Below are positions 1-64,000 of a DNA stretch of 64,000 nt, one piece after another. This DNA comes from Anadara kagoshimensis. Lineage: Eukaryota; Mollusca; Bivalvia; Arcoida; Arcidae. A program made the translations under genes and the position numbers. The stretch lies in the NCBI GenBank assembly GCA_021292105.1, contig CM037863.1, positions 7,141,298-7,205,297 on the forward strand. Reading direction: 5' to 3'. The first letter of the stretch is position 1. Each line of letters opens with the position of its first letter. Under the pieces are notes generated by a model that saw nothing but the letters and a program-made list of their open reading frames with translations, ran no database searches and was not told the DNA's origin.

Positions 1-784
1 TTGTAAGAACAATAATACATTAGCCGAAGGTAGGTGGATAAACTATTCCAGAACTGACTACCTCGATAAAATGACGGAATATATATATTCTGGGGCGTAA
101 AACAACCATTTGCTCCAACCACAACCAATACATATAAGAAACCATTAATATTATTAATCCTGCAATAACGTCAATAACTTAAAGCCGAACATCCTATACA
201 AACAAAAACTAATCAGCGTAGTAACATTTGATTGGATAATTTATTGTATTACCATGACAACTGAGGTATGAAATTGAAAACATCTCACAGCTCATTAAAT
301 GGAGACCTATTTGTAGACTTTCCCTAACATGTGTATAACATCTCCATCTATCATGATGGTTTTTACATATTTGTACAATTTCTCTGTAGGTGTCCAAATT
401 ACTTTGTAATTGTTGCAGTATCAATTCAATTTTAACAATCGATTTATACTAGAAACGAATGTTTTATTCTTGAGTAAAATTTGTCAGCTCACGTGCCAAA
501 GTCGCTGATCTTCGGACATTTCAGTTTTCCATATTATCCAAAAAAGTGACTGTATAGACATCAGTTAATGCAATGTAACAACTCCTTATATAGAAGTCCA
601 AACTTCATTAGGCGTTGGACTTCATTAGGAGATGCTTTAATGCACTCCACTCGCTATGTAAGGAACTAGTTTTCATTGATGTAATATTTAAAAATTATAT
701 GTATTCCATCTACATTTATCAAATATGTATCAAGAGGTTCGCGAGAACAAAATACCCAAGTCCCAAGCATATAGAAGGGTTAAA
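1..784. other. No feature recognised
   Basis: AT-rich DNA with short chance frames only. Confidence 0.6.
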
Positions 785-1005
785 TGTTTTTCCACGACTT
801 TGATCTTTTTATATGATCTAGGTTCAATGTCATGACACACCTTTGGACCTGTAAGGTTTTATGACAGTCGTCAACAGCAGCTATGACATATGCCTAGACA
901 TGATTTTACACAGATAGACATACAGACGGACGGACAGACAGACAGAAAGAGTGATTCCTATTCACCTTCCCCCATCAAATTAGTTTGCGGGATGTGTAAT
1001 AAGCT
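785..1005 (+). repeat. Interspersed repeat with GACGGACAGACAG block (copy 1)
   Basis: TTTTTATATGATCTAGGTTC, AATGTCATGACACACC, AGACGGACGGACAGACAGAC, ATTAGTTTGCGGGATGTGTA. Confidence 0.65.
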
Positions 1006-1163
1006 TCAATGTAGTTCTTATTTATTCAATAGTGTCATTACTTGTAGCTTTTGACTCCGCCAATCATTTCCCAGTTATTTATTGTGTTTTTTATTTATTA
1101 TGCAAAAATAAAGCATATTATAGATGTTTTGGCAATATGTATACGAAAAGGTGATACAATATA

Positions 1164-1368
1164 CAATACAGACCTGTCGAAAGTTTAACACTAATCTAAC
1201 GAAACATAATCGATGATCGGCGGCCAAGTGGCCAATATTGGTAACTAGTTATCAAAAAGCTGTCGAGAGATTCTGCAGAAAATTTGCCAAGCTATTGCTA
1301 ACAGCTTCGATCCCGATTCGGCACTAATTCTTTAGCTTAAATGTTAAACTTTTGACAGGCATGTACTG
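1164..1368. mobile_element. CAGT MITE copy
   Basis: TA, then CAATACAGACCTGTCGAAAG at the left and TTAAACTTTTGACAGGCATG, TACTG at the right. ~205 bp with inverted ends; only the left TA is intact. Confidence 0.8.
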
Positions 1369-1372
1369 CAGG

Positions 1373-3540
1373 GGAATGGATTTTGGTAATAAAGAAAGCT
1401 AATATAAAGAATGTGCTCCTAAAGTAATTCATCTAGGGGTCGTATTATTAGGCATATTAGCTTTTATTTATGGTATAAAAAATCCCTTATACCTCTTTAA
1501 TAAATTAACGACATATGGTTGTTTGATGGTCAAGCGTAAGAGCAAAGTCTCGCAAACATATAGTACAGACCTGTCAAAAATTTAACACAGAGCTTAGAAA
1601 AAGAAGTTGAAATATGTTGATATCCATAAATTAAATAGCGGGCATATACTTAAAAAAAGTAAAAGAACAAAACTTTTATCAACTTTTACCACATTTGAAA
1701 AGAACTGCAAGATATGAATCAAAATTAAGTTAACATTGATCAGAGTATACATGTGATTTATAAGCGTAAGTGTGATAAGACCAAGGTTTTGTAAAACATT
1801 TCAGGTAACCGATTATTTCTCTTGGCCAAGGAATCACCATATCTATTCAAGTATTGCTATAAGAACATTATTCTGTTGATTCGAGAACTTGTTTTCCAGA
1901 ACGTTCCATACATTCGTTAAGAGGTGTTGATCATGTAGTACAGCCGCGAAACCTATTCAGAGATTGTCTGTCGGGTTGTCCTTTATTGTTCGTAAATTAT
2001 TTTGAAAACCCTACCAAATGTAACATTATTGCATTTTCATTATATTATAAAGGGGATTTGCTGGTAGCAATTAAGTGGTCTAAGTTAACATGCTGTCTTG
2101 TTTCGAATCCCATAGCACACGTTATCTATCTTCTCCTTCGCAAAATTACTGTATTTCCATAAATTGAGTGCACATGTGTTTTTTTTTTCTTTTAATTGAA
2201 AATGTTTCCAATAAACTATCAATAAAATGCATTTAAAATGCACTGACCTAACCAATTTATATTTTTAGTTAAAACATTATTGTTCAGTTCTCCTGTACAT
2301 AAAGAAATTTTGCGAAAATTTTGGAAATTTGGTAAGTTTATACACCAATTGCAATTGGGCCTCATTTAGAGTTACATCAGGGCATTTAGGGTCAGGTAGG
2401 TCATTGTTGTTCGGGTTTTTTCCTGGTGGGATCATGATAAATATTTCAATTATGACATAACGTTTAGTGTTGTTTTAAGTAAGAAGGTACAGAAGGGATA
2501 ATTTTGACAGTTATATTTGTTATTTTGTTAAAAAGTTAAAAAATTGCTCTATGTTCAGAATAAAGTTCACGTTTTCATGTATGAAAACTATTTTTTCCTA
2601 TTAGTTCAGTATACTTTGTAACAAGTTTTGACATATTTTTGTGAGTTTGTTTGAAAATACGACTTTTTAAATGTGCACTGAATTTGTAGAAATACAGTAA
2701 ACAACTATAGATATGATTGACATGTAAATATTTCAATTGTGACTAAATTGTAAAAATACAATTCTAGCGTATTTTAATAATAGCAATTTCAATATTTTTA
2801 AAATGTTCAAGTGTTTGAAATAATTAACCAATGTCAAAGTTTTTACTTTGCTCTTGGATAGTGATTTTAACTTGGGTTAATATGTTTGTTTTCGATTATT
2901 CATTATTATTTTACAAAAGTATTTTATTTATTATGTTCTGAAATATAACCCTCTATATGTTTTATTCTGTAAACGGAGTCGGTTAAAATAAGCAAGTTCG
3001 TATCGGAAAATTTTTAATTAATCAAGCACCATTGTTTGCAGAAAACAATTAATGAAGTTTCATATTTCTGACACTTGTTTGTTTATTTTTTTATTATCCG
3101 TATAAAATACGCTTAACGTCTCATATTTACATTGAAATAGAGATGATTTTTAAATTACGTAAATGGTATTGTAGTTGTTGTTGTTTTTGTACGTTCCTCC
3201 AATGTGTTGAGAACCATAGATTATGATTTAACTGCGTATATGATAGCCGAGTTTATTTTTCCGTAACACAGCGAAATATTTCGGGTTTTCTTTCAGATTG
3301 TTTTTCTATTTAACACGTTTATGCCATATTATAAAAATTTGATACATTTGATTTTCAAAAACATTGCTAAATCATCTGGGCCAAGTTGCACATAGCTTAA
3401 TTTAAGTTAATTTTTCAATGAAACCATAATAAGCAAATCATTTCTGCTTGGTCTGGTTTTATTAATAATTAATCCACAATAGTGAAGTGAATTTGCGTAA
3501 TTGGATTTTACTTCTTCTGAAATTTTCAAAGTTAAATAAA
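1373..3540. other. AT-rich DNA, one solo CAGT MITE end
   Basis: TAGTACAGACCTGTCAAAAA at 1561 is a lone MITE terminus. Nothing else could be recognised. Confidence 0.6.
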
Positions 3541-3598
3541 ATAATTCCGTTTACGTGGAAATGAAACCCGAAAACATTCACCAATTTAAGTTAATGAA

Positions 3599-3920
3599 GT
3601 TGAGTTGAGTTATGGTGTTCAACGTCCCAGTCAAGAATAATTCGCCAGCTATAGACGGATGTGCAGATATGTTGCCTGTGCGTTGCGCTGATGGCATTAT
3701 ACAGCAGGGTTTTTTATTGTGCCGTGTCTACAGTGACACGGGACCTCGCTTATTTTAAATTCCCATTCGATAGAACCGTGACTTTCAGCTGGCAACACCG
3801 AGAGCTTGGCGAAAGAACAGTCGCTACTCACTTTCAATCATGGGTCAGATTTGTTAGGGGTTTGAACCAACGACTTCCAACTTTTGGAGCTTTTTCTCTA
3901 CCAACTAAGCTAACATAGTG
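3599..3920 (-). mobile_element. tRNA-headed SINE (bivalve V-SINE/RUDI-like), full length
   Basis: Read on the minus strand: A-box-like TTAGCTTAGTTGGTAGAG, B-box-like TTGGTTCAAACCCCT, then the body with TTCGCCAAGC-CTCGG, TTATTTTAAG reverse motif and ATAATGC, ending ACTCAACTCA-like. It is inserted in the tandem array around 3.5-5.25 kb. The 85-residue frame over it is an artefact. Confidence 0.8.
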
Positions 3921-4106
3921 ATTTATGTGAAAGAACATTGATTTACTTGATATAACAGCTTCTAAACTACAAACTAAAACTCTGAATCAGAATAAAATTA
4001 GTCACTGTGTACAAATGGACCCTCCAAAATACATGAAAACCCCTTAAAGGTATTCTTGTTACAATAGGTTTTAAACTAAATCTCTAAACCAGAAAAAGGG
4101 ATAGCA

Positions 4107-4362
4107 ACAAACATACTGACCCATGTCCGAATCACAATCCATAAGCAAAGTAAAAACTTTGAAACTGATAAGTTAGGTTAGACACGTGAACTTCCACCAG
4201 GGAAGTGAGGTAGGTGCTGCGGAAGGGTAAGCACCTTCTGTTTATCTAGCTACACCCGCCACGTGTGTTATCAAATTGGGTAAAAATGAACATGGAAGTA
4301 TGAGACGTCAAATATATTCAGGGCAATCCTGGAGACAGAAACATCGAACTTATCAACAAATA
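4107..4362 (+). repeat. Family A copy, 3'-truncated
   Basis: Starts AACAAACATACTGACCCATG and runs through the CACGTGAACTTCCACCAGGG, TAGCTACACCCGCC and GACGTCAAATATATTCAGG landmarks to the TTATCAACAA motif. It lies within the 3.5-5.25 kb tandem array. Confidence 0.8.
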
Positions 4363-4567
4363 GATGTGCCTAATTTGATGTCTTGAATACCTGAAAGCAT
4401 TCATCAATTTAAATAAAAAAATTGTTATAACAGCTTTTAAACTAGAGCTATAAATCAGAAGAGATGTTAGTAGCTATGTAGACTTTGACGCCCTGAAATT
4501 CCTGAAACCATTCAACCATTTAAGTTAATGATTTTTCGCTATTAGTTGAAATCGTTCTCTCGTTTAA

Positions 4568-4726
4568 GTTACACAGCTAAACAGGAGTTGCTAATCCTTC
4601 CGGAGCAACCGGCCTCACTTCACTGGTGGAGGTTCACGTGTCTAACCTAACTTGTCAGTTCCAAAGTTTTTACTTTGCTTCTGGATTGTGATTCGGACAT
4701 GAATTAGTATGTTTGCTTTTGATTAC
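4568..4726 (-). repeat. Family A copy, 5' half
   Basis: Minus-strand copy from the TAGCTG-TGTAAC region to the AAACATAC terminus. It contains CCGGAGCAACCGGCCTCAC and TTTTTACTTTGCTTCTGG and lies in the same tandem array as the plus copy upstream. Confidence 0.8.
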
Positions 4727-5250
4727 ATATATTCTTGTCATATCCTTTTAAACTAGAATTATAAACTAGAAAAATAGATGGCAACTACTGTGTAGAATTT
4801 GACTTCCTGAGATACCTAAAAACATTTACACTTTTAAGTTAAAAATATTTTTATTATAACAGGATTTAAACATATAAGCATTAAAAGAGATTCTAGTCAA
4901 AACAGCTTTAAATTAGAACTTTAAACCAGAAAAGATGACTGTGAAAAATTTAATTTCGTAGAATACCTGAAAACATTGGCTCATTTTAGTTAATGATTTT
5001 TCGCACTTAGTTGAAAACATTTTCTCGTTTAAGCTAAATGTGTTCTTGTTATATCAGTTTTCAAACTAGGAATCTAAATTTTTAAAAAAGTGACTACTTG
5101 TAGAATTAACAACCCTGAATACCTGAAAACATTTGCTCATTTAAGTTAAATTTCTTTATGTTATAACAGCTTTTAACTAGAAATCTAAAAGAAAAACTAT
5201 GACAGTCGCTGTGTAGAGTGTGACGCTAATAGCTGAAACATCATGGCGAC

Positions 5251-6033
5251 AATTGTCTCTTTAAAGTCCATTAGTAAATCTCTAGAGTTTTCTTAATTCG
5301 ATAACCATATCATACATCAGTTCAACTGTATTAACGTCATAAAACATACGAAATAAGTTATTATATTTTAACAAATAAAACGCCAAAATCTTATTACCAT
5401 CGTTACTACACACGACACGTGGACATTTAATTAAATCATGTTGTTGTCTCAGACAGAAAAACAAATAAAACATATAGCCTCAAACGAAAAATAACAATGT
5501 TAAACTAACCTCAAACGAAAAGTTACAAGCTAAGAGATAACCTAGAATGTAAAGTTACAATAAAAGTTAGCCTCAAACAGAAAGCTAATCTCGTTAACTT
5601 CCGACAAAAATTAATTATGATTATATTTAGCTATATATTTTATATTTCGCGTAGCAATAAATTAAACTATACTTTACTATATAGTTCATATCTGTTTAGC
5701 TGTATCGGTATCTATATTTGATGATCAAACCCTAATTGTTAAGTGCAGTGTTATTAAAACAATTTCTACGTACATTGTGATGTCACAAAAGAAAGGTTTG
5801 AAATGTAGTTGCTTCAATAAATTGCTATTTTGTAAGACTGCGGGGTTGAACTAATTCACTCAGATAAAACCGATGGTCATGATATGATATAAGGAGTGTA
5901 CACGTAAATCATAAAAGTTAAGCTTTTCACAAGGTAATGTCAATGACCCTATATCATTGTGTTGTATCATTGACACTGTAGCAGATAACCCTGATTGAAC
6001 TTAAACTTCATCTCAATCAAACTGGAAATGATA
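5251..6033. other. No gene; small CCTCAAACGAAAA repeats
   Basis: Four short (C)CTCAAAC(G/A)(G)AAA phrases lie between 5476 and 5585. The remainder is featureless. Confidence 0.5.
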
Positions 6034-6035
6034 TA

Positions 6036-6374
6036 CAGTAAAACGCGTTTATAACGAAAGCCCGCGACTCTATATCGAGCCGTTTCGTTTCGTTATAATG
6101 TTATATAATATAGAGCAGCGGTTGGGCCCAATATCTGACTTCGAACTATCTATGTATTGGGCGTATTCATGTTCGTGATATTCTTATAAAAAGACTTATA
6201 TAGAGAGGCTGTCGGGCCTAACATTTGACGTTGTTCTATCCGTGTGTTTATTGTAAGCATGTTTGTTATATTGTTATAAATATATTTATATAGAGAAGCC
6301 GTTGGGACAAATATTTGACTTCGTACTACCCATGTATTCGGTGAATGCATGTTCGTTATATTAACATTTTACTG
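6036..6374. mobile_element. TA-flanked MITE with internal 90-bp repeats
   Basis: TA, CAGTAAAACGCGTTTATAAC at the left; ATATTAACATTTTACTG, TA at the right. Inside, three ~90-bp units start TATATAGAG(A)AGCCGTTGGG at ~6111, 6202 and 6292. The 66-residue minus-strand frame lies in these repeats. Confidence 0.75.
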
Positions 6375-7311
6375 TAATACTTTTAAAGCACGATCTGTTA
6401 ATCTTATTTTTTTAATGTTTGTTCTCCTTCATTTAAAAATGGTTTTCCATTCTTTTATTGGCAATAAGAAACACAACTAAAAATCACTAGATAAAACAAA
6501 AACAAGAAAATCAGATGAAATTAACGTATATTTAGAGCGATCATTATACATAGAAAGAAACATGCAATTTTTTATCATAATAGGATCTGGTCCTGGCATG
6601 ATTCGAATTAAGACGGGTTTTGAATACAATCGCCATGAAATAAAAAATTTCTTGTTGGATTTTATCATTAACATTAGCATTAAACAGCAAATAGAAGAGA
6701 CAAACTCCATCAAAATCTTTTTCTGCGGTTATATTGTTTTAACAAATACCAAATAACTGTTTAAGTCTGTGATACTTATAAATCTTGATGAAACTACCTA
6801 AATAGTCTCAGTAAATTTCGTGGTTGTTAAGGTCTTTATATCCTTATTTATTTATTTATTTATGTATTACAATTTAGTGTCTTGATAATGCTAAATAATC
6901 ATTTTAGTTACATATAACTTCCCCCTATGGCACAATGTACTGAATGTTTACTCTAAACGGTAATACTGAAGTACATTTTCGTCTAATTTCAAAAATGCAT
7001 GTATATGCACATGTACTTTGATGAAATAAATGGTACTAAAGCTGTAAAGAAATTTTATGCTGACTTTTAAATCTATTTTTAAAAATTGTTTACATGGTGA
7101 ATTATTACAAATGTAAAAGAGTAAAATGTTGTTTAAAAAATTGGATGAAATTACCGAGTCATAGTTGTCGACAGTGAAAAATACACTTCAATCCATTTTA
7201 ACATACATTTTCTCAGGCGTTTGAAAAAAAAGTATTTTTCCAACGTATTCAAACGACGGAATGAAATTGTTACCTATCCAAAGCATATCGTTTGATTTTA
7301 TTTCTTTTCAA

Positions 7312-7553
7312 AACTAAACAGACCAATATCCAGCTCACAAACCAAAAGCAAAGTAAAATACTTTAAAAACTTACTAATTAATGTTGACACGTGAATTTTT
7401 ACCAGGAAAGTGAGACCGGATGTTCCGGAAAGACAACCTCATCCTGTTTAGCTAGCTATATCTGCATTGTGTATCATTAAAATTGAGAATAAAATAACAT
7501 TGAACTACGTGACGTGAAAAAATGTCCAGGGACATCATACATATCAACAATAC
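7312..7553 (+). repeat. Family A copy, diverged
   Basis: AACCAAAAGCAAAGTAAAA, GACACGTGAATTTTTACCAG, GTTTAGCTAGCTATATCTGC and the TATCAACAATACT end are recognisable. Confidence 0.7.
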
Positions 7554-7725
7554 TTTGATATATTTTGATATTTATATATTTACGGATATATTTATAAAGT
7601 GTAACAGTAAAAACAACTACACTTACATCAATTTTAATATTAAAACGCTATTTTATCAGACACTTGCAAAAACTATTGTTTCGAACACAATTAAAAGAGG
7701 TATTGAAATTGTCAACAAAACAAAG

Positions 7726-7975
7726 TAATCATAAACAAACATACTAATCCATGTCCGAATCCCAATCCAGAAGCAAAGTGAAAGCTTTGGAACTGACAAG
7801 TTAGGTCAGACACGTGAATTTCAAACAGGGAAGTGAGGCCGGGTGCTTTGGAAGGGGAAGCACCTCTTCTTAAGCAACCTACACCCAACATGTGCGTTAT
7901 CGAAATTGTATGAAAGGAAAATGGAACTTATTGACGTCAAATATATCCAGGCAGGCAAACACAGAGACATTATTC
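7726..7975 (+). repeat. Family A copy, 3'-truncated
   Basis: Starts TAATCATAAACAAACATACT and carries the CCATGTCCGAATCCCAATCC, CACGTGAATTTC and TTGACGTCAAATATATCC landmarks. It is preceded by a ~70-bp phrase (TTATCAGACACTTGCAAAAA...) that recurs at ~7.2 and ~8.18 kb. Confidence 0.8.
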
Positions 7976-9419
7976 TTGATGAAATAGTCAACTTACAATG
8001 TGAATAATTTCTTAATCATAATTTATAAGACCTCTTTCTCATGAAATGTCTTATATGTTATTTTATTTTATCCTATTATTTTAAATTAATATTTATTGTA
8101 GTTATAAATGCTACGTTTTATCATTACGATTGTTGTATCTTCAAAACCACACAAAAACTTAATTTAAATATAACACATAACTTTTATCAGGTAGTCGCAA
8201 AAATATTTTTTTCCAACGAAATCAAACGAGGTAATGAAACTGTCAACAAATCAATGTTGACCATTTCTTAATCCTTAAATCATAATTTATAAGAGTTCTT
8301 TTCCAAGAGATGACTTATATGTTTTTTATTTCATGCTATTTTTCAATTTATTTTGATCACAAGGCTTTAAATGCTACGTTTTATAAACTCGATTGTTTTA
8401 TCTTTAAAACTACATAAAACCACGATACATGGAAAATTATGCTTTTTCAGAAAATAACACGAACAATTCACTAAGGTAAAGCGTCTAATAGACATTAGAC
8501 CCATACCAATGAGGTATACAAAGTAGAAACGTGAACTATTTATTCTTCCTGTAATAAGAGCACTTTTACAAATATCATGTCAAGGATATATGTATTACAC
8601 ACAGGAACCGGAAAGATTATAAAAAAAAATGCTATAAAGTTTTAAATCATTTTAAGTTATACCGGTTCATTTAAAAACAACATTTTTGATAGAGTTATAC
8701 AATAAAAAATCTTTTTTTTAAGTAGGACATAAATTTGAAGCAAAACTAATAATACATGACCCATAACCACACAAAACCATGACACATATCACATTGAGCT
8801 TTTTTCAGAAAATAACCAACTAAAATAATTCGTCTAATAGCGAACTTCAAACTATGTATTAAAATGTAAAATATCGATTAATTTTAAAGCAACACAATCT
8901 TAATCGTCATTCAAACGTTACTGAAAAACAAGAAACAACTGATGAAGATAGAATCATTATTCTTATATTGCTAATTCAGAAACATATATCTGCATGTTAC
9001 CATTGTATGGTAACTTATTTGTGCCATGATTCTTAATATTTTTTTTTATTTTTTTTTTATTTTTTCCACGTTCGTGGTCAACGTACATGACTGGTTTTCT
9101 TTGCTTTTTCGATTGTGGTTTACATTTAGACACTGGTGTTTTGGTTTGATTTGAATGATGCTCTTTTTAAACTAATAAGCAGAATGCATCGAACCGAATG
9201 CATGAAGACATTTATCACAAAGTAACAAATTTATTACCACCATATCGGTTTATATTTTTAATATCTTATCATTTTATTGATTTTAATATTTTAAAATATT
9301 GTCCTCTTTGCTCCAATACTAAGTTTTCATCCCTCATGCAAAGTTTTTCCTAATCTAAATTTGGTAAAATATATTTTGGTCCTTTGGTGTATTTTCAACA
9401 TCTTGGAAAAAAGAATTTT

Positions 9420-9480
9420 GGTCCAAGCACTACTGATGAAGCATTTTATTTCGAAACGGCCGTGTAGTGCTGTAAAATTT
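9420..9480 (+). other. Conserved hairpin motif, hammerhead-like core
   Basis: AGCACTACTGATGAAGC, ATTTTATTT, CGAAACGGCCGTGTAGTGCT: outer arms AGCACTA/TAGTGCT pair, a self-complementary ACGGCCGT follows GAAA, and CTGATGA and GAAA sit where hammerhead conserved cores sit. Stem II does not pair well, so ribozyme activity is not supported. A decayed relative lies at 25335-25400. Confidence 0.4.
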
Positions 9481-9961
9481 AAACTGGTACAATATATAAT
9501 TCTATTTAGTGGCCAGAGAAAATGAAAAAACCTCCTAGTCAATTTATTTACTTACAACTGTGGTCAAGTTTTTGTCACTAAGTCGCCAAACAACACGAAA
9601 AGCGCTCTGGTAGACATACAACACTTTGTCAGTATGGCATACAAGACAGGAACGCGAACTAATTATTCTTCCTGAAATAAGGATACCTTTTACAGAATGT
9701 CATGTCAAGGATACATGTATAACACACGGGAACCGGAAATATTAAATGAAAATAATGCAATAAATTTCGGCGATCTCTTTCAGTTATACCGGGTTCATTT
9801 AAGAACACATTGGATAGAGTAATTTAATAAACAATCTCTTTTTTATATAAGTCTTTAATTCTCCATCTAAACTAATAATACAAGAATAAATACGACCAAT
9901 TTTAATTCGTTTATTAAATTCATGTTCGTGACCTTGGAAGTTCCTGTTAATGGATCGCAGT

Positions 9962-10123
9962 GATTTATGCGGGTGTAGCTAGCTAAACAGAATGTGCTTA
10001 CCTTTCCGAAACATGCGGTCTCACTTCCCTGGTGGAAGTTGACTTTTCGAAACTTACTTTTCAGTTGAAAAGTTTTTACTTTTCTTCTGGATAGTGATTT
10101 GGACATAAACAAGTATGTTTTTA
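9962..10123 (-). repeat. Family A copy, 5' half
   Basis: Reads GGGTGTAGCTAGCTAAACAG, CCCTGGTGGAAGTTG, then TTTTTACTTTTCTTCTGGA and ACAAGTATGTTTTT. It interrupts one unit of the ~2-kb array. Confidence 0.75.
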
Positions 10124-10316
10124 CTCTTTTTGTTGTCTTTAAAATACAAATTTGTGTATTCGTCTTTTATTATTATCAAATTAAAATAAATTTGTCTATT
10201 TCTTTCCTGTGTATCGATGCATTTTGTAAACTAAATTATAATTTTGATTTTAATGTCAATTAAGTGTCAAATGGTTTTAGAATCAGTTACATCGATATGT
10301 CATAAGACCCCTTTGA

Positions 10317-10650
10317 AACAAAACATACGATTCTATCGCAATCCCATAGCAAACTGAACTGACTGGCTAATAAAATCAAACACGTCAACTTCCACCAGGG
10401 AATTAGACTGGTAGCGCTGAAAGGGCCTGAAGCACCTCCTGTTTCGGGAAGTGCTAAACTCGTTAGTAATCAAAAATCAAAATTGAGATAGGATTATAGG
10501 ATTTAAAATATTTTTAGGGTAATGTTGGATACAGATCTGCCATACTTATTAACAATATTGAGATAACGGCTCAAACTTTTAAGGGCCTCAATACCCCTAG
10601 GCTTACAATATCCCTCGGTCAACAATTTAGTTGTGAGCAGCTTGCTTCTG
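10317..10650 (+). repeat. Family A copy, near full length
   Basis: Has ACGTCAACTTCCACCAGGGA, CCCCTAGGCTTACAATATCC and the GAGCAGCTTGCTTC terminus, so both ends are present although the middle is diverged. Confidence 0.8.
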
Positions 10651-11978
10651 TATGAACTACCTGTTATAAACTTATTTAATATCATTTTTTCCACTTATTT
10701 CTATCCCAATTTTTCAAATGCTAAGTTTCAATAACTGCACAAAACCACGAAACGTATAATATTGTATATTTTCGAACAATACTACAAGCAAATTAACAAG
10801 CATATGTGTTTAATAGCGAACTTCAATTTGAGTATTAATATGAAAATATCGATAAATTTTAAAAGCAACACAATCTTAATCGTCATTCAAACACTGCTGA
10901 AAAACAAAGAACAACTGGCAGTACAAAACATAATTCTCATGTTACTGAATTGGATACATATTTTATATGCCGTCATTGTATGGAAGCTTATTTGTGCCAA
11001 GAGTGTTTACGCATTATTTCCTTCTTTTCGTGTCAATCCATTAGTAAACAAACATATTTGAATTTGTTTTCTCGCGTTCCATGTAAAGTATCACGCATTT
11101 AATTTAATTTGCCAGTTTTTTTAAATTTATAGTTTCCTTTTTTGAGTGGGAGTGGAATATTGACAGGTATGTTTGTGTTTCATTGGGATGTTAATTATAT
11201 TAGATGTAGATAATGTGCAGAGTCGACTTGACAAATCACGGCAAACAGACAATGCTCTTCGGATGAGGAAAAATTCTTAGAACATGACTCAAAGCATAGT
11301 ATTTTTATTATTTAAATATTTTAATTTGTTATATTCTTAACGTCAAACTCTATTATTTTGAATGATCTTATTGTTTATTTTATACTTGAAATGACGGTTT
11401 TTCTTTTTTTTCGTCACTAGTTCGCCAGACAAAAATGGTTTAAAACATTAGAGTAACTCCATGCTATTATAGCATACAGATTAAGAACATGTATTAATTT
11501 TTCTTCCTGTAACAAGAGCACCTTTTACAGAATGTTGTCAAAGATACATGTTTAACACACAGGAGCCGGAATTAGTAAATAAAAATAATGGCAATACATT
11601 TTTAAAATCTCTTTAAATTATACCAGGCTCATTTAAGAACATATTGATTAGATCAAATTAACGTACAATGTTTTCATTTAATTCCAAAAATTCTTCAGCA
11701 AAACCAATGACACAAGATCTATAAAAATTAAAATCTCCAGATCGTAAATCTTTATTACGTTTAAGAAAGCAGTTATTGTATTATCGTGACCTTAACAGTC
11801 CGTGTTAAGTTAATCGCTGTGTTCGTTGCTTATGCTTTCAGTGATCTTTGAGATTCAAAATAACAACCTTAAATGTATTGATTTTTTAGAATTTGTCATT
11901 GGTCTTTGTTAATTTTTAAAAAACTAAATGTATTAAAATATTTCTTTCATAATATTTTATCCATAAAAAATCTAAATA

Positions 11979-12137
11979 CGGTCCAGCCTGCCTTAAAGGC
12001 CACCTCTATAAAAACCACCTGCTTATAAAGGTCAGAAGAAATGTATCCTAATTGTTCTTTATTTATATTATTTGAACCTCTATGTAAAGGTCACTTTTAC
12101 TGGTTTCCTTGGGGGTCTTAGTAGACAGGTTTGACTG
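11979..12137. mobile_element. TA-flanked MITE (CAGTCCAACCTG family)
   Basis: Left CGGTCCAGCCTGCCTTAAAG, right AGACAGGTTTGACTG, TA on both sides; 159 bp. It lies in the third ~2-kb unit only, so it postdates that array. Confidence 0.8.
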
Positions 12138-12214
12138 TATTGTCATATGGTTTTATATTCAGTGTCATCGATATGCCATAAGTGTCCTGGTTTCATCAGA
12201 TAACATATGTTAAA

Positions 12215-12552
12215 GACAAACATACATATCCATGTCGAAATCACAATCCCAAAATAAAGTAAAAGCACTGCACCTTTCAACACGTAAACTTTCACTAGGG
12301 AAGGTAGGGTGCGCCTAAAAGAACTGAAACACTTCCTGTTCAGCTAACTACCTCTGATTCTTGTGTAATAAAAATTGATGAGAAAAGAGAAATGGAATTA
12401 TAGGACCTCAAACACAATCAGTCATTTTAGGTACAGATTCATCATACTTATCAACAACATTCTGATGACGTTCATTAAACTTTTTGAGGTCCTTGATAAG
12501 CCTAGGCTTTCAATATACCATAGTTAATAATTTATTGTAAGCAGCTTGCTTC
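12215..12552 (+). repeat. Family A copy, near full length
   Basis: Starts GACAAACATACATATCCATG and ends AAGCAGCTTGCTTC. CTTGATAAGCCTAGGCTT is intact. It sits at the same phase of the ~2-kb array as the 10.3 and 14.6 kb copies. Confidence 0.8.
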
Positions 12553-14588
12553 AGTGTACGTTGACGTTATTTATTTTTGAATAACTATTTTTCCATTTAT
12601 TTCTATCACATGTTTTAAAATGCTACGTTTAAAAATCATATTTTTGTATTTTTAAAACTACAAAAAATCATGACACATATGACATTATGCTTTTTTAGAA
12701 AAAAAACACAAGCAATTTGCCACGATTATGCATCTAATAAAGAACTTCACTAAGTATTGAAATGTATTTTATTAGTAAATTTCAAAAGCAACAAAATCTT
12801 TATTGTCATTCAAACACTACTGAAAAACACGAAATAAACGACAGATTAAAATAATATTCTCATATTACTGGATCAGAAACATATAGCTGTATGTTGTCAT
12901 TGTATGGAAGCTTATTTGTGTCATGAATCTTCGTGTCTGGTTTCCTTATTTTCATGCTTTGTTCATGGTAAGCAAAACATATGTACTTGTATTTGGCTTC
13001 CACCTTCTCCCTTTTCTCTTGTGAAAAATCACGTTTTTAACTTATTATTTCAAACATTTTATTTTCCGTTTCCTATTGTGATTTGGAGATTCACAGGTAT
13101 TTTCGTGTTTGATTTGAATGCTGTACTTATAAGACCTCTTGACATATTATCGAGTCGACAAAAGACGGTACACACTACATGACTCAACGCATGAAGTTAA
13201 CACTCTTTACAAATATTTTAGTTACTCAGTGATTTAGTGACAAAATATGGAAATATGTGGAGTCATTAAAATTTATTTTGGGCGACGCGATAGCTAATAT
13301 ATCTCACCGAAGATCTTTATCTTTAAGATGTCAAAACATTAGTACATCTACAGAAACAACAAACTGCTTTGACGACGTCATTGTTTATACAGGTAGCAGG
13401 GGACGTAATCGCTACTGGCCTCATATTTATGGGGACAAGGAAGATGATTATTAGTGACCGAATACAACCCCATATTAGGTTATTAATTGACCAATGGGAA
13501 TAAAGGTTTTTATTTAAGGTGAAATAAACAAACATGTTCAGCGCCGTATCACTTTTTTATCTTTCATTATTTTATTGATTCATTTTTACTTAAAATGATT
13601 GTGTTTATTTTCGTTACTCAGTCGCAAGACAAAACATGTTGTGGCAGATATAAGATTCAATACCTAACTGATCTTCAAAGTAGGAACAAAAACTAATCAT
13701 TCTTCCTGTAATAAGAGCACCTTTTACAGAATATCATGTCAAGGATACATGTTTAACACACAGGAACCGGAAATATTAAATAAAATAATGCAATAAATTT
13801 TAAAAATCTCTTTAAGTTATAGCAGGTTCATTTAAGAATATTTTAGCTAGAGTGGTAAACGTATAGTTTCTCTTTGTTATATTTTTAAAAAAAAAAAACA
13901 AACAAACTAACTAATAATACAAGATCCGTTACATTTAAAATTTCCAAATCGTACAATATGAGTTTACAATAATGTAGTGATTTTATATTTGTGACGTTAG
14001 ATGTTCGTGTTAAGTGAAACGTATTGTTTCTTTGCTTTCGCTCTTGGAGATATTTAAAATACAAAATAACTGCATTACATGTATTGATTTTTCAAAAATA
14101 TTTATAAGTTTATAATTGTTTTATATATTGTTTTGTTGAATTTCACATATATTTCAATATTTCTTTTATGATTATACGTCATTAATTTATGATTTTAAAA
14201 ATAAAAATCTAAATATAAATTTCGATTTTAATTCCAATGAAGTGGCATCTTTTAAAATCAATGTTATCAATATGCTTGAATGTTGTTTTTTGTTTGTTTG
14301 TATTTCAGACGTTTTGATGATGAAGGGTATTAGCCCTGTTTGTATTCCCCGACATAAAGGCGTCATAGATGGCGATATAATCTATGATACCTGTGTATTT
14401 TATTTTCCGTTTGTTTTGTATTTCCTTAAATACATTTTTTTTTTGAAAATGATTTGTTCCTAGCCTATCCAACACCTCAAGCATTTAATTTAACGTTATC
14501 TGCTATTTTAACCGCCTGTTGATGTGAAGCTCGTAAAATAAAATCATCAGTTCATTTAAATTTGATCTAGTACAAAAGTTGTCAATCC

Positions 14589-14735
14589 AAAACAAACATG
14601 CTTATTTATGTACATACCACAATCCTAAAGCAAAGAGTTTGCAGCTTGCAAATAGGCAAAACACTCGAACTTCGACCTAGGAAGTAAGGTCAGATGTTCC
14701 GGAAGGGTAAACACCTGCTGTTTTGTTAGCTACAA
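14589..14735 (+). repeat. Family A copy, 5' half
   Basis: AAAACAAACATGCTTATTTA start, CACTCGAACTTCGACCTAGG and TGTTTTGTTAGCTAC are seen. The copy stops there. Confidence 0.75.
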
Positions 14736-15735
14736 AATAAAGAATTAATACATAGCGTATTTCTTTTATGTTTCACACCACATATAGTTTTGTGGTGGAA
14801 AGAAATATGATGGACATAGGCTATTTGTCATATATCATGAGTTACCTCTCTTGTAACATAATATATAAATCTATATGTTCTAGGCGGAATGACAATATCG
14901 ATGACAATTGTTTTTGTTTTAATATTGTTTGTATCGCTCAGACTTAATTACAGAGTAAGATGGTGCCAAAGTTGTGTACTTGGGTTCATCAAATAACTGC
15001 AACAGATATAAGGCCACAGAAACTATTACTGTTTATGTCGATGTTTTGTTGAAGGATATAACTTTATATTATATATAGCAATTGTTAAAATTTTGACTTT
15101 TAGTAACAGGCATTAACTTGTCGTTTTATGTAAGAGTAGTGGCTTGCAATATCCACTTACAATGACATGTATTCATGACTTAATATTACAAAAACAGAAA
15201 TATGTTATTTTAAATATCAGGTCATCGATGATAATTTTTACCATCTGCTGTTTGATTTAAGATGGCCATCTTGTAAGTCATGGTAGAGTATTCAATATGG
15301 GCAAAGTGTCCGTCTTCTTAATAAATGACTGAACACGCTGTATTTCAAAGATTAAATAAATAAAGTTTATAATCTTAAATGTTTTAGGAATACAACTTGA
15401 AATAAATTAATGACGAAACATATGACTTAACTAGAATAAAAAAGCAGTCATACGCTACTTTAATGATTTAGCTCATACAATAATTCACTTTGGTCGTGCG
15501 TGTTTAATGATATGCTTTATTTTTGTTTGTTTTTTAATTGTTTATTTGTTTTTTATAAATATTCAAGTCATATTTTGAAAACTTATTAACTGATTAAAAT
15601 CAAATGTATCATTTCGAAATGTACACTTCAGTAGTCACTTATGAATTCTGTAGTTTTTGTCCACATTTACTGTTGACTTTAGGGAATAGACGTTGCAATT
15701 GATCTATTGTCAATCGACAATTTTAAGTCAGCTTC

Positions 15736-16062
15736 TAATCATAATCGAACATACTAATCCATGACTGAATCACAATCCAGAAGCAAAGTAGAAACTTTGG
15801 AACTGACAAGTCAGTTTACACACGTGAACTTCCACCAGGAAAGTGAGACCGGGTGCAACGGGAGGATAAGTACCTCGTTTTTAGCAAACTACACCCGCCA
15901 CGTGTGTTATCAAAATTATGTGAAAGTAAATGGAACTATGGGACGTCAAATATATCCAGGGCAATCCTGGACACAGACACATCAAACTTATCAACAATAC
16001 TGTGATGATAGCCATAAAACTTTCGAGGGCCTCTATAAGCCTAGCCTTGCAGTATTCATAAC
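15736..16062 (+). repeat. Family A copy, near full length
   Basis: Starts TAATCATAATCGAACATACT. All landmarks are present through GGGCCTCTATAAGCCTAG and CTTGCAGTATTC; the extreme 3' end is missing. The 101- and 76-residue open frames over it are by-products of the repeat. Confidence 0.85.
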
Positions 16063-16099
16063 CTAACTTTTTTGTTTTTGTACCCAGAAATCGCAAACC

Positions 16100-16790
16100 C
16101 ACACTTTCCACATTACATGGAGACTTGCATACACTTTTCCGACTCTCTCATCATTATATGCGATGTAACATCTAATCTAAAGTCTGTTTACAACCAATTA
16201 GTCTCTTGGTTTTTGTCCCTTTTCATGGGGTTAACGTGTGGATAAAAATCATAGCTTTTTGCATCGTGAAAACAAGCCCATGCCGTAATGTGGCCTGTTG
16301 TAACCGGTGTCTAATCCACACTCTTTACTTCATATTAAAACTTTTTAATATTGCCTTCGATATCGCTATGTAAATTATTTTAGCGCCATTTTCCTAACCT
16401 TTGCGGCGATACCAAAAACAGGAGTGAGAGGGTTTTTCATATGCTAATCAGTTTCTGTAACGGGTCATTTACACAATCTTCTTCGATTCTACGAAGATAG
16501 TCACTCCAACCACGTGTATATTAATATCACAACCAGTTTTCCTAAAACTTTTTTTTTATTAATTCATATTTTCTGCTACAACGATCAGAAATATTTGTTA
16601 ATATAATTCGAATTGCTAAAGTCAAACTTGACCGACTTTTACAACACGTGTACACCTGATCATGAATACGATAGTTCTTGCCAACCACCAAGTAGATTTG
16701 ACAAAGTTTTTGCAGTCTTTCTGCTTATCCGTACACACGATTTATAATTTTAATTAGTTATCTTAATTTACCAATTAAGAATAATGGTAC

Positions 16791-16829
<39 letters not shown>

Positions 16830-18450
16830 ATTGTCTCAAATAATGATTTGCACGTGAATTGTTTTAAGTTTGTCAAGGTTAAGTATCACCGTTCTTTCGT
16901 GAATTTCAGTAAGAATTATGGTACAACGAGAGAGAGAGAGAGAACGTTGTCTCAAATAATGATTTACAATTGTGGCAAGAATGCTATATTTCGTACAAAA
17001 ATCTTGTAAACAAAAATTTTTAGTACATGACGTACTCTTACGTGCAGAACTATAACACCATATGTGATAAATTTTAAATAATTTTGGGTAATTTTATAAA
17101 CAAATTTATAAAAAAAAATATCCGCCCCTGTCAATCATGGGTAGTGTTGCGTATCAACATATTGTCGATAAGTATTTCTTATGCAAATTAGATCAGTCTT
17201 ACCCTGTCCGAAATGGTTTCGACCAAAATGTAGGACTTAGACAAAATAGCTGTTGCTCAAAATTGACCAAAATTTACGGAGTATGGGGCAAAGCTGAGAA
17301 AAGTTTAAGGATAGAAATATTAAAAATTAATTACGGCATGAATTGTATAATAAATGTACTATTTTACTTTTACACTAAAACGTTTCGTTTTAGAGAATTT
17401 TACGAAAGACCGAGAGACTAAAGGATCGTAAATGGACTTTAGCAGAAAACTATTATAATAATTGTGCTTTTTTTCTTTCATTTGCTTTTAACTTCAAATA
17501 ACAAAAAACCCCATAGTTTTGCTGTTAAAACTTAAAGATTAAACTTTCAATGATTTTGGTAACAGAATTAGAATTAAAGGATTAAAATTTAGTTTGAAAT
17601 AAAATGAAGATTTAAAAGTCTCTTTCTATAAAGGTTTAATGTAATACACATATAAAATGACTGTATGTAAATATGTTTTGGGGATTCCTCCTGTCACAAA
17701 GCAATACGCTTCTTAAGCCAACATCCTTTCTACTGTCATTGCAAATTAATAAGTTAGTTTCTCGGTAGTGAAGTATAAAAGACAGATGAGAGGAGATATG
17801 CAGAGGAGTAAAGTAATGGTGTTTAACGACTCAAGATGCTTTTATATGTACCTATATCGCAGCAATCTTCAGATTTGGGGGAGAAAACCGGAATGTCTTT
17901 AGGACACTACTATAGATTACTCTTTTATCACGGAAAAATTAGTTTGTAATTTCGCGACGACTCTCCGTCGGGATTTCATATATCACGCGAAAATTCCCAA
18001 AATTGCAAAACATGTCGGCAATTTGCTATGACCGTGTAATTTATATACATGTATAACACGACAAGGCGTCTTAGAAAAGGGATCTTATCCATCGCAAATA
18101 TTAACATGGATTGTGGTCGCGAATCAACATATTCGCGAAATGACACTAAGCGGTCTACACGCGAATCGTGATACTAGCGAATCCAAAGTTATTTACAGTA
18201 CATTCCTTCGGTTAGCGATCTATAAACGTTTTCCATTCAGTATCCAAAGTTGAATTTGAACCTATGCGATGCGAGGCATTTGTGATCGCTAGGTAGACTC
18301 GCTTTAAAAACTCGGGCGCCGAGATCTCTTTACTAGAGAGAGAGAAAAAAAGAGAGAATATTGGACATTTTACGTGCTAATTTTGGGTCTTTGTAAAATA
18401 TTAAATCATCTGAAAATAACATATAGATGTATTCTGTCGTAGTGTTAACA
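16100..18450. other. No gene recognised
   Basis: Contains the GA duplication at 16.8 kb and, at 17.94-18.2 kb, a CGCGAA-rich stretch (ATATTCGCGAAATGACAC, ending TATTTACAGTA) that looks like a diverged MITE. A similar CGCGAAA stretch beginning ACTGTAAACTTATTAA lies at 42.29 kb. Confidence 0.5.
16781..16970. repeat. (GA)n microsatellite inside a ~130-bp direct duplication
   Basis: GAAT(A/T)ATGGTACAACGAGAG, (GA)n, GTTGTCTCAAATAATGATTT occurs at 16781 and again at ~16913, with a longer GA run in the first copy. Confidence 0.85.
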
Positions 18451-18455
18451 AAGTA

Positions 18456-18664
18456 CAATACAAACCAGCCAAAAGTGTAACATTAAGTTTATAAATTGGT
18501 ATCAAATCGACAGCTCATCTTGGCCCTTTATTTACCAAATCTCGACAACTTTTCGGCAACATCTATAAATAATTTGGAAGCTTTTCAGAAACTAGCTATC
18601 AATAATTTAACAGCAGAAATTCGACTTCTTAACTCAGTTTTAAACTTTCGACGGGTCTGTACTG
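18456..18664. mobile_element. CAGT MITE copy
   Basis: Left end CAATACAAACCAGCCAAAAG after TA; right end TTTCGACGGGTCTGTACTG before TA. 209 bp. The 81-residue open frame here comes from this MITE. Confidence 0.8.
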
Positions 18665-18669
18665 TACAT

Positions 18670-20150
18670 CTCTATAAGCAAAATGTGATGGAAGAGAGAG
18701 AGAGAGTGTTTTTCATGCACCTGTCAACTTGGTTCATTTAACATAGGATCTGTATATATGGCGTATTTTCACCAACACGAACTATATACACCTAAAGGTT
18801 GGGATTGGAAATCCAATGAAAGAGTGTAGAAAGGGTAATTATTAACGATTAGGAGTCATGGTACATCATCTTTATACTAAAACCCTTATCAATTCCGTCC
18901 CTCGTACTGAAGATTTAATATAATGCAAAAGAAAGACTTTTGCCAGTTTTACAAATATAAGTGATATGTAGCGGCAAACGCAGCTTAATACTGAAAACAA
19001 TGCAAAAATGATAAAAACAGTCAAACAAAACAAAACAACAAAATGATAAACATGTTTTGTCTTATGACATAAACTTACCTGCTTACTGAAAGCGGCTAGG
19101 GAAAACTAGTGTAAACCGCGCAGCTGTAAAAAAAAAGTTCCCACATAATGCACAAACTCGCTTTAAAAGCAGACACTAGTTTAATTTGCAATTTACTCTA
19201 TTGAATTTTCAAAGCGAAACATGGCCTGTAGTAAAATGTCTTCAGATTTCAGACATCCAGGTTTTTTTTACTAGTTTTGTGCCTTTCTTGAAATAAACGA
19301 TTATAACGAACAAATATCTTATCAGTAACACGTTGTTAATTAAAAATAAAAAAAACCATACCAATCCTAAACCAAACAACATTCACAAAGCAAAGAAATA
19401 CAAACTTGGAACTGACAAACCAAGTTATAATAAATAGAAAGAATGTTAAAATCACTTCTATTAGACTCGTTTGATAACCAGAAACATTGATTGAAAACCA
19501 TATCCTCTGTTACCGTCCAAAGTAGGGAATTATATAGTACCTGGTTCCAAAATGTGTCTTATTAATCTAGTGTGACTAATTCTTTCATTTACTTGTATTG
19601 TGTCTAAGTTAATGAAATGACCAGTTGACCACAGTGGATTGACCAGTGCATAATTTATTGGAGGTTTTTAAACCTCAATACCCGATTACTCTGAACAACC
19701 AATCAACGGATCACAGCGTGTATTATCACCTAAATTCGAATTCTCACTCGGGTAAATCTTTGTGTGAAAAGGTGTGTCAATTCGCTTACTGAGAGTTATT
19801 TAACATTCCGATTCCAACCACCATCTCAGAACTGACCGACTTGTTTAAGTAATAAATCTGGTTACTAAATGAAATCAAAGATATCTGTTAGGTAAGTATT
19901 TTTGTCATATTTGACAAATGCTACTGATGAACCAGAAAGTTGGTCATTTACTCCGAAAACACTGTGATATATCTATATGTCTTTGTATCAAAAAAGGAGA
20001 CGATTGCCACTTCGGAAACACTACTGCTGCAATATATCTGCTTTTCCTGTTTTGTTTTATTTGGTTCACAGTTAATTTACTATAGCAGAGCTTGTTACCA
20101 CTATGTAAACGTTATACAGCGATCAAAGCTTACGCAAGGACATTACAACC
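18670..20150. other. No feature recognised
   Basis: Short frames without signatures. The faint AACCATACCAATCCTAAACC stretch at 19.35 kb may be a family A remnant. Confidence 0.5.
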
Positions 20151-20154
20151 CCGG

Positions 20155-20448
20155 GGTTGCCAAGGCCCTACAAAGTTTTTTATGGCCGTCATCACTATAA
20201 TATTGAAAATTAGATGTCTCTGTTTGCAAAATTACCCTAGATGTATTTGACGTCCTGGAGTTTCATGTTTCTTCTATTATGGTGGATGAAATTAGCTGAA
20301 TAGTTTGCGTTTACCCCTCCGGAGCAACCTAGCTCACTTCATTTTTACAGCTGTAATTTCACGTGATTTATTTAATTTGTCAATTTTTTAATTTTTTTCT
20401 GCTTTTGGGTTTGTGATTTGAACATTTGTCTGTATGTTTATGGTTGAT
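20155..20448 (-). repeat. Family A copy, diverged
   Basis: Minus-strand copy with TTGCCAAGGCCCTACAAAG, TATGGCCGTCATCACTATAA, GATGTATTTGACGTCCTGGA and CTCCGGAGCAACCTAGCTCA; the terminal part is T-rich and degraded. Confidence 0.7.
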
Positions 20449-20642
20449 ACATCCTCAATTAAAATTCATCATCAAACTAACGTTAACAGTTTTCCTAATA
20501 TCCTGGAATATGTTTATATTGTCTTGATTGATTTAATGGTATAACTAAATATTAAAAGGTACAATTCTAAGCAACAAAACTGCACTTTTTTGTCGTTAGA
20601 TGTGTCTGTGTGTTTACTACATCAATTTTTAGTTACAAAGTA

Positions 20643-20960
20643 CTGATCAAAAGCAAGCAATGAGTGTCTGAATCAAAATCTAGAAGCAAAGTAATTTTTT
20701 AGAACTGTCAAGTTAGGTTAGACACGTGAACCGCCACCATCAAAGTGAGACTGGGTGCTTAGGAAGGATAAGCACCTCCTGTTTAGCTAGCTACACCCGC
20801 CACGTGTGTAATCAAAATTGTGTGATAGGAACATGGAACTATGAGACGTCAAATATAATCGAGAGATATCCTGGACACAAGAGATATCAAAGTAATAATG
20901 TGATGATGAAAAGAATGCTGTGATGATGCCCATAAATCTTTTGGAGGACCTTGAGTTGAT
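20643..20960 (+). repeat. Family A copy
   Basis: GACACGTGAACCGCCACCAT, TTTAGCTAGCTACACCCGCC, ATGAGACGTCAAATATAATC and the GATGATGCCCATAAA landmark are present. The 3' end is rearranged. Confidence 0.8.
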
Positions 20961-20964
20961 AAGG

Positions 20965-22020
20965 TCAAGGTCTTCTGTAACCGTATACAATTAGTCTTGC
21001 TAGCTACTATATTTGTGGAACAAAGATTGAGATTGACAGGGGAATGGCACTATGAGAATGAAATATTTCATAGATAAAAGGAAACAAAAATATCATAGTT
21101 GTAAACAATATTGTGATTTAGACAATGGTTCTTGATTACGTCAACTGCTGCTTAATCACATCACACACTAAAATTTAAAGGATCATCATTCTGATCCCCA
21201 AGCCTTTAGATCTAAAATTAAAGTGGCAGTTTTGTGAATTTGAAACTATATACAAAGTCCTTTTGAATCTGCATGTATATACGTGCCTTATCTTTCTTCC
21301 ACGTATCCAAATTTTTCATCAATTTTTCATCTCAATATATGCGTCTTGGATTTATTACAGGCGAAACCTCCGCAAATGAAATGTCGTACCAAGCAAATTA
21401 AAAAATAAACAGTTCTATGCGGATTGTATTCATTTCTAGGACAAGAACCGCTGCAAATGAAATTTCATACGAAGGAAGTTAATAAATAAAAAGTTTTTTT
21501 CAATGTCCTATCTTAAACAAAGCTCATTTGAGATCTACATTTACTTAAATTAAAAACTTTTTTAAGCTTGATAAAATAATATAACAACTTCAAATGCAAA
21601 AGCGGTCAAATTTATAGGAAATGATGGCAGTAAGATGGTAATGACAACAGCGCACCTGTCTATCCTGAATGACGTGGAATCTGTATTAATTCTTGGAAAA
21701 GAAGAGGCGTATATTTCCAAACATTAACTGTATGTACATAAGAGAAAGGTTGGGCATTGTTTTCATCCAATTACTGGACATCGTCTTTTATAAGAATCTA
21801 TTTCTGTTTATATTTCCAACTTTGTTCAGTCTTCCAATTGCTTTTTTAGTTATAAGCGCCCTATATAGCCGCCACAGGTGGCGTACTCTTTTCTGAACTG
21901 CACAGAGGTGTCTTTAGCGTGCTCTGTGACACGTAACCTCGGCTTTAATAGAACGTCTTATCTGAAACTATACTGATAGCTTTTAACAACTCTAAAAATA
22001 GCGGGAGATGAAAAAATAAT
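20965..22020. other. No feature recognised
   Basis: A ~50-bp near-duplicate (GCGAAACCTCCGCAAATGAA and AAGAACCGCTGCAAATGAAA) lies at 21.36 and 21.44 kb. Nothing coding. Confidence 0.5.
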
Positions 22021-22024
22021 CTCA

Positions 22025-22112
22025 GAACATTTCCAAGTCCCGAGTGAGGTTTGAGCCCAAAACCCTGGACTTGGAAAGCCAGTGACAGTACCACTCAGCC
22101 ATACCCGCCCAT
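22025..22112 (-). other. tRNA-like (SINE head or tRNA pseudogene)
   Basis: The minus strand reads GGGTATGGCTGAGTGGTACT (A-box-like), then GGCTTTCCAAGTCC and a degraded B box GGGCTCAAACCTCAC. Stems do not close well enough for a functional tRNA. Confidence 0.4.
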
Positions 22113-22605
22113 ATAGCAATTCTCTTGCATGTAATATAAAGATGAAAGACATGCACTTGACAAAACAAGCGAAACTTTAAGAAATCATTTAATGCAGTCA
22201 AGACATCTACCACAGTTCTGTCCTAAAGGACAAAGGTAGACATGGTTTTGAGCTAAAGAGGGTAATTGTTAAGTTACGTGTATTTGTACAAGCCTTCCCT
22301 AACATTTCAGTAAAAAAAATGCTTTGACGTAAATCATTGGGTTTGTTCTTGGTGTTAGTGGCATGTTACCTACACTTAAATTCAAAGAGAAATAACTCGA
22401 GTATCTAGAATGTAGATTTTTCGAATTCTATCTCATATTTGCTTCGCTTTTTCAACAATTAATATATCCACCGAAAGTCGAAAAAATTGTGGTCAACACG
22501 TTTCATATTTGGTGTACTTTATAATTGCCCCATTCAATTCCCATATACGGCAAATGTCGAAACTATTAATAGTAACACTTAAATGTGGCCATAGTTATCA
22601 TGTGT

Positions 22606-22952
22606 CGAATTGAGTAATGTTGTTTAACGCCCCATGCAGAGTAAGAATATTCACTTATATCGAGACGCCACCAGCTATAGACGAAATTAAAGTGCCTGTG
22701 CGATGGCGTTATACAACAGGGTTTCTTTACTGTGCCAAATCAAGCCCACCGTGACACGGGACCTCGTTTATTTTAAGTTCCCCTCCGAAAGAACCGGGAT
22801 ATTTATTTAGTATATTTAGTAATACCGAGTGCTTGGCGAAAGAACAGTCACTTCCCATTTTATTAATTTCAAGTCTTGGGTCAGACCGGGTTGGGGTTCA
22901 AACCAACGACCTTCCACTTACGGAGGAAGAACTCTACCAACTGAGCAGTGGT
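22606..22952 (-). mobile_element. tRNA-headed SINE, full length
   Basis: Reverse head CTCTACCAACTGAGCAGTGG and B box GGGGTTCAAACCAACGACC. The body has GTGACACGGGACCTCGTTTA and ends in TCGAATTGAGTAATG. An A/T insertion (TATTTATTTAGTATATTTAG) interrupts it. Confidence 0.8.
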
Positions 22953-23235
22953 CACAGTTATCATTAATTGATACATTTGTGACTGATTAGTTATTATATC
23001 CTCCCTAAAACAAAAACAAAAACAAAAACAAAAAACTACGAGTGCCCTAAATATGTGACCAAAGTGTGCCCATTCTTCATGCATTTTGTCAAAGGTGTTC
23101 ACTATCTAATGATATATATAACAGACTTTTATCAATTTATACCCTATAGTAAATCGTAATTAAAATGTTTGCACAGATTTAGACAATGCCAGCCGTTCAA
23201 CAGTTATATCAAACTACTAAAAATATGAAAATAAT

Positions 23236-23475
23236 AAATCAAAACAACCAGACCAGTCAGTCCAAATCTCAATCCAAAAGTGAAACCGAATATTTCAAAA
23301 CTGACAAACTGAGTAAAATATGTGGATGTCTACCAGGGTACCTACCACTTGTAAAATTAAAACTGATAATGAAAGTTCACTGAACTATACGATGCCAAAT
23401 ACATATGTATATAGGGCAAGTTTGTTTATAAATATTCATACTTATTCATACTTATGAACAATATTGTGATGACCT
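23236..23475 (+). repeat. Family A copy, degraded
   Basis: AATCAAAACAACCAGACC start and a TTATGAACAATATTGTGATG end flank a body with a large internal loss. Confidence 0.5.
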
Positions 23476-23679
23476 GCATTATACATACCCAATGCATACA
23501 CTATTTTAAATTTTTAAACATTATTATAACAGGCAAGATTTTATTATAATTTTGTTAGTTTGTAATAGGAGGAAAAAATCAAATTTATTCTTGACAGTAA
23601 CGAACACAACCACAACACGATCGAAAAAACTTTTTTTTTCAATATCAGTGCTACACAAAAGCTAATGATAATAATTAAC

Positions 23680-23940
23680 CTCCCTGAGCACCCGGTCTTA
23701 CTTCTCTGTTGTAAAGATCATGTGTTTAACTTCAATTGCCAGATTCAAAAATTCCACTTTGCTTTTTTATTGTGATTTTGACATTGATTATTTTGCTTTA
23801 AGATTACGATGAGGACATGAAATTGTATGTTTGTTTTTAGTTTGCTTTATGATTGAGATTATATACATGGACAAGTATTTTTGTTCTACTTTGCTTTAAG
23901 ATTGTGATGTGGACATTGATGGGTATGTTTGGTTTTGATG
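23680..23940 (-). repeat. Family A 5' half with ~4 tandem copies of its terminal unit
   Basis: CTGAGCACCCGGTCTTACTT and a TTTGCTTTTTTATTGTGATT unit are followed by three further diverged TTTGCTTTAAGATTGTGAT/ACATTGATGGGTATGTTT units. This is the same 48-bp end unit that is amplified at 34.1-35.5 kb. Confidence 0.65.
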
Positions 23941-24271
23941 ATATGGTTCTTAAAAATACCATCAGAAAACCGTCATTATTATTATCAAATATTTATAAAA
24001 CCGAGCATTTTGTAGGCACATTTATACGACGCAGAAAAATATTATTAACAAACAATTCAAGGAAAAGAATGTGATAATTGATATTTCACAAATTTCAGAA
24101 ATGCAAGAAAATCATGTGTGACATTGACACTGCGTACAATGGCGATGGCCTATTTTTTATCCACTTGAATTGCTTATATTTTTATTGAATACCAAAACAA
24201 TATCAACAACCTGAATATAAATGCCGTTTAAAACACATTAAATGATTTTAATATGAGGCCAAGCTTCAAAA

Positions 24272-24395
24272 CAATCAAAAACAAACTCCTTGTTTAAATC
24301 ACAATCCCAATGCAAAGTAATATACACTTGCTTATTTATGTGCAAATCAAAATCCCAAGCCAAAGTAAAATAAAAAACTTTGAAGCTTTCTCAAG
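24272..24395 (+). repeat. Family A terminus, two tandem units
   Basis: AATCAAAAACAAACTCC is followed by two AAATC(A)CAATCCCAA-GCAAAGTAA units and then a short stretch of body ending near AACTTTGAAGC. Confidence 0.6.
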
Positions 24396-25334
24396 AATTT
24401 ATTGTACCTTGTGAAATCAATCACGTTCGTGGTATTTAATTTGCTTTGGTTTCTTGAATACCCTTACCAGCCAATTTACATGTCAACGAAAGTGTATACA
24501 TTTTACAGATCTATCTGAGGAGTAAACCACTAACAACGAATTCATCGCCTAACAAATTGATATTTTTCTTAGAAACGCAAACATAAGTCAACAAAAATTA
24601 TTCCACAGTCCAATTTTGGACGTGATGTATTTAGAAATGAGCACGAGATGACTACAAAAATGGTGTTTAGTTACCTAGACGACCAAAGATAATATGGAAC
24701 ACGGTGTTGAGAATAGTGTTGAACCTGTAAGAAGTAATAGACAAATTAGTATAATCAAGACCAAAGTTATTTATCCCAAAATTTTATTCGATATCTATAA
24801 TTCCTACTAATGAAAAAAATCATAAAAATGAACATTGTTCATAGATAGTTAAAACTCGCTGTTCAGCAGCAACCAACCTGTAGTTGTCGAATTATGAAAT
24901 ACACAGGTATCTGACCTTATTTAAACTTAATTGATAAAAGGAAGTAGAATTACTTTGACGCACATACCCGTCTTTAAAATTGATATTGAATCAGTGTTAT
25001 TTGTTGGAAATGAACAGGCGTATGTTCACAGACACGACCAGTATTCACGTAATACTAGAAGGATGGTCCGTGTCATATATGGTTCTATCATCCCATAAGG
25101 GGATATTATTATGTCATTGAGATATGTTTGTCTATAATTTACTATATCATTATCTCTGTATCTATCTCTCAGAGTTTATCATAAAAATCTGAAAATCCTC
25201 AAAATCTAAGATATACTCTCAAATGCAAAGTATTTTTAAGCTAAATGTGGTTAAATATATTTCGGTTACATATATTTGGTTCTTTAGATACTTTTTCAAC
25301 ACTCTGAAAAAGGTTGATTTCACAATTTCGTCCA

Positions 25335-25400
25335 AGCATGCCTTATAAAGAATTTCATTAAAAACCGGTCGTCTAGTGCTGCAAAATTAACATTGGTATA
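25335..25400 (+). other. Decayed second copy of the hairpin motif
   Basis: AAGCATGCCTTATAAAGAAT, TTCATTAAAAACCGGTCGTC, TAGTGCTGCAAAATTA aligns with the 9.4 kb site, and the flanks (TTTTTCAACA-TCT-GAAAAA before, ACTGGTATAATATTTAATTC-like after) also match. Confidence 0.4.
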
Positions 25401-25504
25401 ATATTTAATTCGGTGATACAGTTTTAGTATTATAGGACAAAAAAATCCTACGTTTTACTCGCATCGGTCCATAAATACGCAATTGAACCACTGATCCTAA
25501 TAAA

Positions 25505-25853
25505 AAATAAACATACTTATCCATGTCCGAATCAAAATTCCGAAGCACAGTGAAAACATTGAAACTGACAAGTTAGATTAAACACGTGAACTTTCATCAG
25601 GAAAGTAAAGCCAGGTGTTACGGAAGGGTATGCACCTCCGGTTTAGCTAGCTACACCTGCCACGTACGAAATCAAAATTGAGTGAATAAAACATGGAGCA
25701 ATGGAACGTCAAATATATCCAGGACAATCCATGGACACAGAGACATCAAACTTATCAACAATACTACGATAACGGTCATAAAAGTTTATGAAGGCACTAA
25801 TAAGCCTACGTTTGCCATATCCCTGGGACAACAGTTTATTTGTAAGCAGCTTG
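25505..25853 (+). repeat. Family A copy, full length
   Basis: Starts AATAAACATACTTATCCATG, ends TTATTTGTAAGCAGCTTG. All internal landmarks are present in order. With the 40.6 kb copy this is one of the two best for building a consensus. Confidence 0.85.
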
Positions 25854-26042
25854 TGTAATTGTGAATCCAATTATAATAATATTAACATAAAATTAAAAGG
25901 TGAACATTTAAATGGTAAACTACACTAAATATTTTTCATATGTAGCTAAGAATAAGAAAAGATAAATAAAATGATCCAATTTTAGATTATTTTCAATTTT
26001 AACAAGATACATTAAAAGCGAGTTAACGGGAATAACTTTGCT

Positions 26043-26118
26043 ACTTGTCAATTTGAAAGTTTTTACTTTGCTTCTAAATTCTTATTTGGACATGCATTAG
26101 AATGTTTGTTTTTGATTA
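26043..26118 (-). repeat. Family A terminal fragment
   Basis: ACTTGTCAATTTGAAAGTTT through GAATGTTTGTTTTTGATTA: only the outer ~75 bp of the 5' end. Confidence 0.7.
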
Positions 26119-26316
26119 GAAAACTAAATTGGAAGCAAGCACTTGATAATTGCAAGTTACATATATGGTTCATGTTCTGAAAATGTTATTAAAATTGCAG
26201 ATATAAAAGAATTAAAATTAAAAGCCATCATATCAAGTTCTAAAGCTAAAGTTTTCATAAAACGACATATCAACAAACTATTTTTATCTCTTGAAAAAAT
26301 AAAATACACAAAACTA

Positions 26317-26495
26317 CAGTCCAACCTGCCTTAAAGGTCACCTCTATATAAAGGCCACCTGCTTATAAAGATCAGTAGAATTATATCCCAATTGTTCTTT
26401 ATTCATATTATTTGAACCTGTATATAGAGGTCACCTTTCCATAAATGCCACTTTTACTGGTTCCCTTTGGTGGTCTTTATAGACAGGTTTGACTG
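26317..26495. mobile_element. TA-flanked MITE (CAGTCCAACCTG family), second copy
   Basis: Left CAGTCCAACCTGCCTTAAAG, right TTTATAGACAGGTTTGACTG, TA flanks; 179 bp. It keeps a ~20-bp segment (CACCTTTCCATAAATGCC) missing from the 12 kb copy. Confidence 0.85.
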
Positions 26496-26654
26496 TAATC
26501 GATCGGTTAATAGTGGAAAACATAAAACATAAGTAACTTATAAATAACATAAAAACATAATAACTACTAAATGAATACAGACGTTTAAATAATACAAATT
26601 AAATATATAATTCATGAAAGCGTAAGAATACATATAACATTTTGACTATTTAAG

Positions 26655-26795
26655 TTTAACACGTGGAAGTGAGACATGGTTTTCCAGAAAGGTAAACACC
26701 TACTGCTTAGTTAGCTTTACCCGACACACACGCACACACGTGGTTACACGTTCATCGTCTGTTGAATATCGATTATACATGTACGTTTTGACGTC
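26655..26795 (+). repeat. Family A fragment, 5'-truncated
   Basis: AACACGTGGAAGTGAGACAT through TTAGTTAGCTTTACCCGACA. It starts in mid-element and forms part of the 26.65-27.92 kb duplication. Confidence 0.6.
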
Positions 26796-26925
26796 AAACG
26801 TCCAACATTTTTCATCACAGTCTTATTCTGTTATAAGTCGCATTTAACCAATACTATCAGTTCAAAGGGGATTACTCGAGGATAATGAATTTTACCTTGT
26901 ACGATAACAATGATTTTTTTTACAT

Positions 26926-27139
26926 TACCCTAGATATATTTCACCTCTCATAGTTCAATGTTCCTTTCATTCTAAATTCTGATTATATACGTAACGGATA
27001 TAGCTAGTTTAACCAAAGGGGCTTGCTCTTTCTTTTTACATTCAAGATAGAAGTTCACATGTTACACATAATTTTTCGTTTTCAAAATTTCTACTTTGCT
27101 TCTGGACTGTGATTCAGGCATAGATAAGTATGTTTTGTT
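26926..27139 (-). repeat. Family A copy, diverged
   Basis: CCTAGATATATTTCACCTC, GTAACGGATATAGCTAGTTT and TACTTTGCTTCTGGACTGTG mark a minus copy. A poly-T run follows at its terminus. Confidence 0.7.
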
Positions 27140-27146
27140 TTGTTTT

Positions 27147-27195
27147 TTTTTTTTGTTTTTTTTATTGTTTTTTTTTTTTTTTTTTTTTTTTTTTG
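27147..27195. repeat. Poly-T tract
   Basis: Interrupted T run at the end of a minus-strand family A copy. Confidence 0.9.
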
Positions 27196-27212
27196 GATGA
27201 TTACACACCAAA

Positions 27213-27430
27213 CATAAACATACAGGTCCGTGTTCAAATAACAATAGCAAAAGACATTTGAAAATGTCAAATTTAACACGTGAACTTACATCAGTGATCT
27301 GAAACCTGGTGCTCCAGAACGTTTAGCACCTCCTGTCTCGCTATCTAACTCCACCATGTGTACCTGTGGTTGCAAGTCAAGCAGCTGCTAAATATTGAAT
27401 ATACATGTGCGTTTTGACGTCAAACGTTCA
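27213..27430 (+). repeat. Family A copy, diverged
   Basis: CATAAACATACAGGTCCGTG, TTTAACACGTGAACTTACAT and GGTGCTCCAGAACG, then TTTTGACGTCAAACGTTCAA. It corresponds to the 26.65 kb copy in the local duplication. Confidence 0.65.
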
Positions 27431-27691
27431 ACGTGTTTACCCCAATATATATTTGTTATTATTTGACATTTAATCAAAATTACATGTTATACGAGATTTA
27501 ATTTCACAGCACAAGACTGCCGTGCTTGGAACAAAATTATGAAACCAAAATTGTTTACACGATGTTGAATAGATATCATAGACCAAAATATATTTTCCAA
27601 ATTTTGCTAATAATAATATCATTTTAAAGAGAGATAATAACTCAAGTATTAAGAATGTAGCCTTGTATAATAACAATGAGTTTTTATACAC

Positions 27692-27922
27692 AGTCCTAGA
27701 TATATTTTACGTCCCATAGTTCTATGTTTTATTCACTCTAAATTTTGATTACACACGTGACAGATGTAGCTAGATTTACCGGAAGTACTTGCTGTTTTCA
27801 GAGCACCCGTTCTCAAATCCATGGTGTAAGTTCACATAGTAAATATAATTTGTCAGTTTCAAAGTTTTTACTTTGCTTTAAGATTGTAATTTAGACATGG
27901 AATAATGTGGTTGTTTTTATCA
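27692..27922 (-). repeat. Family A copy, diverged
   Basis: CCTAGATATATTTTACGTCC, TGATTACACACGTGACAGAT and TTTTACTTTGCTTTAAGATT. It corresponds to the 26.93 kb minus copy in the local duplication. Confidence 0.7.
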
Positions 27923-27929
27923 CATTTTA

Positions 27930-28960
27930 TACATTTAAATATTGGTTTATAAGTGTCTCAAACAGTATTAAAACCACACCACTGAGCATCATTTTGTCCT
28001 TGTTATCGTCGAAATCGTGAACAGTGTCTTTCAATTGTGATCAAAATGTGTTTTATGCTAAGCACCTCCGCGCATGTTGTCCATGAGGTTTATAGATTTG
28101 TATTCGATTTATTTGAAATTAGTATCAAATTATGACATCAATTTAAACGTTTTTATTGATTTCAATGTCGGCAGCTGCCTAATGTTTATACCTTGCAAGT
28201 TCTAAAAAAGAAAATTTGGTTGAAAATATATCTTTATGACAATTGAGATGGTAAACATGTTTTTATAATGTTTTTTATTGGCACAAAAGATACATTCATA
28301 AATTACAAATACAATGCAAAAACCTAATTGAACAAAAGTAAATTAATTAAAAGGCAAGCAATGATCATAGTATTCTTGAATAGAGTGTAGTTCGTCAATG
28401 GTCTGATGGCAGTGTTTATAATAACGGAAGTTTTTTTTTTTGAAAAGATAAACATATAGGTGTAAGAAGGGCAATGACGGCGGCACACGCTTCATTAGTA
28501 AAACTTAAGATGGTTAATATGTTATTATGATTGTTCGTCTTGGTCTCTTATTATTTTGTATGTTTATCTGGCTTTCCATGTTTCCGTCATCATCCTAGAA
28601 CCGATCGTCTAATTAGCCTGTTTAATTCCAAAAATTAATGGTAATAGACGCCTTAAAAGTCAAAGAAGAAAATAAAACAGGACACTCCCATCTATGTTGT
28701 TGATCATTTGATAAAAAGAAGGAGTTTTACAAGCGCAATAACGCATATTTCACTTTAGGAAAAAACCGGAAACAAAAGTGATAATTGTAATATTGAAAAG
28801 TTTAGTTATACAACAATGACATATGTGACCTTGAAGTTTGTTATTGCGATTACCTATTTCTTTCATGGAGAAATGACTTGGAGTCCAATAACGGTGACAC
28901 CGATTCAGGGGTATAATTGATGTCCATACTTAAAAGAACTGAAATGATATCTTAAATATT
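27930..28960. other. No feature recognised
   Basis: AT-rich, no frames or repeats that I can assign. Confidence 0.5.
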
Positions 28961-28963
28961 TCA

Positions 28964-29110
28964 AATCCAAAACAAACATTACAATACATGACCAACCACA
29001 ATATTAATTCATAAGCAAAGTAAAAACTTTTTACGATGGCAAATTCATTTAAACACCAGGGAAGTGAGCCGGTGGCTCCGAAAGAGTAAGAACCTCCTAC
29101 TGTTTTTGCG
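28964..29110 (+). repeat. Family A copy, 5' half
   Basis: AAAACAAACATTACAATACATG start, TAAGCAAAGTAAAAACTTT and AACACCAGGGAAGTGAGCC. Confidence 0.65.
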
Positions 29111-29877
29111 AGCGATTGACGGAAGGCATATTTCTCGTATGGCTTTAAGATTTTACCTATAAGAGTCCACTGTTAAATAAAATAGTGCTTTTCTCACTTA
29201 ATCAGAGATAATATTTCAGTTAAAATCCGTAATAAAAAAGTGGCTGTACACTGGATAAATACTCGTTTATACTTTAAATCGCAATTGAATTATTTTTGGC
29301 GATTTACTGATGCTCCAGCAGCATTTTCAATTCGTTGTTTCAGACTACAACCAAACCTACAATCATGACATTCTTTTGAGACGTCATGTTTTATACGAGA
29401 CTTTCACTTTGCTTTGTCTTGTTATATACATGTATTAGTATATTAATATCAATGCTTGTACAACTTTTATATTAACACTCCTGACCAAAAAGTATTATTA
29501 CTTATTGACTTACAATTGAGTCTTACAATGTTCTTTGAAGATAGTGGGTAAAAGCTCTACCATAGCTTATTAAATGAGAAACCAGTCTACCAGCAGCAGA
29601 AGAATCAGTTATATTGCTGCATCAAAAAGTAAAGTTGACAATAGAAAAATTGATTTCATCACGTTTGAGACCAAGATACAGACCAATAATTAGTATTTCA
29701 TTTTGTGATATATTGATCGTATCTTTTTGTCGATTCTTTTCTCAATTACATCATAATCGAGCTAAATGGCATAAATTGTACGCACAGTTTGATGTTAAGT
29801 TCATGCCTAATAGAAATACCAAAATATTCAGTGTTGGCTATTTAATTTGAAATTATAATTTAATTCTAAGCATCATA

Positions 29878-29958
29878 TACCTTTTCGGAGCACCCATGCT
29901 CACTTCCATGGTGACAGTTTGCTTTGATTTTGGATTGTAGTTTGGGCATGTATGATAT

Positions 29959-29962
<4 letters not shown>
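29878..29962 (-). repeat. Family A fragment
   Basis: CGGAGCACCCATGCTCACTT through TTTGCTTTGATTTTGGATTG, with the ~40 bp between them lost. It abuts the ATT/TTTA microsatellite at 29.96 kb. Confidence 0.55.
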
Positions 29963-29965
<3 letters not shown>

Positions 29966-30027
<62 letters not shown>

Positions 30028-30028
30028 T
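29966..30028. repeat. (ATT)n and (TTTA)n microsatellite
   Basis: Compound tract of about nine ATT and ten TTTA units. Confidence 0.95.
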
Positions 30029-30359
30029 ATTGTATAAAATGTGGTATTAGGTCATCAAAACACGTTCCGGACTTTAGTTTTTAAATATATGTATAGTTTT
30101 TTGTAACTTGTCTGTTGTCTTTTTTAATAAGGTTTTCAGGCGAAGGGTCATTTCAAGAGCGAAACAACAGTCATTTCAAGAGCGAAACAACATAAAGTGA
30201 CATAAGTAAGAGTGACACAAATAAGCCGCCGTTTTTTAATTAAAGCCATAAAAGTACCGTCTTTTTTAAATCAGAGAAGTTTTGCAGGGGGGGGGGTTAA
30301 GGCGAAAGGACATTTTAAGAGTGAATTACGTATTATACTAGTATTATTTTACAGAACAG

Positions 30360-30670
30360 AAATGGAAGCATAAATGAACAGAAGCAAAGTAAACACTTTA
30401 GAACTGACAAGATAGGTAAGACACTTGAATTTCCACCAGGGAAGTGAGGCCGGGTGTCCGGAAGGATAAGCACATTTTGTTTAGCTAGCTACAACCGTCA
30501 CGTGTATAATCAAGATTGTGAAAGGAACATGGAACTATGGGACGTCAAATATATCCAGGGAATCCTAGGCACAGAGATGTCAACTTATCAACAATACTGC
30601 GATGACGGCCCTAAAACTTTTTGAGGGCCTTGATAAGCCTAGGCTTGCAATATCCCTGAGTCAACAAAAA
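30360..30670 (+). repeat. Family A copy, lacking the outer 5' end
   Basis: AGAAGCAAAGTAAACACTTT, TTCCACCAGGGAAGTGAGGC, TTTAGCTAGCTACAACCGTC, TGATAAGCCTAGGCTTGCAA and CCCTGAGTCAACAA. Confidence 0.8.
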
Positions 30671-31026
30671 TTGACTAAAGTACACTGCAAGTACATATTA
30701 TTTTTTATTTTAAGATTACAAGCAAGTCCACAACAGCAAAATGTACATATACTTTTGCCACGTATGAGGTTATATGTTAAAATTACTCATGACTTATTAC
30801 GTATGTTGTCATGGCTACCTTACATATATTGACATGTAATCTGTAGTCAACGTTACAAATCACAGCGCCTCTTCCATCCTAGCTACGAATCCAACTGGGT
30901 GCAAATCTATCAGTGAGACCGGACGTAAGTTGGCTTCACAATTTTTTTGGTAAGAGAAAATATAATCAAGGACAGAAACAATATGGGTTGAAACGAAACA
31001 AAATGGGTTGAAACGAATTCTTTTAC

Positions 31027-31112
31027 CCCATCAAACACAAACATATCGATCCATGTCCAAATCACAATCTTGATTTGAACATGGGCCGGTGTGTTTTGTT
31101 TGATGTAGTACT
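31027..31112. repeat. Head-to-head family A termini (palindrome)
   Basis: CAAACACAAACATATCGATC and CATGTCCAAATCACAATC are followed at once by the reverse complement (TGATTTGAACATGGGCCGG, GTGTTTTGTTTGA). The two outer ends face each other with only a few bases between the arms. Confidence 0.6.
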
Positions 31113-31469
31113 TTAGAGGGATCTCTTTCATACTTCTTTTTTTTACCCAGTGGTGTGGCTATAAAATTAAACAGCCATCGACTTCTAAAATTCAAAATTC
31201 TATTTGAGTGTATTATTTCAATCAGCTTTATTATGAAAAAGCGTATTTCTGATTTTTTTTATTTTTGCTGCATGCTTGTTTTTAGAAACGTTTTCGTATA
31301 TATTACTGTCTATACCAGACCTGAAAAGGGTGAAAATCCATGATCTGTCTTTACTGCAATTTATAATATAGTTTCTAGATCATAAATAAATTATTAGCTA
31401 CTATTGAGACCATCCCAAATTACTATAATCACATATGACGTCGGTATTATTACAATCAATTATTTGACC

Positions 31470-31790
31470 ACTGCGGTTGCTGTGTTGGAAGCGTGCTCAC
31501 TCCGTAAATGGGAGGTCGTTAGTTCAAACCCCGACCGGATCTGACCCAAAACTTGAAAGTGAGTAGTGATTGTTCTTTCGTCAAGCACTCTGCATTACGG
31601 AATAAAAGACACGATTCTTTTTGGATAAGAACTTTAAAAAACGAGACCCAGTGTCATGAAAGGCGTGGCTCGATAAAGAACCATGTTGTATAATGCTATT
31701 TATGGAACACACAGGCAAAATTTCTGCACATTTGCCTTTAGCTGATGACGTCTCGATATAAGTGAAAAATTCATTACTCAACTCAACTTA
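31470..31790 (+). mobile_element. tRNA-headed SINE, full length
   Basis: Head ACTGCGGTTGCTGTGTTGGA has a damaged A box; B box AGTTCAAACCCCGACC. Body ends TCATTACTCAACTCAACTTA. Confidence 0.8.
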
Positions 31791-31870
31791 CTGGTCATTG
31801 ATTGTGTATTTGTTTCCCAATTAATACGCTATGCTAGAGCTTGTTGCAACTACAGGGACTTTGTACATTA

Positions 31871-32040
31871 AAGCAGGCTGCTTGCAAATAAATTGTTGGC
31901 TTACCAAGACCCTCAATAAGTTTTACGGCCGTCATCACAGTATCGTTGATATGTTTGATGTCTCTGTGTCCAGTTCCAAAGTTTTTACTTCGCTTCTGGA
32001 TTGTTATTTGGACATGAATTAGAATGTTTGTTTTTGATTA
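31871..32040 (-). repeat. Family A copy with large internal deletion
   Basis: Both ends are present (AGCAGGCTGCTTGCAAATAA and AGAATGTTTGTTTTTGATTA), but the middle is missing: TGTCTCTGTGTCC jumps directly to AGTTCCAAAGTTTTTACTT. Confidence 0.8.
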
Positions 32041-32910
32041 CATTATCAATCTACATTGATCCATATTATATAACAGCTGTTGTTTGATTAAGCAATGATT
32101 GTTTTGACTTTTTAATTGTACGTATTATTGCAAACATGTTGCTGTATCCAGGCTTGCAGTTTCAGTACAATATCCCAGTTGATTGTCAAGGACAGCATTA
32201 TTCATCTTGATAATTAATGTACATGAATTATATTACATAACAGTTGTTGTTTGGTGAAGTAATGTTATCGAAGGCATTTATGAACCATTGGTATGAATAA
32301 GTAGGATTGATTATGTCTTTTTATTGACCTCATATTTTCTTCATTAAAATGTTGCTGTACCCAGGCTTGCTGTTTCAGTACAATATCCCTGTTCATTGCC
32401 AAGGGCAGAGTTTATAAATATTTTGATAATTATTCTACATTGAATCATATTGTATAACAGCTATGGTTTTGTAAAGTAATGCATTTATTTACGATAAATT
32501 GTACGTTTTTATCAACCACTGATTGTAAAAATAGGTGGTCTGAAAGGAAACTTTACAATCACCCCACTGTTTTTCTGTAAAAAATATTGTTGTACTCAAA
32601 CTTTGTGTTTAAGTAGAATGTTTCTGTTCATTGATAAATAATTATTTGGATAATCAATTAACATTGAAACATATTATATAACATATGTTTCTTTTGATGA
32701 AGTAATTATTGTATTTATTTTTAATTGTACGTATTTTTGAAAACATGTTTCTGTATCCATGCTTGCTGTTTCAGTACAATATCTTAGTTCATTGTCAAGG
32801 ACAGTGGTATTCATATTGTTAATTAACCTACATTAATTCATATTACATAATAAATGTTGTTTAATGAAGTAATGCTTGTATTTAATTTTGAATTGAACAT
32901 ATTTATGAAC
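32040..32910. repeat. Diverged ~160-230 bp tandem repeat (about four units)
   Basis: TTGCTGTATCCAGGCTTGC, GTTTCAGTACAATATC recurs at ~32.14, 32.35, 32.59 (decayed) and 32.75 kb. CTACATTGA-TCATATTA-TAACAG, TTGTTT recurs between. Confidence 0.7.
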
Positions 32911-33461
32911 AACATGTTCTAAAATACTAGGTGTGGTTAAAATCGTTATATGTACCCTATTGTTCGTCTATTGTTGGGAATTTTTATAATCAGTCTCCGT
33001 TTGCCTTTCCTGTCTTGTTTGGGTGCGTAAAAATTTATTTGCATGGTGTCGCAATCTTCGTTGTCATTGGTGGATGCCAAGTACGTTGCACATTTCCTTA
33101 TTTTATGTTAAAAAGACGCCCACACAAGTATTTTACCAGCAGCTTGGCTATGCATACTATTTTTGTATGATTAAACTCACGTAGACAAGAAATTCAACGG
33201 CTAAAACATATTGCACTTATCTCTGTTAAAATTCAGGTTAAAGTACGGATATGCACAGAATATATCTGCTGAAGGTTAAACCCAAATTAATTGATTGGTT
33301 CACTGGTTCAATGAATGAGGTTTACGTTACAATTAAGAATTCAAATATTCATCAGCTATATGTGAAGTTGCAGGATTTTTTTATTCTTGCACTGCTCTTA
33401 GGGCAAGGTTAGTTAAGGTTTTCTAACGTGTCACGCCTGTTGTGTGGCATCGGTATTTTAA

Positions 33462-33850
33462 TGTCTCAGTCCATGTTCAAATCACAATTCCAAAGAAAAT
33501 TAAAAACTTCGAAAATGACAAAATTAAGTCAGACACGTGGTTCTTACACTTCCGGAGTACTTCACTTGACTTCCCGGATGAAAGTTAATGTGTTTATCTT
33601 AATTTGTCTTAAAGTTTTTACTTTGCTTTGAAATTCTGATTTGGACATGGATTGGTATGTTTGGTTTTTTTTTCTTTGGATTGTGATTTGGACATGGATT
33701 GGTATGTTTGTTTTTACTTTTCTTTGGATTGTGATTTGGACATGGATTGGTATATTTGTTTTACTTTGCTTTGAAATTCTGATTTGGAAATAAATTAGAA
33801 TATTTGTGTTTACTTAGCTTTAGGATTGTGATTTGGACACAGACGTGTAT
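33462..33850. repeat. Family A inverted pair with tandem terminal units
   Basis: A plus-strand terminus and body (33462-33541; TCCATGTTCAAATCACAATT, CAGACACGTGG) is followed by a minus-strand body, then about five TTTGCTTTGGATTGTGATT/TGGACATGGATTGGTATG units of ~48 bp running to 33850. Confidence 0.65.
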
Positions 33851-34112
33851 TAATTATTTTGATATTTGATCATATTTCATTTTTGTTATCACATTTTTTG
33901 CATGTTATTAGAAATTTTGAATTGTTGAATTTAACACATGCCTATGAGTAACATCACGCACAAAATGTCATAAATGAATAGTATATATCTTGTGTTAATT
34001 AAAGCCATTGTTTGTTGTAACAGTTGATGATGTTGTGTTTACTTAGCAGCGACATAAATGCACACACCCAGCATGCCAAAGATAACAATTACTAACGCGA
34101 CAAGCACGCAGA

Positions 34113-35463
34113 CAATAATAAAAACAAACATACTTATCTTTTTCCAAATCACAATCCAGAAGCAAAGTAAAACAAACATTCAATCCATGTCTAAATCACA
34201 ATCCAGAAGCAAAGTAAAAACAAACATACAATCCATGACCAAATCACAATCCAGAAGCAAAGTAAAAACAAACATACAATCCATGTCCAAATCACAATCC
34301 AGAAGCAAAGTAAAAACAAACATACAATCCATGTCCAAATCACAATCCAGAAGCAAAGTAAAAACAAACATACAATCCATGACCAAATCACAATCCAGAA
34401 GCAAAGTAAAAACAAACATACAATTCATGTCCAAATCACAATCCAGAAGCAAAGAAAAAACAATAATTCAAGCCAAGCCCAAATCACAATCAAGAGCAAA
34501 GTAAAAACAAACATACGATCTATGTCCAAATTACAATCCAGAAGCAAAAAAAAAACAATAATTCAATCCATGTCCAAATCACAATCCAGAAGCAGAGAAA
34601 AAAACAAACATACAATCCATGTCCAAATCACAATCCAGAAGCAAAGTAAAAACAAACCATACAATCCATGTCCAAATCACAATCCAGAAGCAAAGTAAAA
34701 ACAAACATACAATTCATGTCCAAATCACAATCCAGAAGCAAAGTAAAAACAAACATACAATCCATGTCCAAATCACAATCCAGAAGCAAAGTAAAAACAA
34801 ACATACAATCCATGTCCAAATCACAATCCAGAAGCAAAGTAAAAACAAACATACAATCCATGTCCAAATCACAATCCAGAAGCAAAGTAAAAACAAACAT
34901 ATGATCTATGTCCAAATTACAATCCAGAAGCAAAAAAAAACCAATAATTAAATCCATGTCCAAATCACATTCCAGAAGCAGAGAAAAAAACAAACATACA
35001 ATCCATGTCCAAATCGCAATCCAGAAGCAAAGTTAAAAAAAAACCATACAATCCATGTCCAAATCACAATCCAGAAGCAAAGTAAAAACAAACATACAAT
35101 TCATGTCCAAATCACAATCCAGAAGCAAAGTAAAAACAAACATACAATCCATGTCCAAATCACAATCCAGAAGCAAAGTTAAAACAAACATACAATTCAT
35201 GACCAAATCACAACCCCTAAGCACAGTAAAAACAAATATACAATCCATGTCCGAAACACGATTCAGAAGCAAAGTAAAAACAAACATACAATCCATGTTT
35301 AAATCACAATCCAGAAGCAAAGTAAAAACAAACATACAATCCATGTTTAAATCACAATCCAGAAGCAAAGTAAAAACAAACATACAATCCATGTTTAAAT
35401 CACAATCCAGAAGCAAAGTTAAAACAAACATACAATCCATGTTTAAATCACAATCCAGAAGCA
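34113..35463 (+). repeat. 48-bp tandem array derived from the end of family A (~28 units)
   Basis: Each monomer runs AAAAACAAACATACAATCC, ATGTCCAAATCACAATCC, AGAAGCAAAGT. This is exactly the outer 5' end of family A. Spacing is 48 bp where checked (34281 to 34329). A variant block with GATCTATGTCCAAATTAC, CAATAATT and GCAGAGAAAAAAAC recurs ~386 bp apart (~34.51 and ~34.90 kb), which is a higher-order unit of eight monomers. Because 48 is a multiple of three, long open frames appear on both strands. They have no start context, composition or family match and are not genes. Confidence 0.95.
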
Positions 35464-35605
35464 ATGTAAAAATTTTGAAACTGATTAGTTAGTTTACACA
35501 CGTAAACTTCCACCATGGAAGTGCGACAGGGTGCTCCAGAAGGGTAAAGAATTTCTATTTAGCTAGTTACACCTGCCACGAGTGTTATAAAAATTAAATA
35601 AGTAT
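35463..35605 (+). repeat. Family A body attached to the 48-bp array
   Basis: TGATTAGTTAGTTTACACAC, AACTTCCACCATGGAAGTGC and TTAGCTAGTTACACCTGCCA follow the last array unit directly. The array is therefore an expansion of this copy's own 5' end. Confidence 0.85.
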
Positions 35606-36156
35606 AATAAATTAATTAAAAGTTAACAAACATATTTTTCTTTCTTTTTTGCTTTTTATATATTTTTTAAAACATCAAGACGTATTATTGTCTGTCCAAT
35701 CTGCTCCTCCAACACAGTTAAGGTTGTTTTTACAAGGCTTGGTATGCATAATTGACAGGATGCCAGGATGTGACATTGTGTATTTCAGAAGAGGCAGATA
35801 CTCTTTGTACATTTCTTAAACTTCTGGTTGTGTATTTCACTTTTTATAAAATTAGTACGCATGTACTACGTTAAAGTTCTCTGAATCGAAAATGTAGTTT
35901 ATAATATGGTTTTTTTTCCAAAAGGATTCCTTGTTGACTTTGTTGTGGCGTCCTTAGAAACCTGAGATTACTCTAAACTGACGCCATAGAAACTCTAAAA
36001 ACCATTTCCATTTTCGTTTAAAGCACGATAACAGTTGATATGATAAAATCGGGACGTCATATGGAGAACAAAAAGGGTATTCTCAAATCACTGGTAGTCG
36101 AAAAAATAATTGTAAGAGATAAGCTAAGCTTGGGCTTTGCACAGCTTTGTCAATGA

Positions 36157-36698
36157 ATGTCTTGCCAAATTCTTGATAAGTGTGTAAAAAAGGGAGAAAT
36201 AGAGTATGGACCTAGTACAGTAAGTGTATGTAAGGGTTATTTGAGAGCAATCTTAAACGCCAAAAGTACAGTGCAAGTTTAATCAGTAAGTTCGAATTTT
36301 CAAAATTCAGGGAATCGCTTAAATCAATGCAAAAGAACCTAAAGAGCAAATTGATATGGAAATAGTCCAAAAACTGCTGAAACAATTACACACGATGAAC
36401 TAGACGATTTATGAAAATGTGGTTTACCTGGAAACAAAATACCATTGTTAAACACATTTTGGATTAATAATACATTTCAATTTGGAATGAGAAGGGGTGA
36501 GACAAAAAAAATCTCTGTTGAGGTGACTTTGAGCAAAATTTTGATCATAAATTATACAAGGAGTACTTGGTACAAAAAGAAACACAGACAACGACAAGGA
36601 CGGGGGAAGACACTGACAATGTGCTAACAGAACACCATAGGATGCTTAAAATGCCAAACTTTTATGGTATTGTGGTTGCTAAGTTATCCGAACGTTAG
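36157..36698 (+). pseudogene. Decayed Crypton/QRICH1-type (DUF3504, ZMYM2-like C-terminal) domain fragment
   Basis: Broken reading frames on the plus strand line up in the order of the domain shared by QRICH1, ZMYM2-4 and Crypton-derived proteins. Frame 1 (36157-~36280) reads ...ILDKCVKKGEIEYGPSTVS then KGYLRAIL, like the usual kkdG-EYEPsTl-RyL block. Frame 3 (36285-~36362) reads FSKFRESLKSMQKNLKSK, like the fR-LdaeMKeLtskG block. Frame 1 again (36370-~36510) reads AETITHDELDDL, a stop at 36412, KCGLPGNKIPLLNTFW, then FGMRRGE, matching adpit-eeE-LW-g-lg-LLNT-f-FGLRgg-EHR. Frame 3 (36522-36695) reads GDFEQNFDH, EYLVQKETQTTTRTGED, matching the GD-YLe-ERqTKTRTG block, then PNFYG. It has at least three frameshifts, one internal stop, and no intact ends. 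The order of motifs is seen; the family call is from memory of the domain. Whether it came from a Crypton transposon or a host QRICH1-like gene is open. Confidence 0.6.
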
Positions 36699-36932
36699 GA
36701 ACCAATCCTCTGTTGTAGCTGTCTTGTATAGGTTAAATAGGATTTTTTTTCTTTCTAGTATTACAATTTATAAACTCGTTGTCTTGTTATTCCATCTATT
36801 TATCCATCTCTCCATTCGTGCGTTAATCTTGTTGTGCTTTTCGTTGACCGGACATTCCTCTTCACACACAATATTCCAGACATTTCTGTCCGTTCTCACG
36901 TTTACTTGTGACAACATTGTGAATTATGTACA

Positions 36933-37155
36933 CAGTACGGGCCTGACGAAAGTTTGACACTTAGATAACTATATAACGCATGCCGAATTGACAGCTAACA
37001 CCTGAAGTCCCTCGTCTGCTATATTTGGGCAGCTGCTATATCTATCTCTAGGCAGCTTTCAGTCTCTAGCTATCGATATATAAACCACACGGTGGCAGCC
37101 GGGCGTTGACTACTTCTCGTTAACCCAGTGTTAAACTTTCGACAGGCGTGCATTG
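36933..37155. mobile_element. CAGT MITE copy
   Basis: CAGTACGGGCCTGACGAAAG at the left and AACTTTCGACAGGCGTGCAT, TG then TA at the right. 223 bp; the left TA is lost. Confidence 0.75.
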
Positions 37156-37320
37156 TAGCTCTCTGTTGGTCTCTCTCTAATAGATGGTTTGGCGTATTTG
37201 TGGTTTGACCGATTTTATTGTAAAACACACTAGCATGTCGTTCAGTCACTTGATTGTTTTTCAACCCACCCATCAGATATATTTGATATAGGTCTATATT
37301 CTTTTCACTCTCATATTTTA

Positions 37321-37684
37321 TCACACACGTGGTGGGTGTAGCTAGCGTAACAGGAAATGCTTACTCTTCTAGAACAACCGGTCTCACTTCGCTAGTGGCA
37401 ATTCACTTGTTACACAATTTGTCAGTTCAAGGTTTTGAATTTGCTATTCTATTGTGATTTGAACATGGATTGGTATGTTTGTTTTACTTTGCTTCTGGAT
37501 TGTGATTTAGACATGAATTGGTATGTTTGTTTTACTTTGCTTTGTTATTGTGGTTCGGACTGGATTGGTATGTTTGTTTTTACTTGGCTTTGGGATTGTG
37601 AGTTGGACATGGATTGGTATGTTTGTTTTACTTTGCTTTGGGATTTTGTTTTGTACATGGGTTGGTATGTTTGTTGTTGATTGA
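37321..37684 (-). repeat. Family A 5' half with ~5 tandem terminal units
   Basis: CACACGTGGTGGGTGTAGCT, AGAACAACCGGTCTCACTTC, then about five units of TTTGCTT-GGATTGTGATT, ACATGGATTGGTATGTTTG. The amplification mirrors 34.1 kb but in the opposite orientation. The 81-residue open frame here is a repeat artefact. Confidence 0.8.
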
Positions 37685-37689
37685 TACTG

Positions 37690-38560
37690 TCGTAATTTCA
37701 GCTGGAATGTTCCCTGTCAAAACAAAACTTAGTATACAATTATACAATTACCATTTAATCTCACTATACCAATATACTGTGGACTCAGTATCAAACATCG
37801 GGCTGCTTTTTAGGAGATCCCCTTTCTTACAAAGCTATTAATGAACTAAATACTTGGAATTCAACGATAAAAACTGAAAAACAAAGAAACAAAATCAGTG
37901 AATTAGGATCCGCCGACAGCAGTTTTTAAATCTCGAATTTAATATCTCCTCTTTCTCTGAAAGGCGGTCGGAGGATAAAAATGGGAAATCCTAGTAGCTT
38001 TTTGTTTATCTGTAGCAGAACAAACGTCCCCTTGTTCAATGTTCGGACCAAATCCATTTAAATCTCAATATTTCTTTCAGACTTCGACTTGTAGAAACCT
38101 TGAGGCCAATATGCATGCCATCGAACTCACATAAGCAATTAATTACTATTAAGTCCCCCGAGGAGCCTACATTATGCGTGATATGTTGACGTACGTCAAA
38201 TTGTGTAAAACTTCGCCTGGCATGCTGTTTTTGGCGTACCCTTAACTGTTATGCAAATGGGTAAGTTTTAGAAATAGAATATTATGTATCGTCTTGTCTT
38301 TGTTATTATACGCACTTTGACGCCGTTTGCGTCATTACTGACGTTAATACTCACATATATGCGATGTTTATAACGCGTTTTAATAATAATTTTAAAAAAA
38401 CCTTCTTCATCAAATAACCTCTTTGATTCGTGCATTATGACATTTAATTTGTCGCCATTCAAATAAATCTCCCACATAGGTTCAAGGTATATGGAATTAA
38501 AATTTAAATCTGCCCATGTGACGTTGAGTGATAAAAGATAAGGTTTTATTATTAAATTTC
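37690..38560. other. No feature recognised
   Basis: Mostly unique-looking sequence. The 69-residue frame at 38268-38477 lacks any signature. Confidence 0.5.
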
Positions 38561-38561
38561 T

Positions 38562-38565
<4 letters not shown>

Positions 38566-38592
<27 letters not shown>
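38566..38592. repeat. Poly-T tract
   Basis: Abuts the truncated SINE at 38593. Confidence 0.9.
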
Positions 38593-38594
<2 letters not shown>

Positions 38595-38816
38595 ATTATA
38601 CAGCAGGGTTCTTGATTATGCCACGCCTATAGTGACATGGTACCCTGTTTATTTTAAGTTCCCATCCGGATGAACGTGACATTCATTTTGTAATGCGGAG
38701 TGTTTGGCGAAATAACAGTCACTAGTGACTTTCAAGTCTTGGGTCAGACTCGGCCGGGGATGGAACCCACAACATTTCACTCACGCAAGCACTATACCAA
38801 CTGAGCTATCGCAGTG
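38593..38816 (-). mobile_element. tRNA-headed SINE, 3'-truncated, next to a poly-T tract
   Basis: Reverse head ATACCAACTGAGCTATCGCA and TGGAACCCACAACATTTCAC. The tail past TTGCATTATACAGCAGGG is missing and replaced by ~25 T residues. Confidence 0.75.
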
Positions 38817-38881
38817 GTTTAAAGGAGAAGGAGGGTGGATAATTAGTGATTAAAATATATCTGTCTTGTCTTGTCTTGTTT

Positions 38882-39010
38882 GGTAGAGCTTCTTCCCATT
38901 ACATGAGCACCCGGTCTCACTTTCCTGGTGGAAGATCAAGTGTCTAACTCGACTTATCAGTTCCATAGTGATGGTGATTCGGACATGGATTAGTATTTTT
39001 ATTTTTTATC
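38882..39010 (-). repeat. Family A terminal fragment
   Basis: GAGCACCCGGTCTCACTTTC, AAGTGTCTAACTCGACTTAT and ACATGGATTAGTATTTTT. Confidence 0.65.
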
Positions 39011-39244
39011 GGTTTTGTATTGCTTGTCTTGTTTGATGTGTATTTTGTGTTCTTCGTTGTCTTGTCCTTTTGTCTTAATTATTTTTTCATTTGCTTAATT
39101 ATTTCACTTTTTCACCTTTACATGTTAAATACTACAGCTGAACTGTGTACATTTCAGTTACAGACTGAGCCCTTGTCCAATAAGATGTACAAAGTTGAAT
39201 TTTTTTTAATCCATCTGAACAATTATAAAGACAATTATATTGAC

Positions 39245-39600
39245 CGTACAGACAGGTAGTCTTACTCCTTCAATGCTTCACATTATCGCAACTCCTCTGC
39301 TTCACATAATCACAACTTTGCTGCTTCACATTATCGCAACTTCATCCATTTGCTTTATCGCTCTTTTGCCTTCGCAACTTCACTGCTTCACATATTGCAA
39401 CTTCATACATTTGCTTTATCGCTCTTTTGCCTTTGCAACGTCGCGGTTTCACATTGTTGCAACATAAACCATTCGCCTTGTTAGTTTTGCCTTCGTAAGT
39501 TTGCTGTTTCACATTATTGCAATATCAACCATTCGCCTTGTTTGCTTTGTCTTTGCAACTTGGCTGCTTCATATAATTACAACTTTACCTTTTTGGTCAA
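39245..39600. repeat. Degenerate minisatellite
   Basis: GCTTCACATTATCGCAACT repeats many times, with a longer ~75-bp unit (CATTTGCTTTATCGCTCTTT, TGCCTTCGCAACTTC). Open frames across it are compositional artefacts. Confidence 0.75.
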
Positions 39601-39662
39601 GTGTAAAAATGTCATATAAAAATCTAAAACAACACGTGAATTTAAAACTTTGCGCATACATA

Positions 39663-39837
39663 CGGTACATACCTGTCGAAACTTTAAAACTACACAGTCC
39701 CCTTGTTAGCTGTATCTCCACAGTTTTTAAGCAGCTGCTGTTGTTTCTGAGAGCTTTTAGGCCACTAGCTCTCCCTTTTTTGGCCATTCGGCACTAATTC
39801 GTCAGCTTAGTGTTAAACTTTCGACAGGTCTGTACTG
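39663..39837. mobile_element. CAGT MITE copy whose 3' end seeds the 43-bp array
   Basis: Left end CGGTACATACCTGTCGAAAC after TA; right end GTGTTAAACTTTCGACAGGT, CTGTACTG then TA. The array begins at that TA. Confidence 0.85.
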
Positions 39838-40568
39838 TAATTCGTCAGCTCAGTGTTAAACTTTCGACAGGTCTGTACTGTAATTCGTCAGCTCAGTGTT
39901 AAACTTTAGACAGGTCTGTACTGTAATTCGTCAGCTCAGTGTTAAACTTTCGACAGGTCTGTACTGTAATTCGTCAGCTCAGTGTTAAACTTTCGACAGG
40001 TCTGTACTGTAATTCGTCAGCTTAGTGTTAAACTTTCGACAGGTCTGTACTATAATTCGTCAGCTCAGTGTTAAACTTTCGACAGGTCTGTACTGTAATT
40101 CGTCAGCTCAGTGTTATACTTTCGACAGGTCTGTGCTGCAATTCGTCAGCTCAGTGTTAAACTTTCGACAGGTCTGTACTGTAATTCGTCATATCAGTGT
40201 TAAACTTTCGACAGGTCTGTACTGTAATTCATCAGCTCAGTGTTAAACTTTCGACAGGTCTGTACTGTAATTCGTCAGCTCAGTGTTAAACTTTCGACAG
40301 GTCTGTACTGTAATTCGTCAGCTCAGCGTTAAACTTTCGACAGGTCTGTACTGTAATTTGTCAGCTCAGTGTTAAACTTTCGACAGGTCTGTACTGTAAT
40401 TTGTCAGCTCAGTGTTAAACTTTCGACAGATCTGTACTGTAATTCGTCAGCTCAGTGTTAAACTTTTGACAGATCTGTACTGTAATTCGTCAGCTCAGTG
40501 TTAAACTTTTGACAGATCTGTACTGTAATTCGTCAGCTCAGTGTTAAACTTTCGACAGGTCTGTACTG
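39838..40568 (+). repeat. 43-bp tandem array, 17 copies of a MITE end
   Basis: Monomer TAATTCGTCAGCTCAGTG, TTAAACTTTCGACAGG, TCTGTACTG (43 bp). 731 bp divided by 43 is exactly 17. Each unit is the 3' terminal ~41 bp of the adjacent CAGT MITE plus the flanking TA. Units differ by few substitutions (for example GACAGATC in three late units). TA follows the last unit at 40569-40570. Confidence 0.95.
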
Positions 40569-40602
40569 TATCTGCTTGACCTAACTAGTTGTCTTTTACA
40601 TA

Positions 40603-41181
40603 CAATACAGGCTTGTCGAAAGTATAAAATACGTTACAACGAAGTAGGCTGCTTGCAAATAAATTGTTGACTCAGGGATATTGCAAGCCTAGGCTTATCA
40701 AGTCCCTCAAAATGTTTTATGGCCGTCATTACAGTATTGTTGACAAGTTTGATGTATCTGTGTCCAGGATTGCCCTGGATATATTTGACGTCTCATAGTT
40801 CCATGTTCCTTTCACACAATTTTGATTACACACGTGGCGGGTGTAGCTAGCTAAACAGGAGGTGCTTAACCTTCCGGAGCACCCGGTCTTATTTCCCTGG
40901 TGGGAGTTCACGTGTATAATCTAACTTGTCAGTTCCAAAGTTTTTACTTTGCTTCTGGATTGTGATTCGGATATGGATTAGTATGTTTGTTTTTGATTAA
41001 CTAAGTTTTCTGTCAAATCGTTAGCTCACCACGTTACCTATATCTTGGCATCTCCTGTCTGTCTATATATCTGTCTTTCTGCAGCATTTCGGCCACAAGC
41101 TATCAATATTTCGCCAACTCGGCAGCCGAATTTCGAAAATATGTTCATAAGCTTAGTGGTAATTTTTCGACAAGTATACTG
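40603..41181. mobile_element. CAGT MITE copy split by a family A insertion
   Basis: CAATACAGGCTTGTCGAAAG after TA at the left and TTTTTCGACAAGTATACTG at the right. Removing the 359-bp family A copy (40641-40999) leaves ~220 bp, the normal MITE length. Confidence 0.75.
40641..40999 (-). repeat. Family A repeat, best full-length copy
   Basis: Reference copy for the window's most abundant repeat (~350-360 bp). Read on the minus strand it starts TAATCAAAAACAAACATAC, then (C/T)ATGTCCGAATCACAATCC, AGAAGCAAAGTAAAAACTT, GACACGTGAACTTCCACCAG, GGTGCTCCGGAAGG, TTTAGCTAGCTACACCCGCC, ACGTGTGTAATC, GACGTCAAATATATCCAGG, then GATAAGCCTAGGCTTGCAA, and ends near GCAAGCAGCCTGCTTC. No terminal inverted repeat or coding frame is apparent. 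It sits inside a CAGT MITE (40603-41181). Confidence 0.85.
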
Positions 41182-41298
41182 TTTCCACCCCCACTCCCAA
41201 ACCCATATGATATACACTTAATGGGTAAGTTGTACCTTTTAGTGGCCGAATAGATGCATATTTTCAATAAAACTGGAGATGATAAAATTGTTAAGATA

Positions 41299-41333
41299 TC
41301 ATATGAGGTGCGCCAAGCGAAAACCAGGCTTAT
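41299..41333 (+). repeat. Left arm of a ~33-bp inverted repeat
   Basis: ATATGAGGTGCGCCAAGCGA, AAACCAGGCTTAT; exact reverse complement at ~45946-45979. It could be a terminal inverted repeat of a ~4.7-kb element. Confidence 0.75.
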
Positions 41334-42048
41334 GGTCAAAATTTTCGATTTTGAGATAAATTCATATTCTTAAAGAGTTTTTGTTGCAGTTTCCAAAAAT
41401 ACCAACTTTTTGGATATATTTTAGCTAGAACCTATTTAAATTTACGTTTAAAATATAGTCGATAATTAACGACGTTCAAAATTTTACATTTTAATAACGC
41501 CATGTTATGTGTGAGTAACGTCCGTCAAAATAACGTTGTTATACACATACAGTACTTTACGACATGTCTTATTTCATTTCGCTATTTAAAACTTGTATAT
41601 CTAAATAATACAATAGTTCGTACTATGCTCCATATGAGTCCAACATAAGGAAGAATTGAATCAATTGCACAAATTACCGTGGTAATGCTAAAGATTCTGT
41701 TGATTGACAAGTGTCTAATGAACGTAATCAAATAAAAGTAAAGTTTCATTCCTCAACATTTAGTAGTGGCAAGTGAAATCTTTCTATAGGTCCCTTACAA
41801 ATTGCTAATTATGTCCGAAAGGGAACTGTTGTCAAAGGTAAGTCCAATAGGTCAAGTTTCCCCCAGATAAACAATCTGATAGTATGTTTCCTTCATTATA
41901 TTGGTGTTATCTTTAACTTGTAACATATCGGGAGAAACAAAAATTGACTCGAGATTGATAGACATTTCGTCTATTTTTACTTTAAAACCAATTCCCATCT
42001 TTATCCAAACCCATCTAGGTTCTTCCACGTGGTTACTACAACTTGACC

Positions 42049-42084
42049 CCCCCCCCTTCTCTCTCTCTCTCTCTCTCTCTCTCA
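42049..42084. repeat. C-run and (CT)n microsatellite
   Basis: Nine C followed by a CT tract. Confidence 0.95.
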
Positions 42085-42149
42085 GCTGTAACATAGATTT
42101 GTTCACAAAAATGTCCATACACTTATTGCTTCCGAATCACATAAGTCTT

Positions 42150-42866
42150 GATTAAACAAATAAAAAGAAAGATTATTGACATTAGTATATATGCAACTGG
42201 ATTAATATATCACCCTAGCTCAGAAATAAAAGTAACGGGTTAAGAAAAAAGAAAACAATCACCTTGTGTGTCTGAGTATTTACATAAAGTACTGTAAACT
42301 TATTAATTTTCACGTGCAAGATATAAAATCGCGAAAATTTCTCGCCGCGAAATCAAGATATACAAAGACACACGTGTAAGATGAAAAAATTCGGGTGTAC
42401 CATAAAACGGGAAAGGTCATTGATATGGCAAAGTCCCCCAAATAAATGAAAATATGTACAATTATGAATGTTTATTTCGTTAAATTATCATTTACAAAAC
42501 TTTTTATTCAATCATATTAGAACACTTAATACATGTATCTGTGTAAGACAGGAGAAGAGAGAAAAATACAGCGGCCAAACCGAGAATCTAACACAAGACT
42601 TTTCCCACACTATAGCTAGCTGAATGCTGAGCTACCAGGTCACCTATCGACCGCGGTCCATCACATTATCTCCTTCCTCTTTTATTCAACTACATTAAAT
42701 CGAAAGTTAATCTGTTATTCGGCAATTTTAATGGTAGAGCGAGCCCTAAAAGTAACAGGAACGGGTAAATGCAACAACGAAATCGGTACTAAAACCTAAT
42801 CCGAAACCTTCCGATACTAGCCACTCTACCAACTGAGCTGTATGTCCGGTCAACTATCGAGCCCAG

Positions 42867-42911
<45 letters not shown>

Positions 42912-43670
42912 TTGGACACAACACTTGTATCACGAAATGAAATTTAGCCATTGCGCAGTTATCAATTTTATTATACCCCGTACACACACTTAGTTTGAAG
43001 GCGTATACAGAAATCGACATGCATATCGGCCTGTCTACTGTCCCATATATAAAATCGCGCCTCCTACATAACTTTCCCAGGGAATCCAATCACTTGTGAC
43101 AATGCTCTGCTTACTTTTCGAATAAGCATCATGATTTTAATTTGTTAACAATATGATTAAGGCTATCAACGAAAAAATGTTGTACTAGATGTACGGTTGT
43201 TCTGAGGATGATTGCATTTTCGTATTCTGATCTCTGTTCTACAAATGCTAATTTCTCCTCCATGGTCCTGTTTTTGTTTATATATTTTAGCATCTGATAG
43301 CTTAAACATCATTTCACTCACCTTTGTCATTTTTTCTTTATTTCAATGAAGAAAATAATGAGATATCCATAACAATTGCTGCGAGTGCTGATTTTGAGTG
43401 TAATAAAAAACTTTAGATTATAACTTTCATATCTATGAATGAATAGTACCTAACGCATTTATGTGAGCATGTGGTCCGAGATTTAGGTTTAAACGGTTGA
43501 GTGTTTTCATGGTCTGGCAAATATTATATTGGGATTGATGTGGAAGTGTCATGGGTTGGGAAAAGCCGAAGTCATAATGAACATTTGTTTAACAATGGTT
43601 CAACGGGTTCATACATATGTCTGGCATCTTTCATGTCGCTCATAGTTTTCTGTTCAACTCTATCTTGACC
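42150..43670. other. No gene; degenerate tRNA-like remnants
   Basis: The minus strand at 42.57-42.66 kb reads GACCTGGTAGCTCAGCATTC, and at 42.80-42.86 kb ACAGCTCAGTTGGTAGAGTG. Both look like A boxes of decayed SINEs. The (CA)n tract follows. Confidence 0.4.
42868..42909. repeat. (CA)n microsatellite
   Basis: About 20 CA units. Confidence 0.95.
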
Positions 43671-43676
43671 ATTTTC

Positions 43677-43920
43677 ATACCCCGCTTCAAAGCAGCGGGG
43701 GTATGCTTGCCCTTCCGTCCGTCCGAAAGAAAAAATAGTAACAGTTTCCTCGGCAACTACTAATTACAGCCACTTGCCATTTTGTATGCAATTTCAGTAT
43801 GAGTTCCCTTGTCGCAAGTACTGATTTCATGTCTGCCAGACATCTTCTGTTTACCAAGTTTATTTTTTATATTTACGGCCAATGGTCCAAGATAAAAGCG
43901 GGGGTATACACTAAATGGGC
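43677..43920. repeat. Related repeat starting with a CCCCGCTTC...AAGCGGGG hairpin
   Basis: TACCCCGCTTCAAAGCAGCG, GGGGTA is a short hairpin followed by CTTCCGTCCGTCCG; the far end is GATAAAAGCGGGGGTATACA. Confidence 0.5.
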
Positions 43921-44129
43921 AGTAGCTGACAAATGTTTTGTCATTTTAGGTGCTGATGTTTGTGATTCGTCGTAAATGTTCGGAAGATTTTACTATTACT
44001 ATTTTATTACTGTAACTGATGGCAACATCCATATTTATAACATACATCAGTTTTCGGTGAATTTAGTTTTATAAAAAGAACTTTTGAACATGGGACTCGA
44101 GCTCCTTGAATGTTTACAAGTTTAAACTT

Positions 44130-44376
44130 GAAAAACTGTGAGCCACAAGCTCACAAAAAATACCCCCCGCTCCCAAAAATCCATCGGATCAAATTTTTAA
44201 ATAGGAGGTGCACATCTACATTATTTCACAAAGATTGTGTGAAAGTTTCATGAAAATCCATTGAAGGGTTTAGGAGGAGTTGCGGATGAGAGATAGGTAC
44301 CCTAAGGAGTAACGGAAGGACGGACGGACGGACACCCTATCACTATATACCCCCACTTTTTAAGCAGGGGGTATAA
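44130..44376 (+). repeat. Interspersed repeat with GGACGG block (copy 1)
   Basis: AAAACTGTGAGCCACAAGCT, CCATCGGATCAAATTTTTAA, GTGTGAAAGTTTCATGAAAA, AGGAGGAGTTGCGGATGAGA, (GGAC)n, ACTTTTTAAGCAGGGGGTAT. Non-coding, ~247 bp. Confidence 0.8.
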
Positions 44377-44638
44377 TAATGGTTATTTGACTGATATCAT
44401 ATACATGGATTTTCATTTGTTTTGTGTTACCAGATGGGAAATATAGGGGGCAATAGAAGAGATTCGTCTTGCTATCAGGATCCCGTCGATGGCTGTAATA
44501 CATTGCACAAAAGTCATTCACCATTTGAATATGAGTTTAGTTTGCGATTACAAAGAAAACATATCTTGTCGTGAATGGCTGAAAATATTGGTTATGATAA
44601 CCAATAGAAACTTTAATAGAGCTTTAACATGATCGACT

Positions 44639-44671
<33 letters not shown>
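44639..44671. repeat. (GA)n microsatellite and G run
   Basis: About 12 GA units then nine G. Confidence 0.95.
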
Positions 44672-44778
44672 TTCTTAACTTATAAAGATAACTTAAATCT
44701 TTAATTTATGACCATGCTAAGAAATTGAAAAAATAAGATAGGTAGTTTACCAAAAATAATCACCTATTTTATAGACTG

Positions 44779-45125
44779 GTTGGTTTGTTGAATGTTGCTT
44801 AACGTCGCATCAGCAATTTTTCAGCTTTGTGACGAGAACCATTTAAATAATCTCTACGGATTAATCTATGAACAATTTCGTGTATGCATGTGAAGTGCGA
44901 GTGTGTTGTATGGTCTTCCTTGTACTAGCGCGCACTCAGGACGACTTAAAGGTGCTAGATCACCGAGACCGAGTCAGTATTCCGCAGACAAGCTAACCAC
45001 TCCCCCGTCCATTATACTGATACCAGGTGAACCAGTAGAGGCCAATGGCAAGGAAATTCACTTTCCCACATTTGGTCTGAGCGGGACTCGAACTCACAGC
45101 GACCTATTTCATAGAGAGGGTGCAC
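44779..45125 (-). mobile_element. Second SINE-like family, head-truncated
   Basis: On the minus strand a B-box-like GAGTTCGAGTCCCGCTCAG is followed by a ~300-bp body ending GATGCGACGTTAAGCAAC. The tail recalls the other SINEs, but the body is different and no A box was found. The 102-residue frame across it has no family signature. Confidence 0.5.
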
Positions 45126-45537
45126 CTCATTCCGAACATGTTTCTAATTTAAAACAAAATAAATTAGAGATAGTTACACATTTTCTTAAAATGGCCAGAA
45201 CACTGCATTAGTTCGGCACTAAGAATTTTAGTTGGAAAAACCTTTTGCCAGGGTTGTCTCTCTTTGACTTAAAACTGCTGAGAATTCCGAACAGTATGAA
45301 ACAGCTAAGATTTTTGGCAATAGAGGAACCCTCTCTAGATCTGTGTCTATTGTATTTTACTTTCGTTTAAATATATAAAATCATCAAAACTAAAAAATGA
45401 AATAAATAGAAATAAAATTTAAAAAAAAAACTATTAACGATAGACGGAAAATCTTTTGGAGTAAATAAAATATTATCCGTATATTTGTAGTCGACTTTTT
45501 TAATCTTGGTCCGGTTTTACATTCAATAGTATTACAA

Positions 45538-45539
45538 TT

Positions 45540-45570
<31 letters not shown>

Positions 45571-45574
45571 TTTG
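45538..45574. repeat. (TTTA)n microsatellite
   Basis: About nine units. Confidence 0.95.
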
Positions 45575-45943
45575 TATTTTCACCGATAGTCTAATGAATA
45601 GCTGTTCATTATAACTTTTGGAAATTCCGAATATTTTAGTTATTTGTATTTTTTTTAATAAAATTTGAATGGATAAACATAAAGTCGTGTCGCTATGTAT
45701 TGTACGTAGATCTACATGGGAATTGTCTATTTTGGTTTAATATCCGATTATTCAAATTCTGTGAATATTTTAACTATTAATTTTGCTAGATTCGCTATTG
45801 ATTTCATCAGAAACAAACTATCTTTTGACAAAGAATCTGCAAACGTGAACGACGTTATCATTTTAGTGCGCTCCGTGTCTAAAATTACGGCATGAAAAAT
45901 GCGGGATCTTTTGACGTCATTTTTCTCATTATTACGTCATAGA

Positions 45944-45979
45944 CGATAAGCCTGGTTTTCGCTTGGCGCACCTCATATA
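45944..45979 (-). repeat. Right arm of the ~33-bp inverted repeat
   Basis: ATAAGCCTGGTTTTCGCTTG, GCGCACCTCATAT. See the left arm at 41.3 kb. Confidence 0.75.
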
Positions 45980-46009
45980 ATAGTACTATTTTTATTTTAC
46001 AACCCAGAT

Positions 46010-46222
46010 CTGTGTTGTCCTGGGTATCCCGGAAGGATAAGCACCTCCTTTTTAGACAGTTACACCCGAAACGTGTGTAATCGGATTTGAGTTTCAAAGT
46101 GACATGGGACTATGTGACGTCAAATATATCCATAGAAATTTTGGATACAAAGACATCATTATCAACAATATTGTGATGACGTCAATAGAATTTTTTTAGG
46201 GCCCTGGTAAGCCAGCTGTATC
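46010..46222 (+). repeat. Family A copy, 5'-truncated
   Basis: CCGGAAGGATAAGCACCTCC, GTGACGTCAAATATATCCAT and CAACAATATTGTGATGACG; both ends are missing. Confidence 0.7.
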
Positions 46223-46624
46223 ATAGCGTATTAATTGACGTATCGCCGGTCATGCCTTTTATGTTCCGACACTGGCCGCCATCATGACGCCAAAGCAGCG
46301 TCAGGGCAACTAATGGCGTACTAGTATCAGTGACGTCATTGAATGGCAATTAAATTAAATTCAGACCAAGTTTTCATTCTTTTTGTGCGAAATTCAAGCA
46401 TGCCAAGCTTTTGTCGGAACATTGTGGGCGTGACCGGTGATCCGTCAATTGTGAAAAATATACACCATAGGCATAGGGCTGCATAGAAAAGTAAAAATCC
46501 CAACAGAAAAATGCAAGTCGTCACGTATGTCACAGAGTTAAATGTAAATTTCCGTTGTTGTCATGATACATGACATCGACAAAATTTGAATAATATCAGA
46601 CAAGTACAGTAAGTATAGTTAGTG

Positions 46625-46805
46625 TTGAGTAATGACTTTTTAAGCTCAAGTCAAGATTTTTTTAATTATATCGAGGCGGACAGTTTAGGGATTGCGGAGA
46701 AAACCACGGACCTACAGTGATATGAGCAAAAAAAAAAAAAAAAAGACTGGCACACTAGGATATGGCTCCAGTGGAATTCAAACTGAAACCAAGATGATGA
46801 AAGTC
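46625..46805 (-). mobile_element. Third SINE-like family, partial copy
   Basis: AGCTCAAGTCAAGATTTTTT and ATATCGAGGCGGACAGTTTA plus GGAGAAAACCACGGACCT match the 60.6 kb element. A run of ~18 A splits it, and GAATTCAAACTGAAACC is a reverse B-box remnant. Confidence 0.4.
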
Positions 46806-46859
46806 GCAGTGATCCTTAGTTCATCATTAATGAAGCTGGATAAGGGAAACATTTCAATT

Positions 46860-48000
46860 TGAAAACAATTCAGCGTAGTATTGTAATTACTGTTAAATAT
46901 AACAAAAACATTAGTCTAAATTGTAACAAAACAGATTTTACTCAAAGAAATACATATTTCTTTAACATAACCGAATTCCTAAAATATATGATAAATTGTC
47001 AATTGATAAATTTTGAATTTTATGAAAAAAGCAAACAAGATCTTTTAGCAAACATCGAGTCGCATACGAGGAATTTAGGCGCCAAGTACGTAAACAAGGG
47101 ACTATATTATCACAAAAATTCAATTACAAACCATTACACAATTTTTTTCTAGTTATGCTGTATTTATTTCCCTTGTGTTAGAATTTGAACTCTTTTCTCT
47201 TAAAGACGCAATGTTAATAATAGTGGATACACAGTGGATAACATCTCAGAGAACCAGTCCTTCAACTTAAATTCTCCAATTTTCTTGATCCGAAATATGC
47301 ACTTATTGGCACAAGAATTTATATAATTATACATTTATTGGAGTAATTTATGAATAAAACATACTTAGTTCACATATTTGAAAACACACATAGAAAGATA
47401 TAGTTTATATTTGAGTGTATCCGTCATTCGTAAGGTGTCAAGTCAATTATAAATAAAGGGGAGATAACTCATGAGGTGTTTTCTTTCAATGTATTTCAGT
47501 TGTATCACGTTTTCCATTAAGCTTATAATCATTTTCACATTCATCTCATTTGCACGTGTATTTAAAATGAAACTTAACAAAATGAATCATAAAAGTGCAA
47601 ATTAGTATTGTTAATTTTAAATTCCAAAAAGATAATTTTCACGTTTTGTCACTTAATTAGTTGATGCTGCACAAGAGGAATATGGATTGACGTGTACAAT
47701 TCCTTCGATCTCGGATTTTCATTGAGGTAGGCGGCCTAACATAGCTCATTCATATTCAATGACGTTTGCACGAGAATGCTTAGTAACGAATTTCCTTTTC
47801 ATTATTTTCTAAGAATGAAATACTATCTTTTTCTCAGAAAAACGTTTCGAAGTACGAATTTGATGTCGATTGTAAGGGCCAAATGGCTTAAGTCCCCATA
47901 GACCACATGCATGACGTATACGAGTACATATTTATATGGCTTGGTACTTGTATATGAATGAGCATTATGACTGATGAATGTTGAATTCTGATTCCAAACT
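46860..48000. other. Region 3' of the ELH exon
   Basis: Probably includes the ELH 3' UTR near 48 kb. A 97-residue plus-strand frame at 46859-47152 is AT-driven and has no signature. Confidence 0.4.
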
Positions 48001-48002
48001 GT

Positions 48003-48545
48003 TTATTTTCCAAGTCCTAACAGTCGTTGTTTATTGGATTCAAGTTCTTCTCGTAGTCTTTGCTGTCCGCTTGCCGCTAACATTTCAGCAAATGTTGCCA
48101 TAGCACCGTTCACGGATAACCTTTGCCTTTTTTGAAAACCAATTTCATTTGCTGATTCGTATCCGTTTTGAATTGGGTCGTCTAATCCTACGTCATTTCC
48201 TGTTTTACCAATCCCGTAATAACCGTCGTTCTCATTTGTAGATTTTTGATCAATGAGTTGGCTTCTTTTTCCAAGTCGATACAATTTGGCGTGATTTATT
48301 GAAGCCGCTGAAGGTGCCTTCCAACTCCGTCTTTGCTGTTGTGTAAATAACATCCGTGCTAAAGATCGAAGTCCATTATTCATTGAAAATGGTATAGCTC
48401 GCTTTAGGCGTGAAATTTCTGGTATGGACAAGGCTTCACTTTTGCCCATTAAATTCGCTCCGTTAAAATCACGTATGGCATATGAATCCGCAGCAATGCA
48501 CAATGAAAATATAATAAGTACCGTTGGCAGTCCGAATACTTTCAT
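48003..48545 (-). CDS. Egg-laying hormone (ELH)-type neuropeptide precursor, coding exon
   Basis: A 180-residue secreted prohormone. Residues 1-23 form a signal peptide (MKVFG..., hydrophobic LPTVLIIFSLCIAA core, cleavage likely after SYA). A KR site (48-49) releases peptide 1 (50-91), which ends LYRL before GKR (92-94), the amidation plus dibasic signal. A spacer (95-138) with GYYGIGK follows. KR (139-140) releases peptide 2, which ends LLGL and is followed by GK and the stop, so it is also amidated. From LSVNGAMATF to LLGL peptide 2 is 36 residues, the same length as Aplysia ELH as I know it, with the same layout: (L/I)S(V/I)N start, ML near position 13, RQRLL-type end. Peptide 1 (FSMNNGLRSLARML...) is a second, diverged ELH-like copy with an internal RR (72-73). 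The family acts as secreted peptides on reproductive and neural targets and is related to CRF/DH44 hormones. The ATG lies 10 bases inside an exon with a clean acceptor, so the whole coding region is one exon. Candidate poly(A) signals on the minus strand lie at 47334-47339 and 47163-47168. Expression is not shown. Confidence 0.9.
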   Translation of the reverse strand: MKVFGLPTVLIIFSLCIAADSYAIRDFNGANLMGKSEALSIPEISRLKRAIPFSMNNGLRSLARMLFTQQQRRSWKAPSAASINHAKLYRLGKRSQLIDQKSTNENDGYYGIGKTGNDVGLDDPIQNGYESANEIGFQKRQRLSVNGAMATFAEMLAASGQQRLREELESNKQRLLGLGK

Positions 48546-48555
48546 TGCCGCTAAT

Positions 48556-48580
48556 CTGTAAGATAGAAAAAAATAAAATA
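48556..48580 (-). other. 3' splice site (acceptor) in the 5' UTR of the ELH gene
   Basis: Read on the minus strand, a T-rich tract runs into CTATCTTACAG, followed by ATTAGCGGCA and then the ELH start codon. The AG is at 48557-48556 and the exon starts at 48555. This implies at least one upstream non-coding exon. I could not identify its donor or a promoter within the window. Confidence 0.75.
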
Positions 48581-48835
48581 ATAAGTTTGAGATTTAAGCT
48601 TAAATTACCAGTATTTGCAACATTTTAAATACAGAAGTAGTATAATAATTTATTAAAGTGTCACATAACAACATACAGATATCACACATAAGAATAAATA
48701 GTATGTAAATTATCTAAAAACATGTATTAAAATGTATGGTACCCTGCCTATAAAGGCATACGAGACACTGTCAAAATAGCTATATACAATAAAGATAAGA
48801 AATATCACATAAAAATGCTAACAAATTGTTCAACA

Positions 48836-49031
48836 TAATCAGAAACAAACATACTAATCCATGTCAGAATCATAATCCAGAAGCAAAGCAAAAACTTTGG
48901 AACTGACAAGTCAGGTTAGACACGTGAACTTCCACCAGGGAAGTGAGGCCGGGTGCTCCGGAAGGGTAAGCACCTCCCGTTTAGCTAGCTACACCCGCCA
49001 CGTGTTAAATCAAAATTGTGTGAAAGGAACA
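48836..49031 (+). repeat. Family A copy, 3'-truncated, ~280 bp upstream of the ELH exon
   Basis: Starts TAATCAGAAACAAACATACT and is close to the reference through TTTAGCTAGCTACACCCGCC, ending at GTGTGAAAGGAACAT. By position it lies in the ELH 5' intron or upstream region. Confidence 0.85.
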
Positions 49032-49489
49032 TTTTTCGTTTAAACATTGAATTTAAAGTTTTGGCTAAAATAATTTGTACCTCACCCACATGTTTGCAGA
49101 TTTGTTGAATCAGTGTTTTGTAAGGTTGTTTATAATACATTATTTCCTGTACTAGATCAAACCTAAAAAAAAGTCTCAATTCAGTTATTCTCAATCTCAA
49201 TCATTGGAAAATAAAAAACAACTTTTTATCCAAGGATGGTAAAAAATATTTTTATTTTCATTTTATTTTTATTTACTCATTAATTATTTTTTTTGTTGGT
49301 GTGGGTTGTTGAATCACTGTTTGGCAACCAACCAATTTACAACTTTTGTAAGAAGCAAGTATGCATAACCTCCAGACGAATTACAACAACTTTGACTGGC
49401 ATTGGTCTGGGATGTAATGTGAGTGATGAAAAATAAATAAAAATAAATAAAAAATAAAAAACAATTTTGAGAGCCAAATACCCCTTACC

Positions 49490-49708
49490 CTCAACATTTA
49501 ATGTTTTCCCGCGACCTTGACCTTTACTATATGACCTTGGATCAATGTCATGACACCCCCTTATGTAAAGTTTTATGGCATTTGTTAAAAGCAGCCATGA
49601 GATATGACCCTGACACAATTTTACACGGACAGACAGGCAGACGGACAGACAAACATGATGATTTTCCTATAAACCCCTCGAACTCGTTTGCGGGGAGGGT
49701 TATAAAAA
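49490..49708 (+). repeat. Interspersed repeat with GACGGACAGACAG block (copy 2)
   Basis: GACCTTTACTATATGACCTT, GGATCAATGTCATGACACCC, CGGACAGACAGGCAGACGGA, ACTCGTTTGCGGGGAGGGTT. Less decayed than the 0.8 kb copy. Confidence 0.75.
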
Positions 49709-49984
49709 CATAAATAAATCAATAGGCGAGGGATGACCGAGGTGATAATGGCATACCACTAAACTGTTTTCTGGTGTCCAGAGTCTGAATGTCTGGCCGA
49801 AAACGAAAACTCGAATTCGAAGACGTTCAAAACCAAGTTCTGTATCACGTTAATAGACATATTACTCACTACCTGGGCCTTATTTGTAGCCGCGGACGTA
49901 GGCGGGTAATTGTATTGTGGCATTTCTGTGTTAATTATAACCTGATAGTCATTACTTCGTGCAGACACACGCCCACATATGTAA

Positions 49985-49994
49985 ATCTCTCTCT

Positions 49995-50058
<64 letters not shown>

Positions 50059-50059
50059 G
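49985..50059. repeat. (TC)n microsatellite
   Basis: ~75 bp, interrupted. The open frames of 95 and 106 residues across it are artefacts. Confidence 0.95.
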
Positions 50060-50345
50060 TATGTGTTTTCACATAACATACTAAAAGGTCACCGGTTTCG
50101 AACTTTTGACGTTTTTTATACTTAGCATGATGATGGTGTTTTACGAACCAGTCAAAATGTTTGCCAGTAATATCGAGCTGATTAGTTCTCAGATGGTGAA
50201 GACAACCGGAGTACCGGGATATCCACCTGCATGTACGTATACCGTTGGCAACGAACTGAAAATGCCGTGGGTTTTTGTTTTATACTATTAGGTCTCTTTC
50301 AACCATTCCACCTATAGTATTGGTTGTTATTGGTCGTATCAAATA

Positions 50346-50548
50346 CAGTACAGACCTGTCGAAAGTTTAACACAGAGCTGACAATAAAGGGTCAAAGGTC
50401 GGCAGCCAAGTAGCGAGTGGCTGGAAAGCGTGTGAGAAAAGAGAAAGCATTTGCCGCAAAGCTGTTGAGAAATAGCTAACGAGGGGCCGAGATGAGCTGC
50501 ACTATTGTGTTACTGGTTCAGTATTAAACTTTTGACAGGTCTGTATTG
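50346..50548. mobile_element. CAGT MITE, intact reference copy
   Basis: TA at 50344-50345, left end CAGTACAGACCTGTCGAAAG, TTTAACACAGAGCTGA; right end CAGTATTAAACTTTTGACAG, GTCTGTATTG, TA at 50549-50550. 203 bp, no coding capacity. CAGT ends and TA target duplication suggest mobilisation by a Tc1/mariner-type transposase. Confidence 0.85.
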
Positions 50549-50612
50549 TAAGTCGCCTACAACCAGCCCACCCATTGTACCTACTTTTACAAACTATGTT
50601 AATATACATGTA

Positions 50613-50850
50613 GTGCGTCAAGTTTGACCTGGCCATATGACCTTTAACTTGAACATTCAAACAGGCGTGCCCATTGTGTAAATTAGGGACTATATAAAGT
50701 CGATATAAAGGATAAAGGATAGATGATAGTGATATTGGATATCGGATATATATGGTAATGAAACATGCTGTCTTACCGAAATTACACAATCTATAAGCCC
50801 GATCTAAAACGCAAATTAAAGGTCAATCGGACAGGTCAAACTTGACGTAC
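50613..50850. mobile_element. TA-flanked MITE (GT(A/G)CGTCAAGTTTGACCTG family)
   Basis: GTGCGTCAAGTTTGACCTG at the left and its near-perfect reverse complement at the right (one mismatch in 19), followed by an inner CCGATTGACCTTT motif. TA at 50611-50612 and 50851-50852. 238 bp. Confidence 0.85.
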
Positions 50851-51481
50851 TATACAAATGATATAGCATTATCATATTGATAATTAGAATGCCCAAACTA
50901 TGAACTATGTTAATATGGATCACACACCCTAGAATGAATCATGTTATAAAAACTATTGTCCTGGGCTATAATTGACCAAAGGTCAGCGTGGTCATTTTTA
51001 TATAAAATTTATATATTAATCATAACTCGAATTAACACTATGTTCTCAATAAACTAGTGGTAATTTGTAATTTAACCTTAAACAATTTTAATAAATTCGT
51101 TGACGACATAGTAGCAGCTACGTTAACCAACTTTGTGTTTTATGAAAGCTGAACATATTCCCTTTACAATGATACCAAATGTGATCTATATCTGCATAAT
51201 ATTATTGAAAACAAAGATAAAAACGTTCCCCTACCCCTAATAGAGAAATATACTGAAAACTTTCAGGTACTCTTAAATATTGAAGTTTAACATGAAGAGC
51301 ATCCCAATTTTTTTCTGGGGAACATCCAGATTCCATTACTAGATACCCTAAGGTACTAGAAAAAGTGGTGTCGGAGGATCCTGGGGGTGCAAGGTGGGTC
51401 CACCTAGCCCACGGACTATAATGACTCTCGCATTGTTCCGAATATTTATCTCCATCATCCCTACTTTACATTGTCAAAATA

Positions 51482-51497
51482 TGAGAGAGATAGAGAG

Positions 51498-51544
<47 letters not shown>
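51482..51544. repeat. (GA)n microsatellite
   Basis: ~60 bp, nearly pure. Confidence 0.95.
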
Positions 51545-51549
<5 letters not shown>

Positions 51550-51633
51550 ACATTGAAATTTAAGCCACGAACAATGTATTAACTGTGCATTTTAACACTA
51601 CCCATTATATGATGGGTTCTTTTTGAATATTCC

Positions 51634-51676
51634 TAATCAAAGGTCAAGCGGACTGGTCAACATTGTTTGCCTTTAT
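51634..51676. mobile_element. Solo end of the same MITE family
   Basis: AAAGGTCAAGCGGACTGGTC, AACATTGTTTGCC matches the right end of the 61.6 kb element. No partner end is evident. Confidence 0.5.
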
Positions 51677-51957
51677 TGGTCGTGTTGTTCACACATTATT
51701 GCAATAAAGGCACGTCAATATACACGAACAAAGACGATGTGGCACGAATGCGTCACCATACAATTAAGTCCTTTGTCGTTCATTATAAACACATTTTTAT
51801 TAATTTTTCACAAAAACACATAAAAAATTATGACGTCATATGTGACAATCTGAGTGTTTCCTATATGGCTAATGGCGCTCTAGCGTTTACTTTTGATTTT
51901 TGAAATTGTAAAATAATGACTTAAGTTGACAAAACGACAGAATTCTTCCATTTCTCA

Positions 51958-52030
51958 TTATAAAATTTTTTGCCAGATTTAGGTTAAGGGAAATCTTAGT
52001 TAAGGAATGATTGTGAAACTGGAACCAGCT
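51958..52030. mobile_element. Same MITE family, solo right end
   Basis: GCCAGATTTAGGTTAAGGGA, AATCTTAGTTAAGGAATGAT, TGTGAAACTGG. Confidence 0.6.
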
Positions 52031-52192
52031 CCCATAAAAAAGCTGTAAACGTCTCTTTATCGCGGGCGAACATTTTCGCATTTGGTATTCTGCGAGGGGT
52101 TATTTCGCGATGTATACGAGGCATTATAAAAATGAGCGTTCGTTTGGATGTTTAGATAAACCTAAAATACTACTCGCTAAAAAGACACAAAG

Positions 52193-52268
52193 TTATTATT
52201 ATTATTATTATTATATATTATTATTATTATTATTATATAACATCGTTATTATTATTATCATTATTATA
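52193..52268. repeat. (ATT)n microsatellite, interrupted
   Basis: Three ATT blocks separated by ATATA interruptions. Confidence 0.9.
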
Positions 52269-53040
52269 TAGCAATATATGTCTCGCATAGAAATTAAACG
52301 ATAAATCCCGAGGTGTTCGCGTGCAATAAATACCGATATTTGCACGCTAACTTTGTTCCAGTCCGAGGTTTCCCGAATCATTTTTTTTTTCATACTGCAC
52401 GCTTTGTCACATGACGCTGTTGTTTATGACGTCATACGATTGTTATTGACGCCATCACTGTGTTGTTCTCATATTGCACTAGTTATATACCATTTATAAG
52501 AACTAGTGTAATATTTATGTAATGCACGACAAAATGGTATTTTAGATGAAATACTTGACGGAAGTAAACGAAATTTATTTTGCTATATAATAAAAGGGTT
52601 ATTGAACTGACATTGTGATTTTTTTAAATAAAATACCAAAGATCGCGTATTTTTATATTATCGTGATACTAAAGTTGATTAAAATCCAAAACGAGCTAGT
52701 GACATTCACAAGTTCGTTTTCGAGTTACAAATTAGATCATACTCCAATAAGCCTACCATAACCTTAATAACCCGATAATTTATCTCTTTATCACTATTAA
52801 CGTCTTCAAATCTGATACAAAAATGTATATTACGCTATTTAAACGCGTTAATAATAAACATTACCAATTTAGGAATTGTTCTGCAACGCCGACGATATGT
52901 TCTAAAACACGTGTACGAGCTAAATGAACCATATAGTGCAAAAAGTTGATACCCTGATTTCAATACAAATGAAAGCAATTCTTTCAAATTGACAAATATA
53001 TATTCAACAACAGCCAATTCAACAAATACACACTTTCTTA

Positions 53041-53305
53041 GCTTATCTGGTAGGGTGTTCGTTACGTATTTGGAGGTCATGGGTTGGAACCCTGGCCGAT
53101 TCTTTCGCCAAGCACTCGGCAGTTCGAAATGAAAGTCACGGGGTCCTTGACAACCGATGACCGTGTCACGGTAAGCATGGCACGTTGAAGAACCCACCTT
53201 CCGTATTCACCTGAGCGTACTGCAAAGGACAAAATGTCTGCCAAATCACCTATGTATTGCTGGTGACGTTAAAGTGAAATATTCTTGACAGGGACGTAAT
53301 ACCCC

Positions 53306-53310
<5 letters not shown>
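53041..53310 (+). mobile_element. SINE-like element, related variant
   Basis: GTCATGGGTTGGAACCCTGG is a B-box region and CTTTCGCCAAGCACTCGGCA is shared with the other SINEs. The middle (ATTGCTGGTGACGTTAAAG) differs. It ends GACAGGGACGTAATACCCC and runs into an (AATC)n tract. Confidence 0.65.

Positions 53311-53353
<43 letters not shown>
53309..53353. repeat. (AATC)n microsatellite
   Basis: About 11 units directly after the SINE-like element; it may have grown from that element's tail. Confidence 0.95.
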
Positions 53354-53354
<1 letters not shown>

Positions 53355-53815
53355 ATTATTTTTTAGGGTTGCGCCATTCCTGGTTACCATTTTAAACACC
53401 TACCTCAATTCTTTCAGTAAATTTTAAAATCCCACTTTAACTTCCATGTACACTATAGTAGTATATTTTATACAACAAAATTTACCCGATCTTCTGTGTA
53501 GATGTAGGCGTACGTTAAGTAATCGTATTACGTCACGGTTTTATGTTTATTACGTAATAAGGTCGTGGTTTTTTGAGACGCTTTTTGAATAAAACTTGTC
53601 AAATCATTATGTTATCGCCAGTGTAATTAGATTTCAATAAAACCTATTTTTTATAGCAACAATTAACTCACTAGTTTCACTGTGATGCAATCACGTCTAT
53701 GTAATGTTTGATGATGACACGATACATAATGCTCTTTCATTCAAGAATCAAGACGATTACGTAGTGTAAGGTGTCAGTGTTAAAACCGTGTCTTGGAAAT
53801 TGAGATTATTTGTAG

Positions 53816-54008
53816 ATCAGGCCCCGGTTTTATAATCATTCCTTATATTAAATTTTCCTTGACTGAAATCTCGCAAAATTTCAATTTTTTATAATTTTGT
53901 TAATTTTCAAGATATTCAGGAATTTAAGGTGTCATTTTTAAGATCACTTCTAGATTAAAACATCTGCATTATTTTTTACATTTACATGTGTATGTTCACT
54001 TGTAGTTT

Positions 54009-54045
<37 letters not shown>

Positions 54046-54116
54046 ATCAAAATTGGCTACATGATAGTTAAGGGAAATCTTACGGCTAAGGAATGATTGT
54101 GAAACCGGGGCCTGAT
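53816..54116. mobile_element. MITE with GGCCCCGGTTTCACAATC ends
   Basis: ATCAGGCCCCGGTTTTATAA, TCATTCCTTA at the left; TAAGGAATGATTGTGAAACC, GGGGCCTGAT at the right. ~301 bp including a 33-bp poly-A run at 54010-54042. Best copy of this family. Confidence 0.85.
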
Positions 54117-54336
54117 CCCAGATTCCAAATTATTCCTTAACTTAAATCTGGAAAATTGTGAGAATTGTTAAGATATTTATTAATGTATGAATTAATGCTG
54201 TCATTATGAAAATCATTTCAAGTTTATAACATTTGCATTTAGTTTCGTAGTTAAAACAGAGATTGTCAATATTTACCAGATTTAAGTTAAAGAAAATGTT
54301 AGTTGAGGAATATTTGTGAAACTGAAGCCTTAACTA
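54117..54336. mobile_element. Same MITE family, directly adjacent copy
   Basis: CCAAATTATTCCTTAACTTA at the left, AGTTGAGGAATATTTGTGAA, ACTGAAGCC at the right. It abuts the previous element with no spacer. Confidence 0.7.
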
Positions 54337-54456
54337 ATAATATAAGAGTTATCGTTCTTTGCATAGCACGTAAATAAAAATTACCGTTCTTTAAACCTCC
54401 ATGTAAAGTTAAGCATGACGTATTTCAGTGACATCAGAATATGAATGTGTCTCTCG

Positions 54457-54480
54457 TGAATTGATTGATTGATTGATTAA
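54457..54480. repeat. (GATT)n microsatellite
   Basis: About five units just before a SINE fragment. Confidence 0.85.
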
Positions 54481-54488
54481 ACGTGATA

Positions 54489-54546
54489 AGACACGTTTTA
54501 CGTCCCAGCCAAGACTATTTCATTTATATCGAGACGTCACCAGACA
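54489..54546 (-). mobile_element. SINE 3' fragment
   Basis: ACGTCCCAGCCAAGACTATT and TATATCGAGACGTCACCAG match the SINE tail in reverse. It lies between (GATT)n and (ATTGT)n microsatellites. Confidence 0.6.
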
Positions 54547-54637
54547 CTGTATTGTATTGTATTGTATTGTATTGTATTGTATTGTATTGTATTGTATTGT
54601 ATTGTATTGTATTGTATTGTATTGTATTCTATTGTAT
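54547..54637. repeat. (ATTGT)n microsatellite
   Basis: About 17 pentamer units with one interruption near the end. Confidence 0.95.
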
Positions 54638-54924
54638 ATCAATCGCTTTACTTTTGTTTTAAGGGACATTATTAACAACTAAATGTGCTATTTGCTCAAT
54701 TTTACCCGACAAATTACGTTCTAACCACGGGTGGGTTTTAACATGTGATAAACACAATGGCAAGAGTTAACCAGATGCGTGATACAACATGAACTATAAC
54801 ATTAATATCGTCTGATAAATTTAAATTAGCACTTCGGCTCGTTGGATTTAATATCAACTTCCGTTGTATACCATTCAACGCAAGTCTCCGATATGATGAC
54901 GTCATTATTGGCGGAACAAGAAAC

Positions 54925-55045
54925 AATCCCCAGTCATTGCTTAACTAAGATTTCCCTTAACTTCCATTGGTCAAAATTGAATTCTTAATAAATTTTGCAA
55001 GATATTTTGGAATTTAAGGTGTAATTTTGAATTAAATTTAATTGT
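54925..55045. mobile_element. Same MITE family, solo left end
   Basis: CCCCAGTCATTGCTTAACTA, AGATTTCCCTTAACTTCC, then GATATTTTGGAATTTAAGGT, an internal phrase also seen at 53.9 kb. Confidence 0.55.
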
Positions 55046-55689
55046 CTGAAATGATTTTATTAATTTTTATACATAATTTTTATGTATGTATCATTGATAA
55101 AAAAATCTTCTTCTATATTTGGTATGATTTTACATTTGAGAAAGGTAAATATCAAATGTTGTCACGTGATATATTTATTATGCTAAAATAATGACTGCAG
55201 AACTTTGAATTGCACATCGATATCTTTGACGCCTTTGAAAATACGATATGTTATCTACATCGGCGTAGTATTATAATTGGGCAACCCAATATGTTTTTAA
55301 AAAGTTTTCATTTCTTAAATAATAAAGAGATTATTCATAAAATTAAACATTAATTTTGATTTTGACAGAAATATTCTTAAAGAATTCTACAGAAACGTCT
55401 GAAATAATGAAATAATATAACCATTGAACTGTCTAGAAACGGCTGTTTATAATACTACATCTTTGATTGCCATGCAAAGCAAACTTAAAATCGCTCGCTA
55501 GCTTTTATTATATTTACATAATCCTTTAAAATGTTTCATTACACTTCGTTTTTTTAATATCTTACTTATTTATTTTTAAAAACGTATACTAAAATAAATT
55601 TAAAAGGCTGCTATCTACGACATGCGTTTTCCATTCGCTGGAACATTCAATAAATAACATCATGTGTATATGTACATGTATATCAAACT

Positions 55690-55950
55690 AGAAAAACTGT
55701 GAGCCACAAGCTCACAAAAAATATCCCCCACTCCCAAAAATCCATCGGATCAAATTTTTGAATAGGAGGTGCACATCTACATTATATCAAAGATTGTGTG
55801 AAAGTTTCATGAAAATCCAATGAAGGGTTTAGGAGGAGTTGCGGATAAGAGATATGTACCCTAAGATGTAATGAAAGGACGGACATGCGAACCGACACCC
55901 CTATCACTATATACCCCCACCTCCCCACTTTTTAAGCGAGGGTATAAAAA
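55690..55950 (+). repeat. Interspersed repeat with GGACGG block (copy 2)
   Basis: Closely matches the 44.1 kb copy from AAAAACTGTGAGCCACAAGC to CCCACTTTTTAAGCGAGGGT, with a shorter GGAC block. Confidence 0.85.
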
Positions 55951-56149
55951 TGAGTGGCGTCACTTTAGTAATAACATTGATACTCCCGTTACCATTTGGT
56001 CTCAAACAGTATTATATAGTTCAATACAATAAAATATCACAAATGTTAGCCGTATGCGGGATTTATAAATCCATCTAAACCTCGAGCATATTTCAGTTAT
56101 AAGAATAAGTCGCTCCATGACCATGACCATGTATCTGGTGCCACCCAGT

Positions 56150-56660
56150 CACAAATAAATTCAAGACCAGCACAAATAGCTTTGATTTAAAATCGTTTTT
56201 AAAAGAAAGAACTGTCGACATTCAAGACCAACACAAATAGCTCTGATTTAAAAACGATACCCGTCAAAATTCACGACCTACCACAAATACCTTTTATTTA
56301 AAATCGGTTTTAAAAGAAAGACCGGTCGAAATTCAAGCTCCAGCACATTTAACTTTGATTTAAGAAAAAAAACGTCGACATTCAATACCATCACAAATAG
56401 CTATGATTTAAAAACGATACCCGTCAAAATTCACGACCTACCACAAATACCTTTTATTTAAAATCGGTTTTAAAAGAAAGACCGGTCGAAATTCAAGTCC
56501 AGCACAAATAGCTCTGATTTAAAAATGATAACCGTCGAAATTTACGACCAAGAACAAATACCTATGATTTAAAATCGGTTTTGAAAACCAAGATCCGTCG
56601 AAACTCAAGACCTAGCACAATAGCTGTGATTTAAAATCGGTTTTAAAAGGAAAAAAACTG
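56150..56660. repeat. ~50-60 bp tandem repeat (about nine units)
   Basis: TTCAAGACCAGCACAAATAG, CTTTGATTTAAAATCGG, TTTTAAAAGAAAGACCGTCG recurs, alternating with shorter units (AAACGATACCCGTCAAAATT, CACGACC). The alternation gives a ~110-160 bp higher-order period. Confidence 0.8.
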
Positions 56661-56969
56661 TCAATATATTCAGGAATTTATAATTATTCGAATCATCTAA
56701 AGAGAGTGAATACATTCGTTGTGCACGTGCGACAAAGGTTACTAGAAATCAATGTGTTTGATTTTTGGGTAAAAAATTAACCCCATTCCTAAAGTTACAA
56801 GTTCATTTTCCCATGGCCAAGGAATATGCTGTTAATTTTACATGTAACCATAATATTTCTACATGTTTCTGTTTTAGTTGTTCACCAAAATTGAACCAAA
56901 GGACAATCGTTTTAAGGCCTAAATTTACGGATCATGGATCCAGTCCAATAAGAAAGTCCATACGAATAC

Positions 56970-57198
56970 CCCGGTTTCACAATCATTTCTTAACCAGAAT
57001 TTCCATAACTTATATTTACCACATTCTTTTTCGAATTAATTATAACATTATTGACAAAATTTAAATACAATGTTATAAGCTATCAATGATTTTTCAAAAT
57101 GATACCTTAAATTCCACAATATCTTACAAAACAAAATAATTACGATTTGAAAATTTACATATTTATATTAGTTAAGAAATGGTTGTGGATCTGGCGCC
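56970..57198. mobile_element. Same MITE family
   Basis: CCCCGGTTTCACAATCATTT, CTTAACC at the left, TTAGTTAAGAAATGGTTGTG, GATCTGGCGCC at the right. The 99-residue frame from 56765 runs into it and is not credible. Confidence 0.7.
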
Positions 57199-57314
57199 TG
57201 TGTGTTACCAGGGAAATTATTATGCGGTTCCTACCACCAAGGAGAAAGAGTTGTTTTACAGCCTGTACAATAGAACCAGGTATATCCTCTTAATAATAAA
57301 AATAAGATATTTGA

Positions 57315-57316
<2 letters not shown>

Positions 57317-57351
<35 letters not shown>

Positions 57352-57542
57352 TATTTTATTTTAGTGGCAAATATAAAACTTATTATTTATATGAATTGTT
57401 TAAATAATAAAAAGAAAATAAAAATGAATAATAAATAATATAGCATTTTTGAAAGGATGCTTTTTTAAATAAATATATAAATAAATAGATAGTATTTTTA
57501 AAAGGATGAATTTTTAAAAATAATAAATAAATAAATAAATAA

Positions 57543-57577
<35 letters not shown>

Positions 57578-57582
57578 AACGT
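57317..57582. repeat. (AAT)n and (AAAT)n microsatellite region
   Basis: AAT tract at 57318-57350 and AAAT tract at ~57515-57580, with A/T-rich partial repeats between. Confidence 0.9.
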
Positions 57583-57959
57583 TTAAAAGCCCTTACCTTT
57601 CCGTTTTAAAATCTCTGCATATCCTGGTCATAGTAATATTAATTCTCAGAGTAAAAAATCAGGCACTGTCGGATTATAAAAATGATACTGAGAAGAAAGT
57701 TTCGTTGCTGATATCGATTTAAATAATTCAGCTTGTAACACTCCGATGAATAATAAGTAAATGTAGAATAGTCCAACCTTATTCTCTCCCTAAGATGGCT
57801 AATTAAGTCTTCTTCCCAATTGGCTATTTATCGTAACCGATATTGACGTGTTGGAATCACGTAAGTGTCACTTAGCTATACTGAAGCGAGAAAAACACCT
57901 GTCATGATAAGTCGTTGAAACGATATATACAGAAAGTAAAGATTTGACCACCTGGCCTC

Positions 57960-58160
57960 TGTTGTTTGACAATCGTTTCTTAAATAAAATTTTTCGTGAC
58001 TTTTGTTTTAGCAAATTTTGGTAATATGTTTTGTTTGACAAAACCGAAGATGACCCCGCCCTGTTTCCTAATCACCTCTTAATTAAGATTTCTAATCTTA
58101 AAGATGGCAAATTTTATACCGTAATATTTTTCTTGATTTTCAAGATATTCAATTCAATTC
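57960..58160. mobile_element. Same MITE family, two overlapping left-end remnants
   Basis: GACAATCGTTTCTTAAATAA at 57.97 kb and CCCTGTTTCCTAATCACCTC, TTAATTAAGATTTCTAATC at 58.06 kb, the latter ending in the (AATTC)n tract. Confidence 0.5.
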
Positions 58161-58180
58161 AATTCAATTCAATTCAATCT
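58149..58180. repeat. (AATTC)n microsatellite
   Basis: Six pentamer units following TTTTCAAGATATTC. Confidence 0.9.
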
Positions 58181-58794
58181 TTATTTCCGACAGTAATATA
58201 ACTTATTGAAACATGTATATAACAAAACAAATACAAAAAAACATACATACATACATGAATAACAATAAACAAGTAATACACTCGAGACAAATAAAGTGAT
58301 ATTACGGAGATATTCACGTATGTTAATTGTATCTGTATTGTAGTCTACGATCTATGCCGATTTATGTATGTTTAAAACCTCATATACCACCTCCATTTGA
58401 TTTTAATTTAAGTCGTCGTTCTGAAGATCACCCTAAGCTCACACTTATTTGACAATCATTTCATTTTTCTTAAATCAAATTTAACAATTTTCAAAAAAAA
58501 ATTCTTTATTTTTGTAATTAAGCAAACATGAAATATCATAATTCGACATAATTGTAATATAAATTCATAATACAATATATACAATATACAACATTCTGCA
58601 TGGTTATTCAGTACATATATACTCTTTCTGTGTATTCAAAGAACATTGATAATGGAGGGGAATAAAAACAAGCTAGAAGTTATATGTTTTATGAACTCGG
58701 GATATAATTGATTTAAACGCGTTTAAATTTAACAAATTTTAGTAATGTTTTTTAAACTACGGATAAACCTGTTTGACGAAGCTAAATACAGACC

Positions 58795-59400
58795 ACAGTC
58801 TCACAATCTCTCCTAACCAAAATTTTTCTTAACTTAAATCTGGCAAATTTGATATCTTAATAATTTTGTTATTTTTTTTAAGATTTCAGGAATTTAATTG
58901 TTGCATGTTAAAGAACAACCAAGACTTGATACAGGTATAATTATTTTTTTTCCAAACTTTCTTTGAAGTATTATAAAATGTTGTCAAATGCCAGATTAAG
59001 TCGACGAAAATCTAAGTTGACTACGTGTACTGCGGTAGCTCAGTTGGTAGAGTCCTCGCTCTGTAAGTGGGAGGTCGTGGGTTCGATCCCCGGCCGAGTC
59101 TGATTTAAGAGTTAAAAGTGGGTAGTGACTTGCTCTTTCGCCAAGCACTCGGCATTATGAAATGAAAGTCATGGTTCTTTCGGATGGAAACTTAAAATAA
59201 ACGAGGTACAGTGTCACTGTGGTCTTGGCATGAAAAAGAACCTTCCGGTATAATGCACCCGCAACGCACAGGCAAAATTTCTACACCTTTGTCTATAGCT
59301 GGCGACGTCTCGATATAAGTTAAATAGGCTTGTCTGGGACGCTAAATACCATTACCCAACTCTCGAAAATCTTAGTTAAGTAATAATTGTGAACCTAATG
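58795..59400. mobile_element. Same MITE family, split by the SINE at 59.0-59.36 kb
   Basis: AGTCTCACAATCTCTCCTAA at the left; CTTAGTTAAGTAATAATTGT, GAACC at the right, beyond the SINE. Confidence 0.65.
59019..59363 (+). mobile_element. tRNA-headed SINE with target-site duplication
   Basis: Head ACTGCGGTAGCTCAGTTGGT at 59029, B box GTGGGTTCGATCCCCGGCC; body complete to TTACCCAACTC. CGAAAATCTAAGTT (59005-59018) and CGAAAATCTTAGTT (59364-59377) form a 14-bp duplication with one mismatch. The SINE is inserted within a CCGGTTTCACAATC-type MITE. Confidence 0.9.
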
Positions 59401-59605
59401 ATGTCCTTTCATCTGAAATTTAGCAAATATTGGCAATCACTTTTGCAATTGACAAAACTAAACTGATTTTCAAAATATCCCCTTAAATTCCCTAATGTCT
59501 TAAAAATTTGTAAATTTTTTAAGATTTTAAATTTGACAAGTGTAAATTTATCAGGTTAAAATAAGGAAAATGTTAATTAAGGAATGATTGTGAAACCGAA
59601 GCCAA
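59400..59605. mobile_element. Same MITE family, right end with degraded left end
   Basis: AATTAAGGAATGATTGTGAA, ACCGAAGCC is clear at the right; ATCTGAAATTTAGCAAATAT at the left is degraded. Confidence 0.5.
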
Positions 59606-59797
59606 GACCCGGTCCAATCATTAGGTTGCTATATTTGAATGTATACTACATTGGCTAATGTCGAATCCCTGTTAATAATATCTCTTGTTTGAAAATAGTA
59701 AAGGCTCAGTATTTTTATACCACCCGCTGACATGAAAAATATAAAGATATCTGAATATGTGCTATTTGTCACAGTAGCACGTATCGAAATCACACTA

Positions 59798-59798
59798 T

Positions 59799-59829
<31 letters not shown>

Positions 59830-59941
59830 TCTATTATTTATTTATTTGATTTTTATTAAAATATATTATTATTATTATTCATTCATTTATTCATTCATTC
59901 ATTCATTTATTTATTTATTCATTTATTTATTTATTTATTAA
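59798..59941. repeat. (TTTA)n and (TTCA)n microsatellite region
   Basis: Three tetranucleotide blocks separated by AT-rich sequence. Confidence 0.9.
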
Positions 59942-60079
59942 CTTATATATTTTTTTCTTTTTGAAATAGACAGTGTCGAAATCCTAGCATTGCATAATGT
60001 ACATTTGCATCAATGTTAATAAATCCACGCACAGAATTTACTACTAATTTCAATTTTAAAAATAATCTTAAAAATGTAA

Positions 60080-60116
<37 letters not shown>

Positions 60117-60166
60117 TGAGTGAACCACGTTTACAATCAATTTTAGGTTGTGTTTTATATAGAATG

Positions 60167-60272
60167 TACGGAAGCGCTTTTAGGACATGCAAAAAAAATT
60201 AATAATAATAAAAATAAGTTGTCAATCTGCCCGGGCGGATTGCTATTCTGGCCGGGCAGATAAACAACTTAA

Positions 60273-60315
<43 letters not shown>

Positions 60316-60339
60316 GCATGTCCTAAAAGCGCTTCCGTA
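60167..60339. mobile_element. Foldback MITE with perfect terminal inverted repeats and TSD
   Basis: TACGGAAGCGCTTTTAGGAC, ATGCAAAAAAAA at the left is matched exactly (32 bp) by its reverse complement at the right. AGAATG flanks both sides (60161-60166 and 60340-60345). Inner arms AAGTTGTCAATCTGCCCGG and CCGGGCAGATAAACAACTT also pair, so the whole ~173 bp can fold into one hairpin with a GC-rich core and an AT microsatellite. The superfamily is not assigned. Confidence 0.85.
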
Positions 60340-60554
60340 AGAATGTTGTACAGAAGGAAATCTTTTTATGTTGCATAATAGTTTTAACAATTTAAGTTTC
60401 ATAGAAATGCATGTATTTATTGTTTTTCGCCATTTGTGGCTGGATGTCAAAATTTTATATAATGTGTATTTTATTTAATTTATAAAGTGATGTTGAATAT
60501 TTTAATCCAACTGTATATTGACACGTGACACGTTAATAAACCATTTTTGTAGTA

Positions 60555-60782
60555 GTAGTAATATAGAATGGAGTCTTAGGCCTAAGTCAAGACTTTTTCA
60601 CTTATATCAAGGGAGTCAGTTCTTGTATGGTGGAGAAAAGCAAAGTACCCAGAGAAGTTCACGGACCTTCAGCAAAAGAACTGACAAACTTACTGACACA
60701 AGGATCTGTCCTCGATAAATGAGAACCTTGGCGTCGGAAAAGTCGTAAGCGCGCTTTTAGACCACTCGACCATCGGTACCCT
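60555..60782 (-). mobile_element. Third SINE-like family with Leu/Ser-type tRNA head
   Basis: On the minus strand the head CCGATGGTCGAGTGGTCTAA resembles a class II tRNA A box, followed by a CGCCAAGGTTCTCATTTATC stretch. The far end has AGTCTTGACTTAGGCC. Confidence 0.45.
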
Positions 60783-60920
60783 CTTTAACACATATAATAT
60801 AAAACGTTATATAATTCCATGCAGTTTATTTAACACACCATTTATATGACATTTTTTTTATTTCAGTGAGTGCGGCAATTACCTTTATTTAATGTCCCTC
60901 GATAATTTACCACCTCACCC

Positions 60921-61250
60921 CATTGCGGTAGCTCAGTTGGTAAAGTGCTCTCTCCGTAAGTGTGAGGTCGTGGGTTCGAACCTCGACCGGGTCTGAACCA
61001 AGACTTGAAAGTGGGTAATGACTTTCATTTCGCCAAGCACTCGGCAACACGGAATTAAAGTCACGGTTCTTTGGGATAGGAACTTAAAATAAACAAGGTC
61101 CCATGTCACGATGGGCTTGGCACGATAAAGAACTGTGCTGTATAATGCAGGCAAAATTTCTGCACCTTCGCCTTTAGCTGACGGCATCTCGATATAAGTG
61201 AAATATTCTTGACTGGGACGTTAAACGCCGTTACTCAACTCAACTCACTT
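60921..61250 (+). mobile_element. tRNA-headed SINE, full length
   Basis: Head CATTGCGGTAGCTCAGTTGG, B box GGGTTCGAACCTCGACCGG, body with CTTGGCACGATAAAGAAC, tail ACGTTAAACGCCGTTACTCA. With the 59.0 kb copy this is one of the least decayed. Confidence 0.9.
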
Positions 61251-61588
61251 ATTGAGTGCCGCTTAACGGATATCACATTTTCTCTTACAAAAAGGAATTA
61301 AATAAATAAGACCTACTATAGCTCGTATATACAATATGATGTTTCTTGGGCTTAGTAAAACGTACTTGAAAGAGTCTTTCGTAATTCATTAAGGGTCTTG
61401 GTGACCGAGTACCGCTTAACGCTAAACAGATATCACAAGGCCTTTCATCGCCTACTCAGGCAGATACTAATAGCTAATAGTGTGAGACAGTTTGTCGGTT
61501 GATTTGTGGAAGGTGGGTAGTTTTTCCGGGGTACCCCGGTATAAACTGATCGCGTAAGAATTTTGCATGCATTACTCCATTCTGTATA

Positions 61589-61825
61589 GACAAACAACAA
61601 TGACCTGTCCGCTTGACCTTTTCTTAGATAATAGTCATAAAGGAATATTCGCGCGATATATGGATAGCATTATGATTCGCAGTTCATACTAACAGAGATC
61701 CTAGGCCTGCTTAGTAAGTCTCGTTATGAAGACAAAAAAGCACGTTCGTTCTCTTTATATAATTATACTTATTCATAATAAATATTTAATTTCAAGGTCA
61801 AACGGACATGTCAATGTTGTTTGAC
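61589..61825. mobile_element. TA-flanked MITE, related to the 50.6 kb element
   Basis: GACAAACAACAATGACCTGT, CCGCTTGACCTT at the left; reverse complement with a few mismatches at the right (TCAATGTTGTTTGAC). TA at 61587-61588 and 61826-61827. 237 bp. It shares TGACCTGTCCG-TTGACCTTT with the 50.6 kb copy. Confidence 0.85.
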
Positions 61826-62245
61826 TATATATGTTTTATGTTGCATTGCTATATTTTGAATTCCATTGTAACCATGCCCCTGCCTACGAATATTTAAAAT
61901 AACACAATCTATTATAAACAGAAGCATTTTTACTCAGATCTTTTGTTCTAGTATTTTCAACCTCTTTTTTTGTTGTTAAACTTTGCTAGCTATTAACTAC
62001 TCTCTTTTGTATATATCTCTCTTTCACTAATTTTTTTTTTTAACATTTTGTTTTCTCATTGTTCTTTGTTTTTGTTCTGTTTTATTTTGGGTTTTTTCTC
62101 TTCTTTTTTACATTTATTTTTCTGTATTCTAACAAATATGACCTTTTCATTTTTTAGTAGTACAGTTGCAATTATATCATCATAATTATGGTTACAACAC
62201 TGGTCATTATTATTAGTAGTAGTAGTATGAATGTTATTTTTGTGA

Positions 62246-62250
<5 letters not shown>

Positions 62251-62291
<41 letters not shown>
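62251..62291. repeat. Poly-T tract
   Basis: ~41 T. Its origin is not evident; no element could be assigned to either side. Confidence 0.9.
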
Positions 62292-62472
62292 AATTAATAT
62301 TATATATATATAATGTACTCCGACTAAGGAGAGGACTAGTACTTATATAGGCTATGCCTGCTATCCAATCCTTTTTAAAATCTTGAATAAAATATTGTTT
62401 AAATTAAATAGAAGCATTTTTACAATTCGAAAAACACATTGCAAATAAACCCCTGCCACATTGAATACCTAC

Positions 62473-62720
62473 ACTAAAACCTCGTTATAATGACCTTGAT
62501 AACTTTACCACCTCGATTATCACCACAGTGCGATAAAACCTCATTATAACGCCCTTCAATAACTTTATCACCTCGGCTATCGCCACAGTACAGTAAAACC
62601 TCATTATTAATGCCCCCAATAACTTTACCACTTCTCGTATGACCACAGTACGGTAAAACCTCATTTTTTTATAATGCCCCTCAAAAACTTGTCCAACTTG
62701 CTTATCATCACGGTATTTTT
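62473..62720 (+). repeat. 60-bp tandem repeat (about four units) with a MITE-like end in each
   Basis: Units CAGTAAAACCTCATTATAA, TGCCC-CAATAACTTTACCAC, TCGTATCACCACAGTA are spaced 58-60 bp (AAAACCTC at 62477, 62535, 62595 and 62655). Two of the three junctions read AGTA followed by C(A/G)GTAAAACC; the first reads AGTG. Confidence 0.8.
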
Positions 62721-63039
62721 AAGTCCCATAATCAATTTCTTCTATTTGTTGTTCCTTTATACGAGCTCTAAGTATATTGTCAAAACCTTTTATAATGCCA
62801 GAATTAGACTAAGCATATGACGCTGATGAGTCGAAGACAGTTTTCTGCATCCTCCAACGGCGTATATTTACAAGATACTTACTCCCTTGCAATCTGAGTA
62901 AATTTCAAATTCAAATTTCTTTATAAATATCTAGAATTTCATGAAATTGCATCATATTTAAAACAGAATCTAATTACGGAAGTTATTCCATGAACCTCTG
63001 ATACAATAAAGTGTTAGGGAAAAAATAAGCTGCCTATAA

Positions 63040-63386
63040 GTGCCAGATCGGCAGCTGAGTTCGGTATGGCGTTAGCTAGATATTAACAGCAGCTGAAATC
63101 TATCTCTCGACAGATTTCCGGTCACTAGCTATCCATATCTAAGTCACTCGACAGCCAAACTTTGATCCCTTTTTGTTACCTTGTTGTTAAACTTTCGACA
63201 GGCCTGTACTGTAGCTATTCATCTCTCGGCAACCCGACAGTCGAGCTTCGACTCCTATTCGCTAGCTCAGTGTTAAACTTTCGACAGGTCTGTACGGTAG
63301 CTATCCATATCTAAGTCACTCGATAGCCAAGCTTGGACCCTTCTTTGTTACCTTGTTGTTAAACTTTCGACAGGTCTGTACTGTCT
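63040..63386 (+). repeat. CAGT MITE-derived tandem repeat, ~87 bp x 3
   Basis: TTGTTAAACTTTCGACAGG, (C/T)CTGTACTGTA, GCTAT(C/T)CATCT recurs with ends at ~63211, 63297 and 63384. Each unit ends at the MITE terminus, and TA follows the first two; the last is followed by TC. No left MITE end is seen upstream. Confidence 0.75.
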
Positions 63387-63719
63387 TCCCGTTTTGGAAA
63401 GTATTTGAAAAAACAAAGATTCTAGTATTTAGTATTTTAGATTTTCTCTCTCTAACTGACAGGTTTTTAGGGCTTTATCAAAAGTGCATGTATCGTAATT
63501 TTACTGTTTTGTTTACTCGTGTTTACAAACAAACACAAATCATTACAGAGGAATCACGTAAATAGAAATATTAACGTAACACTTACCATAATTATGACGA
63601 ATTACGCGACAAAATAGATCTATATATGTTGATAGTAACACGTAAACACGGATTGGTTTACGTTGGTATTCACGCACGTGGTCAGCTCAAAACATGACAG
63701 TTAGAGATACAGTATCGTC

Positions 63720-63911
63720 CTGTCCAAAGTTTAACACTGAGCTAATAAGGAGTTGTCAAAGCCCTGCTGTAGAGTAGCCGAGGGATGGACAGTTTGTGGC
63801 CAAAAAATATCGAAAAATGGACAGTAGTTCTCGGAAAACTGTAGGATATAAATGATTGGACTGAAATTATTGTCGTTAACTAAGTGTAAAATTTTCTACA
63901 GGTATGTACTG
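63720..63911. mobile_element. CAGT MITE copy
   Basis: TA, CAGTATCGTCCTGTCCAAAG at the left; AAAATTTTCTACAGGTATGT, ACTG, TA at the right. 192 bp. Confidence 0.85.
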
Positions 63912-64000
63912 TACCTTTACAAATGTCATAGCATTTACTTTACTTCGTATTATCGGAGTAATTGACCAATTAAGTAGTTTTCAGTTTATCAAGGTGAACC

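Follow-up and report, generated by a model that had tools for sequence, protein, structure and literature searches.

Nested insertions of a CAGT-ended MITE at TA sites and a probable origin of terminal tandem arrays in Anadara kagoshimensis

In the genome that contains the analyzed window (the whole stretch of 64,000 nucleotides), copies of a CAGT-ended MITE were found inside other copies of the same family at four loci, one of which has an empty-site counterpart. The tandem units at these loci correspond to the tail of the outer element, from the TA of insertion to the element end. We consider it probable that the terminal arrays of this MITE originated from nested insertion followed by unequal exchange or slippage, and that the arrays of a second repeat, family A, reflect a separate duplication between direct repeats. 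Models are the usual basis for ideas on how a transposon gives rise to the first two or three copies of a satellite. In this genome the seed step is legible at single-base resolution: a nested insertion can be compared with its empty site, and the array unit has the TA of insertion at one boundary and the element terminus at the other. Insertion of a MITE into another member of its family has happened repeatedly, and arrays appear to have developed from the end sequence that was thereby duplicated, which provides one concrete route for the birth of a satellite. The array pattern reaches well past the window into the genome, and given the many loci with differing unit lengths in a single genome, long reads from populations and comparison with related species would allow a direct test of the seeding question.

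Elements and arrays in the window

The CAGT element is, judged by its sequence, a Tc1/mariner-like MITE, the superfamily label being one that we presume from the CAGT termini and TA flanks. In a scan of the window for terminal inverted repeats (TIRs), CAGTACAGACCTGTCGAAAGTTTAACAC was recovered at both ends of the element and TA adjoined seven of the eight left ends found. Genome-wide, both exact 16-17-mer ends occurred at a spacing of 199-229 bp in 262 places (control: 0), and the TIR yielded 0 matches in the prokaryote and viral collections. Tandem Repeats Finder reported 18 units of 43 bp at 39795-40570 (96% matches) and 3 units of 86 bp at 63126-63384 (75% matches), and each of the two arrays adjoins one end of a MITE copy (Table 1). 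The further 43-bp units read TA-ATTCGTCAGC...CTGTACTG with point changes, and TA follows the last of them. The junctions of the 86-bp units read CTG-TA-GCTATT and CGG-TA-GCTATC; in a self-comparison the third unit was like the body tail (92%) and the second was unlike it.

Table 1. Positions of elements and arrays within the window
Feature	Position	Strand	Basis
Family A array, about 3-4 diverged units (Tandem Repeats Finder: 23788-23916, 2.6 units), then GGTTTTGATGA	23788..23936	+	
Two diverged family A units	about 24272..24370	-	self-comparison only
Family A array, 4.7 diverged units	33614..33839	+	Tandem Repeats Finder
Family A array, 28.1 units of 48 bp, 90% matches; body 35473-35595, 3' end about 34115	34119..35472	-	Tandem Repeats Finder, sequence
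Complete CAGT MITE, 223 bp, without array	36933..37155	+	TIR scan, alignment
Family A array, 4.7 units; body 37276-37450; GTTGATTGA after last unit	37451..37675	+	Tandem Repeats Finder
CAGT MITE of 175 bp with both TIRs, flanked by TA on either side; right end bears the 43-bp array	39663..39837	+	TIR scan, sequence, alignment
17 further 43-bp MITE units	39838..40570	+	Tandem Repeats Finder, sequence, TIR scan
CAGT MITE split by a family A copy at about 40642-41008	40603..41181	+	sequence, TIR scan
60-bp CAGT-ended units (Tandem Repeats Finder: 62475-62665, 3.2 units)	62475..62690	+	
CAGT MITE bearing the 86-bp array, left TIR degenerate	63003..63211	+	TIR scan, sequence, alignment
Two further 86-bp MITE units	63212..63383	+	Tandem Repeats Finder, self-comparison, TIR scan

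The initial annotation had proposed that these arrays grow from one end of an element and that, in families flanked by TA, most junctions read element end and then TA. All the arrays it listed are present (the one at 24.3 kb in the self-comparison only), and the larger family A arrays and the MITE arrays do lie at element ends, but for the 60-bp array at 62.5 kb no attached element was found. The proposed junction applies to the MITE arrays of the window, although TC takes the place of TA after the outermost unit at 63 kb; it does not apply to family A, where the junction is internal, nor to the 60-bp units, which read CCACAGTRCGR-TAAAACC without a TA before CAGT. The sole match of the latter unit outside itself, in the window and loci L001-L028, comprised 38 bp.

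Family A and its internal direct repeat

By its structure, family A looks like a non-LTR retroposon. With L018 and L020 excluded, 54 matches were at least 70 bp long. Of these, 41 extend into the final 8 bp of the 358-bp consensus, and the starts of all 54 are scattered over positions 1-289, that is, the 5' truncation is variable. This truncation, and the fact that no TIR was seen, rule out the TA-flanked DNA transposon that the initial annotation had assumed. Each of the four larger arrays is attached to one end of a family A copy. Their units of 48-49 bp begin at GTTTTT, a short direct repeat in the element tail, and the junction is GTTT/GTTTTTAC (the slash marks the break), not the terminal TA. 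As the units start at an internal direct repeat, no transposase is needed, and the position of the boundary suggests that duplication between such short repeats in the retroposon tail may have generated the arrays. At 23.7, 34.1 and 37.4 kb the final unit is succeeded by the element end (TTTGTTTTTGAT or a near match); no such end was seen after the 33.6-kb array. The GTTTTT repeat is not statistically rare in itself: a 6-bp direct repeat at 40-60 bp was present in 636 of 2000 tail shuffles, so that only its coincidence with the junction is informative.

Two diagnostic bases hinted at one inherited subfamily of array-bearing family A elements, which was not upheld when unit identities were compared between 14 groups of at least 3 units (L005-L007 as one cluster, two groups in L018) and 46 single groups. 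Within-array identity was 0.89-0.95 for the groups with at least 16 units and L028, versus 0.81-0.87 to other arrays. A single-copy element was slightly closer than the nearest array for L003, L008 and L028, and about equally close for L002 and L004. The nearest array was closer by 0.007-0.008 for the arrays at 34.1, 33.6 and 37.4 kb, and was a neighbour of the same cluster for L005-L007 and L018. With within-array identities of 0.74-0.83, the arrays at 23.7, 33.6 and 37.4 kb are too diverged to tell a subfamily.

Breakpoints and nested insertions of the CAGT MITE

Direct pairs of a subterminal 17-mer of the MITE, spaced 30-60 bp, occurred 2536 times genome-wide versus 0 times in the reversed control, and the arrays are therefore not due to chance. 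The pattern used to find arrays asked for neither the element end nor TA; it is blind to centre and internal arrays and to outer breaks more than 9 bp inside the element end. Among the matches listed (about the first 100 places in each of three listings, reaching contigs C2, C13 and C1), 39 array or pair loci were distinguished, their classes and inner sites being judged by eye on the listed and fetched sequences. Near-duplicates were merged beforehand and counted once (in Mb, C1:44.10/44.52, C1:5.03/5.11, C1:7.68/7.70, C11:7.44/10.50 and C13:3.85/5.02), and C2:31.87 was merged with C2:31.86. Within this set, 33 loci showed the element end, TA and then internal sequence (six of them with one base changed or lost among the last bases of the element), four showed the end with another dinucleotide and two a break inside the element. 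Genome-wide, 1927 tandem junctions with a period of 32-62 bp have the exact end, and 1759 of them read TA. The inner site was TA in nine of the 11 unit types placeable by eye among the matches listed, a count that omits unplaced unit types (C8:48.99, C9:17.31, C13:3.85 Mb and others); the 40-bp and 60-bp unit types have AA or TG instead. TA constitutes 7.6% of the dinucleotides in the MITE consensus.

Given that the exact terminus with TA is the overwhelming register of the MITE arrays, random slippage is insufficient and transposition is involved. To this extent the earlier proposal that arrays are seeded at termini was borne out for the MITE, but not for family A. Two findings qualify it further and agree in part with what the initial annotation had named as refuting outcomes: sequence from the MITE centre forms three arrays of about 32-bp units (L024, L048 and L060), so that element ends are not the sole seeds, and a full attached MITE body is absent at three arrays (L043, L073 and L077).

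At 21 loci both the MITE next to the array and its far flank were legible (of 16 stretches fetched from 23 further loci, 11 were readable in this way), and at four of these one MITE (M2) is visible inside another (M1). At C1:5.03 Mb, a 214-bp M2 lies within M1 (...GCTGCCTA/TA[CAGT...CTG]TA/GCTCTG...), and the joined flanks align over 202 of 202 bp, gapless at the insertion point, with the paralogous locus L046, 79 kb away. A single TA is present in the empty L046 and TA on both sides of M2 in the filled L045, which shows a TA target-site duplication at this one locus. The array is built of 84-bp units that equal the M1 tail counted from the insertion TA; its distal flank matches, by eye, that of the uninterrupted M1. 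At C1:4.91 Mb, where the far side of M2 was fetched as a test, the M1 remainder runs from TA to its own end; it is likewise found beyond M2 at C10:28.35 Mb and at C12:8.59 Mb, where the second TA reads TG. The far flanks of the four loci scored 94, 33, 47 and 48 against the MITE and those of the remaining 17 scored 12-18, with a background (2000 random 90-mers) that has its median at 15 and its 99% point at 59. The empirical p of the single flanks is 0.0035-0.017, because about 1.5% of random genome sequence is made up of this MITE; by chance, about 0.3 of the 21 far flanks would be expected, register ignored. The transposase mis-cut or aberrant end joining that had been suggested to start the arrays is not needed, as ordinary TA insertion made the junction at these four loci.

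Origin of the MITE arrays and comparison with known systems

Ordinary nested insertion accounts best for the end-specific signal; it leaves two copies of the terminal repeat in direct orientation. M2 would enter a TA inside M1, of the same family, by the normal TA reaction, and the ends of M2 and M1 would then form two direct copies of the terminal repeat (about 30 bp plus TA) with the M1 tail between them. We infer that exchange or duplication followed the nesting: unequal exchange or slippage between the terminal repeats could copy the segment of TA and tail, giving units that start at the insertion TA and stop exactly at the element end. The composite would keep outward TIRs and is probably mobile, and on moving it would leave the other half of M1 behind. 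The same origin may extend to loci beyond the four. In L039, L044 and L050 the inner parts of the units are, by eye, unlike the attached element, as expected if their tail derives from M1. The two unit types without TA at the inner site, and the six loci that have another dinucleotide after the end or a break inside the element, count against nesting. So do the 17 loci without M1 remainder on the far side, which include both window arrays and may have another origin, and the units at 39.8 kb and in L064, L076 and L078, where variants private to the tail of the attached element recur, a pattern that in-situ duplication would give.

These last observations would suit one-ended transposition or aberrant gap repair, a reading close to that of the initial annotation, in which a cut MITE end would be joined to the sister chromatid, at a TA within the same element, so that the tail doubles in a single step and no nested full copy is required. 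The exact end with TA and an internal TA is equally its signature. We nevertheless regard it as rather unlikely, since nesting is directly visible at four loci, the foreign inner sequence of L039, L044 and L050 misfits a self-join, and an extra reaction is invoked without separate evidence here. For the MITE arrays, random slippage at microhomologies or unequal exchange at any point of the element, with subsequent growth and an incidental end-register, is improbable given the breakpoints at 33 of the 39 loci, which the search pattern did not require. Individual cases do resemble it: the breaks lie inside the element at C1:7.70 Mb (63 bp, junction GCCG-AGT-ACAG), at C13:34.28 Mb (47 bp, 5 bp inside) and in the left array of L079, and the centre arrays fit as well; the family A arrays likewise agree with such a class. 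That array-bearing MITEs were merely copied by transposition from a single or few origins is very improbable. In its favour, units of the 43-bp and 51-bp types are found at many loci across several chromosomes, and at C1:23.70 Mb a composite of one 51-bp unit and a MITE lies between palindrome arms with TA at both joints, the arrangement expected had the entire composite transposed. Against it, the eleven placed unit types with differing inner sites at both element ends need separate origins, and the bodies on 51-bp arrays differ by eye (L039, L044, L067).

On the preferred reading of nested insertion, self-nesting of a TA-specific MITE could, more tentatively, represent a general seeder of satellites, yielding an instant mobile composite whose unit length depends on the internal TA used for insertion; dozens of short satellites of independent origin could trace to it within a single genome. 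The passages of a review on McGurk and Barbash (PMC12628747) describe dimers of transposable elements that arise from double insertion at a shared target site. As for the CAGT MITE, an insertion preference there yields tandem structures within a family, open to expansion by unequal exchange, but the unit is the whole element in its target-site duplication, whereas it is a 40-90 bp tail from an internal insertion TA here. Exact end-TA-end tandems, as in those dimers, are absent for the CAGT MITE (0 matches of CAGGTCTGTACTGTACAGTACAGACCTG in an exact genome-wide search); diverged tandems may escape such a search, as may long palindromes that have meanwhile disappeared. The same review, in its account of Scalvenzi and Pollet, presents the Xenopus Tc1/mariner MITE miDNA4 with an internal satellite, for which short direct repeats were proposed as the start. 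Both are Tc1/mariner-type MITEs with arrays of variable copy number; the miDNA4 arrays are internal, whereas those of the CAGT MITE were found mostly at the terminus and phased by end and TA, with a pattern blind to internal ones, and the 32-bp centre arrays are nearer to miDNA4 than the terminal ones. In Tetris of Drosophila virilis (TIR-220; PMC4079207), tandem repeats within the terminal inverted repeat similarly lengthen into arrays, but the units are about 220 bp, the element is a foldback element and the passages on TIR-220 suggest partial TIR duplication as the origin, TA-phased nested insertion not being given there. Finally, the limpet satellite PcH-Sat, described as derived from Nin-SINE (PMC11121367), is like family A a case of the 3' portion of a molluscan retroposon turned tandem; according to that description it is mainly pericentromeric, whereas the family A units comprise the final 48-49 bp ahead of the element end and lie beside element bodies.

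Tandem junctions of the CAGT MITE

Array-free copies of the CAGT MITE, a Tc1/mariner-like element, that retain both ends measure 202-223 bp in the window, with the TIR CAGTACAGACCTGTCGAAAGTTTAACAC and mostly a TA alongside. The two ends (X and Y) differ inside the TIR, and both exact ends were found at 262 places genome-wide. The subterminal 17-mer GTTAAACTTTCGACAGG ends 9 bp before the element end, so that a search for its direct pairs demands neither the end nor the TA; such pairs numbered 2536 at 30-60 bp spacing and 3734 at 60-90 bp (double periods included), with 0 in the control. TA came next in 1759 of 1927 exact-end tandem junctions (periods 32-62 bp), which are units and not loci, so that large arrays dominate the weight.

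A locus set was considered as well, consisting of the window, L011 (L-numbers denote individual genomic stretches, C-numbers contigs) and the GTTAAACTTTCGACAGG-pair matches listed, with near-duplicates merged and classes assigned by eye. Among the matches listed there were at least 39 distinct loci, some of them pairs and not arrays. The exact end was joined to TA in 33 of these 39 (six with one terminal base changed or lost) and to TT, TG, AA or AT in four, and the break lay inside the element in two, by 2 bp at C1:7.70 Mb and by 5 bp at C13:34.28 Mb. The units measured 40, 43-47, 49-51, 60, 63, 64, 77, 81, 84 or 86 bp; nested insertion modelled at the TAs of a hand-joined MITE consensus yields 35, 43, 82, 84 and 86 bp, among others. 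Nine of the 11 unit types with a placeable inner site begin at TA; the two exceptions are the 40-bp type of C1:26.47 Mb, for which the consensus has AA at this site, and the 60-bp type, for which the attached body has TG.

Nested copies and their generality

Nested self-insertion, with an inner MITE at an internal TA of an outer one, had been set as the model for testing before the four loci described here were examined. At C1:5.03 Mb (L045) the MITE adjoining the array is complete (214 bp), and the flanks on both sides belong to one other MITE, split at TA. When joined, the flanks align to an uninterrupted counterpart, L046 (C1:5.11 Mb), across 202 bp, gap-free at the joint. The tail of the outer MITE forms the array unit, and the distal flank of the array matches, by eye, that of the uninterrupted copy. 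Since L046 carries a further array farther along, it is a paralogue rearranged after duplication and not an allele of L045. At C1:4.91 Mb the far flank of the attached MITE, examined as a test, proved to be the remainder of the outer MITE, complete to its own end and followed by TA. The same structure was seen in two of 11 readable stretches, C10:28.35 Mb and C12:8.59 Mb, among 16 examined at as many of the 23 newer loci; the latter, whose inner MITE is flanked by one TA and one TG, is counted among the four non-TA loci.

In total, the attached MITE and far flank were readable at 21 loci. An outer-MITE remainder was present in four (local scores 94, 33, 47 and 48; random 90-mers against the MITE: median 15, 99% at 59), with empirical p values per locus of 0.0035-0.017, and chance would give about 0.3 of 21 without a register requirement. 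For these four, register was read off the sequence by eye: at C1:4.91 and C10:28.35 Mb the alignment extends as far as the joint, at C12:8.59 Mb it falls short, and for C1:5.03 Mb the judgement rests on the joined-flank alignment to L046. The far flank lacked a remainder in the other 17 (scores 12-18). Here the composite may have moved and left the outer half behind, as suggested by C1:23.70 Mb, where the arms of a palindrome enclose a MITE with one 51-bp unit and each joint carries TA. Alternatively, these 17 arrays may have arisen another way; in several of them (39.8 kb, L064, L076, L078) the units and the attached tail have private variants in common. L066, L069 and L079 contain hybrid units, similar to the attached copy on the TIR side but foreign in the inner part; exchange between the two tails would be expected to yield them. 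On their inner side, three arrays (L043, L073, L077) lack a complete MITE body.

It is well known that satellites can arise from transposons. Among the routes named in a review (PMC12628747) are slippage, fold-back, Helitron rolling circle, double insertion at a TSD, LTR recombination, microhomology and NAHR, and nested insertion comes up where it treats heterochromatin; the passages considered do not propose MITE nesting in its own family as the setter of the unit, nor was such a report found in listings and abstract beginnings of the open-licence literature. Exact end-TA-end dimers of the CAGT MITE, which double insertion at a TSD would leave, gave 0 matches genome-wide.

Three MITE-centre arrays with ~32-bp units (GCTGTCGAGAGATAGATAGCAGCTACCGAAAA type) are independent of the ends. 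L044 holds a palindromic element (arms with GGGATTTTAAAG) with a MITE composite in its centre, GTCGG-TA-CCGAC.

Family A tail arrays

Aligned family A copies have the 3' end TTTGTTTTTGAT in common and scattered 5' starts: among 54 hits of at least 70 bp, a set without L018 and L020, starts ranged from 1 to 289 of 358 and 41 reached the last 8 bp. This combination is characteristic of a non-LTR retroposon tail and not of a TIR transposon. In 20 stretches of 10 kb (200 kb) from C1-C19, the 19 largest-numbered contigs, tail arrays were found again in L018 (8 kb, 49-bp units) and L020 (5.2 kb, 46-bp units), with four units in L028 and a pair in L026.

Most units are 48-49 bp long. In most visible bodies the array boundary lies between CAAAG and TTTTTACTTTGC, with small changes, though not at 23.7 kb, 37.4 kb, L018 or L020. 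The last unit is followed by the element end at 23.7, 34.1 and 37.4 kb and in L003, L008 and L028, and no such end was seen after the arrays at 33.6 kb, L004, L006, L007, L018 and L020; those of L002 and L005 extend past the edge of the locus. Within the final 110 bp of the consensus, GTTTTT is the sole direct repeat of at least 5 bp with a spacing of 40-60 bp, and it coincides with the boundary; such a repeat also arises in 636 of 2000 shuffles, so its presence alone is not unusual. Longer arrays showed higher unit similarity inside a locus than across loci; for L002, L003, L004, L008 and L028, single-copy elements were about as close as other arrays. We infer that duplication between GTTTTT copies took place in situ and repeatedly, probably through slippage of either reverse transcriptase or replication.

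Arrays and neighbouring repeats in the window

Within the assembly (1.115 Gb, 36 contigs; window at C7:7141298-7205297), TRF recovered all the initially annotated arrays except the 24.3-kb pair, visible in self-comparison only.

Tandem arrays in the window and MITE-centre arrays elsewhere
Feature	Position	Detected by	Setting
Family A array	34.12-35.47 kb	TRF	
Family A array	33.61-33.84 kb	TRF	
Family A array	37.45-37.68 kb	TRF	
Family A array	23.79-23.94 kb	TRF	
Family A pair	24.27-24.37 kb	Self-comparison	
CAGT MITE array	39.80-40.57 kb	TRF	
CAGT MITE array	63.13-63.38 kb	TRF	
60-bp-unit array	62.48-62.69 kb	TRF	
MITE-centre array	L024:8408-8785		Between two MITE ends
MITE-centre arrays	L048, L060		Beside terminal arrays

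The MITE at 40603-41181, adjoining the 43-bp array, holds a nested family A copy, and tandem repeats of 24 bp and 60 bp (CTTCGCTGCTTCACATTATTGC) lie at 39274-39585, some 80 bp to the left of the MITE that carries the array. TRF also reported a satellite-like higher-order array at 56157-56649 (periods 50/62/111/160 bp), and random stretches contain several other kilobase-size short-unit arrays (L027:3132-7907, L015, L016, L019). A repeat at 38593-38815 ends in a tRNA-like stretch (AACTGAGCTATCGCAGTGG) and resembles sequences near 3.7, 22.7, 31.5, 59.0 and 60.9 kb in self-comparison; we take all six to be SINE-like. An open frame of 196 aa at 48003-48593 (-), with a signal-like start and dibasic sites, presumably resembles a neuropeptide precursor.
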